Assembly: GCF_002795265.1 (NCBI RefSeq)
Contig: NZ_CP024870.1
Location: forward strand, 1,240,001 to 1,304,000
Length of the DNA: 64,000 nucleotides
Reading direction: 5' to 3'
Source of the DNA: Spiroplasma clarkii
GTDB lineage: Bacteria > Bacillota_I > Bacilli_A > Mycoplasmatales > Mycoplasmataceae
The notes under the pieces are model-generated. The model was given only the letters and a program-made list of their open reading frames with translations. It was not told the DNA's origin and did no database searches. Both the position numbers and the translations under genes were made by a program. This document shows positions 1 through 64,000 of this stretch, one piece after another (within the stretch, counting starts at the first letter, position 1; each line of letters opens with the position of its first letter).

Positions 1-1
1 A

Positions 2-232
2 GTAAATAGTAATGTAATGAAAAGTGCCCGCAAGGATGCAATTTTCTTACACTGCTTACCTTCATACCACGATCTAAAAACAGATATTGGGAAAAAAATT
101 CATGAAAAATATGGATTAAAAGAAATGGAAGTAACTGACGAAGTCTTTGAATCTAAAAAATCAAAAGTTTTTGAGGAAGCAGAAAACAGAATGCATTCAA
201 TTAAAGCAATAATGGTTGCTATGATGCGATAA
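2..232 (+). CDS. argF: Ornithine carbamoyltransferase, C-terminal end (partial)
   Basis: Only the last 76 codons lie in the window; the 5' part is off the left edge. The fragment carries the ornithine-binding signature [10 protein letters not shown] (family usual FLHCLPAFHD) and the typical C-terminal tail with [19 protein letters not shown]. In a catabolic setting this enzyme splits citrulline with phosphate into ornithine and carbamoyl phosphate, the substrate of the carbamate kinase encoded downstream. The gene lies just upstream of a YfcC/ArcD-like carrier and arcC in the same direction, so it is the catabolic (arcB-type) enzyme of the arginine-deiminase pathway. arcA would be expected further left but cannot be seen. 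Identity is firm from the signature and context. Confidence 0.93.
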
Positions 233-269
233 ATTCTAAAAACAAGTTTATAAAGAAAGGAAAAATAAA

Positions 270-1763
270 ATGGAAGTAAAAGAAAAGAAAAAATGAAAAT
301 TTAAAATGCCTACAGCCTTTACAATTTTGTTTTTCATTATTGCCTTCTTGGTAATAATGTCTTGAATTCTGCATTGAAGTGGTGTCACTTATGATGGTGC
401 AGATGGAGCTACAAAAATTGGAGCTATGGGTATCCTAGATATCTTCTGGTCTATCTGTCAAGGTTTCGTTGATAGAGCTGAGATTATAATTTTTATCTTA
501 GTACTAGGAGGATTTATCTTCATTGTTTTAGAAACTAAAGCACTTGAAGCCTTTACCCAATCAGTTTCAAAAAAATTAGGAAATAGATCAATTTTCTTAA
601 TACCAATAATGATGTTCTTCTTCAGTTTCTGTGGTTCAACTTATGGAATGGCTGAAGAAACATTAGGATTTTATATGATCTTAATTCCCCTTGTCCTTTC
701 AATGGGATATGATAAATTCACTGGATTAATGATTGTTTTATTTGGAGCTGGAGCTGGAGTATTAACTTCAACAGTTAACCCCTTTGTGATTGCTGTTGCT
801 GTTGATGCTGCTAAAGTTGAAGGCTTATCATCAAGTAATGGTATGGCTTGAAGATGAATTTCTTGAGTTATTATTACTGGTGCTGCTATTACAATGGTTA
901 CATTATATGCAGTTAAAGTTAAAAAAAATCCACAAAAATCATACACTTTCGCAACACTTGAAGGTGATAAAACTTTCTTCTTAGGAGAACAACAAGAAGA
1001 AGTTAAATTTACAAAAAGAAGAATTGCCACACTAGTAATTTTCTTAATGACATTTGTTATTATGGTTGTTTACTTAGTGGCTTGAGATGACATTACCAAC
1101 AGCACAGCAATGGGAAATGCAGGAGAATGAGTAAATACAAATATTCCTTATCTAACTGCTTTAATTCCTGGATTTGGAATGGGATACTTAGTTGAAGTAT
1201 CAGTCTTCTTCTTTGTTAGTGCCTTAATCATTGCTCTAATTGGTTGAAGTGGTGAAGAACATTATGTTAACGCCATGATTGATGGAGCTAGAGATTTATT
1301 AGGAGTATGTTTAGTAATTGCCACAGCTGGTGGAGTTGGAATTATTATGGACAGTAGTGGTATCCAAAGTCTAGTAGTTGATGGTCTTTCAAAAGGAATG
1401 GACGGACTAAACTCAGTTGTCTTCTTATTATTATCATTTATTATTTTCTTACCTTTATCATTCCTAATTCCTTCAACAAGTGGGTTTGCAGCAGCAATCT
1501 TCCCAGTTTGAGGGCCACTTGCAGCTTCAATTGGAACTGGAGCCACAGGAGTAGCTAGTGGATCAATTCTTGCATTTAGTTTTGCAAGTGGGATCTTAAA
1601 CCTATTCACTCCAACAAGTGGAGTTGTTATGGGTGCTTTAGGAATTGCAAAAATGGATTATGGAACATTTATGAAAGGGTCATGAAAATTCATTCTAGTT
1701 ATGACTGGAACTGCACTTGCCCTATTATTATTAGGTTCTGCATTACCAGCATCAGTATTTTAG
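270..1763 (+). CDS. YfcC-family membrane carrier, probable arginine/ornithine antiporter (ArcD-like)
   Basis: A 497-residue polytopic membrane protein read through several TGA-Trp codons. It opens with a short basic N-terminus and PTAFTILFFIIAFLVIMSW, then about twelve hydrophobic segments. YfcC/DcuC-type motifs are visible: GSTYGMAEETLGFYMILIP near residue 120 and GAGAGVLTSTVNPFVIAVA near residue 160. It sits between argF and arcC, where arginine-deiminase operons carry the arginine/ornithine exchanger, so arginine-in/ornithine-out exchange is the likely role (inference from context; the YfcC family itself is broadly annotated). The start at 270 follows an AAAGGAAA ribosome-binding site, and the stop TAG is followed at once by the AGGAGG of arcC. 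Confidence 0.87.
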
Positions 1764-1773
1764 GAGGAAAAAA

Positions 1774-2706
1774 ATGGCTAAAATAGTAGTTGCAGTTGGA
1801 GGCAATGCCTTAGGTAATAATCCTGAAGAGCAAAAAGAGATTGTCAAAATAACTGCAAAAAATCTTGTTGATATGGTGGAAAATGGTCACAACCTTGTGA
1901 TTGTCCATGGAAATGGACCTCAAGTTGGAATGATCAATCAGGCCTTTAGCATAGCAAATGCCCATGATAAAAATTCACCAGTTGTAGATTTTCCTGAATG
2001 TGGAAGTATGAGTCAAGGTTACATTGGTTTTCATTTAACAAATGCTCTAGTTAATGAGTTTAAAAAGAGAAAAATGACCAATGATGTAGCAACAATCGTT
2101 ACCCAAACAATTGTTGATAAAAAAGATTCTGCTTTTAAAAATCCAACAAAACCAATTGGAATGTTTTATGACCAACAACAAGCTGAAATTTTAAGTAAAA
2201 CTCAACAATGGGATATGAAAGAAGATTCTGGTCGAGGTTGAAGAAGAGTTATTGCTTCACCAAAACCAATTGACATTGTTGAAAAGAAAGTAATTACAAC
2301 ACTTTTAGAAGCAAATACTACAATTATTGCTGCAGGTGGAGGTGGAATTCCAGTCTACTTAAACCAAGCAAGCTATCAAGGAATTGCTGCAGTAATCGAT
2401 AAAGATTTTGCAGCCGCAAAAATTGCAGAGATTATTAAAGCAGATAAGTTAATAATTTTAACTGCTGTTGATAGAGTTATGATAAATTACAACACTGAAA
2501 ATGAAGAAGCTCTTGAAAAATTAACAGTAACTGAAGTTGAAAAATTAATTGCTGAAAAACAATTTGGTGAAGGAAGTATGTTGCCAAAAGTACAAGCTGC
2601 AGTTTCATTTATTCAAAATGGTGGCCAAGAATCAATAATTGGTTCACTTGAAGAATCTGAAAAAGTAATTCAGGGACTAAGTGGTACAAGAATTTGTAAA
2701 GCTTAA
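1774..2706 (+). CDS. arcC: Carbamate kinase
   Basis: A 310-residue protein, the normal length for carbamate kinase, beginning MAKIVVAVGGNALG with the nucleotide-binding VGGNAL motif of the amino-acid-kinase fold. Other family marks are VIVHGNGPQVG, the DFPECGSMSQGYIG segment, AAGGGGIPV and DKDFAAAKIA. It makes ATP from carbamoyl phosphate and ADP, the energy-yielding last step of arginine breakdown in the cytosol. The start is 10 nt after the carrier's stop with an AGGAGG site, so the two are co-transcribed. It is the last gene of the operon and is followed by a strong hairpin. Confidence 0.95.
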
Positions 2707-2715
2707 AGTGACTAA

Positions 2716-2747
2716 AAAGACCAATGCAATGCATTGGTCTTTTTTTA
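2716..2747. terminator. Bidirectional hairpin terminator between arcC and the P-type ATPase
   Basis: The arms GACCAATGCA and TGCATTGGTC are flanked by an A-run on the left and a T-run on the right. It can end arcC (+) and the convergent ATPase gene (-), whose TAA stop lies in the T-run. Confidence 0.85.
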
Positions 2748-5642
2748 TTCTTCTTTCATTTTTTCTATTTTAATGTTCATTTTTCTTTTAAAGCGTTTAA
2801 TTTTATCTATTTTTTGTTTTTTGGCAAAATTAAACTTAGCTATTTTCAAATCATCTTTATGGATTTTTTGATAGATTGCTTTAAAGATTAGTGTTTCAAT
2901 AAAGATAAAAACAAATGGCAATACAGATAGTCCCACAGAAATTAATAAAATTGTTACGATAGTTTCTTCTAAAGTGTTTGGAACATTGAAGAAATCATTT
3001 AAACCAGGAATGAAAATTGTAATGATATTTAAAAGGAAGGCAATAATCATTGCTCCTAACATTCATTCATTTAAAGTGGCTTTCTCTGATTTTTCTTTAG
3101 CAATTTTTACTGTATTGTTTCTAATTTGTACAATTCAAACATAAAAGATTGGAGCAAAAATTATCACAATATATGCAGCAGATGAAGTTATAGCCATTAA
3201 TTGATCAGGACTTTCAATTTTATCTTTATAACCATAATAAGCAATACAAAAAGCAATAATGGCAAAAATAGTATTAAAGAATGTTATTGAAATAATTTCA
3301 ACAAAAATTCATTTAAAAACTGATTCATGTGGACTTCTTGGTTCATACATCATCACCTGCTCTTTTGAGTGAGCTAGTCCATATGGAATTGCTAAAATAG
3401 TTTCAACAGAAACAATATGTCATAAAACATTTATGTCTCCTAGAGCAATAATTTTACCTGTATGACCAACAATAGCTCAAAAAGAAAGGATAAATAAAAT
3501 TACTAACATTTGAGAAAAGTTTGCTCCTAATAAGAAGGCAATTGCTCTTTTAATTTTTTCATAAACATTTCGTCCTTCTCTAACTCCTGAAATTATTGTG
3601 GCAAAATTGTCATCTGTTAGAATTGCTTTTGCAGATTCCTTGGCAACATCAGTTCCAGTAATCCCCATTGCAATTCCAATATCTGCTTTTGTTAGAGAGG
3701 GTGCATCATTAACCCCATCACCAGTCATTGCCACAATTTTGTTTTGACTTTGTAGGGTTTCAACAATTCTAGTTTTATGTTCAGGGTTAACCCTAGCAAA
3801 GACATTAACTGTTTTTAGTTTTTCTTTAAATTCTTCATCATTTAAGGCATCAATTTCTAAACCAGTTAAAGCTTCATTATACTTTGGAGAAGCAATTCCA
3901 ATTTTTTTAGCAATGGCCATTGCAGTAATTTTGTGGTCTCCAGTAATCATAATTACTCTTATACCTGAATCATTAGCACGAGCAACTGCAAACTTTGCTT
4001 CTTTTCTTGGGGGGTCCATCATAGCAACCCCACCTAAAAATATTAAATCTTTTTCATAATTATCTTGGGCAAACTCTTGGCCAGTCTCAATAATTTTATA
4101 AGCTAATCCTAAAACTCTTAGTGCATCTTGTAATAGTGGTTCAACATTTTGAGATATTTCAGTTTTGATAGTTTCAGTTAATGGCACCACCTTACCATTT
4201 AAATAAATCTTTTTACAAATTTTTAATAAGTTATCAAGTGCTCCTTTTACATAAGCCACTTGTTTATCATCAACTTGATTAACTGTTGTCATCAGTTTAC
4301 GTTCACTATCAAAAGGAATCTCATCAATTCTTTTATAAGTATCACGCAATTCAAGTTCATTAATGTTTAATGTGTGTCCTCAATCTGTAAGAGCAATTTC
4401 AGTTGGGTCTCCTAGTCGAGCATTACCTATTGAAATAGCATCACTACATAAAACCAATCCATTAACAAAATGTCATTGTTCTTGCTCTTTTGGATCATAT
4501 TTAAAGTTTTTTAATTCAACAATGTTTTTATCTAAAAAGAGTTTTTCAATGGTCATTTTGTTTTGAGTTAAAGTTCCCGTTTTATCTGAACAAATAACAT
4601 TAACTGTTCCTAAAGTTTCAATGGCATTAAAAGTTTTCACAATAACATTTCTTGAAGCCATTTTTTTTGCAGAAACAGATAGTGAGATTGTAACAATAAT
4701 CATAATTGACTCTGGAATTAAAGCAATTCCAGCAGAAATTGAAAAAATGATTGCTGCAATTAATTCAACATTATTTTTTTCACCACCAGTTAAATAACTT
4801 AATAAGAAAATTCCAATTCCCATTACCAAAGCAATGGTTGAAATTCAAATTGCTAATTGAGTTAATTTTTTTTGTAATGGTGTTCTTTTAGTTTTTGTTT
4901 CAGAAATTGATTTAGCAATTTTACCCATAGCTGAGTATTCACCAGTTGCCACAACAACCCCAACAGCTCTACCATCAGTAATATATGTAGACATAAATCC
5001 CATATTTTTTTGATCACCTAACATCATTTCTGAATCTGCAAGTTTATCTGCATGTTTATCTACTGGTAAACTTTCACCAGTTAGTGCTGATTCATCAACT
5101 CGTAATTTAGGTGACTCAACAATTCTAATATCTGCAGGGATAAATTTACCTGTGTCTAAAAAAACCATGTCTCCTCTTACAATTTGTTCAACACTAATTT
5201 CGCTCTGTACTCCATCACGTAAAACTACTGCTTTTGGTTCAGCTAATGATTTTAAAGCTGTTAATGATTTTTGGGCTTTACTCTCCTGAGTGGTTGCAAT
5301 AATTGAGTTAATTAATACAACACCAAAAATCACAATAATTCCCGGGATTTGTTCATGCTCAATTCTACCAATTAAAATTATTGGTAGAATTATTGACAAG
5401 AATCCTGCAATCAGCATAATGATTGCTAGAGGGTCAGCTAAAGTTTTTAAAAAAATTAATCAGCCTGGCTCTCTTTTGGCTTCAGCTAATTTATTTTCAC
5501 CTTCATCAAGTAGTTTCTTTTTGGCAAGTTCAGAACTTAAACCAGTTTCTGGATTTGTTTTTAGCTTATCAAAAATTTCTTGGTTGGACATTGCAAATCA
5601 TCTCTTATAATTTCTAATGTCATTCTTATTTTGATTTTCCAT
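2745..5642 (-). CDS. P-type cation-transporting ATPase (P2 type, Ca2+-like)
   Basis: A 965-residue E1-E2 ATPase in one frame across many TGA-Trp codons. Domains in order: cytoplasmic N-terminal segment (about 1-55), two membrane helices, actuator domain with DESALTGES near residue 185, the IPES motif of helix M4 (IALIPESIMIIVT), the phosphorylation site CSDKTGTLTQN near residue 350, TGDGVNDAPSL near 645, then C-terminal helices and a Lys-rich tail. The combination and length place it among P2-type pumps, probably calcium; the ion cannot be fixed from sequence (Mg2+ or Na+ pumps are alternatives). The start ATG follows AAAGGAGACGTT. It has its own promoter and converges on the arginine operon. 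Confidence 0.92.
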
Positions 5643-5727
5643 AACGTCTCCTTTGTTTACATTTGTAAAAGATGCTGATTTAGGTCTGTAAACGCAACCT
5701 ATTCTTGAAAACATCTTGTACCACACA

Positions 5728-5755
5728 ATTATAGGACTTTAAAATATTTTTGCAA
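5728..5755 (-). promoter_or_regulatory. Promoter of the P-type ATPase gene
   Basis: On the minus strand a -35 box TTGCAA and a perfect -10 box TATAAT are separated by 16 nt, about 85 bp upstream of the start codon. Confidence 0.65.
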
Positions 5756-5850
5756 ATTTAACACTCGCAAAAAAACCTTTTAAATAGGGGTTCTACCATT
5801 ATTTTAAAATAAAATTAAAATTAAAACTATGTGGTTTATTGATTTAAAGC

Positions 5851-5873
5851 AAAAAACACAGTACTTTGTACTG
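5851..5873 (-). terminator. Terminator of the PTS EIIC gene
   Basis: A CAGTAC/GTACTG hairpin with a 3-nt loop lies 15 bp past the EIIC stop and is followed on the minus strand by TG and a T6 run. Confidence 0.75.
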
Positions 5874-5887
5874 ATTTAAAGAAATGT

Positions 5888-8113
5888 TTAAGCTGTTGAT
5901 GTTTTTTGCGTCTCAGATGGTTTATCCTTTGGATTTTTCTTTCCAAGTCCTTTTTTAATAATTAAATTGGGTAATTCATTTAATTTAAAGTTACGCATTT
6001 GATCTATTTTTTTAGTATAGTTAGCAAATAAAACAAATGGTGAATAAAGTGTTGTTAAGATAACAATATTAATAAAAATAATTAAGAAAGCCATGTTGTC
6101 TCTGGTTGAGGCAAAGCCTCCAAAAATTGGAATAGTATTTTGTGGGACAAACACTGTTGTGTATCCCAAGAAACCATTAACTGTAGCCATGTAAGTTAAA
6201 ATCCCCACAAAGATTGGTCCAAGCATAAATGGAATAAATAGAATTGGGTTTAAAACAATAGGAATCCCAAATAAAATTGGTTCATTAACACTAAACAATA
6301 TTGCTATAATTGATAGTTTTGTGGTGTTACGTCACTCTGCTCTTTTTGAGAACATAAAGATTGCTAGAACTAAACCAATAGTTCCTCCACTTCCTCCAAT
6401 TTGTATAAAAGAAAACATGAATGAATTAGTAAAGACATATTGGGGAGCATTCCCAGCAGCAATTGCTGCTTGATTTTGTAACAAACCATCTAGCTGTAAT
6501 GGTTCAATTATTGGAGAAATAATTCCATGAGGGTTAACTCCTAAAAATCAACAAAATTGTCAGACACTAACAACAGTAGTCATTCCTCATAACCCAGTAA
6601 TTGCTTCAGTTAAAGGCAATTGTAAAACAATAACTACAATTTGGTTTAAAGAGTTGACAGAAACATAACTTCCTTGGATTTGGATTTCTCCAACATTATA
6701 ACCAACAAAAGAAATGATAAACTCAATCAAGGCAAAAACTATTAAAGTTATGGCAAATGGTACCAAGACATTAAATGACCTAATTACCCCATCAGGAACA
6801 CTGTTTTTGTCTAAGTTTATTTTTAAACGTTCATTTTTTGATAAGTTACCATAAATTACTGATGAAAAAATTGAAACTAAAACAGCAGTTAAAAGTCCAG
6901 AAGTCCCCATAACTTTGATGTCTGTAATGAAAATTGGGTTGACAACAATATAACAACCCATTGCTAGTAGCATCATCGATCACCTAGATGAATTATAATG
7001 AGGTGCTAAATTATAGGCAATGGCTCCTGCAAGTAAAAGGGCATAAAAAGCAAACCCTGCATTGTAAATGTTTTCTCCAATATCACGAACCTTTTGAAGG
7101 TTCTCTAAGGTATCTACTGAAAATGAGAAAAGATTTAAAAACCCACCGTATTCTGGTGAAATAAAGGTATTGTTAATAATTACAAAGATTGCTCCTGCAA
7201 TAATTAAGGGCATCAAGGCAAAAAAACCATTTCTTAAGGCTGCAATAAATTTTCAATTTGAAAACTTATTGACATCTTTGGCAAATCTTTCTAAATAGAC
7301 TTTAAATGGTAAAACATCTGTTTTCCCCTTATTGTAACGCAATTCTAATTTTGCATTAACAACCCTTTTGTGTTGGTACTCAATCTTACTTTTTAATTGG
7401 TTTGCTAAAAATAAAACTTCAATTGAAAGTTCATAGATTGAACGTTCATTATCATTCTTAAACGGTTTTAGTTTATGGTTAATAAACTTTCTCACTTTAT
7501 ATTTATACCTTTTAATTTGTGGGTGTTGCTCTTCAAATTCTTGATACAGATGATTAATGTTCTTTTGAAACTCTTGGTGGTACTCTTCAATCAATTGATT
7601 GGCCTCTTTTTGAACTTCAAGAAAAGTATCTCTATAAATAATTTCATTAGCAATTCTTTTAAATTTTGAATCTTTTCATTTTTCTTTAATTTGACGATTA
7701 TTTTTTTTGATTTCTTTTGCCAATTCTTTGATTTTTTTAATTCTTAATTTATATGCTGATTCAATTGACTTGATTTCATCTTTTGCTTTATCTAAACGAA
7801 TTGTGATTTTTGCTTTAAATTCTGAATTCAATTCATCTCTGTTTAAAGCATACTCTTCATATAAGGTGTTAACGTCTTTGTACTCATATTTTGCTCTAGC
7901 AACTTCATTTTCAAATTCAGTTTCCAAGGCAAACAATTTTTTATTTAATAAGATTTTCATTTCAGGTTTAATTTGAGGAAACTCATTTTTTTTCTTTCCA
8001 ACCAACCATTTGTATTCATGCAAATCTTTTTTCATCTCTTTAAGTCTTTGCTTATCTCGAATGACTTGTTTATAAATACTAAAAACTTCAGGGAATTTTT
8101 CATATTTTTGCAT
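5888..8113 (-). CDS. PTS EIIC permease, lactose/cellobiose family, with long coiled-coil N-terminal extension
   Basis: A 741-residue protein. Residues 1 to about 285 are soluble, very rich in Lys, Glu and Leu, and look like long coiled coils. From about residue 288 a polytopic membrane domain begins and carries EIIC family marks: GVNPHGIISPI, the SVNEPILFGIPIVLNPI loop and FGGFASTRDN. EIIC domains of this family bind and translocate beta-glucosides or similar sugars during phosphorylation. No EIIA or EIIB is adjacent, so these would act in trans. A plain family EIIC is around 430-450 residues, so the N-terminal region is a real addition, with an internal RBS and ATG at 8113 supporting the long form. 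The upstream lipoprotein stops 2 bp before this start, implying coupled translation. The sugar is unknown. Confidence 0.85.
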
Positions 8114-8115
8114 GA

Positions 8116-9327
8116 TTACACCTCATCTCCTTGGGAAGTTTTTGAACTCCCTACTGTGTTGATAACTTGCTCTCTAAAATCTCAACCATATAAATAAAGT
8201 TGTGCTCTATTTCTTAAATTAAAATCAGCAATATATTTTTCAATATTTAGTGAACTGTCTGTTGTACCTTCATCCTCACGATAAGTTTGGGCAAACCGAA
8301 TAATTTCTTGTCTTGTTGGTTTTTCATATGAAGTGGTCTCACCATCTGCTGCTGTGTTTAAAATTCGACTTGGAAACTTTTCAAAGTAGTTAAAAATCCC
8401 TGTTTGAGTCATTGTTCCAACATTCAAATAGTTAATTAAGTTTTTTTCAAAACGAACACTAACCTGAGAATTACCCATTGAACGGGCTGTACCCTCACCA
8501 ACAAGTTTTAAAAGTGGGATCATCCTTCCACGAGTTACTTCAACAATTAGACTTCTTAAATCATTCACAAAGATTCCAAGATCAACAACTTGACTGCTGT
8601 TGCCATCAGTTTCACGCAACTCTTCATAGTAATGGTTGGCTTGGATTCAACCTTCATATAAAAGGTTCAGGTTTTTACGCAAAACTGCATAGCGAGCAAC
8701 ATTTCTTTGGAATTCAATGTTGGTAATTAGATCTCCCAAAAAAGTTAATAGTGATCTTCGTGTATTTGCTGCCAAATGTGTTGATAAATTTCTTTTATCA
8801 TCTTTTGTGTCATAATAAAACCAAATACTTTCTAATTGGTTGTTTTCATGTTCACCTGGTTCTGCATTAGCAACAGTATTAATATCTTGATAAACTATTT
8901 GGTATCAAGCACTTAAATTATTATTAATTAAAGCCTCAAATCAGGCATTTAATTGCACATACATATCAACTGCAGCTTTTCCAAAGTAATAAGCCATATT
9001 ATACTCTTGAATATCATCAGAATTTGTGACATAATTTGCCAAATGATAGTTAGTTTTAAAGTAAGTATCTAGCAAGTTTTCTTCAGCTTCCCCTTCTTCT
9101 CGATCTTTATCACAAACTGAACTAGTTAGTTCACCCTTATAATAAATTGGGGTACAAAGATTATTGTAATGAAATTCGGGCAAATTAAAAAAACTTTCCT
9201 TTTCTAGATCTAAGATGTCTCTAATTTTTCTAGTTGAAACACCCTCACAAGCAACTGTTAGAATTGAAGAAGCAACTAGTGTTGCTGACATTGTCAAAGA
9301 AGAAATCAGTGTTAACAGCCTTTTCAT
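8116..9327 (-). CDS. Lipoprotein of unknown function coupled to PTS EIIC
   Basis: A 403-residue protein with a lipoprotein signal peptide: MKRLLTLISSL, hydrophobic core, then the lipobox TVAC followed by Glu. The mature part is hydrophilic, rich in Asp, Glu, Asn and Tyr, predicted largely helical, with no motif I recognise. Its stop lies 2 bp before the start of the EIIC gene, so the pair forms a tight operon; a surface role linked to that sugar permease (binding or assembly) is inference only. An extended -10-like TGTTAAAAT lies about 40 bp upstream of the start, as it also does before the neighbouring ABC exporter. Confidence 0.85.
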
Positions 9328-9445
9328 AAATTTACTCCTATTTCTTTGTGGATTGAATATATTTTAACAAAAAAAACTATTAATTTATACACTAATCTTG
9401 TTTCCAACCCAAAATATCCACTAATGTACTTAAAAAATAGTTTTT

Positions 9446-11263
9446 CTACTTTAATAACCCATATTCATATAGTTTTTTAAATCTTCCTGGGGCTTTTTTG
9501 AGTTCATCAAATGTCCCTATTTGTGAAATTCCCAAAGTTTTATCCAACACAATTACTCTATCAACATTTTTAATAGTACTTAGACGGTGAGCAATTACTA
9601 CTGTGGTTCTACCTTGCATTAAATTATTAAGTTCTGCTTGGATTTCTGCTTCCACAATGTTGTCAAGTGCACTTGTGGCTTCATCAAGAATTAACAATTG
9701 GGGGTTTTTTAAAAATAAACGAGCAATTATTAACCTTTGCTTTTGCCCACCAGAAAACATAAATCCTCTTTCTCCTAAAATGGTGTGATAACCTTGAGGT
9801 AAAGTCATTATGATGTCATGTAAATTAGCTTTTTGAGCAGCTGCCTTAACTTCTTCATCAGTTACATTTGTTAATCCATAAGCTAAATTTTCAATAACTG
9901 TTCCATAAATTATCTGAGGTTCTTGTTCAACATAACCAACCATCGAAAGGTATTGGGGTAAATCTAGTTCTTTAATATTGATCCCATTTATTAATAACTC
10001 ACCTTCTGTAGTGTCATAAAACCTTAAAAGCATTTTAGCAATTGTAGATTTTCCCACTCCAGTTTCACCAACAAAAGCATAACTTTTACCTTTCTCTAAT
10101 TCAAGATTAATGCAAGGGAGAATTTGTTTCATTGGAGATTCAGGATAACTAAAAGAGACATTTCTAAACAAGATTGAATCAATTGAACAAATTTTACGTC
10201 CATCATCTGGAATATCTAAAAGGGTTTTGGCTTTATAGATTAAATTTAACCTCATAACACAGTTTGCCATTCTAGTCATTCCACGCAGTGATTGAGTTAG
10301 TAATAAAATATTGGGCATCAAGCTTGAAGCTGCACTAATTACAGCAACGCATAAACTAGCAAGAGTTGCTGGATCTGTACTTGATCGATACAACACAATT
10401 GTAATCATTAACATAAAAACTGGAAATGCTGTGGCAAAAACTCCATTTAAAATTAGCATTCATGATTGAAAACGAACTGAACGCATTTGTTTCACATCAT
10501 ACTTTTTGTGTAATTCTTGATTTCTTTTGGTTTCTCGTTCTTCAGTTCCAGTAGCTTTAATTAATCTAATGTTAATAATTCTATCAATAATGTCTGCATC
10601 AATTTCTTGACGTTGGTCCACAGCAATTAAGATTGCTCGACGATAAAAAATAAACATAACTCAAATGGCACACATTAAGGCAAATAAAAGTCCTAAAGCA
10701 ATGTAACCAATAGTGACATCAATTCCAAAAACTATACTAGTGGTCACAACTGTTGTGGCAATAGTATAAACAAAATTGGTAAAAAATTCATTAAAAGCAT
10801 CACCAAATCATTGACTATCATTGATAACTCTTGACATTATTAAGCCAAGTTGGTTTTTTGAATAATAACTAATATCAATTTTAACTAAGTGAATTAAGGC
10901 TTTTTGACGTAAGTAGATTTCAACTTTTTTTGCAAACAACATTGAAAGTAAGTTTGTTAAGAACCCAGAAAGTAACATTGCACAAAAAACACCCAATCCA
11001 GCAAAGGCTCAACCAACTCAAGATAAACTAAGACCTCAAAAACTTGCAATACCACCATTTGTTTCTTGCTCAACTACTGCTGTGGTAATCCCTTTAACAA
11101 CAATAACTAGTGAAGAGAATAACATTGAATCCACAATATTTATAAGAATTAGGCAAGTAAAAACATAAGGATGTCTTTTAATCCCACCATTTATGGTCTT
11201 TAAAACATCTTTAAATTTTTCAACACTAAAAGCCTTCTCGGAAGCAAATTTTTCTCTTTTCAT
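9446..11263 (-). CDS. ABC exporter, fused permease and ATPase
   Basis: A 605-residue half-transporter of the MsbA/LmrA layout. Membrane helices fill residues 30-320. The nucleotide-binding domain follows, with Walker A GETGVGKST, Q-loop VEQEPQI, signature FSGGQKQR, Walker B LLILDEATSAL and the H-loop VIAHRLST, all intact. It would work as a homodimer in the plasma membrane and export a lipid, drug or peptide; the substrate cannot be read. It is transcribed alone: the FNT terminator lies upstream and its own TGTTAAAATATA promoter-like element stands about 50 bp before the start. The start ATG (KREKFAS) is fixed by an in-frame stop just upstream, though its ribosome-binding site is weak. Confidence 0.92.
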
Positions 11264-11344
11264 TGGTACTTACACTCACTTATGTATTTCTAATTAACTT
11301 TAATTATATTTTAACAAAATAAACTTCATACTATATAAGTTTTA

Positions 11345-11370
11345 TAAGAAAAAATTGCCAAATTGGCAAT
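11345..11370 (-). terminator. Terminator of the thrS-FNT operon
   Basis: An ATTGCCA/TGGCAAT hairpin with a 3-nt loop is followed on the minus strand by a T-run. It sits 10 bp after the FNT channel stop. Confidence 0.8.
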
Positions 11371-11380
11371 TTTATTGAAA

Positions 11381-12493
11381 TTATTTTTTGTCAGGTTTTT
11401 TTAAACTTGGTTCTTTACCTTTTGCTTTTAAATTTGCTTTGTGCAATTTTTCTTCTAAAAATAAGATGCGTTCTCTTTTAAAGAAAGGTTCAGTGTATTT
11501 TTTATTAATTAAGTGTAAAATTCCTGGTAGTAAAATTGCCCCTGAAACTCAGTTTCCAAGTACTGAAGGTACTAAGTTAACTGCAAAGAAGATAAATCCT
11601 GTAGCTCCATTAATTGAGTTATAAATTTCAGCAGTTGCTAGTGCTCCTGCTCCACCACCCAATAAAGGAGTTGTCTCTCCTGATGCAAAGACGTTATCCT
11701 TCATAATATCCACAATAAAGATAATCCACATAAAATATGAGTTTGCAGGTGAATGTTGGTAACCACTCATTGCAAAGAAAACTATTGGGAAAAAGATAAC
11801 CATCAAAGCAACAACTGGGTGTTTTGATGAATTTGTTAGTGGTAAAGTTGATGAAACCATAAAGTTACATAGCATTCCAGAAGCAAAAGCTGCTATTGCA
11901 GCAATCAGAATGACTTTAAATGTTAGTGCATGACCTTCTAGTAAACTATCTCCAACACCATACATCTTGTGCATTCCTAAATAGTAGGCTTGAACTACAA
12001 CTGATTTGCCCCCAATTTTCATTTCTAAACCACCAGCTAAAATGAAAACAATAATAAATAATAAAGTTCCGACTCAGTTTCCTAATAAAACTCCAAAAAT
12101 ACCTTTTAAGTAATCACTGACTTTTATGGTCTTTTTAAACATTGGAATTGTTGAAACTACATGAGAAGTAAATAGTCCTCCTCCCAAATATGTGATTAAG
12201 ATCAAACAACCTGGGAAAAATAATCCTAATAAGACATTGGCAAATCCACTACCAAAGGGTGTGGAATTAACTGCAACAATACAAGCAGTATATCCAAAGG
12301 CTAAAATTACTCCACCCAAAATTCCTAAAAGAATTTGGTTAAAAAATGTGTAGTGCATTTTATGAATTGCAGCTTTGAAACCTCCAAGTAATCCATCAAC
12401 CATGAATCCATGACGTTCATCTAATAATTCATAATCCTCACTCCTCAATTGAGCAATTTCTGCCTCAATTTTTTTGATATTTTGATTATCCAT
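11381..12493 (-). CDS. Formate/nitrite transporter (FNT) family channel
   Basis: A 370-residue membrane protein: hydrophilic N-terminus to about residue 45, six or more hydrophobic helices to about 330, and a Lys-rich tail. FNT features include the duplicated helix pattern, GGGLFTSH in the first half and the NFMVSSTLPLTNSSKHPVV segment in the second, with FAMSGYQHSPANSYF carrying the conserved GxxHxxAN region. FNT channels pass formate, lactate, acetate or nitrite; in a fermenting mollicute a weak organic acid is most likely (inference). The gene starts 25 bp after thrS in the same direction with an AAAGAGGAGC site and ends in a good terminator, so it probably shares the thrS transcript. Confidence 0.87.
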
Positions 12494-12518
12494 AACTATA
12501 AAGCTCCTCTTTCAATGT

Positions 12519-14474
12519 TTAATCATATGTTTTGTTGATTATTTTGTTTGTCAATATTTTAATAAATTCAGTTAGTGAAACTGTAATTTGTTCTTCACTA
12601 CCATATTTTCGGTAAGTGACAGTTTTTTCTTCTTGTTCTTTTTTTCCTAAAACTAATTGGAAAGGTATTTTTTTAACTTGAGCATCTCGAATTTTGTAAC
12701 TTAATCTTTCATCACGATTGTCAATTCCAGCTCTAATTTTTGCTTGTTTTAATGCTTTTCAAACTTCATCAGCATAGGCTGCATTTAATTCTTCATTAAC
12801 TGGGATGATTTCTACTTGTTTTGGAGCACATCATAATGGTAAAACTCCTTTGGTTTGTTCTAATAAAACAGCAATAAAACGTTCATAAGTTCCAATCAAT
12901 CCTCTGTGAATCATAATTGGTCTTTCTTTTTCTCCAAGTGCATTAATAAATGCTAACTCAAATTTTTGTGGTAGTAAGAAATCTAATTGAATTGTAGAAA
13001 CTGTAATTTCATGACCAATAGCAGTTCTAGCTTGGATGTCAAGTTTTGGACCATAAAATGCAGCTTCTCCAGGCATTTTTTTATAGTCAAGTTTCATTTC
13101 TTTTAAAACTTCTTCAAGTTCAGCCTCAGCATGATTTCACATTTTATCATCATCAAAGTATTTTTCTTTGTTTTTTGGATCACGCAAAGATAAAGATAAA
13201 TAATCTATTTTAATATTAAATGTTGCTAAAACCTCTTGAATTAAGTTAAAACAACGAGCAAACTCAACTTTAACTTGATTTGGTCTCACAAATATATGTG
13301 AATCAGTCAATTCCATTGCTCTAACTCTCTCTAATCCTGTTAAACTACCTGATGACTCGTAACGGTGTTGTAAGGCATGTTCTGCAAATCTTAACGGTAA
13401 GTCTTTGTAACTTCTTTGTTTGTAATTATAAACTGAAATATGGTGCGGACAACTCATTGGTTTTAAAACCATTTCTTCTTTTGGTAATGCCATCGGGGCA
13501 AACATATCTTCTCGGTAATGATCTCAGTGTCCTGAAATTTTATAAAGTTGAGAGGTACCAATAACTGGGGTTTCAATTTGAATAAAATCATAATCAAACT
13601 CTTTTTCCATTAGATACTTTTTAATTTCTTGTTTTAAAATAGCTCCATTAGGTAATCAAATTGGTAAACCAGCGCCAATAATAGGATCTAAATGATATAT
13701 TTCAAGGTTTTTGGCAATGAACTTGTGGTCACTTGCTTTAATTTCTTCTAGTTCTGCTTTTAACTGGTTTAAACGAGTTTCACTAGTTTCAGCAATTCCA
13801 TGAATTCGGTAAGTGATTTCCCCACTGGCATCATCTTCAAGTTGTAAACCAGAAAGTTGAGTTAACTCAATTTTGAATAAACTTTTTGTACTTGGTAACA
13901 AAGCATTTCTTGCCAAAAAGATTACATCTCTCACTAAAACTGTTGGCATTTTAATATAATCTTTAGAATTCATATCAACTTTTGTATCAACATTAACACA
14001 GCCATCTGCTTTGACTTGTTTCATGTACTCTGCTTCATTGGCATCACCTGGATAAAAGTATTTAAAATCATAACCTAAACCAATGAAAGAGTTTGCTATT
14101 TCTTCAATTTTTTTTAAGTCTTCAAATTTAATTCCCTTGGGAGATTTAAAATAGGCACTAAACTCATGTTCAGTTAAGTCATCATCAGGCATCATTGGGT
14201 AACCTTCAGGGAAAACTGTTTTTAAAGCAAAAGTTGTTAGTACTTTAGCAGTATAGTTAATTGCTGTTTTGTAAAGGGCATGTCTTTCTGTGATTATTTC
14301 TAGTTTGCAATCTTTACTTAAAACTGCTCCATTAGGAACAATTTTTTTATTATTGATTACAGCTCCAATACAATTCTTTTTTAAACTGACTGCAATACTT
14401 TCAGCAATAGCTAAAACTGTCATTGGTTGTTTGAATTCTTTAACTTGTCCATCTAGTAATGTTATTTTCATCAT
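12519..14474 (-). CDS. thrS: Threonyl-tRNA synthetase (editing site degenerate)
   Basis: A 651-residue class II synthetase that charges tRNA-Thr. Order: TGS domain (1-62), a second domain in the position of the editing domain (63-230), catalytic core and C-terminal anticodon-binding domain. The active-site zinc ligands are kept: Cys in LKPMSCPHH, His in TDSHIF and His in MIHRGLIG. In contrast, the editing domain has lost the HxxxH and CxxxH quartet: the first region reads [10 protein letters not shown] and the second ARNALLPST. The enzyme is therefore expected to charge but not to clear Ser-tRNA-Thr in cis (inference from family knowledge). Two in-frame ATGs are adjacent; 14474 follows AAAGGAA at good spacing. 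No T-box leader is visible upstream. Confidence 0.95.
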
Positions 14475-14530
14475 TAATAGTTCCTTTCAATAATATAGAT
14501 TTTACTTTTTTTATCTAAAATAACTATTAG

Positions 14531-14536
14531 ATTATA
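14531..14536 (-). promoter_or_regulatory. -10 box upstream of thrS
   Basis: A perfect TATAAT on the minus strand, 57 bp before the thrS start, preceded by TTG. No clear -35 box at standard spacing. Confidence 0.45.
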
Positions 14537-14794
14537 CAACAAAATTATCTTGAATAGAAAAAATTTTAGATAAATGCTCTAAAAATAGACAGTTTTTAGA
14601 AGAAATTCATTTTTTTTTCATAAATCAAGACAAAAAACTTATTTAACTAAGTCAAGTTCTTATTCATTTTAAGATCTCTTAAAACATAAAACTAAAATGA
14701 TTAGATTAAAAAGCTAATCTTAATGCCTCAATTCATTTCTCTAATAATCTAGTTTTACTTAAAAACTTACTTCAAAAATTCTTAAGTGGTATGC

Positions 14795-14824
14795 AAAAAA
14801 ACAGAAACTTAAAAGCTCCTGTTT
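14795..14824 (-). terminator. Terminator of the first array lipoprotein
   Basis: Arms AAACAG and CTGTTT, extended inward by G-U and A-T pairs around CTT/AAG, followed on the minus strand by T7. Confidence 0.7.
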
Positions 14825-14923
14825 AGAGGTTGAAATTTAAATTTTAAAAATAAATAAATTTAGGAAATCTAGCTACTATCATCAAAAATAGCAGATATTT
14901 AACCTTTTTCTATTTAAACTTGC

Positions 14924-15568
14924 TTATATTATTTCAAATAATTCAGTGCTGTCAATAACATCTACATCAATTGTAACAGGTTGAACATCAGCAACATCAG
15001 ATGAAACTGTAATTGTTGCATCACCTTCAGCTACTGCAACAATTGTAAATTTACCATCAGTTTGAGTTGTGTCTGCTGAAATTTCTACTGCATTATCACC
15101 TGAAGTGATAGCAACAGCAATTGAATCAAGTTCTGCAAAGTTTGCAATAGTAAATTCTTTTGTTGAAGTACCATTTAAGTCTAATTCTACATCACTATCA
15201 TCTAATTCAATAACAAGGGTATCTAATGGAGTTAAAATGTCTGCAACTGTAAATTCTGCATCATCACCAGTAACTAGAGTATATCCTTCTGCAAGAGTGA
15301 ATCCAATGTTTGCAGTTGTTTCTATGGTAGTATCTCTAGATACTGTTCAAGTAGCAACCTCAACAATTGTTTCATCACCATTTAATAATGATTGTAATGC
15401 AGCAACTGCCATTGATGGTTTACCATCTAATAAAGCATCAACTTTGCCTTTGATGCTATCAGTAGTAACTGTGGTATCTGTTTTTTCATCTTCTCCACAA
15501 GCAACTACAGCAGATCCTGTGCTGGCAACTAAGCCAGTTGCTGCTAGTAATCCTAATAATTTTTTCAT
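14924..15568 (-). CDS. Array lipoprotein 1: repeat module plus C-terminal Ig-like domain
   Basis: A 214-residue lipoprotein: signal MKKLLGLLAATGLVASTGS, lipobox VVAC followed by Gly. The mature chain starts with one copy of the array's repeat (about 30-105, with the GYTL...FTVADIL end pattern), followed by a beta-rich Ig-like (BIG2-like) domain with FTIANFAELDS, KFTIVAVAEGDATITVSSD and VTIDVDVID. This is the reverse order to array lipoprotein 4, which has the Ig-like domain first. Function unknown; a surface adhesin or cover protein is plausible. It has its own promoter (TTGTAA-16-TATAAT) and terminator, and an AAAGGGAA ribosome-binding site. Confidence 0.87.
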
Positions 15569-15618
15569 ATATTTTTATTCCCTTTCATACATGTAGCATA
15601 ATATTATGCCTAAAAATT

Positions 15619-15659
15619 ATTATACATATATTTTCGTTGTTTACAACACAAAAAGTGTT
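15619..15659 (-). promoter_or_regulatory. Promoter with AACAC-N5-GTGTT dyad, array lipoprotein 1
   Basis: Minus strand -35 TTGTAA (15641-15646) and -10 TATAAT (15619-15624) with 16-nt spacing. A perfect dyad AACACAAAAAGTGTT (15645-15659) overlaps the -35 box. Confidence 0.65.
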
Positions 15660-15702
15660 AAAGTTGAAAATAAATCCGTGTGTTCTAAGTTAACTGGAAT
15701 AA

Positions 15703-15734
15703 ATAAAAACTATTCAAATTGCTTTGAATAGTTT
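15703..15734 (-). terminator. Terminator of array lipoprotein 2
   Basis: A 12-bp stem AAACTATTCAAA/TTTGAATAGTTT with a 4-nt loop, followed on the minus strand by TTATTT. Confidence 0.8.
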
Positions 15735-15784
15735 CAAATATCTCTCCTTTAAATTGAATTTGCAAAGATAAGTGTTTCATTTAC

Positions 15785-17194
15785 TTATTCTACTATTAAG
15801 ACATTTTTCAGAGTAAAAGTATCTTCTCCTTTTAAAACGTAGCCTGGTCTTAATTTAACAGTTACCAAAACATCAGCTAATCCAAGACCTTTTTCGCTAG
15901 CAGTTAAACTAGCCACTCCTATAAAATGGAAAGTGTCATCTAAGTATTCTTGAAATGAGTTTATGTCACTAAACCCAGAGCTAAAAACAAGTCTTTTATC
16001 AATAATTGTTTTAAGACCTGAAGATGCAATTTCTTGTCCTGTTTGAGTCTCTTTGACTGTTAAGACATTTTCAAGACTAAAAGTTGCTTCACCAACTAAA
16101 ACGTACCCTGGTTTAAGAATAATGGTTATGTTTACATCAGTTGATTTTGGTGCTTGTTCACTTACTTCCAACCTTTCCACTCCAGAAATAGTTATGTTAT
16201 CTAATCGTCATTGTAGTTCATCAATGTCATTGAATTTGTTGTTGTTAATTGCAAGTGAAGTAATAGTTTTAATAAAATCAATAGTAATTTCTTCTGGTTC
16301 TGGTTCAATAGTTTCTTCTACTATTAAAATGTTTTCAAGTCTAAAAGTAGGTTCACCCACTAAAATATAGCCTGGTTTAAGGATAATAACAGCATTGACA
16401 ACCATCGATTTTAATGTTTGTTCACTTACTATCAAATCTTGCACTCCAAAAATATTTAAGTTACTTAAAAATTCTTGTAATTTAGTAGTATTTTCAAACT
16501 TTTTTGAACCAATTTGTTCTAAAACACTATTTCTAACAGTGTCACTGTTGATTTTAAAATCTTCTGTGTCCGGAATTGAGTTATTGAAAAGATCAGTAAC
16601 TGTAAATGTTGGTGCTCCAACTAATTTATAAAAATCTAAAACCTCAACTGCCACAGTGGCAGTTGTTGGATCTGTTTTGTCAATTGTAGCAGTTAAACTA
16701 GCAATTCCCTCAATATTTGCTTGAACCAAAGTTAATAAGTTATTTAACTGTGTTTCAAAGTCATTAGTAAAAACTTCATAATTTTTACTTGCTTCAACTA
16801 AAGCTGTTTGAATACTTGCTGTACTAACTTCTGCAAAGACTTCCACATTAATACCAATTCTATCACCAAATGAAGCTACTTCAATTCATGTTCGTCCTGC
16901 AGTTAACCCAGTTATTACAAAACGCCCATTAGCATCAACACTACTTACTGCAGCTACCTCCTCATCATTTGAATGAATTTGGGTTTCACCAAGATTAACT
17001 AAATTTGCAATTGTAACTGCTTTTGAGTTATCCATAGCAGTTACACCCAATCTTACTGTTTCTTCAGAAAAATCTAATTCAATTTCTGCAATACCTCCAG
17101 CAACTTGCCCTAAATTGTTGTTGCATGCAACAACAGCAGATCCTGAACCAGCAACTAACCCTGTTGCTCCCAGTAATCCTAATAATTTTTTCAT
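15785..17194 (-). CDS. Array lipoprotein 2: Ig-like domain plus multiple repeat modules
   Basis: A 469-residue lipoprotein with lipobox VVAC|N, the largest of the array. An Ig-like region (about 30-120, with AVTIANLVNLGETQI and RFVITGLTAGRTW) is followed by four copies of the shared module, each ending in a pattern such as GYVLVGEATFSLENVL or GYVLKGEDTFTLKNVL. The modules alternate a helical part with short strands. The ATG at 17194 is preferred over the upstream in-frame ATG at 17209 because the GGAGG ribosome-binding site lies between them, 7 nt before 17194. Function unknown. It is closely related to the truncated neighbour (array lipoprotein 3). Confidence 0.87.
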
Positions 17195-17237
17195 ATATTT
17201 GCCCTCCATATATGTTTTCGTTTTTTTACCTACATAT

Positions 17238-17265
17238 ATTATACACTTTTTTGTGTATTTTACAA
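17238..17265 (-). promoter_or_regulatory. Promoter with CAC-N6-GTG dyad, array lipoprotein 2
   Basis: Minus strand -35 TTGTAA (17260-17265), -10 TATAAT (17238-17243), 16-nt spacer. The spacer holds CACAAAAAAGTG (17244-17255), directly beside the -10 box. Confidence 0.65.
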
Positions 17266-17364
17266 CAAATAAGTGTTATAATTAATTGTAAAAATTTTGT
17301 TTATATCTTATTAAAGATTAATTTATGCCTTACTCACATTAAAACTCTAAATAACAAGTCATTA

Positions 17365-17396
17365 AGTAAAAAGCAGAAACATAACTGTTTCTGCTT
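17365..17396 (-). terminator. Terminator of array lipoprotein 3
   Basis: A perfect 10-bp stem AAGCAGAAAC/GTTTCTGCTT with a 6-nt loop, then a T-run on the minus strand. Confidence 0.82.
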
Positions 17397-17471
17397 ACAA
17401 AATATGCAGTTGTTAAAGGTTGTTGAAACTATAACTTACTAAAATAGCTGTTTTAAATACATTTAATAACT

Positions 17472-17819
17472 TTAAGTTATTAAACTCTTTAATTCATTTT
17501 CAATGCTTCTTGCAAAATTATCATAGTCTTCACTAGCATCAATTAAGGCTGTTTTGATGATCTTTGTATTAATAATACATGTTGTTTCAAGAGTTCTATC
17601 TTCTAAACCTATTGAGATCTTATCAAAATTCACTGATCTTGAAAGTAAAGGATTTAAACTATGTTCTTTAGTTAACCCTAATGCAAGTCCCTTTTCAAGC
17701 AAACTTAGCTCACTAATTGAAATTGCCCCCTTTACTTCATTACTTTCACATAAAGTTTGTTTAACTCCTGTACTTGCAACTAGCCCTATTGTTGCAGGTA
17801 ATTCTAATAATTTTTTCAT
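17472..17819 (-). CDS. Array lipoprotein 3: short, probably decayed paralog of lipoprotein 2
   Basis: Only 115 residues. The signal peptide is altered (MKKLLELPATIGLVASTGVKQTLCE) and the expected VVAC lipobox is replaced by QTLC, so lipidation is doubtful. The final third (IINTKIIKTALIDASEDYDNF...ENELKSLIT) matches residues near 125-165 of array lipoprotein 2 (VSTASIQTALVEASKNYEVF...ETQLNNLLT), where the ORF then ends at TAA. It keeps a good promoter, a GGAGGG ribosome-binding site and its own terminator. The most likely reading is a 3'-truncated, decaying duplicate; a small secreted protein is the alternative. Confidence 0.6.
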   Translation of the reverse strand: MKKLLELPATIGLVASTGVKQTLCESNEVKGAISISELSLLEKGLALGLTKEHSLNPLLSRSVNFDKISIGLEDRTLETTCIINTKIIKTALIDASEDYDNFARSIENELKSLIT

Positions 17820-17860
17820 ATATTCACCCTCCATATATGTTATAATTAATTATCTTTAAT

Positions 17861-17889
17861 ATTATACACTTTTTTTGTGCATTTTTCAA
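17861..17889 (-). promoter_or_regulatory. Promoter with CAC-N7-GTG dyad, array lipoprotein 3
   Basis: Minus strand -35 TTGAAA (17884-17889), -10 TATAAT (17861-17866), 17-nt spacer containing CAC-A7-GTG next to the -10 box. Confidence 0.65.
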
Positions 17890-18020
17890 CATATTCAAAA
17901 AGTAAGAAGTTGACGATTGTCAGCTAATAAATTTATAAAATAAAACAGTTTTCTTTACAATGCTTGGTTTAATTAAGGTGATGTATAAAAGTCTGGATTA
18001 AACTAGGTGTTTTAAAATAA

Positions 18021-18052
18021 TAAAAAACTGCCCAAATAAATTTGGACAGTTT
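18021..18052 (-). terminator. Terminator of array lipoprotein 4
   Basis: Arms AAACTGCCCAAA and TTTGGACAGTTT (one mismatch) with a 4-nt loop, then a T-run on the minus strand. Confidence 0.75.
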
Positions 18053-18093
18053 AAAAAATGTTTACTATAAAATTAATACATTATTTAATTGTA

Positions 18094-18996
18094 TTAATCA
18101 GCTTCAATATCAGTATCTAAAACACCTTCAAGTGTAAATGTTAGTGCTCCAACTAATACATAGTTTTCTTCATCAATTGTAATGGTAACAATTGCATCTC
18201 CTGATATTTCATCTTCTACTGCAATTAAGCTTTCAACTCCATCAATAGTTATACTTGCTAGTTCTTCATTTAGCAATTCAATAGTAGCAAATTTTGCACC
18301 ATCAATTTGTCCAACAACTTCTGCACTAATATCCTCAGATGAAATTTCAATTTTATTACTTGGTTCAGTTACTTCTAATACACCTTCAAGTGTAAAAGTT
18401 GTAGAACCAACTAAAGTGTGAGTACTTGCAACTGTTATAGTAACAATTGCATTCCCTGGTGTTGTGTCTGCTACTGCAACTAAACTAGTAACTCCATCAA
18501 TTTCAATTGCTGCTAGTGCTGCATTTAACAATGTAAGATCAGCGAACTCATCTTCACCTTCAAGTTCTGCTTTAACAGCTGCTTCAATGCTTTCACTTGA
18601 AATTTGTTCTTTTGATGAGTCAATTACATTTACTGTAATTTCTACAGACTCAACATCTTCAATATCAGAAGTAATAGTAACAACTGTGTTACCTTCTTGA
18701 ACTGCTATTAATGTAAATTTACCTTCTTCACTAACTTTAACTTGATTTACTAAAACAACAGCTGGATTTGCTTGTGCAATATTTAGTTCTCCTAAGTCTG
18801 CAAAGTTTACAATAGTAACTTCTTTTTCATTTTCTCCTGCATCCACTGCAGTACTAATATCTAGTGTTACTGTATTTGATGTAAGATCTAAATCAATGGT
18901 AACAACATCTGGAGTGTTTTCTCCACAGGCAACTACTACAGATCCTGTACTTGCAACTAACCCTGTTGCTGCAAGTAATCCTAATAATTTTTTCAT
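18094..18996 (-). CDS. Array lipoprotein 4: Ig-like domain plus two repeat modules
   Basis: A 300-residue lipoprotein, signal MKKLLGLLAATGLVASTGS and lipobox VVAC|G. Residues 33-128 form an Ig-like (BIG2-like) domain with EVTIVNFADLGEL, KFTLIAVQEGNTVVTITSD and VEITVNVID. Two tandem modules follow (about 133-213 and 218-296), each with ISSE, a helix, IxIDGVxSL and an end of the LVG-xx-TFTLEGVL type. The chain is very acidic. Its upstream sequence is nearly the same as that of array lipoprotein 1. Surface structural or adhesive role is a guess; no catalytic motif is seen. Confidence 0.88.
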   Translation of the reverse strand: MKKLLGLLAATGLVASTGSVVVACGENTPDVVTIDLDLTSNTVTLDISTAVDAGENEKEVTIVNFADLGELNIAQANPAVVLVNQVKVSEEGKFTLIAVQEGNTVVTITSDIEDVESVEITVNVIDSSKEQISSESIEAAVKAELEGEDEFADLTLLNAALAAIEIDGVTSLVAVADTTPGNAIVTITVASTHTLVGSTTFTLEGVLEVTEPSNKIEISSEDISAEVVGQIDGAKFATIELLNEELASITIDGVESLIAVEDEISGDAIVTITIDEENYVLVGALTFTLEGVLDTDIEAD

Positions 18997-19050
18997 ATAT
19001 TTTATTCCCTTTCATACATGTAGCATAATTTTAATTTATGCTTAAAAGTA

Positions 19051-19092
19051 TTATTACATTAATTTCCGTTATTTGCAACACAAAAAAGTGTT
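19051..19092 (-). promoter_or_regulatory. Promoter with AACAC-N6-GTGTT dyad, array lipoprotein 4
   Basis: Minus strand -35 TTGCAA (19073-19078) and -10 TAATAA (19051-19056), spacer 16 nt. A perfect AACAC/GTGTT dyad with A6 between (19077-19092) overlaps the -35 box, as for lipoprotein 1. Confidence 0.55.
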
Positions 19093-19136
19093 AACTTTAA
19101 AATTATACTCATTTGTTTGAAACTAAGTGATATTAA

Positions 19137-19169
19137 ATGAAAAATGCCTCATTGGGTTTGAGGCATTTT
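19137..19169 (-). terminator. Terminator of array lipoprotein 5
   Basis: An 11-bp stem AAAATGCCTCA/TGAGGCATTTT, 7-nt loop, T-run on the minus strand. Confidence 0.85.
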
Positions 19170-19189
19170 ACTAGTATTTTTAAAAAACT

Positions 19190-20284
19190 CTAATTGCTAT
19201 TAATTAATATATCAACTAGTTCAAATGAATTAAAATCTGGGGAAATTCAATAGTTTTCATCAACATCAATGACAATCTTTGCATTATTTGTCCCCATTTC
19301 AGCTTCTGCAAAAAAACCAAAGACCCCAACAATTAAAGATTTTACTTCATTAAGTTTCTCTTGCAATAAGTCTATTGAAGCAAACTTTTCTTGTGCTAAA
19401 ATTTCTAAGACAACAATTTCCACATCATCAGTTTCAAGTGTTATTGGACTATATACATTAAACATAATAAAAATGTTATTACCATCAAACATATAACCTT
19501 GTTCAAAATCAATAGTTAAGGTTATCATTCCAGCCGCAGACCCTACTTTAACATCCCAATCAATAACTTTGTCTAGATGAAATTGATCTGGAGACTGTAT
19601 CATTGGTTCAGTACCTAAAATTTCAGTTAACATTAATGTCACCCCAAAAAAGCCAGTTAAAGCATCTTTTTCAAATTCTTCTTCTAGTCAAGCTCTAAAT
19701 TCACTGGCTCTAATTGTAACTGATTGAATCTCAATTTCTATAACAAATCTGTGGGTAATTATCCCTGTCTCAATAAATTGATATTCATTATTTAAAGTTA
19801 TAACAATTTCATAATCATCAGCCTTATTATTTAATATAATTGATTTTACTGAGTCAAAATTAGATTTTAAATCAGCAAAATAGTTTCTAGCCTCATTGAA
19901 ACTTGCAAATGTAGTTAAACTGGTTTTAATTGCATTTTCAAGACTTTGACTATCAACAAAATAATTTGTAATTGCATCTTTTATTTCAAAAGTCTTGTCT
20001 TCTTCATCAAGAGTGTAACCTTCAACTAGTGAAATTGTTACAACTACATCTGTTAATGAACCTTCCTTTAAAACTGCAGTCAGGTCTTCCAAACCAGTAA
20101 GTTTTACAGATTTTAATCTGCTATTTACTTCTGCTAAATTTTTAGATTTTTGTAGTTCCTTAACTGCAGTAACTATTGTGTTCTTGGTAATTGCTGATGC
20201 TGTTACTTGTTCACATGCAGTAACAAAATTTAAACCTGAGGTCACTAAACCTGAGGTTGCAAGCAATCCTAATAATTTTTTCAT
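19190..20284 (-). CDS. Array lipoprotein 5: one repeat module plus long C-terminal region
   Basis: A 364-residue lipoprotein, signal MKKLLGLLATSGLVTSG, lipobox VTAC|E. One module (about 33-103: ITKNTIVTAVKEL...GLEDLTAVLKEG, then VEGYTLDEEDKTFEIKDAI) is followed by a C-terminal region of about 250 residues, shared with array lipoprotein 6 (for example SFNEARNYFADLKSNFDSVKS against SFSAARVYFSDLASNFDSVKT). The two are tandem duplicates of almost equal length. The ATG at 20284 is chosen because AGGA lies 8 nt upstream; an upstream in-frame GTG has no better site. Function unknown. Confidence 0.87.
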
Positions 20285-20328
20285 ATCTTTTATCCTCACT
20301 TCATTCGTATTTATTTAAATACCAATAG

Positions 20329-20350
20329 ATTATAACACTTCTCTTGTGAA
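20329..20350 (-). promoter_or_regulatory. Extended -10 promoter with CAC-N7-GTG dyad, array lipoprotein 5
   Basis: Minus strand TGTTATAAT (extended -10) preceded by CAC-AAGAGAA-GTG at 20336-20348. No good -35 box. Confidence 0.55.
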
Positions 20351-20362
20351 AAATTTAGATAG

Positions 20363-20390
20363 AAAAAACCTCACATAATGTGAGGTTTTT
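20363..20390 (-). terminator. Terminator of array lipoprotein 6
   Basis: A perfect 11-bp stem AAAACCTCACA/TGTGAGGTTTT with a 3-nt loop, followed by T6 on the minus strand. Confidence 0.85.
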
Positions 20391-20463
20391 AGGTAGCAAA
20401 TATATCTATTTGCTATAATTTTTTTATTACAAAAGTGTGTAAAATGAAATTATGTGATTAACT

Positions 20464-21555
20464 TTACTTATTAGTTGAACTAGTGAATACACCTTGTAAT
20501 GCAAGTGGTGAAGGTGTATTCTTTACATAACCATCAGCAAAAATTAACTCCAGCTGAACTAAATTAGGAACCTGTGGATGAATTGAAAGTGAAAAGTCAT
20601 CCACTTTGTTTAAATGAAATTCAGGTGGTGAAGTTATTGTTGAATTTTCTCCTAAAATTTCATTTAGTTTTGCTTCAACTTCTTCAACACTTGTTAGTTC
20701 ATATCCTTTAAGTTCTGTAATAAGTCAACTCTGCAGGTCTGCATGTATAATTGTCACTGAATTAATTGTAAGAGCAATTTCAAATGAATGGTTTTTTACA
20801 TCTTCTATATCAATAAATTCACTATAATCATTTAAAGTGATTTTAATTGTATACTTTTCACTATCTTCTGTTAATAATATAGTTTTTACTGAATCAAAAT
20901 TCGATGCTAAATCTGAAAAATAAACTCTGGCTGCACTGAAACTTTCAAATTCAGTTTCACCATCTTTAATTGTTGTTTCCAATTCTTCACTATCAACAAA
21001 TAAAATAATTGCATTTTCTACCTCAAAAGTATCAATTCCTTCATTAAGAGTGTAATCTTCAACTAATGAAATTGTTACAACTACATCTGTGGTAGAATCA
21101 GCTTTTAAAACAGCAGTTAGACTTTCTAACCCTTTATGTGTTATTGAACCTAATTTCTCATTAACTTCATCTAAGTCTCTTGATATTTCAAGTACTTCTA
21201 CTTTTGCAATGATCATATCTTTTGAAACAATTTTACTGTCAATTGCATTTTCTATCTCAAAAGTATCATTTTCTTCATCAAGAGCATAGCCTTCAACTAG
21301 TGAAATTGTTACAACTACATCTGTGGTAGGTTCACCTTTTAAAACAGCAGTTAGACTTTCTAACCCCTCAATTTCAATCTTAGCTAATGCTGCATTTACT
21401 GCTTCTAGATCATCAAGATCTTTAACTTGTGCAGTTGCAGCAATAATTGAATCTTTTGTAATTGTTGTATCTTGTTCTTCCCCACATGCCACAACAACAC
21501 TTGAGGTTGATGCCACTAACCCAGTAGCAGCTAACAGCCCTAATAATTTTTTCAT
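20464..21555 (-). CDS. Array lipoprotein 6: two repeat modules plus long C-terminal region
   Basis: A 363-residue lipoprotein, signal MKKLLGLLAATGLVASTSS and lipobox VVAC|G. Two modules (about 29-103 and 104-183), both with GLESLTAVLK...STDVVVTISLVE-(G/D)-YTL and a TFE(I/V)-x-NAI end, precede the C-terminal region shared with lipoprotein 5. It has one more module than its neighbour in about the same total length, which suggests module gain and loss by recombination. First gene of the array in transcription order; own promoter and terminator. Function unknown. Confidence 0.87.
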
Positions 21556-21600
21556 ATTTTTTATCCCCGATATTATTCGTACAAATTTAAGTACTCAAAG

Positions 21601-21620
21601 ATTATAACACTTATTTAGTG
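21601..21620 (-). promoter_or_regulatory. Extended -10 promoter with CAC-N7-GTG dyad, array lipoprotein 6
   Basis: Minus strand TGTTATAAT at the -10 position, immediately preceded by CAC-TAAATAA-GTG, the same arrangement as in lipoprotein 5. Confidence 0.55.
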
Positions 21621-21683
21621 AAATGAGTAATATTTAAGAATTTTCGTTATTGTAGACACTGGGGGTTTTAAAAAAATACAAAA

Positions 21684-21707
21684 AAACATCTAACCAAATT
21701 GTTAGAT
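21684..21707 (-). terminator. Terminator of the pfkA-pyk-pyk operon
   Basis: An ATCTAAC/GTTAGAT hairpin with a 6-nt loop, then T7 on the minus strand, about 40 bp after the second pyk. Confidence 0.8.
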
Positions 21708-21744
21708 CTTATCTAAAAACAATTTAGTTGAGATGTAATTAAAA

Positions 21745-23181
21745 TTAAATAATTGTGATTTCTTTGATTTCTTCATTTCTCACAAATAAAATTTTGTCAC
21801 CTTTTTTAGCTCCTCATGATTTAGCAACTTCACAAATTGCTTTTTCATCTCCAAGGAATTTATCAAAATCAGTAACTCTATTCATAAAGATTGAGTGTCA
21901 AATCCCAAAACTTGTTCATAATTTTGGATCTGCACTTACTCCTAAAATAGTAACATTTGGTCTAAATTTTGAAATAGTTTTTAACAGTTCTCCAGTTCTT
22001 GAAGCTACCACTGCATATTCATATTTACCATCTTTTGTTGAAGTAGCAAGTAAATCTGCAATATTAGCTCTTTTACCACTTGTAGTTTTACGAGCAATTT
22101 CTAGTTGTTTTTCATAGTATAATTTACCATAAAATTCAATTTCAGCACGTTTGTTAATTGTTGACATAGTTTCAGTAGTGATAAATGGGTATTCACCATT
22201 TGCTGATTCTCCACTTAACATTGTAGCATCACTTCCCAATTCTGTGGCATAATACACATCAGTTACTTCGGCACGAGTTGGTTGGGGGTTGTCTGTCATT
22301 GATTCTAGCATTTGGGTTGCTACAATTACTTGTTTACCTTTTTCACGACATTTTCTAATAATTTGTTTTTCTCAGTAAGGTACTTCAAAGTAAGGGATTT
22401 CTAACCCTAAGTCTCCACGAGCTACCATAATTCCATCTGAAGCATCAATAATTGAATCAATGTTATCAATCCCAATTTGAGATTCAATTTTTGAAATAAT
22501 TTGGATGTGCTCAGCATTGTTTTCTTTTAAAATTTTTCTAATTTCATTAACATTGTCAGCTGAGTTAACAAATGAAACTGCAATGTAATCAATACCTTCT
22601 TTAATTCCAAATTTAATATCGTTGTAGTCTTTTTCTGCTAAGAAAGGTAGAGTAAAATCAACTCCAGGTAAGTTAACACGTTTATTAGTTTTTACTAAAT
22701 TAGTGTTAAAAGCTTTACATAAAACTAACCCTGGTTTAACATTTGTAACATACATAGTTAGTTTTCCATCATCAACTAAAACAGTGTCCCCAACTTTAAC
22801 GTCTTGAGACATGTCATATGACATTTGTAGTTCATCTGCTCCACATTCTCTGCTAGCAAAGTCAGCTGGATTTGTGTAAACCTTTACTTCTGTTCCTGCT
22901 TTAATTTCTTGTTTACCATCTTTCATTTTTCCAACTCTAATTTCAGGACCTTTTGTATCTAATAGAATTGAAATTGGTTTTTTGATTTCTTCTCTAAGTT
23001 CTTTTACTCAAGTAAATCTTGCTCCATGTTCTTCAAAATCTGCATGAGAAAAGTTTAATCTAACTGTTGTCATTCCTTTATCAAATAGTTCTTTAATTGC
23101 CTCTTTTGAGTGCACTGAAGGACCAATTGTTGTGATTAATTTGGTTCTTTTCACTTTGTCTTTTAAGTTATAAATCTTCAT
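21745..23181 (-). CDS. pyk: Pyruvate kinase, second (downstream) copy
   Basis: A 478-residue pyruvate kinase, which makes ATP and pyruvate from phosphoenolpyruvate and ADP in the last step of glycolysis. Visible marks: TIGPSVHSKEA, DTKGPEIRVGKM, VARGDLGLEIP with the catalytic region, LESMTDNPQPTRAEVTDV and SGESA, and a C-terminal allosteric-type domain of usual length. The N-terminal motif is NFSHADFEEH here, against NFSHGSQEEH in the upstream copy (usual NFSHG). The start follows AAAGGAGACAAAT. It lies 174 bp downstream of the other pyk in the same direction and is clearly a tandem duplicate. Confidence 0.95.
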
Positions 23182-23355
23182 AATTTGTCTCCTTTAATAT
23201 TCAAAAAAATTATATCATTTCCTCTATTTGAATACATCCAAATCTAGAAAAAAAAGTGTTTTCAAGTACTTTATTTAGCTAGATTAAAAGAATTTAGGGA
23301 AAAATTTCAAATCTCAAAATTATTTTAAAAAAAATAAGGTTTTAAACCTTATTTT

Positions 23356-24813
23356 CTAAACTTTAATAACTTTAATTTCATCATTTTTAACCATTAAAAT
23401 TTCTTCGCCTTTTTTAGCTCCTCATGAGCGAGCAATTTCAGCAGCTAGTTGTTGATCACCTCAAACTGCATCAATTTTTTGGGTACGATCCATAAAGATC
23501 GAATGTCATGAACCAAATGCGGTTCACAATTTTTCATCTTCACAAACTCCCAAAATAGTAACATTTGGTCTGAATTTTGAAATAGTTTTTAACAATTCTC
23601 CAGTTCTTGAAGCAACAAGTGCATACTCATATTTTCCATTTCTGGTTACATTGGCTAGTTCATCAGCAATTTCTGCTCTTTTACCTGAAGAGTTTTGGCG
23701 AGCCATTTCTAAGGCACGATCATAATAAACTTTTCCATAAAAACTTACTTCTGCTCTTTTGTTAATAGTGGCCATTGTAGCAGTTGTAATATATGGGTAA
23801 ATTCCAGCTGCTGATTCTCCACTTAACATTGTAGCATCACTTCCCAATTCTGTAGCATAATACACATCAGTTACTTCAGCACGAGTTGGTTGCGGGTTAT
23901 CTGTCATTGATTCTAGCATTTGGGTTGCTACAATTACTAGTTTACCTTTTTCACGACATTTTCTAATAATTTGTTTTTCTCAATAAGGTACTTCGTAATA
24001 TGGAATTTCTAACCCTAAATCTCCTCGAGCAATCATAATTCCATCTGAAACATCAATAATTTCAGCAATATTTAGTAAACCAATTTTTGATTCAATTTTT
24101 GAAATAACTTGAATATGGCTTGCTTTTTCCTCATCTAAAATTTTTTTAATATCTAAAACATTTTGTGCAGTGTTTACAAATGAAGCTGCAATATAGTCAA
24201 CTTTAACTTTGGCCCCAAAACGAATGTCTGAGATGTCTTTTTCACTCAAGAATGGTAATGAAAAGTCGACTCCTGGTAAGTTAACTCTTTTGTTTGTTTT
24301 AACCACATGACTGTTAAAGGCACGACAAATAATTAAACCACTTTCAACATTAGAGACATTTAAAGTAAGTTTACCATCATCAACTAAAACAACATTTCCT
24401 GGTTTTAAGTCAACACTCATGTCATAAGAAACAGTTAATTCACCCTCCCTACATTCACGATTGGTATAATCATTTGGAGTGGTAAAGATTTTGATTTCAG
24501 CTCCGGCTTGGATTTTTTGAGAACCATCAAACATTTTTCCAATTCTAATTTCTGGACCTTTTGTATCCGACATAATTGAAATTGGTTTTTTTAGTTCTTC
24601 TCTTAATTCTTTTGTAAAATCAATTTTTGTTAAATGTTCTTCTTGAGAACCGTGTGAAAAGTTTAAACGTACAACATTCATTCCTGATTCATATAATTTT
24701 CTAATTGCTTCTTTTGAATTTGTACTTGGTCCAATTGTGGTAATAATCTTTGTTCTTTTAATTTTTTGTTCCAATTCACTTGGTTCATAAAATTCAAATT
24801 GTTTCTTTTCCAT
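23356..24813 (-). CDS. pyk: Pyruvate kinase, first (upstream) copy
   Basis: A 485-residue pyruvate kinase with a slightly longer N-terminus (MEKKQFEFYEPSELEQ) than its neighbour. It keeps TIGPSTNSKEA, NFSHGSQEEH, DTKGPEIRIGKM, IARGDLGLEIP, LESMTDNPQPTRAEVTDV and SGESAAG, so it looks fully active. It begins 22 bp after pfkA with a GAGGAA site, so pfkA and this copy share a transcript. Between the two pyk genes are 174 bp without a clear terminator, so the second copy may be read through. Confidence 0.95.
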
Positions 24814-24835
24814 AAATATTCCTCTTTCATATTTC

Positions 24836-25804
24836 TTAAGCTTTATTAATAGCTCTAAGTGCTAGATATTCTTTAGTTTTATCTACTCTTGGTGTATTTA
24901 AAGTTGAATCGATATCACGTGCTACTAATTTGTTTTCACTCATTCCAATGTAAAGACCACCTTTACCTGCAATGATTTGTTCTACTGCAAACATTCCAGC
25001 AGTAACTGCTAAATAGCGATCCATAGCTGATGGGGTCCCTCCTCTTTGGACATGACCTAAAACTGTAGCTCTAGTCACATAACCTGAAGCTGCTTCAATT
25101 TTCTTAGCCAATTCATGAGCACTTGGATAAATTTTTTCAGCAATTGCTACAATTACACTTCTCTTGCCAGCTTCTGCTAAACGTTTAACTTCTTGTGCAA
25201 TTTCTTCTTCTGATAATAAACTTTCACTAGTAGAAAATACCTCAGCCCCAGTGGCTGTTGCTGCATAAAGAGTTAAGTCTCCGCAACCATTTCCCATAAT
25301 TTCTACTACTGCACAACGGTTGTGTGAGTTCATTGTGTCTCTAATTGCATCAATTGAGCGTACCACAGTATTTAGTGCAGTATCAAAACCAATTGTATAA
25401 TCTGATGAAACTATGTCGTTGTCAATGGTTCCTGGTAAACCAATACAGTTGATTCCCATTTTGGTTAGTTTTTCAGCTCCTTGGTAACTGCCATCTCCAC
25501 CAATAACTACTAGTGCTTCAATACCTAGTTTTTTTAAGTTATCAACACCAACTTGGCGAACCTTTTCATCTTTAAATTCAACAAAACGAGCAGATCCAAT
25601 TACTGTCCCTCCCCGTGCCATAATTTCAGATGCAAATTTAATGTTAACTTCTTCAATTCAGTTGTTAACTAATCCCTTGTATCCTTCACGAATTACATAT
25701 GGTGTAATTCCTTTTGAGATAGCTGCTTTAATTACAGCAGCTACTGCAGCGTTCATTCCAGGTGCATCTCCCCCAGAAGTCAAGACTCCAATTTTTTTAA
25801 TCAT
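24836..25804 (-). CDS. pfkA: 6-phosphofructokinase (ATP-dependent)
   Basis: A 322-residue PfkA of normal length; it phosphorylates fructose 6-phosphate, the committed step of glycolysis. Motifs: [16 protein letters not shown] (ATP site), [12 protein letters not shown], the catalytic [17 protein letters not shown] (usual MGRxxGxL) and [10 protein letters not shown]. Met is followed by IKKIG, and GGAGG lies 9 nt upstream of this ATG. First gene of the pfkA-pyk-pyk operon, with a TATAAT box about 25 bp before the start codon. Confidence 0.96.
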
Positions 25805-25828
25805 ATTTAAATGCCTCCATATACATTG

Positions 25829-25858
25829 ATTATATAACATTCTTATTTTTTCTTTAAA
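25829..25858 (-). promoter_or_regulatory. pfkA operon promoter
   Basis: Minus strand -10 TATAAT, spacer 18, -35-like TTTAAA, about 25 bp upstream of the pfkA start codon. Confidence 0.5.
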
Positions 25859-26060
25859 AATATTCAAAGAAATTCAGCAAACTTGTATAGTTTTTGTGAA
25901 GATTTTTCACTAAAAAAGCCCATAACTAAAGATTGCTTGCTACAAAATAGAGCTTTTACAAGAATCTTATGATAATTTACAAATTTATTTTAAATGAAAA
26001 TCGATTAAATGGCTAAAATTATCCTAGTTTAATTTACTTGGCTTGCCTTAAGCAAGGTTT

Positions 26061-26093
26061 AAAAAACTAGTACCAACAAATGGTACTAGTTTT
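26061..26093 (-). terminator. Terminator of the PAP2-ruvX-hpt operon
   Basis: A perfect 13-bp stem AAAACTAGTACCA/TGGTACTAGTTTT, 5-nt loop, followed by a T-run on the minus strand. Confidence 0.85.
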
Positions 26094-26123
26094 CATTTTT
26101 AAACTGTATTTAACTTACTTTAA

Positions 26124-26693
26124 CTATCATTTTCAGTCTTTTAATTTTGAAGTATCACAAACTGCAACATATGGTAGATTACGCAAGCGTTCTTGGTAAT
26201 CTAAACCAAAACCAATTAAAAATTCATTTTTAACTGAAAATCCATATCAGTCTGCTTCAATTGGAACTTGTCTACCTTCTGGTTTATCTAATAAAGTGAC
26301 TACTTTAACATCTCTAGCACCTTTAAATAATAAATATTTTTTTACATAATCTAGGGTGTTACCTGAATCAATAATATCTTCAACAATTAAGATGCTTCTT
26401 CCTTTAACTGAGATATCTAAATCCAAATTAATTTTTGGTTCTTCAGATTGTTTGGTTCCTCCCAAATATGATGAAACCACCATATATTCAGTCATACATT
26501 CATAAGTCATGTACTTTAAAAAATTTGCCATAAAAGGAATGCAACCTTTTAGAAGTCCAATTAAAACCACTGCGTTTTCTTTAACTTCTTGACCACGATA
26601 GTATTCTGAAATTTCTTCAGCAAGTTCTTTACTTCTTTTATCAATTTCTGTTTCATTGTGTAAAATTTCTTTTACAAGTGGGTGTTTGTTCAT
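26124..26693 (-). CDS. hpt: Hypoxanthine(-guanine) phosphoribosyltransferase
   Basis: A 189-residue type I phosphoribosyltransferase that salvages hypoxanthine or guanine with PRPP. It shows [15 protein letters not shown] (PPi loop), the hood region with VVSSY, and the PRPP signature [14 protein letters not shown] near residue 104. The C-terminus reads [20 protein letters not shown] and [11 protein letters not shown] through TGA-Trp codons, so the gene is longer than a standard-code reading would give. It starts 18 bp after ruvX with a GGAGAAAAT site; purine salvage is essential in mollicutes, which lack de novo synthesis. Confidence 0.94.
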
Positions 26694-26711
26694 TATTATT
26701 TTCTCCTTATT

Positions 26712-27134
26712 TTACTTGTTTTGTTGTAAAAATGTTTCTAAAATCAATTGTGCTGCCAATTGATCTTTATTTGCTTTTTGTTTTTTACGACTTAAATTTG
26801 CTTCAATCAAGATTGCTCGTGCAAATCTTGTTGTTAAGCGCTCATCAATTTTTACCACCTTTTCAGTTGAAACTTGGCAAATTTCATAGAGTTGAGTTAA
26901 AAACTCTTCAACCATTTTTACTCTATGACCAATTGAACCATCCATATTTTTTGGATATCCAACTATTATTTTTTTATAACTATTATTTTTTAAAAATTCA
27001 TTAAATTTTTCAGAAGCTTCAAGAAAATTGTTCTCTGTAAAATTTATGGTCGAGTGAGTTTTGGCAAAATACCCCTCACTAACTGCAATCCCAATAGTCT
27101 TGCTCCCAACATCTAGTCCAATGAATTTAGCCAT
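26712..27134 (-). CDS. ruvX: RuvX/YqgF putative Holliday junction resolvase
   Basis: A 140-residue RNase H-fold protein of the YqgF/RuvX family. It opens MAKFIGLDVGSKTIGIAVSEG (first catalytic Asp) and shows IVGYPKNMDGSIGHR and DERLTT, the conserved second and third motifs. Roles proposed for the family are resolution of DNA junctions and rRNA 5' processing. Its first codons overlap the last 8 bases of the PAP2 gene, so translation is coupled. Confidence 0.93.
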   Translation of the reverse strand: MAKFIGLDVGSKTIGIAVSEGYFAKTHSTINFTENNFLEASEKFNEFLKNNSYKKIIVGYPKNMDGSIGHRVKMVEEFLTQLYEICQVSTEKVVKIDERLTTRFARAILIEANLSRKKQKANKDQLAAQLILETFLQQNK

Positions 27135-28065
27135 TCTCTACCTCTTTTAATCTTTTATTGGTCTTTACTTGATAAAAGATTTTTCTTACAATTGATTTTG
27201 TGAATATAACATATAAACTACAAATCAAAGTTGCAAATAACACATCTGATAAAAAATGTCTTAAATACAAAAGGCGCGACAACCCCGTAATGGTTGCAAG
27301 TACTCCAATAATGATTTGTAATGTTAGAAAGTAAATTTTTTGTTTTTTGGTGTCTTTTTTTAAATAAAACATCAAGCCAAAGCAAGAAATTGATCCCATT
27401 GTATGTCCAGATGGAAAACTAGTACCTCGCTTTGTACTAAAATTAATTTGAAAAGTATATTTAAAGTCATAGCCCTCATTAAATACTTGTAATGGTCTTG
27501 GTCTTCCAAAAACTATCTTACATAAACCAATGGTTGCAAGTGAGAGAATAACAAATGTTAAACAAAATAAGGTTTTTTCTAGTAAACGAACTTCATCCAA
27601 AGGTTGTTTAATTATTTTACTAGTAAATAAAGTTAAGCTTGTGAGAATGATTGTGATTATTGTCACTAAATACATAGTGATTGCAGCAATTAGTTCAGTT
27701 AAAAAATCAGTAACTGCTTTATAAAACCAAACTCTGTCAATTGTTAAATAAACTGATGCCCCCAAGAAAACCAGGTTATAAAAGATAATAATAGTAATTT
27801 TTAAACCTCTGGCAAGATCTGTTTGTTTGCTAAAAGCAAGTTTTATTAAGGCTAATAAACCAACATAAATTGGCACAGCAACAATATAACTCCCATAAAT
27901 TGCAAAAATTTCATTTAAGACACTAGTGCTATGATTAATTTCTTTTGCAACTATGAACTTTGAAATAGCTAAATCAAAAACAATTGCTAAGGTAAAAATG
28001 CATGTAAAGCCCACTCCAAAAATAATTCAAAATATTAAATTGTTTTTGCGTTGTTTGAAAATCAT
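27127..28065 (-). CDS. PAP2-superfamily membrane phosphatase
   Basis: A 312-residue membrane protein of about six helices. The three phosphatase motifs of the PAP2 family are present: KIVFGRPRP near residue 185, PSGHT near 220 and SRLLYLRHFLSD near 265. Members dephosphorylate phosphatidic acid, phosphatidylglycerophosphate or undecaprenyl pyrophosphate; here a lipid phosphate is likely. The ATG at 28065 (MIFKQRKNN) with an AGGTGAAG site is chosen, which requires reading a TGA-Trp near residue 13. It overlaps ruvX by 8 bp and starts just 24 bp after the eno terminator. Confidence 0.88.
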
Positions 28066-28089
28066 GACTTCACCTGTTTATATTTTACA

Positions 28090-28118
28090 TTAAAAAACTC
28101 TGCCATTGTGGCAGAGTT
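28090..28118 (-). terminator. Terminator of eno
   Basis: A 10-bp stem AAACTCTGCC/GGCAGAGTTT with a 5-nt loop and T6 on the minus strand, 12 bp after the eno stop. Confidence 0.88.
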
Positions 28119-28129
28119 TCATTAAGTAT

Positions 28130-29524
<1,395 letters not shown>

Positions 29525-29537
29525 TTATTTAGTTTCT

Positions 29538-29567
29538 ATATTTTTGTTAAATTTTATTAATTTAAAC
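29538..29567. repeat. Left copy of 30-bp target-site duplication
   Basis: Identical over all 30 bases to 31119-31148; starts ATATTTTTG and ends TTTAAAC. Directly flanks the insertion sequence. A duplication this long is unusual for IS elements in general but is known for the IS1202 type. Confidence 0.92.
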
Positions 29568-29620
29568 CATTGTTATCAAAACAAAAAAGGACTAAATGTT
29601 ATCAAAACAAATTTGGACTT
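29568..29620. repeat. Left end of the IS: two tandem copies of the terminal repeat
   Basis: The outer copy (29568-29595) has TATCAAAACAAA, 3 nt, GGACT, six bases in from the duplication edge, as at the right end. An inner copy (29597-29620) carries TATCAAAACAAATTTGGACT and matches the right end better than the outer one does. Confidence 0.85.
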
Positions 29621-29653
29621 GATTATAATAATAAAGGAAATCAGGGAATAAAA

Positions 29654-31054
29654 ATGAAAAGAAATTATAGAGGTAAAAGACAAATGAAAACCAACAAACA
29701 TATACAAGATATTATTAGGGAGGCTGCTTTATCCAGGGATAAAGCAGCCAAAAGAGAACTTTTGATAAAAAGTGGTGGTAGTAGATCATGGTTTTATGAT
29801 GCCATTAAAAAATACAAAGAAATTGGTGAGGCCTTCTTTATCCACAAAAATAAAAACAATAAGCATGCTCAAAAGCGAACCCATATGCAAGCACTAGAGA
29901 TTAGCAGGATTTTTAGGGATGAGTACTTAAACTGTAATTTTAGGGATTTTATGCGCTATTTAAAAGCAGATAAAAGATATGACTATCAGTGGGTGAGTTA
30001 TTCATATATTTACAATATTTTAAGATCTAAAAATCATTGCTCAAAACTGGCACATAAAAAAACTATCAAATTGTTAGCAAAAGAAGAAGAGTTGAAAAAT
30101 AGACCTCAAAGTCTACTGGTTCCCTCCTCAGCTACAGAAAGAGCAAAAGAAAATATCCATATTGCAAGGCCAAGAACCCAAAGGCGTGGTCATGTTGTTG
30201 AAGCTGATGCTACATTTTGAAGATTCAGTGATGAGGAGATTTGGGCATTGCATGGTTATATTGATGAGGCAAGTGGAGAGGTTTTAGGATTATATTTTGA
30301 TCATCAAGAAACTACTGAAGGTTATTTCAATGCTTTGAAACCGGTCTTAAAAAATTATGGGACTTTTGAAGTGCTAAGAACTGACAAACGCAGAACTTTT
30401 TGGAGTGAAAAAAAAGAATCTTCGCCCGAAGATTCTCGAATTCAGTTTGCATTTGTAGCTAAAAACTTAGGTATTGACATCCAATCATCAATTTCACCAC
30501 AATTCAAACCAAGGATTGAAAGGCTCTGAAAAACCATTAAAGGTACAATCACTACCTTTATGGAACAAAATAAAGTCACAAATATTAATGAGGCCAATCT
30601 AGTCTTACCAAAATTTGTTGAGTATTTAAATAATCATGTTGTAACCCTTCAAAAAGATTTTACTACAAATTCATTCAAAAAATTTGAGGGAGATCTAAAT
30701 ATTATTTTGGGACACAAATCAATTAGAGTGGTTGCAAGAGATCTAACTGTTACCTATGAAAAGAAAAAGTACTTTATATGCAATTTCACAACACCATTAA
30801 ATATACCTAGACGAGAGATTATGATAATTCAATGTTGTGATGGTAACCTTATCGCATCACTTGGTGATAACTATTATAGTATGATTGAATTTGATAATGA
30901 AATGCTCTACAAATCAAAAGTTGTTCTTGAAAATGAAGGAGTGAAACCTGAAGATATGCCACAAAAAATTAAAAACAACTCTGTCTGAGCTCAATCAAAC
31001 TTTATCTTTTTTAAGAAAAAATACTCAAGTTGATATAAAAAGCACTCCTATTAA
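29654..31054 (+). CDS. IS1202-like DDE transposase
   Basis: A 466-residue transposase (437 or more whichever start is used). An N-terminal helix-turn-helix region (about 10-60, KRELLIKSGGSRSWFYDAIKK) is followed by a linker and an RNase H-like catalytic core with Asp in HVVEADATF, Asp in VLRTDKRRTF and Glu in FKPRIERLW. The frame crosses TGA codons as Trp at several points, including within the core (TFWRF, RLWKT), and ends at TAA 31052-31054. The ATG at 29654 follows AAAGGAAA at some distance; ATG 29684, preceded by AGGTAAAAG, is an alternative start. No frameshift or internal stop is seen, so it is probably active. Confidence 0.9.
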
Positions 31055-31089
31055 ACTAGCAATTTATTAAAAGTTGTATTAAAATTACT

Positions 31090-31118
31090 AAAAGTCCAAA
31101 TTTGTTTTGATAGCTACA
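31090..31118. repeat. Right inverted terminal repeat of the IS
   Basis: Reverse-complements to TATCAAAACAAATTTGGACT starting six bases in from the duplication edge, pairing with the left end. Confidence 0.85.
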
Positions 31119-31148
31119 ATATTTTTGTTAAATTTTATTAATTTAAAC
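31119..31148. repeat. Right copy of 30-bp target-site duplication
   Basis: Identical to 29538-29567. Confidence 0.92.
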
Positions 31149-31150
31149 AC

Positions 31151-31181
31151 AAAAAATAGACTATTTTGCTAATAGTCTATT
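31151..31181 (-). terminator. Terminator of the 260-aa lipoprotein gene
   Basis: A 10-bp stem AATAGACTAT/ATAGTCTATT with a T-run on the minus strand. It starts two bases from the IS target duplication. Confidence 0.82.
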
Positions 31182-31205
31182 TAAAAAGTTCCTTTAATTG
31201 CTACC

Positions 31206-31988
31206 TTAATCCAAATCAAAAGTAAGATCAACAGTTATTGGATCTTGACTAGACAAACCTTGTCCAGATTCTAAAAGAGCTGCATATTTTTGACGATTTA
31301 CAACACTTTTTCCATTTGTGACTTGGTCAATTTTCAAGTTAACATCAACCCCATTTAAAAAGCCTCCATTAAAACCAACTCTGTTCACATTGTTATTAAT
31401 GTAAACTACCAATCTTTCACTTAATTCTTCAATAACTTCTTGATAAAGTTTTTGTTCACTATAATATTTCTCATATTCAACTACTAAAGTTTGACGAGTT
31501 GAATTTTCAAATGCTTCACTTACTTGTTGGTTGTTTGCATCAATTGGAGTGTTGTAAACATAAATTAATTCATCTTCATAATCTGTTTCAAAACCATCTT
31601 TTTCTTCAAAGTCTACTTTGATAACATAGTTGATGGTTTTAAAATCATTAACTCCATCCTTGTCTTCATCAATTGTGCGGATTACTTCATTATTTCTTGA
31701 ATCATCATAGAAATAATAGTAATCTCGCACTGAAATTGTTCCTGGAATTATGTGTTTAACATTATTGTTTTTGACTGCCTCTTCTAAAATTGCTTCAATT
31801 TTTGAATCCAAGTCTTTTAAAGTTGTAATTTCTTCATAATTAATTTGTTTAATTGCTGCTAACAGCTCTAATTTAATATCTGGGTTACTAAAAAACAGTT
31901 CACTAGTATCTGGTTTACATGCTAGCACACTTGAAGTGCCAGCTGCTATGAAACCAATACTAGAAAAACTTGCTAAAATCTTTTTCAC
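31206..31988 (-). CDS. Lipoprotein of unknown function
   Basis: About 260 residues, signal KKILASFSSIGFIAAGTSS and lipobox VLAC|K. The mature part is acidic and rich in Tyr, Asn, Asp and Glu, with no recognised domain. Start choice: the ATG at 31994 lies one base after GGAGG, too close, whereas the GTG at 31988 has GGAGG at 7 nt, so GTG is more likely; the difference is two residues. Monocistronic, with its own terminator next to the IS. Likely surface-exposed. Confidence 0.82.
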   Translation of the reverse strand: MKKILASFSSIGFIAAGTSSVLACKPDTSELFFSNPDIKLELLAAIKQINYEEITTLKDLDSKIEAILEEAVKNNNVKHIIPGTISVRDYYYFYDDSRNNEVIRTIDEDKDGVNDFKTINYVIKVDFEEKDGFETDYEDELIYVYNTPIDANNQQVSEAFENSTRQTLVVEYEKYYSEQKLYQEVIEELSERLVVYINNNVNRVGFNGGFLNGVDVNLKIDQVTNGKSVVNRQKYAALLESGQGLSSQDPITVDLTFDLD

Positions 31989-32093
31989 TTTCATTCCTCC
32001 CTTAGGGGTACATTTATATTATATAAAAAATACCCAGTTAAAACCTGATTATTTAAAATTACTCTCATTTTTTTCTTTAATTATTAAAAATTT

Positions 32094-33929
32094 TTAACTA
32101 TTTAACTCTGACCTTTGTTTTGTTAATAGTGTTAAATTATGAGTTATTAAAACTATTATTTTATCAGTATTAAAACTTTTAAACTTTTCATAAATTGCAG
32201 AGATATAATTGTTATCCAAGTTGCTGGTTGGTTCATCTAATAACACTAAATTTGCCTCCTGATAGAAAGTTTTTGCTAATAGAACTTGTTGACGTTGACC
32301 ACCACTTAGATTGGCAACTTGAAGCTGTAATAAAAAGTCTTCAATTTGTTCAACTTGTAAATTTTTTGGTAAAAAATCAATGAATGTTAAAGCTTCTAGT
32401 AGACTAGTTTGGTTAATTGCTAAACTTGTATACAAAATATTTTCAAGGACTGAACAATTAAAGAGAAGTTTATTTTGATCTAAGTAAGCCACTTTTGAGA
32501 GATAACTCGACTTGTCTAGATCTTTTATCAAAAATTGCTGGTTGACAAGTATCTGCCCAGTATCGGGTTTAACAAAATTAAGCAATAATTTAAATATTGT
32601 TGATTTTCCATAAGCATTTTGTTCATTAATTATGTATAAGTTATTCTTTTCAAATTTAAGATTTAAATCAGTTAATACTTTGGTGTTAACTTCATCTTGA
32701 TAAGTAAAACTAACATTTTTAAATTCAATGGAAGCAATTGCAGCAATAGTTTTTTCTCCAAAACTTAAATCTGCTGGTTCTTGTTTGTTTAAGTAAAAAC
32801 TTAATTTGTTAAATCCAGTGACAGCATCCAAGTAATGTGGAATAATTCTGATTGTTTGAATAATTGGAGTTAGTAAATTAATTACCACCATCAGATAAAT
32901 TGGTAAGATTAAATTTAAGAAAATATAATCATTTGGGTATAAAAATGCCACTAAAATAATAATTGAAATTTGTAAAGTCATTAAGAGCAAAATTACTACA
33001 GTCATTAACAGTGCTGATACAGAGACTGTTTTTTTATCCTCTGATGAAAGTTTAGTTTGTTGAAAATTTTGAAGCTCAAAATTTTCAGTTCCATTAGCTT
33101 TAATCAAGTTAAAATTATTTAAATGATTAACTAAATTATGGTTTTTCAAATAGGTTTTATCAATCAGTCTTCTTTTAGATTTCAAAGTATAAAAGAGCAA
33201 CAAGCCTAATGGAATAATAAACACAACACTTGCAAGCAGTAAGTAGAGAGTTAATTTTGTTTTTATGAAGAATAAATAAACTGCACTACCAATAAAAATT
33301 AGAGAAAAAGAAATTATACTTGTCACTACTTGATCAACTACTTGAGCAATTTTATTTGACTCATTGATTATTTTGAGAACCTCAAGTTGTAGATTATTTT
33401 TAGAATAGAAGTAATAATTTTGATTTAACAAATAAGTCAAACCTTGTTGACGCAAATTTAATTCATATTTTTTAGCTAGAATTGTTAAAAAATAATTTTG
33501 AAAATAATGAAAAATACAAGTAATTACAAATAAACCAACAATAACATAAATTGTACCTATCCAATTAAATTTTAAACCTAGAAAAGTTGTTTGAAAATTT
33601 AAGGAATTTGCAATCAAATCTTCTATTCCGGGACTATTTGCTTTAAAACTTGGTCCAGTGTACTGTAAGTTATTAATTCATTCTTGTTCTTCTAAAACAA
33701 CATTTAGAAAATATGAACTAAAAGATTTTTCATGTGTGCTTAATAAAATTATCTTAGCAATATTTGGGGCAAAGATTAGTTTAATCATTTCTGCTGTAAA
33801 AATTGGGATAAAGATTAGAGATAAACATGAAATTAACTGAAAAATAAACACTAAATAAATTGATTTACTTTTTAAACTGAACCACAAAAAATTATTTATT
33901 AAATTTTTACTTGTTTTAAATTTATTCAT
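32094..33929 (-). CDS. ABC exporter-like half-transporter with degenerate Walker A
   Basis: A 611-residue protein with six membrane helices in residues 15-340 and a C-terminal ATPase domain. Signature NLSGGQRQQ, Walker B LVLLDEPTSNLD and the H-loop VLITHNL are intact, but the P-loop reads NEQNAYGKST, so the first and middle glycines of GxxGxGKST are replaced by Glu and Ala while GKST is kept. ATP binding may be weakened. The start ATG at 33929 has AAGGAG 6 nt upstream. Its neighbours are lipoproteins; a peptide or lipid export role is possible but not shown. It shares little beyond the fold with the exporter at 9446-11263. Confidence 0.87.
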
Positions 33930-33975
33930 GATCACTCCTTGATTCAGTTTAAGAATTTTTAAATCTTATATTAAA

Positions 33976-33998
33976 AATCACCTGTTAGCACAGGTGAT
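33976..33998 (-). terminator. Terminator of the frameshifted lipoprotein gene
   Basis: An ATCACCTG/CAGGTGAT hairpin with a 6-nt loop and TTTTTA on the minus strand. Confidence 0.8.
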
Positions 33999-34009
33999 AG
34001 TGAATGAAA

Positions 34010-34782
34010 TTATTTAATGTCTCATTCAATGGCTTTGCTTCATTTAGAAGTAAGATTTTTAAACTTAGTTGCTTGGTCTTTAAATTGACTTAAAAAGTCA
34101 AGTTTAGTAATTCCATCTGAAACATAATTTGCAAGTGATAAATTAGCTGGTAAAGATGACACAAAATAATAGTCATTTAATTCTAATCTTCTATCTACTA
34201 TTTCTTGTGGTCAATTCTCATAATCCATAAACTTAAATGACATTGGCACAAAGTATTTCAATTCTTCTAATTCTTGATTGACATCATTGTTTTCTTCATA
34301 TGAAGCTAGTAATTCTTTATAATAACTAGTTTCAACAACTCATTCACTATAATCAACAACCATATCATCAAATTTTTCAATTTGTTCAACAAAAATTTCT
34401 TCACTTTCTGCTAGTTTAAAATCTGTAAATTTAGTATCTATTTTATTCACTAAATACTCAACAAATGAGTATTTTGAAAGAATAAACTCAGTACCTCTAA
34501 TAAGTTCAGTTTGCTCATCTTGACTTAGTTCAACATCATTATTAATAGTTATAGTGTTATCGTCATTATAAATACCTTTTCAAATGCATCTCCAAGTGCC
34601 TCACTCTTAATAAGTTCATGAAATTCATTAAGAAAATGTTCTTTAGCCAGTAAAGCTACACTTGAATATTGATCCCATGCTTTTTCTTCTTCTGATTTTT
34701 CTGTTGGACCACATGCAATTGCATTAGCACTTGTGGATGCTACTAGTCCAATTTCAGCAATAAATGTTAATAATTTTTTCAT
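34010..34782 (-). pseudogene. Frameshifted lipoprotein paralog
   Basis: The first 77 codons (MKKLLTFIAEIGLVASTS, lipobox AIAC|G) run in one frame and stop at TAA 34549. Aligned with the intact paralog just upstream (34996-35775), four bases are missing: GTCTTTGAATATAATGA there, GTATTTATAATGA here (near 34571). After the deletion the homologous reading resumes in another frame (YNDDNTITINNDVEL... to SKWSKAIEWDIK) and ends at TAA 34010-34012, where a terminator follows. So this was a protein of about 259 residues, now truncated. A sequencing error is the alternative. The short product might still be lipidated. Confidence 0.8.
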
Positions 34783-34950
34783 ATATTTTCTCCTGTTTCC
34801 TTTTTTATTATAATAATTTCGTTAGTTTTCAAGATAATTTAATTTTTTTCTAATATTTTTATATAATTAATAGTTGTCTTAAAACAACTATATTATATTT
34901 GGTTTAAAACCTATAATTATTAGGTTTTAATAGATACACTAAACATTCAT

Positions 34951-34978
34951 AAAAAATCACTTGTGCTAACAAGTGATT
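34951..34978 (-). terminator. Terminator of the intact paralog
   Basis: A 10-bp stem AATCACTTGT/ACAAGTGATT, 4-nt loop, T6 on the minus strand. It resembles the terminator of the neighbouring pseudogene, as expected of a duplication. Confidence 0.82.
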
Positions 34979-34995
34979 AATTGGTGAAATTTTTA

Positions 34996-35775
34996 CTATA
35001 AACGTCATGCAAAGGTTCCTCTTCATTTAGAAGTAAGATCCTTAAAATTGGCTGCTTCATCTCTAAGTGAACTTAAAAAGTCAAGTTTAGTAATTCCATC
35101 TGAAATTACATACACATAGGCTAAATTTATTGGCATAGTAAGTACCAAATAGTTATCATTTAGCTGAAGTTTTTTATCCTTTATTTCTTGTGGTCAATCT
35201 GAGTTATTTATAAAATCAAATGACAATGGATCAAAATCATCTAGTTCACTTAATTTAACATAAATTTCTGAATCATCCCCATTCCCAATTTGATTTTGAA
35301 GACTTTTATAATAATCAGTGTTTTTAACTCAATCACTATGATTTGAAAGTTCTTCAGAAAACATTTTTCCTTGATTGCTAAAAGTTTGTTTGTCTTCTGC
35401 GATTTTATAGTCTGTAAATTTAGTCTTTACTCTATTTAATAAATACTTGGCAAATGTTTGTTTAGAGAGAACAAATTTAGCTCCATCTGTCAACTCAACT
35501 TTTTCAACAGTATCTAAATTAGCATTATTGTTAACATTAAGTTTCCCAGTCTCATCATTATATTCAAAGACTTTTTGAAAAGCATTGCTTAAAGTTTCAC
35601 TTTTAACAAAACTCTCCATTTCAGTTATCACTTTATCTTTAAATAACATAGCTATGCTAGAGTATTTTTCTCATTCTTTTTCTTCTTCTGTCAATTTATC
35701 ACCACAAGCAATGACATTAGTGCTTGTGGAAGCTACAAAACCAGTTGCAGCAAAAAATGCTAGTAATTTTTTCAT
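34996..35775 (-). CDS. Lipoprotein of unknown function (intact tandem paralog)
   Basis: A 259-residue lipoprotein, signal MKKLLAFFAATGFVASTS, lipobox VIAC|G. Mature part acidic and rich in Lys, Asp and aromatic residues, with conserved ends such as DGITKLDFLSSLRDEAANF and DLTSKW shared with the frameshifted copy downstream. No domain recognised. AGGAGAAAG precedes the start. The two copies are tandem duplicates, each with its own terminator. Confidence 0.86.
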
Positions 35776-35951
35776 ATCTTTCTCCTACTTTCAATTAAAT
35801 TATAATAAGTTTTTCGTGTTATATCAAGAGAGATTATTAATAATCCTAGTATTTTCATTAAATTGCTAAATTGCTTTGAGTAATTGTGCTTTATTTGACC
35901 TTTAAAGGTGAAATTTATAATGTTAGCTTCAAAAGTATAATACTTTCAATT

Positions 35952-35983
35952 AAAAAAAATGACCCAACTAGTGTGGGTCATTT
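35952..35983 (-). terminator. Terminator overlapping the typA stop codon
   Basis: A 10-bp stem AAATGACCCA/TGGGTCATTT; the TAG stop of typA lies in the loop, and a T8 run follows on the minus strand. Confidence 0.82.
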
Positions 35984-37791
35984 CTGTGTTGTTTTCTTTC
36001 ATTTGTACTTAATCATTTTTTTCTTAAACGAACATCATCAGGTGTAACCTCAACCAGTTCATCTCACTCAATAAATTCTAGGGCTTCTTCTAAAGTGAAT
36101 TTTCTTGGTGGAGTTAACTTAACTGAATCATCACTTCCTGAGGCACGAGTATTTGTAAGTTTTTTACCAGTAGTTGGGTTCACTTCTAAGTCGTTATCTC
36201 TTGAATGTAACCCCACAATCATTCCATCATACACATTAACTTGAGGGCCAACAAACAAAATTCCTCTTTCTTCAAGGTTATTTAAAGCATAAGGTAAGGT
36301 AACTCCATTTGCCATAGAAATTAAAACTCCATTGATACGACCATCAATTTTACCTTTATAGTCTTCATAACCTAATAGAGATTTAACCATAACCCCTTCA
36401 CCTCTAGTGTCATTGATAAACTCTGATTTAAAACCAATTAAACCTCTTGTGGGCACAATGTAAGTTACTTTATCTCTAACTCCATCACTGTGCATATCTG
36501 TCATGATTCCTTTTCTTAAATTTAGTTTGTTAATTACTGTTCCAGCATATTCAGAAGGAACATCAACAATGACTTTTTCCATTGGTTCTAATTTGTTGCC
36601 TTTTTCATCAACTTTAAAGACAACTTCTGGACGAGAAATTCCTAATTCAAACCCCTCTCTTCTCATTGTTTCAATTAAAACTGAAAGGTGTAACTCACCA
36701 CGACCTAAAACTTTAAAACCATCAGCAGATGAATCTGTTAGTGCTTCCACTTTTAAACCAACATTTACTTCTAGTTCTTTATCTAAGCGCTCTTTGATAT
36801 TTCGAGTAGTAACATATTTACCAACTTTACCTGCAAATGGTGAAGTGTTTACTAAGAAGTTCATACTCATGGTTGGTTCTTCAATAATGATTGGTGGTAA
36901 GGGTTGTACATTATTTGGATCACAAACTGTATCACCAATTGTTAAATCACTAATTCCTGAAATAACCACAATTTCACCAGCTTGTGCTTCTTTAACTGCG
37001 ACTCGTTTTAAACCTTGATAAATAAACAACCCTGAGATTTTTCCTCTAGTGACTGTTCCATCATTTTTTGAAATTGCTACTTGTTGACCATCTTTTAAAA
37101 CACCTTTAAATAATCTTCCAATTCCTAGTCTCCCAATAAATGAATCATAGGCTAGTGAAGAAATTTGCAACTGAGTTGGTTCTGCCACTAACTCTAATGG
37201 GTAATTACCTACTTGTTTGATAATTGTTTCAAACAATGGTGCTAAATCATTGCTAGGTTCAGTCATTGAATATTGAACTTTTCCTTCTCTAGCAGTCCCA
37301 AATAAAGTGGGGAACTCTAATTGTTGGTCGTTGGCATCTAGTTCCATAAATAGTTCTAAAACTTCATCAACAACATCAAGTGCTCTTTGATCTTTTTTAT
37401 CAATTTTATTAATTAATAAAATTGGTTTTAAACCAAGTTCTAAGGCTTTTGACAAAACAAAACGAGTCTGGGGCATTGGTCCTTCAGCTGAATCAACAAG
37501 TAAAATAACTGTGTCAACAGTTTTCATAATTCTTTCCACTTCACTTGAAAAATCAGCATGGCCTGGGGTATCTACAATATTAATTTTGTATTCCCCATAC
37601 TCAATAGCACAGTTTTTTGAGTAAATTGTGATTCCACGTTCTCTTTCTTGGTCATTACTATCCATGACTTGTTCTTTTACTTCTTCATTTGCTCTAAATA
37701 CTCCAGATTGACCTAAAAAAGCATCAACCAATGTTGATTTACCTGCATCAACATGGGCAATTACAGCAATATTTATAATTTTTCTATTCAT
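35968..37791 (-). CDS. typA: Translational GTPase TypA/BipA
   Basis: A 607-residue ribosome-associated GTPase. G1 is AHVDAGKST (usual AHVDHGKTT), then RGITI, DTPGHADF (G3) and NKIDKKD (G4), followed by EF-G-like domains and the BipA C-terminal domain with RGLIGFKSEFINDTRGEG. The last 30 residues are reached through TGA-Trp codons (EFIEWDELVEV). It assists ribosome assembly and translation under stress. Start ATG follows AGGAGAAG. It is the last gene before the lipoproteins and is separated by 128 bp from the hypothetical gene run upstream. Confidence 0.95.
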
Positions 37792-37919
37792 AAGTTACTT
37801 CTCCTAAAAATTTGATAACAAAAAAATCATACCAAATTTTAATACTAAAAGATACAAAAAAATGCTAATGATTAAATATATCTTTGTTTTTTGCAGCTTT
37901 GCAAATATTTTTAAAATAA

Positions 37920-38384
37920 TTATTGATCATATGAGTTGGTGATTTGTTCTGCCATTTTGATATCGGCAAATAATTGTCTAATAATCAATAAAGTGGCATC
38001 ACTAGTGGTGGTTGAGACTGAGTGCATCGACTCCAAGCTTTGAGCTGTTAAAAATTCTAAGAATAACTCTCTTTCAAAGTTTTTTGGTAAATTTTTAAAT
38101 AAGACTTTAATGTAATACAAAAACAATAAAGTTGCTACTTTTTCATACTTTTCTTCAACTTCATCAATTAACTCAGCTTGATACTTCATAATTTGGGGTG
38201 CTAATTTGGCAAAAATCCCCACAATATCTACAAAACTAAGGGGTTTGTATAAGTCATAATCTGCATTAATTAACTTAAAACCTTGATTAGTTTCACAATT
38301 ATCTAAGTAATTTTGAAATAAAACTAAAAAATTGTTTTTATCTAATGCACAACAAAATGGATAATCTTGGTAATTATGAGTCAT
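37920..38384 (-). CDS. Conserved hypothetical protein, J-domain operon member
   Basis: A 154-residue soluble protein, mostly helical by composition (MTHNYQDYPFCCALDKNN...), with no signal, no membrane segment and no motif I recognise. ATG 38384 with GGGTGAAAAG is preferred over an in-frame GTG at 38396. It lies 18 bp after the 274-residue gene and is the last of a seven-gene run on this strand. Its job is unknown; position suggests it works with the J-domain protein and metallopeptidase. Confidence 0.72.
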   Translation of the reverse strand: MTHNYQDYPFCCALDKNNFLVLFQNYLDNCETNQGFKLINADYDLYKPLSFVDIVGIFAKLAPQIMKYQAELIDEVEEKYEKVATLLFLYYIKVLFKNLPKNFERELFLEFLTAQSLESMHSVSTTTSDATLLIIRQLFADIKMAEQITNSYDQ

Positions 38385-38402
38385 CTTTTCACCCACTATC
38401 TC

Positions 38403-39227
38403 TTAATTTTTTAGTGTTTTATAATAAATATCTTCACCTTCTGAACCAACAACTTGAGCTTCTGCCACACGGGCATCATTTTCTTCTGAAATTGGTTTAT
38501 CAATGATTCTACCAAAGTACCCTTCAGCTTCTTCACAGGCCAGAATCTTTTCATACAATAATAAGCCAAAATAGTAAGTCGTTGAAAAACTAATGGCTAA
38601 ATTGTAGAGTAAAACTTCACTTTCTGAAGTAAATTTTCCTAGGTTATCGGGATCTTCTTCTAAAGTCTCTAATAAATCACTGATCATTTCATTAATTAAG
38701 TAAAAATGATCAATAACTAGGTTAAAATCTTTGCTTGGTAAGTATTCCCCAATGGTTTTTAAAATATTATTAATGCTAGTTTTGTATTTTTGAGGTATTT
38801 TTAATGATTTTTGTTCTTCACGAAAACTAACCCCAACACTCTTAAAAAATGACATGGCACTGCTTCTAATAATGCCCATTTGTGATCAAGGTGATTCAAT
38901 TGGGAGCTCATTAAACATTTGAAAAGTATTATATATTCTTTTAAAATTTGAAAAAACATCACAAAGTGCTGATAATCTTAGAGTAAAAGTGATTTCATCT
39001 CTTTCGGTTTCTTCTTCAAAAAGACAACCATCAGCAAATAAATCATCTAAAAAACCTTGAAATTCATCAATATCTCTTGAAGCAAACCAGTTGTTTTGAA
39101 CATCTTTTAGAAACTTAAATGAAGTGCCAAAAAATGAAAGAATAATGAAAATTTCATTGGTAATTATTTCTTTGAGAATTTGTCCATATTCTTCAAATTC
39201 TTTTTTTGTTTTTAAGACTTTTTTCAT
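38403..39227 (-). CDS. Conserved hypothetical protein, J-domain operon member
   Basis: A 274-residue soluble, helix-rich protein. A TGA-Trp in PIESPWSQMGI joins what a standard code would split into two ORFs. It begins MKKVLKTKKEFEEYGQ and has no signal peptide or catalytic motif that I can identify. AAGGAG lies 9 nt before the ATG. It starts 16 bp after the J-domain gene and ends 18 bp before the next gene, so the three are one transcription unit. Confidence 0.75.
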
Positions 39228-39243
39228 TTAATGTTCTCCTTTT

Positions 39244-40206
39244 CTATCCATTATTTTCAAGAATGTATTTTTCCACAACATTTTTGTAAACATTAATTTT
39301 TTTCATTTCAATTGCTGCACTTGGTTCTGGATTAACATCTGGGTGGTATTTTTTGGCAAACTTTCGATAGACTTTTTTAAAATTATCTAAAGTTGACAAT
39401 TTTGAAATTTCAAAATAGTCAAAAGCATCATCAATTTCATCATTTAAAACCATTGTTTTAGTTTTTTCAAAGAAATCATCATAATCATTGGTGGTGTTAT
39501 AGTGGTACTCTTGACTACTAGAACTACCCCCATAGGTTTCTTCAAATCTTATTGTTTCAGTGGTTAGTTCAATCACTTGATCTAACATTTTACTTCAGTG
39601 AAAGGTAAATTCATCACCAACATCAATCATTTCTTCAATTAATAAATGATTTTTATAAGGGATTACCTCTGTTTTGTTGCATAATAAGAGGTTTTTTTCA
39701 ACAATACCTTCAATGGCATCTGTACAAGTTCTTTGCATCACATCATAAATTCGATAAACTGGGATTAATTGTTTTTGAACTGCAGAGAATGTGTAATTCA
39801 TAACCTTTCAAAACTTTTCAGTTGTAAAATAACAAAATTTAACAACACTAGCTACAATTAATGTTGCTGTAAAGTTACCAACTACTGGTAATAGGTTTTG
39901 ATAAAGTCCTTTAAAATCACTAGCACAAGGGTAAGCAAAAAAAGTCTCTCTAAAACTTGGTCTTGCAAATTGTCACTCAAAACCATGAGCATAATCTTCA
40001 GGTAGATCTTGAAAACGAGTAAGTTCTTCAATAGCATCATTGTACTTATCAATGATTTGGACGAGATTATTTACATCTCAAAAACTTTCAGTTTCAAAAG
40101 AACGTTCCCATAAGATAAAACTGGTTACTCCATCTGAATAGTCAAAGATGCTTTTTTTGATATTTTGCTCTTTTTTTAGTTTTTTAAATTCTTTTTTTCA
40201 TCCCAT
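39244..40206 (-). CDS. J-domain (DnaJ-like) protein with C-terminal J domain
   Basis: A 320-residue protein. The first 260 residues are novel to me and include one moderately hydrophobic stretch near residue 105 (LLPVVGNFTATLIVASVV); the last 55 form a J domain with YFEISKLSTLDNFKKVYRKF and the diagnostic HPD in KKYHPDVNPEP. J domains stimulate DnaK (Hsp70), so this would bring DnaK to a specific client. It lacks the Gly/Phe and zinc-finger regions of true DnaJ and has its J domain at the wrong end, so it is a specialised co-chaperone. The start ATG (MGWKKEFKK) follows AGGAG, with TGA-Trp as third codon. Confidence 0.82.
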
Positions 40207-40242
40207 TATATTAAACTCCTACAATAATTATACTTCATCCAA

Positions 40243-40908
40243 CTAGACTTTTAATAATTCGTTATAAGTTTTATACTTTGGACAAAATTTTAAAACATAG
40301 TATTTAAAGTCTTTTGAATGATTGGGGTAAACTAAGTGGGCTAGCTCATGAATTATTACTGAATCTAGACACTCAATTGGATAGTGTAGTAAACGGATGT
40401 TTAATACAATTTTACTCTTTTGAGGGTAGCAAACACCTCATTTTCTTTTCATTTCTTTAATTGAAAGGTTTTTAAAGTCTAATTGCATAATTGCTTTTCA
40501 GTGATCAACACGTTTTTTGAATTCACCACTATATAATAATGCTAGTTTTTTATACATATGTTTAACAGTGTCCTCAAGTTCAGGATAAAGTTTGAAAACT
40601 AGGTCATTTTTGCTTTCAACTGCATCAGTGAATTTGACTGCAACTTCTTTGTCAAAAATCTTAACAAACCCTGGATTGCCAATTGCAAATTTAATATATT
40701 GCTTTCTTAAATTCAACATTTTGATGAACTTTTCAATATATTTATAGATAAATAATTCAATTTCTCACTCACTTGAGTGACTTGGAGCAGAGACTTCAAT
40801 TTTATCATTATCATTTCTAATTCTAAATGACCTTTGATTATCTCTTAATGTTAAATTATATTCAACTGTTTCACCTTTATAGCTCAATTTCTTCTTGAAC
40901 TTTTGCAT
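40243..40908 (-). CDS. YgjP-type zinc metallopeptidase (SprT-like/DUF45)
   Basis: A 221-residue protein of the YgjP/WLM-like metallopeptidase family. The zinc site HELAHLVYPNHSKDF near residue 185 gives HExxH plus the third His in NHS, preceded by MKRKWGVCYPQKSKIVLNIRL, the typical KxRWGSC-like segment (usual SC, here VCY). Family members are presumed peptidases with poorly known targets. AAAGGAG precedes the start. The first 32 bases overlap the 3' end of the upstream membrane protein gene, so the two are translationally coupled. Confidence 0.85.
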
Positions 40909-41791
40909 TATTTTTTACTCCTTTTACTTTTTTTGCTTTTTTTGGTTTCTCTACCTTTTTACTTCGCTCTTCTAAAGCCTTAATGCGGTTTTCTCTTTGT
41001 TTTTCTTTTGCTTCTTTTTTTATAGCTTTTAATTCAGCATTAACATCTCTTGCTGAATTTTCCCCAAAAACAATTCTTCCTTCAACAACACTATCAACTA
41101 GTGAGTTGACAGCTGGTTTTTCAGAGAAAAAATCTAGAAAATCAAGTCTTTTTTTCTTTAATAAAATAACTTCAACAATTGTAAAACATCCAAAAACAAC
41201 TCAACCACCCAGAGCAATTTGATAAACTATTAGTCAATTTGATCAAGGTTTAAAGGTTTGTTGTAAGGCAACTCAGTATTGATATTTTGGGTAAATGACT
41301 CCATTTAATTCTGATTCAGGTCCAGTGGGAAACCACTGAGATGTGTATCACAACAATCACAAAACTCCAATAAAAAATAGCGGGCAGATAAATTGAGAGA
41401 CAACAACTTTAATTCTTTCATGATAAAGGGTTTTTGAAAAATATGGGAGTAGTCCAGTAAAGGTTGAAACTAAAAAAACTACAATTCAAATTATGGGAGC
41501 AATAATTTTTCTTGCCAATTCTACATCACCAACAACATTATCAAAATTTATTTCTCCACCTGCAATTACTTGCCCAGAAAAAACTGAGGCAATGGCATAA
41601 CCAGTAAAGTTTTTCATTCCATCATCATAAAAGTATGATATAGCCATAAAAATTGGTGCTAAAATTCAAAAGAAAATCATTGCCATTCTTAAAAGAATGA
41701 TAAAAATTTTAGTTGCCGGATTAGTAGTTTGAAAATTTCAAAAATTGATTCTTTTTTTCTTAGCTAACTTTTGTTTTTTTTCCTTTGTCAT
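40877..41791 (-). CDS. Multi-pass membrane protein, J-domain operon member
   Basis: A 304-residue protein with about five hydrophobic segments and a long, strongly basic, helical C-terminal tail (KKEAKEKQRENRIKALEERSKKV...). It is unusually rich in Trp coded by TGA, which hides it from standard-code translation. Not recognised as a known family. The start ATG has GGTGG close upstream. It overlaps the YgjP gene by 32 bp. The tail could bind nucleic acid or an acidic partner at the membrane (inference). Confidence 0.7.
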
Positions 41792-41852
41792 AGTCCACCT
41801 CTAACTTACTTGATTTTACCATTTTATAAAAAAATTTAGTAGAAACTAAATT

Positions 41853-42656
41853 TTAATGAGAATCCCAATCATCAAATTCGCGTTTGGAAAGAAAGTCCTT
41901 ATCATCAGACTTACGAGATAATGAGGTTTCATGAATACTTTCATAATCTAAATTATTTACTAAACCCCCATTGGTTTCAACTTGACCTAATGCCTCAGGT
42001 TTTTTCTCAATTTCAGCTAAAGATACCGGCACAATTTTATTGTTGTCAATGTCATCATCTGTAATTTTACCAATTTTAATACCACTTAAAGTACCAGTTT
42101 TTTCAATTTCATCAATTGCTTCTTCAAAACTTTTACTCAAACCAGATTGCATATTCTGAATTCTTGTTCTCAATTCAGTTGGATCACTTGTAGCAGAACC
42201 CATAGCTATGTCTGAAACTGGACTATTTACAACTGCATTAGCAGTGTTGTAAACTTGGTTGTTAATAACTTTTGCTTTAATGACGGCAGCACTAACTGTG
42301 ACACCGAGATCTCCACCCAATAAGGTAACAATTGAGATAATTATTGGCAATTGTGTTAGTCCTGTTTTAAAAATAACTAATGGCACTAAAAATAATAATA
42401 GAACTGAGAATGAAACATTAAATATTGTAGTAATTTTTTTAACTTGCTCATTTTTATTCAGTGACAAAAGCACAAAAATGAAATTAAGTACTTGGAAACC
42501 AATAATTGCTCAAACAATTATTGGAACAAGTGCAATTTCTTTAAGAAACACGACCTGTAGACTATCAATTCAGCTAATATAAACAAATGGTAACATAACC
42601 ACAATTGCTACTGTTAATATAAATCCGATTGCTATTTTTCAAATTTTAAACCCCAT
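41853..42656 (-). CDS. Membrane protein with acidic cytoplasmic tail, J-domain operon member
   Basis: A 267-residue protein: four hydrophobic segments in the first 115 residues (MGFKIWKIAIGFILTVAIVV...), then a hydrophilic acidic tail with DDDIDNNK and RKSDDKDFLSKREFDDWDSH. No family recognised. GGGGGCG lies upstream of the ATG, and a TATAAT box stands about 40 bp up, so an internal promoter is possible. It lies 61 bp before the next membrane gene in the run. Confidence 0.7.
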
Positions 42657-42813
42657 ATTTACGCCCCCAATTTCTGTATACTTTATATAATTATATCTTT
42701 TTTTACATCTAAATTTATAGATTTATCAAAAATCAGTTGGTAAACTCAAAACTGGTAAAATATAGGGTGATAAAAGAAATTAAGTTGAGAGTTGTTAAAA
42801 ATTCAGGTTTTGA

Positions 42814-43677
42814 TTAATTTTGGTTTCATTCAAGTACATGAATTATATCTTTAATGTTTTCTCCCATTTTTTCCATAATTTTTGGGGGAGTTTTGTTTGG
42901 ATCAAAGCGAACACCAAACCCAAAACTATTTAATGACTTAGAAGAATCAAGAATTCTTTCTTCTTCATTGCCTCCAACTTCTTTTATGGCAACAACAACT
43001 TTAATTCTAACTGCATCCAGTAAATCTTCAAGGCCAAGTTGTCCAATAAATGGACCTGGATAAAATCCACTTGAACAAATTAAAAGCAATATATTTAAAG
43101 AAATCAAAATTGTAAGTAAAACTATCCAAAAAAAGTTAAACTTTTTCCCAACTCATTTTACATAATAGTTATAGGTTTTTTCTTGGTATTTAATGGTGTA
43201 GCTATCTTTTTGTGAAAGTTGCCCTCTAAAATAGGTTTCCTTAGAATTTAACTCTGAAGAAATAAACTCAGGTTCTACTCCTTGATGCTCTTCTTTTAAG
43301 ATTTGGTTGTAGATTTCTACATAGTTAATTTCATTTAATTTTTGTTTTAATTCTTGATCGGTTAATGGAACTCCAATTGCTGGGGTAACTAGAAAAATTA
43401 TTAGTGTTACTCATAACGATAATCAAAGAACTACACAAATTGATATTACTATAATTATAAATACTACATCCACTGTACTTAAGGGTGTATTTTCAGGGTT
43501 TCAATTAATATTTAACAAAAATGGCATTGCAATAATTATTCCAATTGTAACACAAGCAAATATTGCCATTTGCAAACAGCGATTCCATCGATAATACCCC
43601 TTTTTATTTTTTTTACTTAATGCAGTAATAGCTGTCCAATCAGCATTCTCATTAAACATTTTTTCAGTAAATTCCAT
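42814..43677 (-). CDS. Membrane protein of unknown function, first gene of the run
   Basis: A 287-residue protein with two membrane segments in residues 35-110, a hydrophilic stretch to about 190, a third segment near 195-215 (FFWIVLLTILISLNILLLI), and a soluble end. GAGGAG lies 9 nt before the ATG (MEFTEKMFNENADW). No family recognised. It starts the run of co-directional genes ending at 37920, though the 157-bp gap to the next gene may contain a second promoter. Confidence 0.7.
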
Positions 43678-43753
43678 AAACTAAGTCTCCTCTAATAAAT
43701 TCATATAAAACAAGTGATATTTTAGTATCTGAACTAGATTTCCAATAATTAAA

Positions 43754-43774
43754 GCAAAAAAAGGTATAACCTTT
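43754..43774 (-). terminator. Probable terminator downstream of the lone ABC ATPase
   Basis: A short AAAGGT/ACCTTT hairpin with T-run on the minus strand, about 100 bp after the stop codon. Confidence 0.5.
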
Positions 43775-43876
43775 ATTATTACTTTAATAAACCCAAATAA
43801 AACAAATACTATATGATTATAAACAAAGTTTTATAGAAAAAAACAAATTTAATATTTTCTTTTTAAATAGCTCAAA

Positions 43877-44620
43877 TTATTTTGACTCCTTATTTGCAAA
43901 GTTTGTTAAACCACTAAATTTTGATTGCCCTGTCTTAAGGATGATGCTCTCAAAGTAGATTTTTTCTAAACTTTGAGTATTTTTATCAAAATCTTGACTA
44001 TATTTAATCTCACCTTGATCAATTATTGCAACATGGTCTGAAATATTTTGTAATTCATCAATAATATGACTTGTAATCACAATAGTTTTTCCTTCAGCTT
44101 TCATTTGTTCTAGTAAACTAATCATGGCACGACGTGATTCAATATCTAAATTTGAAGTTGGTTCATCTAAGAAAATACATTCAGGGTCATTTATTAAAGT
44201 TGCTGCCAACATGGCACGCTTTTGCATTCCAGCTGATAGTTCTGAAAATGTTTTTTTAGCATATTTATCTAATTCTAATTTTTCTAATAAAAATTTAGCT
44301 CTTTTTTTAGCTTCTTTTGGGTCAACTCCAGCCAATTCAGCACCATATAAACAAAAAAAGTAGATGCCAATTCCTCTAGGAAATAGACTTTGGTCTGTAA
44401 AAAAACTAAATTTTTTAAAAAAATCTTTAGTCTCATTGTTATATGTTACAGTTCCACTATCTGCTTTATATTCATTAAAAATAGTTTTTAATAGCGTTGA
44501 TTTTCCAGCCCCATTAGGTCCTAGTAGAGTAAAAATTTTACCTGGTTTTATCTCTAAATTAATGCCTTTAATCCCAGCACCATTTTTAAAGACTTTTGAT
44601 AAATTATTAATTGTAATCAT
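43877..44620 (-). CDS. ABC transporter ATP-binding protein (ABC-2/NatA-like), without adjacent permease
   Basis: A 247-residue ATPase subunit. Walker A GPNGAGKST, signature LSAGMQKR (the LSxGMxxR form typical of ABC-2 and NatA/CcmA-type exporters), Walker B CIFLDEPTS and the switch His in ITSHIIDE are all intact. It would power a separate membrane permease, but none lies next to it: upstream is a lipoprotein, downstream a membrane protein of unknown type. The FtsX-like permease at 45916 needs MacB-type ATPases, so pairing is doubtful. AAGGAG precedes the start. Confidence 0.9.
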   Translation of the reverse strand: MITINNLSKVFKNGAGIKGINLEIKPGKIFTLLGPNGAGKSTLLKTIFNEYKADSGTVTYNNETKDFFKKFSFFTDQSLFPRGIGIYFFCLYGAELAGVDPKEAKKRAKFLLEKLELDKYAKKTFSELSAGMQKRAMLAATLINDPECIFLDEPTSNLDIESRRAMISLLEQMKAEGKTIVITSHIIDELQNISDHVAIIDQGEIKYSQDFDKNTQSLEKIYFESIILKTGQSKFSGLTNFANKESK

Positions 44621-44787
44621 AATGTGACTCCTTTTTTGAAGGTTGTCTTATTTTATAAACTAATTAAATTCCCGTCTGACTGAAGTTCTTGTATATTTAA
44701 ATTAAAACACATTTTTACCATAAAATTTCATTTATTTATAAATTGATGGAAAACTCCATGGTAAAATTAATTGCTAACTAGTTCAAA

Positions 44788-44816
44788 ATAAAATCCTAAA
44801 CCAAAAGGTTTAGGAT
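44788..44816 (-). terminator. Terminator of the spiralin-sized lipoprotein
   Basis: A perfect 10-bp stem ATCCTAAACC/GGTTTAGGAT with a 4-nt loop and TTTATTTT on the minus strand. Confidence 0.82.
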
Positions 44817-44870
44817 AATTTTAAAATACTTAATTTTATAAACTATTAAAATTTATAATTATTTGTGAGA

Positions 44871-45566
44871 CTATTCTCCACCTTCAGTGGCTGCAGCTGC
44901 TTCAACTGTTACATTAAATTCAACTGATTTAACATCTTTTTTTTCTGATTTAATTGTGATTTTTGATTCCCCAACAGCAACAAATTTAATTGTAATAGTT
45001 TTGTCATCAATTTTAGCAGTAGCAACTGCTTCTTTGTCTGATTTAACTGTTAGTTTTCCTACTTCACCTTTAACTTCAACTGTAATAGTTTTGTCAGCAT
45101 CTCCAACTTTTCCAGTTAGATTAGCTGGTGCAGTAATTGTACCTGCTTCTTGTTCTGGAGCTGGTGCAGGTGCAACATTTGTAGTATCTTTTGCAATAGT
45201 AACATTGATTTTACCAATTTCTTTACCATCATATTTTACAGTAATAACTTCTTTAACTTCAGCTGTTAATGCTGCAGTTTCTGCTTTTAAACCAATTTTA
45301 ACATCAGTTTTTAAAACATCTTTAGTAAATTCAGTAACTTGTTGAGTAGTTACAATTGATTTGTCAGCTTTATCTGATGCAAATTCTAATTTAGTTTTTT
45401 TGTCAACAAAGGCAGCAATTTTAACATCTTTAACAGTGTCTTCTAATTTGTCTTTTGTTAAGGCAACTTTTCCTAATTCATCAACTTTGTCTCCACAGGC
45501 AACAACAGTTGCCCCTGTGCTAGCAACTAATCCAGTAGCTGCTAATAATCCTAATAATTTTTTCAT
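44871..45566 (-). CDS. Lys/Ala/Val/Thr-rich lipoprotein, spiralin-like in size and composition
   Basis: A 231-residue lipoprotein, signal MKKLLGLLAATGLVASTG, lipobox VVAC|G. Mature part: helical/strand region (30-130), an Ala-Pro linker (APAPAPEQEAG), and a C-terminal Ig-like domain (KTITVEVKGEVGKLTVKS...SVEFNVTVE). It lacks Trp and is rich in Ala, Val, Lys and Thr, like spiralin, the dominant Spiroplasma surface lipoprotein of about the same length; homology to spiralin is not shown. Codon use is regular, consistent with high expression. AAAGGAAA precedes the start. It lacks the CAC/GTG dyad of the array promoters. Confidence 0.83.
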   Translation of the reverse strand: MKKLLGLLAATGLVASTGATVVACGDKVDELGKVALTKDKLEDTVKDVKIAAFVDKKTKLEFASDKADKSIVTTQQVTEFTKDVLKTDVKIGLKAETAALTAEVKEVITVKYDGKEIGKINVTIAKDTTNVAPAPAPEQEAGTITAPANLTGKVGDADKTITVEVKGEVGKLTVKSDKEAVATAKIDDKTITIKFVAVGESKITIKSEKKDVKSVEFNVTVEAAAATEGGE

Positions 45567-45915
45567 TCAATTTTTTCCTTTCGATAATTAATTATTTATA
45601 TACCAATCCTAGATTTCCGTACTAATATTTATTCATATCATTCCCTGTTCTAGAATCTACTAATAGCATATCGCAAATTTTCCAAATTACGAAAAATATT
45701 TTCAAATTCTTAAAAAAAATGCCTCTAAAAAATCATTTAGAAGCAATTTTTGGTTAAAAAACGCAATTGAATTGTTTGACAAGCAATAAAACATTCAAAA
45801 TACTCAAAATATTTGATTCAAAAAACAAAATAAAAAAACACCTTTTGCAAAGTTTCGACAATAAAATACTCATCTTTTACTATCTCATTTATTTTAGGTG
45901 TTTTTTAAGTTAGTT
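45567..45915. other. Intergenic region with two minus-strand terminator-like hairpins
   Basis: It holds the lipoprotein leader (45567-45650), a hairpin with T8 on the minus strand at 45713-45744 (GCTTCTAAA/TTTAGAGGC, one mismatch), and a stem AAAACACCT/AGGTGTTTT closing a roughly 50-nt loop at 45831-45908, which can end the FtsX permease transcript. About 85 bp lie between the two hairpins with no ORF. A small RNA ending at 45713 is possible but unproven. Confidence 0.5.
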
Positions 45916-48900
45916 TTAACCAAGAATCTTGGCTAATTGTACATTAGCTAAACTTTTTAAAATTATTGTGTATGAAATACCAAATATTAGTATAGTTAAT
46001 ACTAAAACCATTGGCAATAGTCATCAGTTTAGTAAAAACCCTACTGCCACATTCAAAATCAACAGGGCTGCTGGAACTATTGTATATAAAGTCAATAAGA
46101 CAATTCCAATTCCCAATGCTGCCCCAACTAATGTTAAAGGTAAGAAGATCCACATTACAACTGAATTAATTTCTTTCATAAAGTAACCTTGAATTCGCAT
46201 ATAGCTCATAAAAGTTTTGTAATGTCCAACAAACATATCTGTCATTAAGTAAATAACTATAATGCTTGTGATAATACAAATTAAAATCAAAACAATCACA
46301 ATTGCTAAGGTTGAAGCAATTAAGTCTTCAACTGCAGCTTCTCTAATTTTAATAAAATCAGTTTGCCCAATTGTTGGTTTCATAAAGGCTGCAAAGCCAT
46401 CTGTAGTATTGTTCATGTTTGATGGAGTTAATAAGTAATTTTCAAAATGATCTGTAGCAACAGCACTTGCACTTAGTTTTGCATTACTATAGATGTTAAT
46501 TGAACTACCATCAGCAAAGATTTGACGGGTTTCAGGTTCTTGATAACCTAGGAATTCGTTGGCATAAATTTGGTCCATAAAGAAGCGGTCACCATTATAA
46601 ACTTTTTCAATACCCACAATTTTTAAAGGTTTTGATTCTTCTTCAAAAATTTGGTTGTGTAATAACCCTTCTTTTAGAGCAATGTTAAGTCATGAATTTG
46701 TTCCTGTCATAGCAATTTGAAATAAATCAATTGGGACATGACGATTATCTTCATAAGTGTAGATATCAAATGGATTCACTGTTAGTATACCATTACTATC
46801 TGCTGCTAACTTTTGTCCAGAATATGCTTCATAGTCATTGTTAACTTTATTTAACAATTCAACATCAACATTTTTAACATCTAACTGTAAAGTAATGTCT
46901 TTTAAGTTATAGTACTCAACCATGTCACCAGCTTCATCACGATAGTAAAATCCACCTTCTTGTTCTGCATCTGGTATTAAGTAACTAAATTTATCTAACT
47001 TCATAGTTGCTAAATCAATGCTTTTTCCATTAACTTTGTAACTTCAAGCACTTGTATCAAGAAATTGACTTTTGTCAATTTCTTTTACAGCAAGTTTATT
47101 GGTTGGTGTTTTTATGGTAAACTCTTGTCCAACTTGATATCCCCTTACTTTTAATTTTTCGTTAATTAAAACTGGGATATAATCTAAGTTACTTTGGTAC
47201 TTAATGGTTTGTAAATTACTAAATTGAATTTGGTGATCTGTTCTAGTTAGATCTAAACCAAACCCTTCTAAATTTAAACCAGATTTAAAGTCATTTGCTT
47301 GCAATCTAGTATAAAGTTCATCAAAATCTAAATTAACTGGAATTGCCCCAAAGTTAAAGGCAAAATTTAAGTAATTAGTTTCATCAGCTTCTCATAATTG
47401 TTTAATTGTTGAAGGTAAAATATTGTTTGAAATATTTTTAATACATCCATCAACATTATCAATACCCGAAATTGGTTCTTGAGCAAATAATGTTGGTAAC
47501 ACTTGACAAGCAAAGTTATTAACTGTGGTTGTCACAGCTTTTCCAGCTTCTGGACTTGCTAAATTTCCAGCAGCAATTACATCATGTAAAGTTTGTGGAG
47601 AAATTGTTATTCCCTTAAATGTTAATAAGTTGTTGTAAACAACATCTTCAAAACTTTGAGCAAAATATTGATTCCCTAAAACTTCGGCATCTGCTAATAA
47701 GTTATAGTAAGCTGAACCTGATGTTTCTGATAAGTTTCTTTTAACATAAGTGTTAAAGATTGAAACAGCTGCATTTGATGCTTGCCTATCAGCAGTTACC
47801 TGATAAAAGGCTGGTCGAGTTAGTGGATTATTAGTCACTTGGTTTGCATAACTGTAATCATTGTTATAATCAATTCTAGTAAAATACTCTTCTTTCATTT
47901 TTGTCATTGAAGAAGGCAAAATACTTGCAAAAGTTAAAATTAAACTTGAAAAAGTAATTACTCCTAAAAAAGTGAATAAACTGCTAACTGAAGTTGAAAC
48001 CAAAATCATTCTTAACTTACTTGTAAAACGTTGGTACTTGAACTTATAAATAAGTCTAGTTAAAGTTAAGTTTGGTTGGTGACTTTTACTTGGTGCTAGT
48101 AAGGCCAATGGGTTTTGACGAATTGTAGCATAGGCTACAATTCCAACAACAATTGTATTTAAAATTAAAAATCCCAATAATAAGAAAATTAATATTTGTC
48201 AATCGATTGTAAACAAAACTGGAATATTAAAGTAATTTTCAAAAACCTTCATAACTGGTGTTTGTAAAAAGATACTTAATGCTCACCCAATTGGGACAAT
48301 TACAAGTAAAGGTAAGCCCATATAAGCTAAATAATTTATTAAGATTTTCCCATTTGAATAACCCAATGATTTTAGATTACCAATTTGTCCTCTTTGACTC
48401 ACCATGACCTTTTTAACAATTGTGTAAATCATAAAGGCAATACATAACATAAAGATTAGACAAAAAATTATTAAAATAGCTAAAAATAGTGAAGATACAG
48501 TCATAATTAATTCACTTCTTAAAGCTAAAGTTGAAGTTGCATCTTTAGCTTCTAAATTTGCTCGAGCATATCTTAAATCATCATTAAAAGTATTTGTAGT
48601 TAAAGCTTCAATTGCATCTGGAAGTGTTACCATGTTATCTGCAAGATACAGCTGAAACAATTTAACATTATCAACTAGGCTATTTTGCTCTCCAAAATAG
48701 CGCATATAAGTACGACTCACATCTTGATAATTAGAACTTGGCACTAATGGGGCCCTGCTCTCTAAATAGTTAAAGTATTTTTCGAAAGTTATTGAGTTAG
48801 TATAAAAGACTGCTTCATTACTTTGATTTGAAATTAAATCTTCTTCATAAATTGTTGGATAAGTGTTATAGTAATCTGTTCCAATAGCATCTAAACGGAA

Positions 48901-50313
48901 TTCATCTGCTTTTGTATTGAATTCAGGAAATATTTTATAAATTTTTCCCAATTCTCACTGATTTTCTTCAACCCATCCACTTGATGCCATAAAACTATTA
49001 CGAGTTAAAACATCATTTCCTTGTAATTGATCATAAATTGTGTAACTTTCAGGATAATAGAAGTGTGTTTCATCAATTTTTTGATTATTACTTGTTATTG
49101 TTGTTGTGTTATAAAATGATGAAATAAAGCGGAATTTTTGTCCTTCTTTATTTCACATAACAACTTCACTAGTTAATTCAACTGTAAAGTTTGTTAAGTT
49201 CCCCAAGATTTTAAAATATGTTTCAAATAAATTACGACTTGTGATGTTTTTTTGATCAATAATAAAACCTGCAGGTTCTTGAGGTGATCAAAAGAGATTT
49301 CGAGCCTCAAAGTCCTTAATTGCATAAGTTCCATTTTTGTACAGTTGCTCAATTCCATAAGATCTTTGATTTTTATTATCAAAAACTTCTGCAATTGTTG
49401 AACGGTCTGCAAGATAGTATTGAGATTTTGCTGAATCTTCATCTAAACTTGTAAATACTCTTCCAATTCTTCCATTAAAACCTTTAGTTTTAATTTCTTC
49501 AAGACTTTCAGGCTCATTTTCTGCTGATTGAAAATTGATTCTGGTTTCAACAATTGTCGCATCTTGTTCAACTTTGTAAATTTGGGCAATAACATTTTTG
49601 ATTGTTGAGGTTATTGCAGAGTTGTTTACATAAAACATGTAATCAAACAAGTTGCTAGCAACAGTTAGATCACTAGTTGACAAGTTTCCTTGAAAGTAAT
49701 TAAACTTTTGGTACAATTGCCCAAATAATGAATTTTTAAAGGCAGCATTTTCAAAGTTAAAACGATAAAAACGTCCAAATTCACCACTTTGTACAATTGC
49801 TAACTTTTGTTGTAAGTTGAATCTACTGACCACCTCACCTTGACTAGGTTGATATGGTCTGATATTTGCTGGATCATACTTTGATTCAGTATCACCAAAA
49901 CCAAAATTAACATAATATGTTCCATAAATTTCATAAATTGCTGAATCATATGTAAATTCACCCTTTTGGTTTTTTGCAATTTTAAATTCATATGGTTTTA
50001 AAACAGCATCGTTAGCGCCAATTATTAAAGTTGCATAACTGGTTTGGTTGGCACTTAAAACATCTAAGTTAAAGGCAAACCATGGGTTTAAAGTTTGAAC
50101 ATCATTTGCATCATAACCACTTGTGGTATAACGAAATGAATAATCATAAGGTACATAATTTTGAGTAATCCTATCTTTGGTTCTAATTAAGTTTGAAGCT
50201 GAGATTCCAAAAGTGGAAGTAAAAACCACACTTAATAAAATTAACAAGATAAAAATAATAAATTGTACATAGTCCTTAATGAACTTCATAAACCCATTTT
50301 TAAATAATAACAT
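45916..50313 (-). CDS. Giant FtsX-type ABC transporter permease
   Basis: A 1465-residue protein in one frame across many TGA-Trp codons. It begins with a membrane helix (YVQFIIFILLILLSVVFTSTF), then about 450 extracellular residues, a first FtsX-like helix group (about 600-720, with GQIGNLKSLGYSNGKILINYLAY), a second anchor after 760, a second large ectodomain, and a C-terminal FtsX-like group (about 1280-1460, with FVGHYKTFMSYMRIQGY). This duplicated FtsX plan matches MacB/LolC-like mechanotransmission permeases. The ATPase partner is not adjacent. It starts 46 bp after the large lipoprotein gene and is likely co-transcribed; the two probably act together at the surface. RBS GGGGGAAG. Confidence 0.83.
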
Positions 50314-50359
50314 TTGTTACTTCCCCCTTAATGAGTTACAAAAATTTAAAATTAATAGA

Positions 50360-52774
50360 CTAGTAAATATTGTAAAATTGTACTCCATCTTTGAAGCAAT
50401 CAATTCCACTTATGACTCAGTATGGGTTATTTACATCTCCACTAATATTTGCTCATTTTACTTTATATTCAAAGTTAACAGGTTTCAAGTTTTTAACTAA
50501 ACCTGTTCCATCATAGTCAAGTAAATCAGTTTCGTCAATTATTCCTTGTTCAACACCAAGAACTTTTCCTGAGATTCTGTCTGGATCAACTAAAGCTAAA
50601 GCACTTTGTGTTGGAGCTTTTTCATCTAAAGTTGTTTGATTTTCAACAATTGTTTGGTATGGGTTAAAGTTATGTGGCACTTCAACTTTTTTAGTTTGCT
50701 TACTTGCTGTTGAAGAAGTATCACCTCTACCTGTGTATTTTAAAGTAAATTGCATTTCACCACCAAGTTCTTCATTTGAAGTTGTGTTTAAATTTACATC
50801 AGTTCTTTCTCAGTAGTTATCATCAAAAATGTATTGGTAAATCATTCCATGTGTTGCATACATTCCTTGGTTGACATTGGCTTTTAATGAATTAAAGATT
50901 TTTATAAATTCATTGCTACCTTTTTTTTCTGAATCTGTCAAAGTTGTATAAACACGTTCTAAGTATGAACCAGGGTTATAACCACTACCATTAAATCCTA
51001 AAATTCTTAAATAATCTTGTTTTTGTAAGTTTGTTAAATTTCTAAAAGCACCTGAAAATTTTGATTTTATTGCTTCAACTGAGGCAACTACGTCTTCATC
51101 AAGAGTAATTTCAAAACAACGTTTATATACTTCTAATAAATTTAGTGCTCCCTCACCATTTTTTGATAAAACTTGGTCATTTCATGCATCACCTGCATTC
51201 TCAAAAAGAGATAATAACCCTGAAGCTGGTCTTCCAAATGAACCTGTTGTTGTAAATAAAGCAGTGGCAGCTTTTCTTTCAGCACCAGTTTTTGCTTTAA
51301 TTTCAGCAATCATTTGACCAACTATTTCAACCATAAGTTTTGCATTAGTACTTTCTTTGTCATCTAAAATTAATTCAATTGATGGTTTACCAGTAATAGG
51401 ATTAGTAATTTCCTCAGAATTACCTTGATATTTTCTTAAAACATCAAATCCAATGTGACTTGGTTTTACTGTGTCTGCACCAAGTTGTGAAACTGTTCCT
51501 AAAGGATCTGGTGCCTTAGGAAGTTCTTTTATTTTATCTAATAAGTCATCTGTGAAATGTTCTCGCATTTCTCCAAGGTAATTTGGTTGAACTATATAAT
51601 TAAATGCATGTCAAACATTAGTGATTAGTGAAAATGAGATTCCTTGTAAGAATCTATCATTGGGTACATCACTTACTACAATTGGCATTAAGTAGTTTGC
51701 AAGTTCACCTGTAAACATAGCTCCTGATGAAGTTGTTGAAAGGTTTTGTAGTAAAGAACCATAAAATGAAACTCCTGCTCCAAAGTTATTACTTTGACCA
51801 GCCTGAGCCATTCTTCCCCCAACTTCATTAAATTCAATCTTTTGGTCACCATCTTTTAGAGTTGATCATTTTTCATTACCAGGTTTATCATTAGTATAAC
51901 CTGGTGCTAATTCTAGATTACTTTTACCTAACTTTCGGTTAGCATCTCATCCACTATTATTTCACTGATTATCTTTATCTTCAAAATTGAAATTTATTGC
52001 TGATTTACCTGTATACATTAAAGAGTTATATCATGCATAACCCCCTCCATTGCTATCGTAATCTCAAGTTCCTGGCCCTACATTTTGAAATAAAGTTCCT
52101 TGGTCCATTCTTGCACGAGTGTCTCCTGGGTATCCTCCATCAAAACCTTTATTTAATAAGTAGTTTGTTAAAGCACCTGTATCTTGAATTCCTCATGCTA
52201 ATTGACGACGATCGTAATCACTTGCCAAACTCAAGTCTTTGTGAAGTCCTGCCAAGTAACCTTTAGCTCCATTACGATCAGGGTTGTTGAAAGAAAGTTT
52301 ACTTCCATCTTGGTTCATTGTGTCATAGAAAGTTTTTTCACCATTAATTATATTTTGATAAAAGTCATCACTATACATTCCCATAACATAACTTGCCATT
52401 GCTCCAGCACCCATATCTTGATCTAGAGACTCAATTGAAGGTGCTAAAAGTTTTTTATAAAGGTTGAAATATTTTTGAGTATTTATACTTTTAATTTCAC
52501 CATTATCATTAAATTCATATTCAGTTGGAAAACGACTTACCATAGCTTCTGGTGTTAGAAACATTGACAATAGTTCATTTACATTAAAGTTAAGATTTTC
52601 ATGTCTGGCTGCAAGAATTAATCTTGTCATAAATTCTGCTCCAGCAACCATTTCTGATTGAATATCAGTAGTATTTGATTCTTGAGGTTTTAACTTTTTA
52701 CCACAAGCAGCTACTGGGGCTACAATTGAAGATGTTAAAGTTAAAACGCTTAAAACGCTTAATAATTTTTTCAT
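50360..52774 (-). CDS. Large lipoprotein (resembles MOLPALP-type mollicute lipoproteins)
   Basis: An 804-residue lipoprotein, signal MKKLLSVLSVLTLTSSIVAP, lipobox VAAC|G. Mature part begins with a helical region containing GAEFMTRLILAARHENLNFNVNELLS, YVMGMY and EKTFYDTM, shared with the gene at 61748-64000. The family is, from memory, named MOLPALP in mollicute annotations; this is a recollection, not a search result. It ends in PYWVISGIDCFKDGVQFYNIY, also shared. AGGAG precedes the start. It lies between a small membrane protein and the giant FtsX-type permease, with gaps of about 47 bp each, so the three form one operon. Function unknown. Confidence 0.85.
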
Positions 52775-52821
52775 ATAGTTTTTCTCCTAATTTGTTTTTT
52801 AAATGTTATTTAGTTTTATAA

Positions 52822-53568
52822 TTAAATAAGAACAATTTTAGGGAACAACCTTTTTTTATAATTTCTTAAATTATTTGTTTTATTATGGGCTATTTTTAAA
52901 ATGATTTTTAAAAATCAACAAGTACTAACTTCAAAACCAAAGTAGTCACTTTGGTTTGCACTAAGTTCTTGCTCAGTTTCATTTTTTTCAAAACTTGCAG
53001 CAACCACAATTGGTTCTAACTTTTGTCTACGTAATTCTTGTGCGTATTTCAAAGACAACAAATTTATTAAGTAACTTACAAAACCAGCAATAAGTACTAA
53101 TATTAATGATGTAAAAGATAGGTAAAGTAAGTTTGCTCTTAAGGTCATTAAGTCAACAATGTTATTTATTTTTGCTTGTAACAGATCAATTGAAACTACA
53201 GTTTCGTAAAGTTGGTGATTAACTATTGAGTTTAGGTTAATGCTTCAAAAATAAATTAAACTTGGAACTAAACCAGCAATAAAAACAAATTTTAAAATCA
53301 ATTTTGAAGTTGTCACTAATTTTTGATAGTGTTTATCACTAATTTTTTTGCTTAAGAAATAATCAATGTTTACAACTAGTTCTTTGCCAACTAAAAAACC
53401 AAAAGCTAAGGCAGACAAAAAAATTAGCTTTTGTTTAGTTATTAAAATGATGACATTGAAGCGCTCTGTAACTGAATAATTTTCAAGCAATAAAAATTGC
53501 AGTAGTGAAAAAAGACTACTAAAAAATATCGTACACAAAAGCAGCCAAAGATACTTGTTTTTAAACAT
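52822..53568 (-). CDS. Small four-helix membrane protein, first gene of the lipoprotein/FtsX operon
   Basis: A 248-residue protein with about four membrane segments (KYLWLLLCTIFFSSLFSLL, LIFLSALAFGFLVG, LKFVFIAGLVPSLIYF and LYLSFTSLILVLIAGFVSYL). A TGA-Trp at FWSINLNS joins its two halves. No known family. AAAGGGAA precedes the start. It begins the operon with the large lipoprotein and the FtsX-type permease and may be an accessory subunit of that machine (inference from position). Confidence 0.75.
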
Positions 53569-53600
53569 AATTTTATTCCCTTTGATTTAATATCAAAGTT

Positions 53601-53618
53601 ATTATACACTTAAAGTGT
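53601..53618 (-). promoter_or_regulatory. Promoter with ACACTT-N-AAGTGT dyad, lipoprotein/FtsX operon
   Basis: Minus strand -10 TATAAT (53601-53606) directly preceded by a perfect ACACTT/AAGTGT dyad (53606-53618), the same geometry as the lipoprotein-array promoters. Confidence 0.6.
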
Positions 53619-53640
53619 TAAAAATATATTATTTTTCAAA

Positions 53641-53670
53641 ATAAAAGTGAATTATTTTCATAATTCACTT
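53641..53670 (-). terminator. Terminator of the RpiR-PTS-gnd operon
   Basis: A 10-bp stem AAGTGAATTA/TAATTCACTT with a 6-nt loop and TTTATTTT on the minus strand. Confidence 0.8.
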
Positions 53671-53698
53671 AATATTTTTAAATTCTAGCAAAACTTGT

Positions 53699-54598
53699 TT
53701 ACTTTTTGGTATACTGAATTTCATGTCCACCAAAGCCATTTCTTAAAGCCGCTAAAACCTTACCAGCAAAGGTGTCTTGTTGCTTGCTTCTTTGTCTCAT
53801 AATTACTGATAAAGCAATTACTGGAGCAGGAGTTCCTTGTTTCATAGCTTCTTCAACAGTTCAAAGTCCTTCACCATTCATATTAACAACACCGCTGATG
53901 TTGTCTAAAGCATTGTTATTTTCAAAGGCTGCTTGAGCTAATTCAATTAATCAACTTCTAATGACACTCCCATGGTTTCACATTTTGCTAACTTGTGCTA
54001 GATCAAAATCAAATTCTGAGTTTTGTAATAATTCATACCCTTCTGCAATTGCTTGCATCATTCCATACTCAATTCCATTATGAATCATTTTACAATAATG
54101 TCCACTTCCTGCTGCACCAGTATGCAAATAACCATTGGTAACTGCAAGTTTTTTAAAGATTTCTTCATATTTTTGGACGACTTTTAAGTCTCCTCCAACC
54201 ATAAGACAAGCTCCATTTAAAGCTCCACTTTGACCACCACTAGTTCCACAATCCATAAAATCAATTTTTTTAGTTTGTGCTGCTTGGTAACGTTTTATTG
54301 AATCTTGATAGTGTGAATTTCCTGCATCAATAATTACATCTCCAGGTTCTAATAAAGTTAATAATTCTTCAAAACAATTTTGAGTTATTGCACCACTTGG
54401 CAGTAATAGCATTACTGTTCTGGGTTTTGGTAAGATTTCAATTAACCTAACTAAACTACTTGCAGTTTTGATATTTGCTTGTGTTAACTTTGGGTAAGTT
54501 TTTTGATCAATGTCAAAACCAACAGGGTCTAATTGTTGTTTTGCCATATTTTTAATTAAATTTAAGCCCATTTTTCCTAAGCCAATTAATCCAATCAT
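53699..54598 (-). CDS. 6-phosphogluconate dehydrogenase-like protein (short, YqeC/GndL type)
   Basis: A 299-residue NAD(P)-binding beta-hydroxyacid dehydrogenase. The Rossmann motif GLIGLGKMGLNLIKNM opens the chain; DCGTSGGQSGA is the substrate-binding segment and GHYCKMIHNGIEYGMMQAIAEGY holds the catalytic Lys and Asn pair. This is the short type of 6-phosphogluconate dehydrogenase (the decarboxylating enzyme giving ribulose 5-phosphate); classic Gnd is about 470 residues. It is the last gene of an operon with mannitol-type PTS genes, where mtlD (mannitol-1-phosphate dehydrogenase, a different family) would normally stand. Substrate thus uncertain: 6-phosphogluconate or a related sugar-acid phosphate. 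Confidence 0.87.
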
Positions 54599-54616
54599 AG
54601 TTTTTTTCTCCTTTTT

Positions 54617-55057
54617 CTATTCAAAGTCTAAATTGTTAAAATAATCACAAATTTGCTTTACACTAGTATTTTCTTGATATACTTTTAAAGCATCAGCTTC
54701 ATCACTAAATGCTATTGCAATGTTTTGTAAAAACTCTAATTGGTTATCACCTTTTAATGCTAAACCAATCACTCATTTAACAACCTGTTGATCTCATTGT
54801 AAGGAGTTGGCAAGTCGAATCACTAAAACTCCTTCTTGTAAAATTAAGTCACAGTCTTGTTGTTGACCATGCACCAAAGCTAAGTAACTGCCAATTGCAA
54901 CACTATCTGCTTGGTCTCTATTTATTAAAGACTGTGTGTACTCTGGTTTTGTTCAATTTCTTTTACTAAACTCTGCTCCAATAAAGTTTAAAACTTCATT
55001 TTTATTGGCAAAATTTAAATCTACTAAAACATTTTCTTGTGAAATTTTCAATTTCAT
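54617..55057 (-). CDS. mtlF: PTS EIIA, mannitol/fructose family
   Basis: A 146-residue phosphocarrier of the EIIA-Mtl/Fru family, which takes a phosphate from HPr and hands it to EIIB. The phosphorylated His is in YLALVHGQ (usual IAIPHG, so the Pro before His is Val). Length is normal. The start ATG has GAAGGTG just upstream. It starts 7 bp after the EIICB gene and ends 18 bp before the dehydrogenase, so all are co-translated. Whether the sugar is mannitol is open. Confidence 0.85.
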
Positions 55058-55064
55058 CACCTTC

Positions 55065-56645
55065 TTACTCTGTTTTGACTTTAACTAATAATTTTGCATA
55101 TAAATCATCAAAAATGTTTTTTCCCAAAAATTGTTTCACTGGGTAAATGTAAGCATGTGGTGATTTTTCTTGGGCAAATTCTGCAAAATTTGTCATTGTT
55201 ACCACAATATCTATGCTTGGATCTAAGTCCTTAACTGCACAGTTTTTAACTTCAATGTCAATGTTATTTTGTTGACACCATTTTTTTATAATTCCTGCAG
55301 CCATAGCACTTGAACCAACACCAGCATCGCATGCCACCATTAGTTTTTTTGCAGTTTTAAAATCAAGAGTTTGGTTTAAAACTGGTGCTTCACTAAATGA
55401 TAATCCTTCTTCAGTTACTTGAACCCCAGTTACAGCAACATTTGCTTTTCTTTTAAACATCATAATAACTGATGCTACTCCAAAACTTGCCAAAGCTCCT
55501 GCAAAAACTGCAATTACATTAACTAAAATTCTCATTCCACTACCTGACATTGCAATTACTGAAATTAAACTACCTGGTGAAATTGCAGCAATGGCTCCTC
55601 CTGCAAAGATTTTTACAATTGATAAAGAAACAAATGCTCCTGAAATTGTAGCTGGAACCATGATTGGTTCAGTTAAAATGTAAACGTAATGAACTTCATG
55701 GATTCCTCCAATTAGCTGGATAATACTACTTCCTCCAGCTGCTGCTCTTTGTTGTTTTCTTCAAACTGTGTAAGCTATTAATAATCCAAATCCAGGTCCA
55801 GGATTCCCCCCAACCATAAAGAAGGCTGAAAATCCTTTACTACTCATTTCTACTTCTTGTAACCCTAATGGGATCATTACCCCTCAATTAAGAGCATTAT
55901 TTAAGAAAATTGCACGCAATGGTTCAGTAAATATTGCCATAAAGGGAAAGGCTCAAGGTGCTCGAGTAAATAGTTCAATAATTTCAACCATTACAAAACT
56001 AATACCATACATAATAAATCCTCAAGTGAAAAAGACTAAAAAGATTCCTAAAATTACTAACCCAGCTTGTGAGAAGTTTCTCACTAGCATTTCGTACCCT
56101 GGTTTAATACGATTTATATAATAACTTTCAATTTTTTTAACCATAAAAGTTAAAAGTGGTGCCACAACCATTGCTCCAACTATTTGGTTTGGAGCTGCCA
56201 CATTTTTAACAATGTCTGCTCCCATTCTTCAGTCTGCTGCATAGTTTGCATAGATGAAGTCATTCCCAACAATTGCTGCAAATGTAAATGTAGCTCCGAT
56301 CATAGCACCTCTAGCTCCATAAATCATGTGACCTGCAGTATAACCAATCAAAACAGGAATTAATCACTTCATCATTGGAGCAATTAATACCCCCATTGGT
56401 TCAAAAGTAATTCATCCGGTTTTGACTCAAACATCATTTTCCATTTTTCCTAAAAAAGCAGCTGCTAATAATCCTCAGGCAATAAGGATTCCAACAGTGG
56501 GCATAATCATACCTGCCATAAAACTTCCAGCCTTTTGGATATATTTTTTTCAAACTACTTTTGAGTTTTTTGCTTTGTCAATAATTAAACTCTTATCAAC
56601 ATCAGCTTTTAATTTTAAATTGTCTTGGTTTTTTTCTTTTTTCAT
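55065..56645 (-). CDS. mtlA: PTS EIICB permease, mannitol family
   Basis: A 526-residue membrane permease: soluble start (MKKEKNQDNLK), EIIC domain with about eight helices (residues 45-390) carrying MPTVGILIAWGL, GGNPGPGFG and GGIHEVHYVYIL, then an EIIB domain with the phosphorylation Cys in LMVACDAGVGSSAMAAG near residue 438. It imports and phosphorylates a hexitol-type sugar. The GIHE motif binds the sugar in this family. A GGAGGAC site precedes the start. It follows an RpiR regulator by 95 bp and precedes EIIA and a gnd-like gene rather than mtlD. Confidence 0.93.
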
Positions 56646-56740
56646 TAAGCTGTCCTCCACTTTGAGTATAGGACAAATGAAATTATTTAATATTGTTTTT
56701 AAGGCATTGTAAATTAGTTAGCAAAAAGTAAAATAGTTCA

Positions 56741-57505
56741 CTACTTTAAACTTAAGCAGTGAACTAGTTTCATAGTTATGGCTGTAAAAGTTACCACACA
56801 ACTTTGTTGATGACTTAAAATTTCTTCATTATTTAAAGCAAACAAAACAACATCTGCATGTGGGACAAAGCTTGAATCTGGATTTGCTGTGATTAAAATT
56901 ATCTTGGTGTTTTTTTCAACAGCTTGATTTAAAATTTTTGCAATACTAGGGGTCATCCCTGAATATGTGAAAAATATTGTCACATAATTTTGATCTGCAT
57001 TGGCAATTATTTTTTCTTGGACATCAACATCAAAAGAAGTTTGACTATTGTAACCCAACTTAATTAAATAGTTATTTAATAAATTACAAATCATTGTGTT
57101 TGGTCCTTTACCAAACAATTGAATAGTTTTACTAGCTTTAATAATTTCACAAATTGCTTTAATTTTGTGTAAATCAATATGGGCAATGTTTTCTAATAAT
57201 ACTTGACTGTATTCAAGCATACTTTTATCTAAATCTTGGTTTTCATCAATATCCACATTTTTATAAATATGATGTTCTAAGTAAACTCGACGAATTAGGT
57301 CTTTGTAACCTTCCAAACCAAGTTGTTTACAAAATTTGACAATTGTGGCTTTTGAACAAAAACTTTGTTCAGCCAACTGATTAATTGTTAATGTGTCAAT
57401 GTGATCTAAGTTTTTTAAAATGACCTTAGCAATTAAGTTGGCAATTGAATTATTGTCTTCTTGAATTATGTTTTGCAAAACTGTAATTATATTTATCTTT
57501 CTCAT
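56741..57505 (-). CDS. RpiR/MurR-family transcriptional regulator
   Basis: A 254-residue regulator: N-terminal helix-turn-helix (about 20-75, TINQLAEQSFCSKATIVKFCKQLGLEGYKDL cut here to its key HTH residues SKATIVKFCKQLG) and a C-terminal SIS domain (about 110-240, TIQLFGKGPNTM, FFTYSGMTPSI) that binds a phosphosugar. Such proteins sense a sugar phosphate and control the linked sugar operon. It lies just upstream of mtlA in the same direction and opposite to the (+) membrane protein, so it probably regulates the PTS operon and itself. Start ATG after CAGGAAGT. Confidence 0.92.
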   Translation of the reverse strand: MRKINIITVLQNIIQEDNNSIANLIAKVILKNLDHIDTLTINQLAEQSFCSKATIVKFCKQLGLEGYKDLIRRVYLEHHIYKNVDIDENQDLDKSMLEYSQVLLENIAHIDLHKIKAICEIIKASKTIQLFGKGPNTMICNLLNNYLIKLGYNSQTSFDVDVQEKIIANADQNYVTIFFTYSGMTPSIAKILNQAVEKNTKIILITANPDSSFVPHADVVLFALNNEEILSHQQSCVVTFTAITMKLVHCLSLK

Positions 57506-57649
57506 TGTTACTTCCTGTTACCTAACTTAATCATATACTTTTTTAACACAATTTGTTTAACAGTTTTTTAATCTACTTTATTTGAAAAATCAAAATAATC
57601 TATTTAAAACCATTTAGTACTATATCTACTTTAAAATAGTGCTAATTTA

Positions 57650-57658
57650 TGATAAAAT
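57650..57658 (+). promoter_or_regulatory. Extended -10 box for the (+) membrane protein gene
   Basis: TGATAAAAT, an extended -10 element, about 50 bp upstream of the start codon; two ATCTACTTTA copies (near 57570 and 57624) lie in the divergent region and might be operator sites. Confidence 0.4.
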
Positions 57659-57709
57659 ATTAAGGTCAAAATAATATCAGTCAACATATTTGTAAGAGGA
57701 GATGAAAAC

Positions 57710-58528
57710 ATGTATGTCAGAAAATGAGATTTTAGAGATGATTGAAGACTTTGATTTAAATTAATTGCAATTACTTTAGTTTTAACATTTTTAGTATTAG
57801 ATTATTCTCAAAAATTAATTGGTGCTTGTTTCATGTCGGGAACAGAATGGGCAATTTATGGAGCTGATTCAGACAAAATTATAGCTTATGACTATTTAGG
57901 CTTTAACATTTATTATGTTACAAGTTTTACCTTTATTACCACAATCTTTATTTTTATGTGATTGCTAGTGGCAATCATTAAACACAATATTATCTTTGGT
58001 CGTTGAGAAAGAAGTTTTTGGATTTCAAGACTGGTTACAGTCTTGATTGCAACTTGTGCTCTGTTAAATACTACTATTTACTTATTTGTAAATTTGCCAG
58101 TTTACTTAGTTCAAGATAAATTTGCACCATACTCAATTTTATACTTAATTGGAGATGTTCTAATTAACACTGTCCCAACCATTGGTTTAGTAACTTATGT
58201 TTACTTTATTAATACAGTAAGTTATGAAAAAGTTTACCTAGAAGACTACTTTAAAAAACAACTACCTTGAGTATTTGTTTATCCAGCAGTTTACTTAGGA
58301 ACAGAATTTGGCCGAATTCTCTTAATTCACTACCAATATGGTTTAAGAGTCAATGCCACAAGAAACCACCATGGGTTTAGATATTTCTTCTTAGAGATAT
58401 TTAACAACAATCTTTTTGGAATGTATGGAGCTATTTGGTTTGTTTTTGTTATTTTAATCTGTGGAGGCTTATTAGTTGGTTATTCACTACTTACTCACAT
58501 TGCAATTGAAAGTAGATCTAAAAGATAA
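57710..58528 (+). CDS. Multi-pass membrane protein of unknown function
   Basis: A 272-residue membrane protein, about seven helices, beginning MYVRKWDFRDDWRLWFKLIAIT with several TGA-Trp codons in the first 15 positions, which hides the true start from standard translation. The segments IYYVTSFTFITTIFIFMW and LINTVPTIGLVTYVYF are notable. Not recognised as a known transporter. AGAGGAGATG precedes the ATG at 57710. It is divergent from the RpiR regulator and converges on a lipoprotein gene through a shared terminator; RpiR control is possible but not shown. Confidence 0.75.
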
Positions 58529-58555
58529 AAAAATCGCAAATTTGCGATTTTTTTT
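58529..58555. terminator. Bidirectional terminator
   Basis: AAAATCGC/GCGATTTT around AAATTT, with A- and T-runs on both sides, shared by the converging (+) membrane gene and (-) lipoprotein gene. Confidence 0.85.
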
Positions 58556-58563
58556 AAGCTTAT

Positions 58564-59355
58564 TTATTCAGGTTTAAATTCTTTATAACCTGTGAACAAT
58601 AAATACTTGACATCTGTTGCATCACCAATTGTTCAACCATCATCAAAAAATAATACTAGCGCCTGGTCATCATCAAGAACTGTTATTTCTGGTGAACCAT
58701 CTGCTGGGTGGTAAATAAAATTCATTTCTTTATAAAAGTCAATCTCTTTTACATCTGTCCCAAAGATTTTAATATATTCACCTTTTATTCTAGTGACAAA
58801 CGAATCCACATTTTCATCTTTATGTGGTGAAAATGGCGATTTTGACAAATCCTGCTTTTCAATTGTCAAACTTCCTTTTAATGATTTAAATAAATCACTA
58901 GCTTTATTTACAGTAAAAGCAATTGTATCTGATGACAATAAAATAGTTTTGTCATCCACATGTTCTAGCACACCTGCTTTTGAACCTCAGGCTCTAGTTA
59001 CCACAAAATCAATATCATTTTCTGTAACCTTTTCTAATTTCGTATCATTTTTTGCATTTGCATCATCAATTTTTTTGTTAATTCATTGAACAACATCATC
59101 TTTAACATCACCATATTTGGTTTGTTTTGCTTCTAAAGTAATTTCATTTGAAATTGATGCAACATCAATTGTTATGGGGTTATTTAATGCAGGTGTTTCA
59201 TCTCCTCCATCAGTGTTTCCATTGTCTATACTTCCATTGTCTGTATTGTTGTTCCCTTCATCTGGTGTTCCAACACTTGGTGAGCAACAAGCAACAGCAC
59301 TTGCACTTGTTGAAACTAATGTAGCAGTTCCTAATAAACTAAGTAATTTTTTCAT
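58564..59355 (-). CDS. Lipoprotein of unknown function with Asn/Asp/Gly linker
   Basis: A 263-residue lipoprotein, signal MKKLLSLLGTATLVSTSAS, lipobox AVAC followed by a second Cys. The mature N-terminus is a low-complexity linker (about 30-52: GNNNTDNGSIDNGNTDGGDE), then a soluble domain rich in Lys, Asp and Phe. No domain recognised. A GGAGGT site stands 11 nt before the ATG. Monocistronic between two terminators; probably a surface protein held off the membrane by the linker. Confidence 0.85.
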
Positions 59356-59580
59356 AATATTTTGTACCTCCTATTTTTTTATTTTGATATAAATTACACT
59401 AATATTTTACTATCAAAATATTTCAAAATCTTGGTTTTTTTTAAGAATGTTTTGTTTAAAATTAAATATTTGCTAGAAAATATCTCAAAATAACACCAAT
59501 AATGTTATTAATCACCATATTCACCCATAAATTATTCAAAACTCAAATAAATTCATTAATTCTTTTATTATTTAAATACA

Positions 59581-59607
59581 AAAAAACCCTATATTTTATA
59601 GGGTTTT
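59581..59607 (-). terminator. Terminator of the phosphatase-like gene pair
   Basis: An 11-bp stem AAAACCCTATA/TATAGGGTTTT, 3-nt loop, T-run on the minus strand. Confidence 0.85.
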
Positions 59608-59624
59608 AATGCTTTATTGGTTTG

Positions 59625-60599
59625 TTAAACTTCTAAAAACTTGTAAACTATTTCTTTAACATCAACAAAATTAACAACAGGTCTTGAGATAATTTCTGCT
59701 AAATTATGGTTTGCTACCATAAATGAGCGAAAAGCTGTTCTATCTCACATATTATGGTTTTTACCATTAACTGCTCTTCCATGATCGGTCACTAGCAATA
59801 ATAATGTGTTTGGATCATCTCCATAACTTGAAAACAAATAATCAAATAAAAAATAGTAATATTTGTAAACTTCCTGAACATACTCTGAGTCATAAGTCAT
59901 TCCCAAATGACCGGCATTATCTGCTAAAAAATCATAGAAAAATGAGAAATTATACTCATGTGAGTTGAGTTGATCTTTAAAATCTTGATACTGAATATCT
60001 AAGAATGTTTTTGCATCAGCTAAATTATCATTTATATAACGAGCTGCTAAATTTTCACCAAGTGTATAATTAAGCAAATCTGAAATAGTTGTCTTATAAT
60101 TTAAAACTGTGGTGATAAAATGGTGTCATGAAAGCAAGGCTGAGGTTCTTAAACCACCATCTTTTGAATTTTCAATTAGGTTAAAAATGTTATATCAATT
60201 TTTGTTTCAATAACCTCCCAAAATATTACGATATCCCATAACTGATTCAAAAGATGGAATTTCGTACTCTGCACTATAAATCTCTTTATTTTTTATTTTT
60301 TCTCGATATTCATCATTCAATGTTCATTCTAAAAAATGTTCTCAGACAATACCATCAAAAGAAAACAAAATTACATTCTTCCGGGCATCTAACTTGCGAT
60401 TTTGATAGTCAGCTTCAATCTCTTTTTGCCAAGCTTTTTGTTCAGGTGTACGATACTCTCCCACATGAAGCATCCACAATGATGCTGAATATAGTTGAAA
60501 GTTAACAATAAAGATGGCTAAAAATGAGACTGGTAAAACTAGAATCGAAATAATGATTAGTAAGTGCTTTAATTTAAAATGGATTTTTGATATTTTCAT
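59625..60599 (-). CDS. Membrane-anchored alkaline-phosphatase-superfamily protein, downstream copy
   Basis: A 324-residue protein: one N-terminal membrane helix (HLLIIISILVLPVSFLAIFIV) and an extracellular domain. Superfamily marks: metal Asp in VILFSFDGIV, a Ser/Thr-nucleophile-like EIPSFESVMGYRNIL, and VTDHGR near residue 280, so the metal site looks complete. The superfamily includes phosphatases, sulfatases, phosphodiesterases and phosphoglycerol transferases. It lies 18 bp after its paralog with AAGGAG before the start. Exact substrate unknown; nucleotide or lipid head-group phosphates are possible. Confidence 0.78.
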
Positions 60600-60617
60600 T
60601 GATACTCCTTATTTTAT

Positions 60618-61586
60618 TTAACTTGCTTTTAAAAATTTGTATGCTATTTCCTTAATGTCTAAAAAATTAACTACTACTCGATCAATAATTTGGTTAAGAT
60701 TATGATTTGAAATCATAAATGAGTGATATGAACTTCTATCTCAAACGTTGTGTTGAAGTCCATCTGCATCTCTACCATGATCGGCAACATAAATCACCAA
60801 AGTATCTGGGTCATTGGCATATTTTGTGAACAAATCATCAAAAGTTTCAAAATATGCCTCATAAATTGTAGTTACAAAGTTTGAATTCAAACTGTAACGA
60901 TAATGCCCAGCATTATCTGCTAAAAAATCGAATCAAAATGAGAAGTTGATGTTTGGGTTTGTATATTGTTCTGCAAAGTCAGCATTTTGAATATCTAAGA
61001 ATTTCAAAGCTTGGTTCAAGTTAGCACTTAAATATTCTGATTTTAAAGTTTTATCTGCATAATAATTCTTTAAATTTGAAATCTTTGTATCGTAGTGCAA
61101 TACTTTAGTAGCAAAATTTTCTCAATAAAATAATGCTGATGTTTTTAGTTCACTTTTAGAGTGTTCAACTAGATTAAAAATATTTTCAAATGATTTTTCT
61201 TTATAACCAGTTAAAATATGTCTGTTCCCAAAAATTGATTCATAACTGGGAATCTCATAACGTAAACTATAAATTTCTTGACTAATGATTTTTTGTTGGT
61301 ACTCGTCATTCAAAGTGTCTTGATAAAACTTGTCTCACACCACTCCACATAAAGAAATTAAAATTACTTTCTTCTCATGGTTTAAAGTATCATTTTGGTA
61401 TTCATCAACAATCTGTTCTTGTCATTGTTTTTGTTCGGGTGTACGATATTCTCCCAACCTTAACATTCACAAATAATCTGTATACAAATGATAATTAGTG
61501 GCGTAAATTGCTATTAAAGCCGTTCAAAAGGCTACAACTGTTAAAATTATTAACAGTTGTTTTAGTTTAAAATTGAATCTTTTCAT
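60618..61586 (-). CDS. Membrane-anchored alkaline-phosphatase-superfamily protein, upstream copy (metal Asp replaced)
   Basis: A 322-residue paralog of the downstream gene with the same plan: N-terminal membrane helix, GEYRTPEQK linker (identical in both), and catalytic-type domain. The nucleophile-like EIPSYESIFGNRHIL and VADHGR are present, but the first metal motif reads VILISLCGVV, so the Asp of SFDG has become Cys (codon TGT). It may be inactive or have an altered metal site. First gene of the pair; AAGGGA precedes the ATG. Its Trp residues are TGA-coded. Confidence 0.75.
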
Positions 61587-61710
61587 AACAATCCCTTCCA
61601 TAAATATATTAATATTTATTATACTCCAATATATAAAAAATGGAATTACCCTAAGTTGCTTTCTTTACATAATAATTTATGATAAATTTTGGTTTTTTAA
61701 TATATTTACT

Positions 61711-61740
61711 AATAAAAAACCAAACAAGTGTTTGGTTTTT
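61711..61740 (-). terminator. Terminator of the second large lipoprotein gene
   Basis: An 11-bp stem AAAAACCAAAC/GTTTGGTTTTT, 4-nt loop, T-run on the minus strand. Confidence 0.85.
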
Positions 61741-61747
61741 AAAGCTT

Positions 61748-64000
61748 TTAATAAATGTTATAAAATTGTGTTCCTTCTTTGTTGAAGCAATCAATTTTGC
61801 TAATAACTCAATATGGATTATTAACATCACTACTTATATTTTGTCATTCAACATTATATTGAAACTCAACCGGCTTGTAATTTTCATATAAACCAGTTCC
61901 GTCATATGCTACTAAGGCATCTGGACTAATAACATTTTGTTCTACACCTAAAACTTTTCCTGAAACTTTGGTTTTATCAATTAAATCTCATGATTTAGCA
62001 GACATCTTGTCTCCATCTTTGTTTAGTTCACCCTCTTGGTGCTGTCAAATTGTTTGATAAGGGTTAAAGTTATCTGGCACGTCTACTTTTTTGGTTTGAG
62101 TACTTGCAGTTGAAGAATGATCTCCAAAACCAGTATAGTTTAAAGTGAAACTCATTTTTCCATTTAGATCTAAATTTGAAGTTGTATTTATTTCAAAGTT
62201 AGATTTTTTTCAATATTTATCATCAAAAATATATTGATAAACATTTTCATGTGCTTTTTTCATTCCTGTATCAACAATTTTTTTCAAAGACATAACCATT
62301 GTAGTAAACTCTTTGTTACCTTTAATGTTTGTATCTGTAAAAGCACTGTAAAAACCATTTAAGAAGCTTTTTTCTTCAAAACCAGCACCATTATAACCCA
62401 GGATTTTAATAAAGTCTTGTTTTTCACCACTAGTTAAGTTTCTAAATGAATTCTTGCTTTGGTATTTGTTTTTTGCTTTTGTGACTTGTTCATTAATTGT
62501 TGGGTCACAAGCAAATTCAAAGGCTAATTTTGCAAACTTGATTAAGTTAATAGCACCATTATTGTTATCATCATGCATAATGGTTTTTCAAGTTTCAGGT
62601 CTTAAGAAAGTAATTGGCAATTTGTAAGCTTTTTCAAAAACTGATTTAGTTGAAGTTTCTGAATCAAATAAAGTAGTAATTACTTTAGCCTGAGCAGCAC
62701 TATCTTTATTTTCAAAGTCTTTGATAATTAAATCTAAAATTTCAATTAAGTTTTTTGCATTTTGAAAATTTTCATTTAAAACCACTTGACCATTGCTAGC
62801 ACTTGAAAATTTCCCAAGTATTTCAAACCCGACTTGCTCTGTGTTTACATCAGTAGTTGATGGAATTAAAGCATCTTTTAGTGGTTCAGGAGCTGTGGTT
62901 AAGTCATTGGCAAATCTTAAAATTTCACTATCTGCACCATAAAGCGCTTTTGCACTACTATCTGTTTTTAGCAAGTTAATTGCTTTTCAAACATTTGTAA
63001 TCAAAGTCATAATGACTCCTTGCATAAATAGTTCTGTTGAGGTATTACTTATAATTACTGGCATAAAGTAGTTTGCTAATTCTGCTAAAATTAGTGAGCC
63101 ACTTGCGGAATTACTAACTGAGCCAAGTAATGAACCAAATAGAGCAAAAGCACCATTTAGATTATTGTCTTGTGCATTTTGAGCAATTTCACCACCAGCT
63201 TGGTTAAATTCAACCTGTTTACCACCAATTTCTACACTTGGTTTTGCTGTTGTTGAACCTGGGGTATAATTGACATCCAAGTTATTTTTAGCAATTTTTT
63301 CTTTCAGAGAAAAAAGAGTTTTATCACCAGCTGCTACATTTGGATTAGTAGGGCCAGCTTTTCCAATTTGCATTATAGAATTATAAAAACTATAACCTGA
63401 TGAATTTGTTCCTCAATTATCTATTAATGGAGTTCATGGGGGTAGTAAACCTCCTGCTTGAGCTCTATTCCCCCCAGGAGTATCTCCATCTAAGTTATGG
63501 TAAAGCAAGTAATTGGTTAATGGTCCAGTATCTTGAATTCCCCAAGCAAGAGCTTTACGTGAATCTTCTTTTGCTAAATTTAAATTTTTATTTAGTCCTG
63601 CTAAATAACCCATAGCATTATTAACATTTGGTTGGTTAAACTTGTATTCCCCATCAAGACCAACTGTGTCATAGAAGGTTTTTTCACCACTTATCATAGG
63701 TTTGTAAAATTCATCATCATACATCCCCATCACATAACTTGCCATAGTAGTAGCAGCTCTATCTTGGTCTAATGATTCTAAGCTTGGTGCTAAGAATTTT
63801 TTATAGTTTGTAACTTCTTCTACAATACTTATTTGTTGATTATTGTAGTTATATGATTGTGGTAAACGCATTTGGTTACCTTCTGGTGTAATTAAACTTG
63901 ATAATAATTCATTAACGTTAAAATTCAAATTCTCATGTCTTGCAGCAATAATTAATCTTGACATAAATTCTGCCCCAATTGACATTTCATTTTGTAAATT
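61748..64000 (-). CDS. Second large lipoprotein (MOLPALP-like paralog), N-terminus beyond window
   Basis: At least 751 residues; the start and signal peptide lie past position 64000. The visible part parallels the gene at 50360-52774 along its whole length: GAEFMSRLIIAARHENLNFNVNELLS, YVMGMYDDEFYKPMISGEKTFYDT, GYLAGLNKNLNLA, and the C-terminal PYWVISKIDCF...GTQFYNIY. The two differ mainly in the central helices. Here no FtsX-type permease follows; the terminator lies immediately after, so the paralog is the last gene of its unit. Function unknown; duplication of a surface lipoprotein is clear. Confidence 0.85.

Follow-up and report, generated by a model that had tools for sequence, protein, structure and literature searches.

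Surface lipoproteins are the main host contact of wall-less bacteria, and the best studied of them in Spiroplasma is spiralin. This lectin covers the cell of Spiroplasma citri and is required for adhesion (PMC4804543). Lipoprotein_17 (PF04200; P35 and Mpl of Mycoplasma penetrans) is a mollicute-specific lipoprotein domain, about 84 residues in length, that occurs in tandem and in arrays. Lipoprotein loci of the Vpma, Vsp, and Vsa type undergo site-specific inversion and Mpl of M. penetrans has invertible promoters, while Vmc of Mycoplasma capricolum reportedly switches by slippage in promoter tracts. Vpma (M. agalactiae), Vsp (M. bovis), and Vsa (M. pulmonis) combine one active promoter with an adjacent site-specific recombinase (PMC2268961).

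Here, we describe an array of six genes in a window of 64,000 nucleotides from the Spiroplasma clarkii genome (contig NZ_CP024870.1, positions 1,240,001 to 1,304,000). Coordinates of features are window positions, whereas loci named in kb (424, 689, 728, 169, and 89) refer to genome coordinates. We judge it probable (roughly 70%) that the array encodes surface lipoprotein paralogues specific to this lineage, forming an adhesin-like coat that evolves by duplication and domain swapping and shows no sign of rapid antigen switching.

Layout of the array and its repeated module

As the initial annotation had described, six consecutive minus-strand open reading frames occupy 14924–21555; they are read with genetic code 4 and flanked by thrS and pyk. 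In related species, the content of the pyk-thrS interval is different. All six were originally taken for lipoprotein genes, a view that holds for genes 1, 2, 4, 5, and 6 but not for gene 3. Genes 1, 2, 4, and 6 exceed the curated cutoff of the lipoprotein signal peptide model NF038029; the match of gene 5 is weaker (18.2 against a cutoff of 24), with a lipobox (...TAC) present. Gene 3 is decayed, fails the same model, and has a broken lipobox. The products of the intact genes would be exported by the lipoprotein pathway with their modules facing the host.

The building block of genes 1, 2, 4, 5, and 6 is a module of approximately 78 residues. In profiles built by leaving out one gene at a time, the clear modules of these five genes score 23–65 bits, compared with maxima of 7.2–14.6 bits in 500 shuffles per gene. 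This rules out chance or biased composition as the source of the similarity that the initial annotation had noticed. The module is not common to all six genes, however: gene 3 scores 0.4 bits, under its own shuffles, and contains no complete module. It retains a half-module remnant at 17475–17570 and its product of 115 amino acids aligns to the beginning of gene 2, a decay as expected in a birth-and-death gene family.

Altogether, the array holds 11 clear and four diverged modules. The counts in genes 1 through 6 (1, 4, 0, 2, 4, and 4) depart from the proposed one to four copies in every gene, whereas the proposed domain orders, module before Ig-like domain in gene 1 and Ig-like domain before modules in genes 2 and 4, are as found. 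Genes 5 and 6 do share their C-terminal part, but rather than a separate region it most likely represents two further diverged modules (profile p 0.0007 and 0.00023). Each is predicted, with low to moderate confidence, as an alpha-alpha-beta-beta-beta repeat; this prediction was made from two aligned sequences (overall pLDDT 48.7) and was used for the two diverged modules only. Beyond the diverged pair, the C-terminus of gene 5 carries a clear fourth module.

None of the three Ig-like domains (genes 1, 2, and 4) reaches a Pfam cutoff, that of Big_2 (PF02368) included. Their likeness to Big_2 comes instead through relatives found with the Ig profile, in this genome at 169 kb and in one related species, that exceed the Big_2 cutoff.

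Each gene was also thought to have its own promoter and terminator. Terminator-like hairpins follow all six genes, three identified by the scan and three by folding (z -5.6 to -6.3), and a -10-like box precedes all six at a similar distance from the start. No -35 element was identified upstream of genes 5 and 6. Promoter-like sites overall were not enriched (42 versus 39 in shuffles). The conserved leader ATGCTACATGTATGAAAGGGAA has five copies in the genome, each upstream of a module gene. A CAC...GTG element near the -35 and -10 positions of array genes resembled a shared operator but varies too much from gene to gene to be put forward as one.

Table 1 Features of the lipoprotein array (window positions)
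Feature	Position	Strand	Details
Gene 1	14924..15568	-	214-aa lipoprotein with one module and one Ig-like domain; LP_plasma 35.1 bits (cutoff 24)
Gene 2	15785..17194	-	lipoprotein, 469 aa, Ig-like + 4 modules
Gene 3	17472..17819	-	115-aa decayed copy without intact lipobox (...KQTLC)
Gene 4	18094..18996	-	lipoprotein, 300 aa, Ig-like + 2 modules
Gene 5	19190..20284	-	364-aa lipoprotein with 4 modules and no Ig-like domain
Gene 6	20464..21555	-	363-aa lipoprotein with 4 modules and no Ig-like domain
Gene 1 module	15224..15466	-	32.8 bits, leave-one-gene-out
Gene 2 module 1	16580..16825	-	25.4 bits, leave-one-gene-out
Gene 2 module 2	16319..16552	-	35.0 bits, leave-one-gene-out
Gene 2 module 3	16055..16288	-	53.1 bits, leave-one-gene-out
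Gene 2 module 4	15791..16030	-	32.7 bits, leave-one-gene-out
Gene 4 module 1	18370..18603	-	46.4 bits, leave-one-gene-out
Gene 4 module 2	18112..18345	-	54.0 bits, leave-one-gene-out; 78-aa structure model
Gene 5 module 1	19964..20191	-	65.1 bits, leave-one-gene-out
Gene 5 module 2, diverged	19727..19960	-	profile p 0.0007, common to gene 6 module 3
Gene 5 module 3, diverged, with insertion	19445..19720	-	profile p 0.00023, common to gene 6 module 4
Gene 5 module 4	19199..19438	-	23.1 bits, leave-one-gene-out
Gene 6 module 1	21235..21462	-	57.8 bits, leave-one-gene-out
Gene 6 module 2	21001..21231	-	50.7 bits, leave-one-gene-out
Gene 6 module 3, diverged	20764..21000	-	alpha-alpha-beta-beta-beta by prediction (pLDDT roughly 50-66)
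Gene 6 module 4, diverged, with insertion	20479..20760	-	alpha-alpha-beta-beta-beta by prediction (pLDDT roughly 57-86)
Gene 1 Ig-like domain	14942..15220	-	Ig profile, 127 bits; model built partly from this domain
Gene 2 Ig-like domain	16826..17095	-	Ig profile
Gene 4 Ig-like domain	18613..18912	-	Ig profile
Block shared with 424-kb gene	15233..15672	-	87% over 441 bp; ends at module/Ig boundary (swap breakpoint)
Gene 1 promoter-like site	15619..15646	-	TTGTAA-16-TATAAT
Gene 2 promoter-like site	17238..17265	-	TTGTAA-16-TATAAT
Gene 3 promoter-like site	17861..17889	-	TTGAAA-17-TATAAT
Gene 4 promoter-like site	19050..19078	-	TTGCAA-17-AATAAT
Gene 5 -10-like TATAAT	20329..20334	-	no clear -35
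Gene 6 -10-like TATAAT	21601..21606	-	no clear -35
Conserved leader of gene 1	15578..15599	-	sequence match
Conserved leader before gene 4	19005..19026	-	sequence match
Terminator-like hairpin after gene 1	14799..14824	-	scan
Terminator-like hairpin after gene 2	15706..15735	-	folding
Terminator-like hairpin after gene 3	17371..17396	-	scan
Terminator-like hairpin after gene 4	18025..18052	-	scan
Terminator-like hairpin after gene 5	19141..19169	-	folding
Terminator-like hairpin after gene 6	20364..20390	-	folding

Fold, distribution, and relation to spiralin

The AlphaFold2 model of gene 4 module 2 (78 amino acids) reveals a compact alpha-alpha-beta-beta-beta domain with a pLDDT of 96.7. The initial annotation did not recognize the module as a named domain, and we likewise obtained no convincing match in Pfam, NCBIfam, PHROG, or solved structures; a literature search found no publication describing it. 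Comparison of the model with the PDB by Foldseek was uninformative (best E 0.83), as were the search of a viral library (best E 0.25) and that of the PDB with the sequence profile, which gave a designed Ig protein at E 0.022. A second structural aligner reached a best Z of 4.3, a score shared by several unrelated folds, among them pantothenate synthetase and type IV-like pilins. Absence of informative fold relatives does not make the fold of the module new.

The module was present in 18 of 60 sampled genomes of the Spiroplasma/Mesoplasma family, whereas all Bacilli sampled from beyond the family lacked it; in the genomes sampled, it appears restricted to this family. It also occurs at three further loci of the S. 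clarkii genome. Nearly all intact module proteins of relatives start with a lipoprotein-type signal peptide, and some carry Ig-like domains, in either order.

Could the module be a highly diverged spiralin domain (PF05215), which would place the array within the spiralin family of lipoproteins? Both are found in lipoproteins of Spiroplasma that share one type of signal peptide, the domains of about 80 residues are similar in length, tandem use, and C-terminal pattern, and spiralin (PF05215, NF038030) forms arrays in relatives, with 75 domain matches in one related genome. Profile-profile comparison of the module with PF05215 gives p 0.0013–0.0036 over the whole domain, but the HH-suite probability is only 14–18%. 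Moreover, PF05215 matches nothing in genes 1–6 even at E 10 and hits this genome once, in a different gene at 89 kb; matches of the array to the NCBIfam model spiralin_LP lie far under the cutoff and consist largely of the signal peptide. The array differs further in its genome-specific presence and its combinations with Ig-like domains. We regard a diverged spiralin domain as less likely than not. Homology to Lipoprotein_17 was rejected (profile p 0.29, probability 0.2%): despite the resemblance in size and arrangement, there is no profile similarity to the array module, and PF04200 has no match anywhere in this genome.

Domain swapping and the question of switching

Gene 1 shares 441 bp at 87% with a gene located approximately 831 kb away, at 424 kb. 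The similarity extends from about -95 through the end of module 1 and the sequences are unrelated downstream, where an Ig-like domain follows in gene 1 and a second module in the 424-kb gene, the trace of one domain swap at a module boundary. In a pair of genes at 689 kb and 728 kb, the 5' half is mostly 83–100% identical, compared with mostly 50–70% for the second module. Genes 5 and 6 are offset by one module, which leaves a one-module difference at either end, and modules 1 and 2 of gene 6 form an in-frame 234-bp tandem with a 77% match. In-frame tandem modules of relatives show 96–99% DNA identity, and near-identical tandems there comprise up to eight copies. In the module tree, copies cluster by tandem and gene duplication. 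All of these comparisons were made within the genome and across species, with one genome per species.

Modules inside the array are mostly 25–55% identical to each other, which indicates that most duplications in the array are old. This low identity, together with the decay of gene 3 and the dominance of within-gene and whole-gene duplication in module trees, would fit a fixed, ordinary set of lipoproteins in which modules act as structural spacers and diversity reflects drift after old duplications rather than adaptive shuffling. The abrupt loss of similarity between gene 1 and its 424-kb counterpart where the module ends, the uneven identity of the 689-kb/728-kb pair, and the near-identical tandem modules of relatives argue against such a set, and we consider it unlikely. 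At the other extreme, the module may define a new lectin-like host-binding family of Spiroplasma/Mesoplasma, with the array and dispersed 5' donor copies acting as a within-species recombination system that actively remodels the coat; this we find quite improbable.

The initial annotation likened the array to a variable-surface-protein locus that changes by recombination. Reshuffling of modules is supported by the gene 1/424-kb breakpoint, the offset of genes 5 and 6, and the tree, but a switching system is not. As a contingency locus for phase or antigenic variation, the array would switch which lipoprotein is on in the manner of Vpma/Vsp/Vsa, Mpl, or Vmc. With the first group it shares a multigene lipoprotein locus, conserved signal sequences, and bodies built from repeats; with Vmc it shares adjoining lipoprotein genes with a conserved 5' leader, and genes 4 and 6 exceed the NCBIfam Vmc-like signal peptide model NF045726 (22.6 and 24.6 bits; cutoff 19.3). 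Unlike Vpma, Vsp, and Vsa, the array genes all share one orientation and have a promoter-like site apiece; there are no inverted copies, and no tyrosine recombinase was recognized in the open reading frame list of the window or in a Pfam scan of ten reading frames. The only recognized DNA-rearranging gene in the window is an ISNCY transposase at 29654, 8 kb from the array. No long inverted repeat surrounds any promoter, and no invertible promoter was found. Unlike those of Vmc, the array promoters have neither a dinucleotide tract nor a long homopolymer: the array contains no dinucleotide run and no homopolymer of at least eight bases (one T9 lies after gene 1). A short A-tract in the promoter spacers of genes 2 and 3, which differs by one base (A6/A7), would fit slippage but is the only such tract. 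With no tyrosine recombinase recognized among the reading frames of the window, and with neither long inverted repeats nor hypermutable tracts at the promoters, the switching reading is unsupported and, in our view, very unlikely.

A candidate host-facing coat

Our preferred reading, a paralogous surface lipoprotein cluster, suggests a model in which each intact protein would form a rod of 78-residue alpha-alpha-beta-beta-beta modules held by a lipid anchor, three of the proteins also bearing one bacterial Ig-like (Big_2-like) domain. Change would arise when module copies recombine homologously or slip against one another. The separate promoter-like sites and terminators of the paralogues suggest independent and possibly host-dependent expression instead of one-at-a-time switching. 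By analogy with spiralin, the lectin-like lipoprotein of S. citri, it is tempting to speculate that the proteins bind surface molecules of the insect host.

The module is missing from general domain libraries, seemingly confined to one family, and confidently predicted to fold. Once it is named, dozens of 'hypothetical lipoproteins' could be annotated, and studies of host-specific adhesion in bacteria associated with insects and plants would gain a candidate that can be tested.

Architecture of the cluster

The genome of S. clarkii (1.56 Mb, single contig) was read with genetic code 4, and the signal peptides of the cluster match Spiroplasma lipoprotein models. We cut out 15 candidate modules and built profiles with one gene left out each time, with 500 shuffles per gene as controls. 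The modules of genes 1, 2, 4, 5, and 6 scored 23–65 bits against shuffle maxima of 7.2–14.6 bits; gene 3 scored 0.4 bits. BLAST identifies gene 3 as a shortened relative of gene 2 that keeps the signal peptide and some sequence akin to the beginning of module 1, with loss of the lipobox. Towards the C-terminus, genes 5 and 6 have a region in common, which divides into two blocks; both align with the module profile (p = 0.0007 and 0.00023, each a single comparison). In a whole-protein model of low quality, each block follows a helix-helix-strand-strand-strand order. The cluster thus holds 11 clear modules and, most likely, four diverged ones in the C-terminal blocks. The modular family proposed in the initial annotation is real, but gene 3 had been overcounted and the C-terminal parts of genes 5 and 6 undercounted.

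AlphaFold2, applied to the 15 module sequences, predicted a 78-residue domain (mean pLDDT 96.7) in which two helices are followed by three strands. Searches of solved and viral structures gave no convincing relative of this model, which does not in itself prove a novel fold. The module was not found at useful scores in Pfam, NCBIfam, or PHROGs.

A -10-like box precedes all six genes, which lie on the minus strand, at a similar place. Genes 1–4 also have -35-like boxes, and none was identified for genes 5 and 6. The overall count of promoter-like matches shows no excess over shuffled sequence (42 vs 39), so the boxes were assigned by where they lie and by their conservation among the paralogues. 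A terminator-like hairpin lies downstream of each of the six genes.

Features of the cluster and related loci (window positions unless stated otherwise; counts for genes 5 and 6 include the blocks that are most likely diverged modules)
Feature	Position	Description
thrS	12519-14474	one flank of cluster
Gene 1	14924-15568	module-Ig
Gene 1/424-kb gene match	15233-15672	441 bp, 87% identity
Gene 2		Ig-4 modules
Gene 3		remnant
Gene 4		Ig-2 modules
Gene 5		4 modules
Gene 6	20464-21555	4 modules
Second pyruvate kinase gene	21745-23181	other flank of cluster
Two adjacent pyruvate kinase genes	21745-24813	beside pfkA
22-base leader copies		genes 1, 4; module genes at 424, 689, 728 kb
ISNCY-like transposase	29654-31054	
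Ig-like lipoprotein	44871-45566	weak Ig-like match (E 3e-4)
Ig-like lipoprotein, 169 kb	L056:1684-2613 and following bases	Big_2 domains
Spiralin-domain gene, 89 kb	L003:1102-2517	471-aa lipoprotein
Tandem-unit gene of a relative	G071:C1:156435-158351 (L136)	lipoprotein

Distribution of the module

Beyond the cluster, the same genome carries the module in three lipoprotein genes with two modules each, located near 424, 689, and 728 kb. Matches at E 0.001 or better occur in 18 of 60 genomes of the Spiroplasma/Mesoplasma family; the weakest lie near threshold and may be due to chance, one of them inside an amidase-like gene. Ten genomes in a class sample of 395 match the module, all from this family. 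Nearly all intact module proteins of relatives have a signal peptide of the lipoprotein type at the N-terminus. Several also carry Ig-like domains, placed before or after the modules; in one protein, 1160 residues long, at least five recognised Ig-like domains precede four modules. Some relatives contain in-frame tandem modules of 243–267 bp with 96–99% DNA identity. The tandem-unit gene of relative G071 contains about eight 243-bp units, 99% identical, with a diverged module in each, and is likely a hot spot of copy-number change. In another relative (G020:C1), three single-module matches of identical score lie at distant sites (19719, 367085, and 434126), and a mobile or viral element may carry them.

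The position of the cluster was compared across four related species. Between the pyruvate kinase genes and thrS, both G014 and G008 carry PTS and glycosidase-like genes, whereas G003 has a pair of unrelated lipoproteins there; G015 has PTS-like genes ahead of thrS, and pyk is not adjacent. Because the interval has other contents in these species, the cluster is lineage-specific at this position. The order of the two pyruvate kinase genes and pfkA is kept in G014, G008, and G003.

Two further lipoprotein genes with Ig-like matches were noted. The gene at 169 kb is apparently broken, with more Ig-like repeats past a TAA stop; the weakly matching gene in the window resembles genes at 710 and 713 kb.

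Traces of recombination and proposed switching

The suspicion that the cluster had recombined was right. The match between gene 1 and the 424-kb gene takes in the promoter, the leader, and the signal peptide as well as the first module. It ends at the module boundary, past which gene 1 continues into an Ig-like domain and the 424-kb gene into a second module. The 689- and 728-kb genes show mostly 83–100% identity from about -90 to +320 vs mostly 50–70% in the second module. Modules 1–3 of gene 5 are counterparts of modules 2–4 of gene 6, so each of the two genes carries a single module, at the corresponding end, that is missing from the other. Modules 1 and 2 of gene 6 form a 234-bp tandem with 77% matches. 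In a module tree, with weak support for many branches and unreliable long rows, grouping is mainly by tandem and gene duplication, and the gene 1 module adjoins those of the 424-kb gene. The 22-base leader has five copies genome-wide (≤3 mismatches), each upstream of a module gene. Copies of the ISNCY-like transposase, about 99% identical, lie near the 728-kb module gene and also adjoin Ig lipoprotein genes at 710–713 kb, which suggests a mobile element as neighbour of dispersed module-gene copies.

The proposed likeness to a variable-surface-protein switching locus found no support. Some known mycoplasma switching systems use slippage in promoter tracts. No unstable tracts were found within the array, and no long inverted repeats at its promoters. 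Mycoplasma inversion systems have a recombinase adjoining the locus (PMC2268961), whereas no tyrosine recombinase was seen among the window ORFs (names from the ORF list and a Pfam scan of ten ORFs).

Probable function of the lipoproteins

The best known lipoprotein of Spiroplasma is spiralin, which coats the cell, binds to glycoproteins of the insect, and is required for adhesion (PMC4804543). The module may itself be a distant form of the spiralin domain; whole-domain alignment of the two gave p of about 0.001–0.004 and a probability of 14–18%. The sole Pfam spiralin-domain gene of the genome carries a long repeat of the ETEQP/EKP/NPGTDQN type on its C-terminal side. PF05215, the spiralin domain, is strongly multiplied in the related genomes G014 (75 matches, many inside about 40 kb at 1129955-1171002), G072 and G073 (54–55), and G008. 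The module represents a new domain family, set in a gene cluster of a known kind; by analogy with spiralin, the lipoproteins of the cluster would most likely bind host surfaces.
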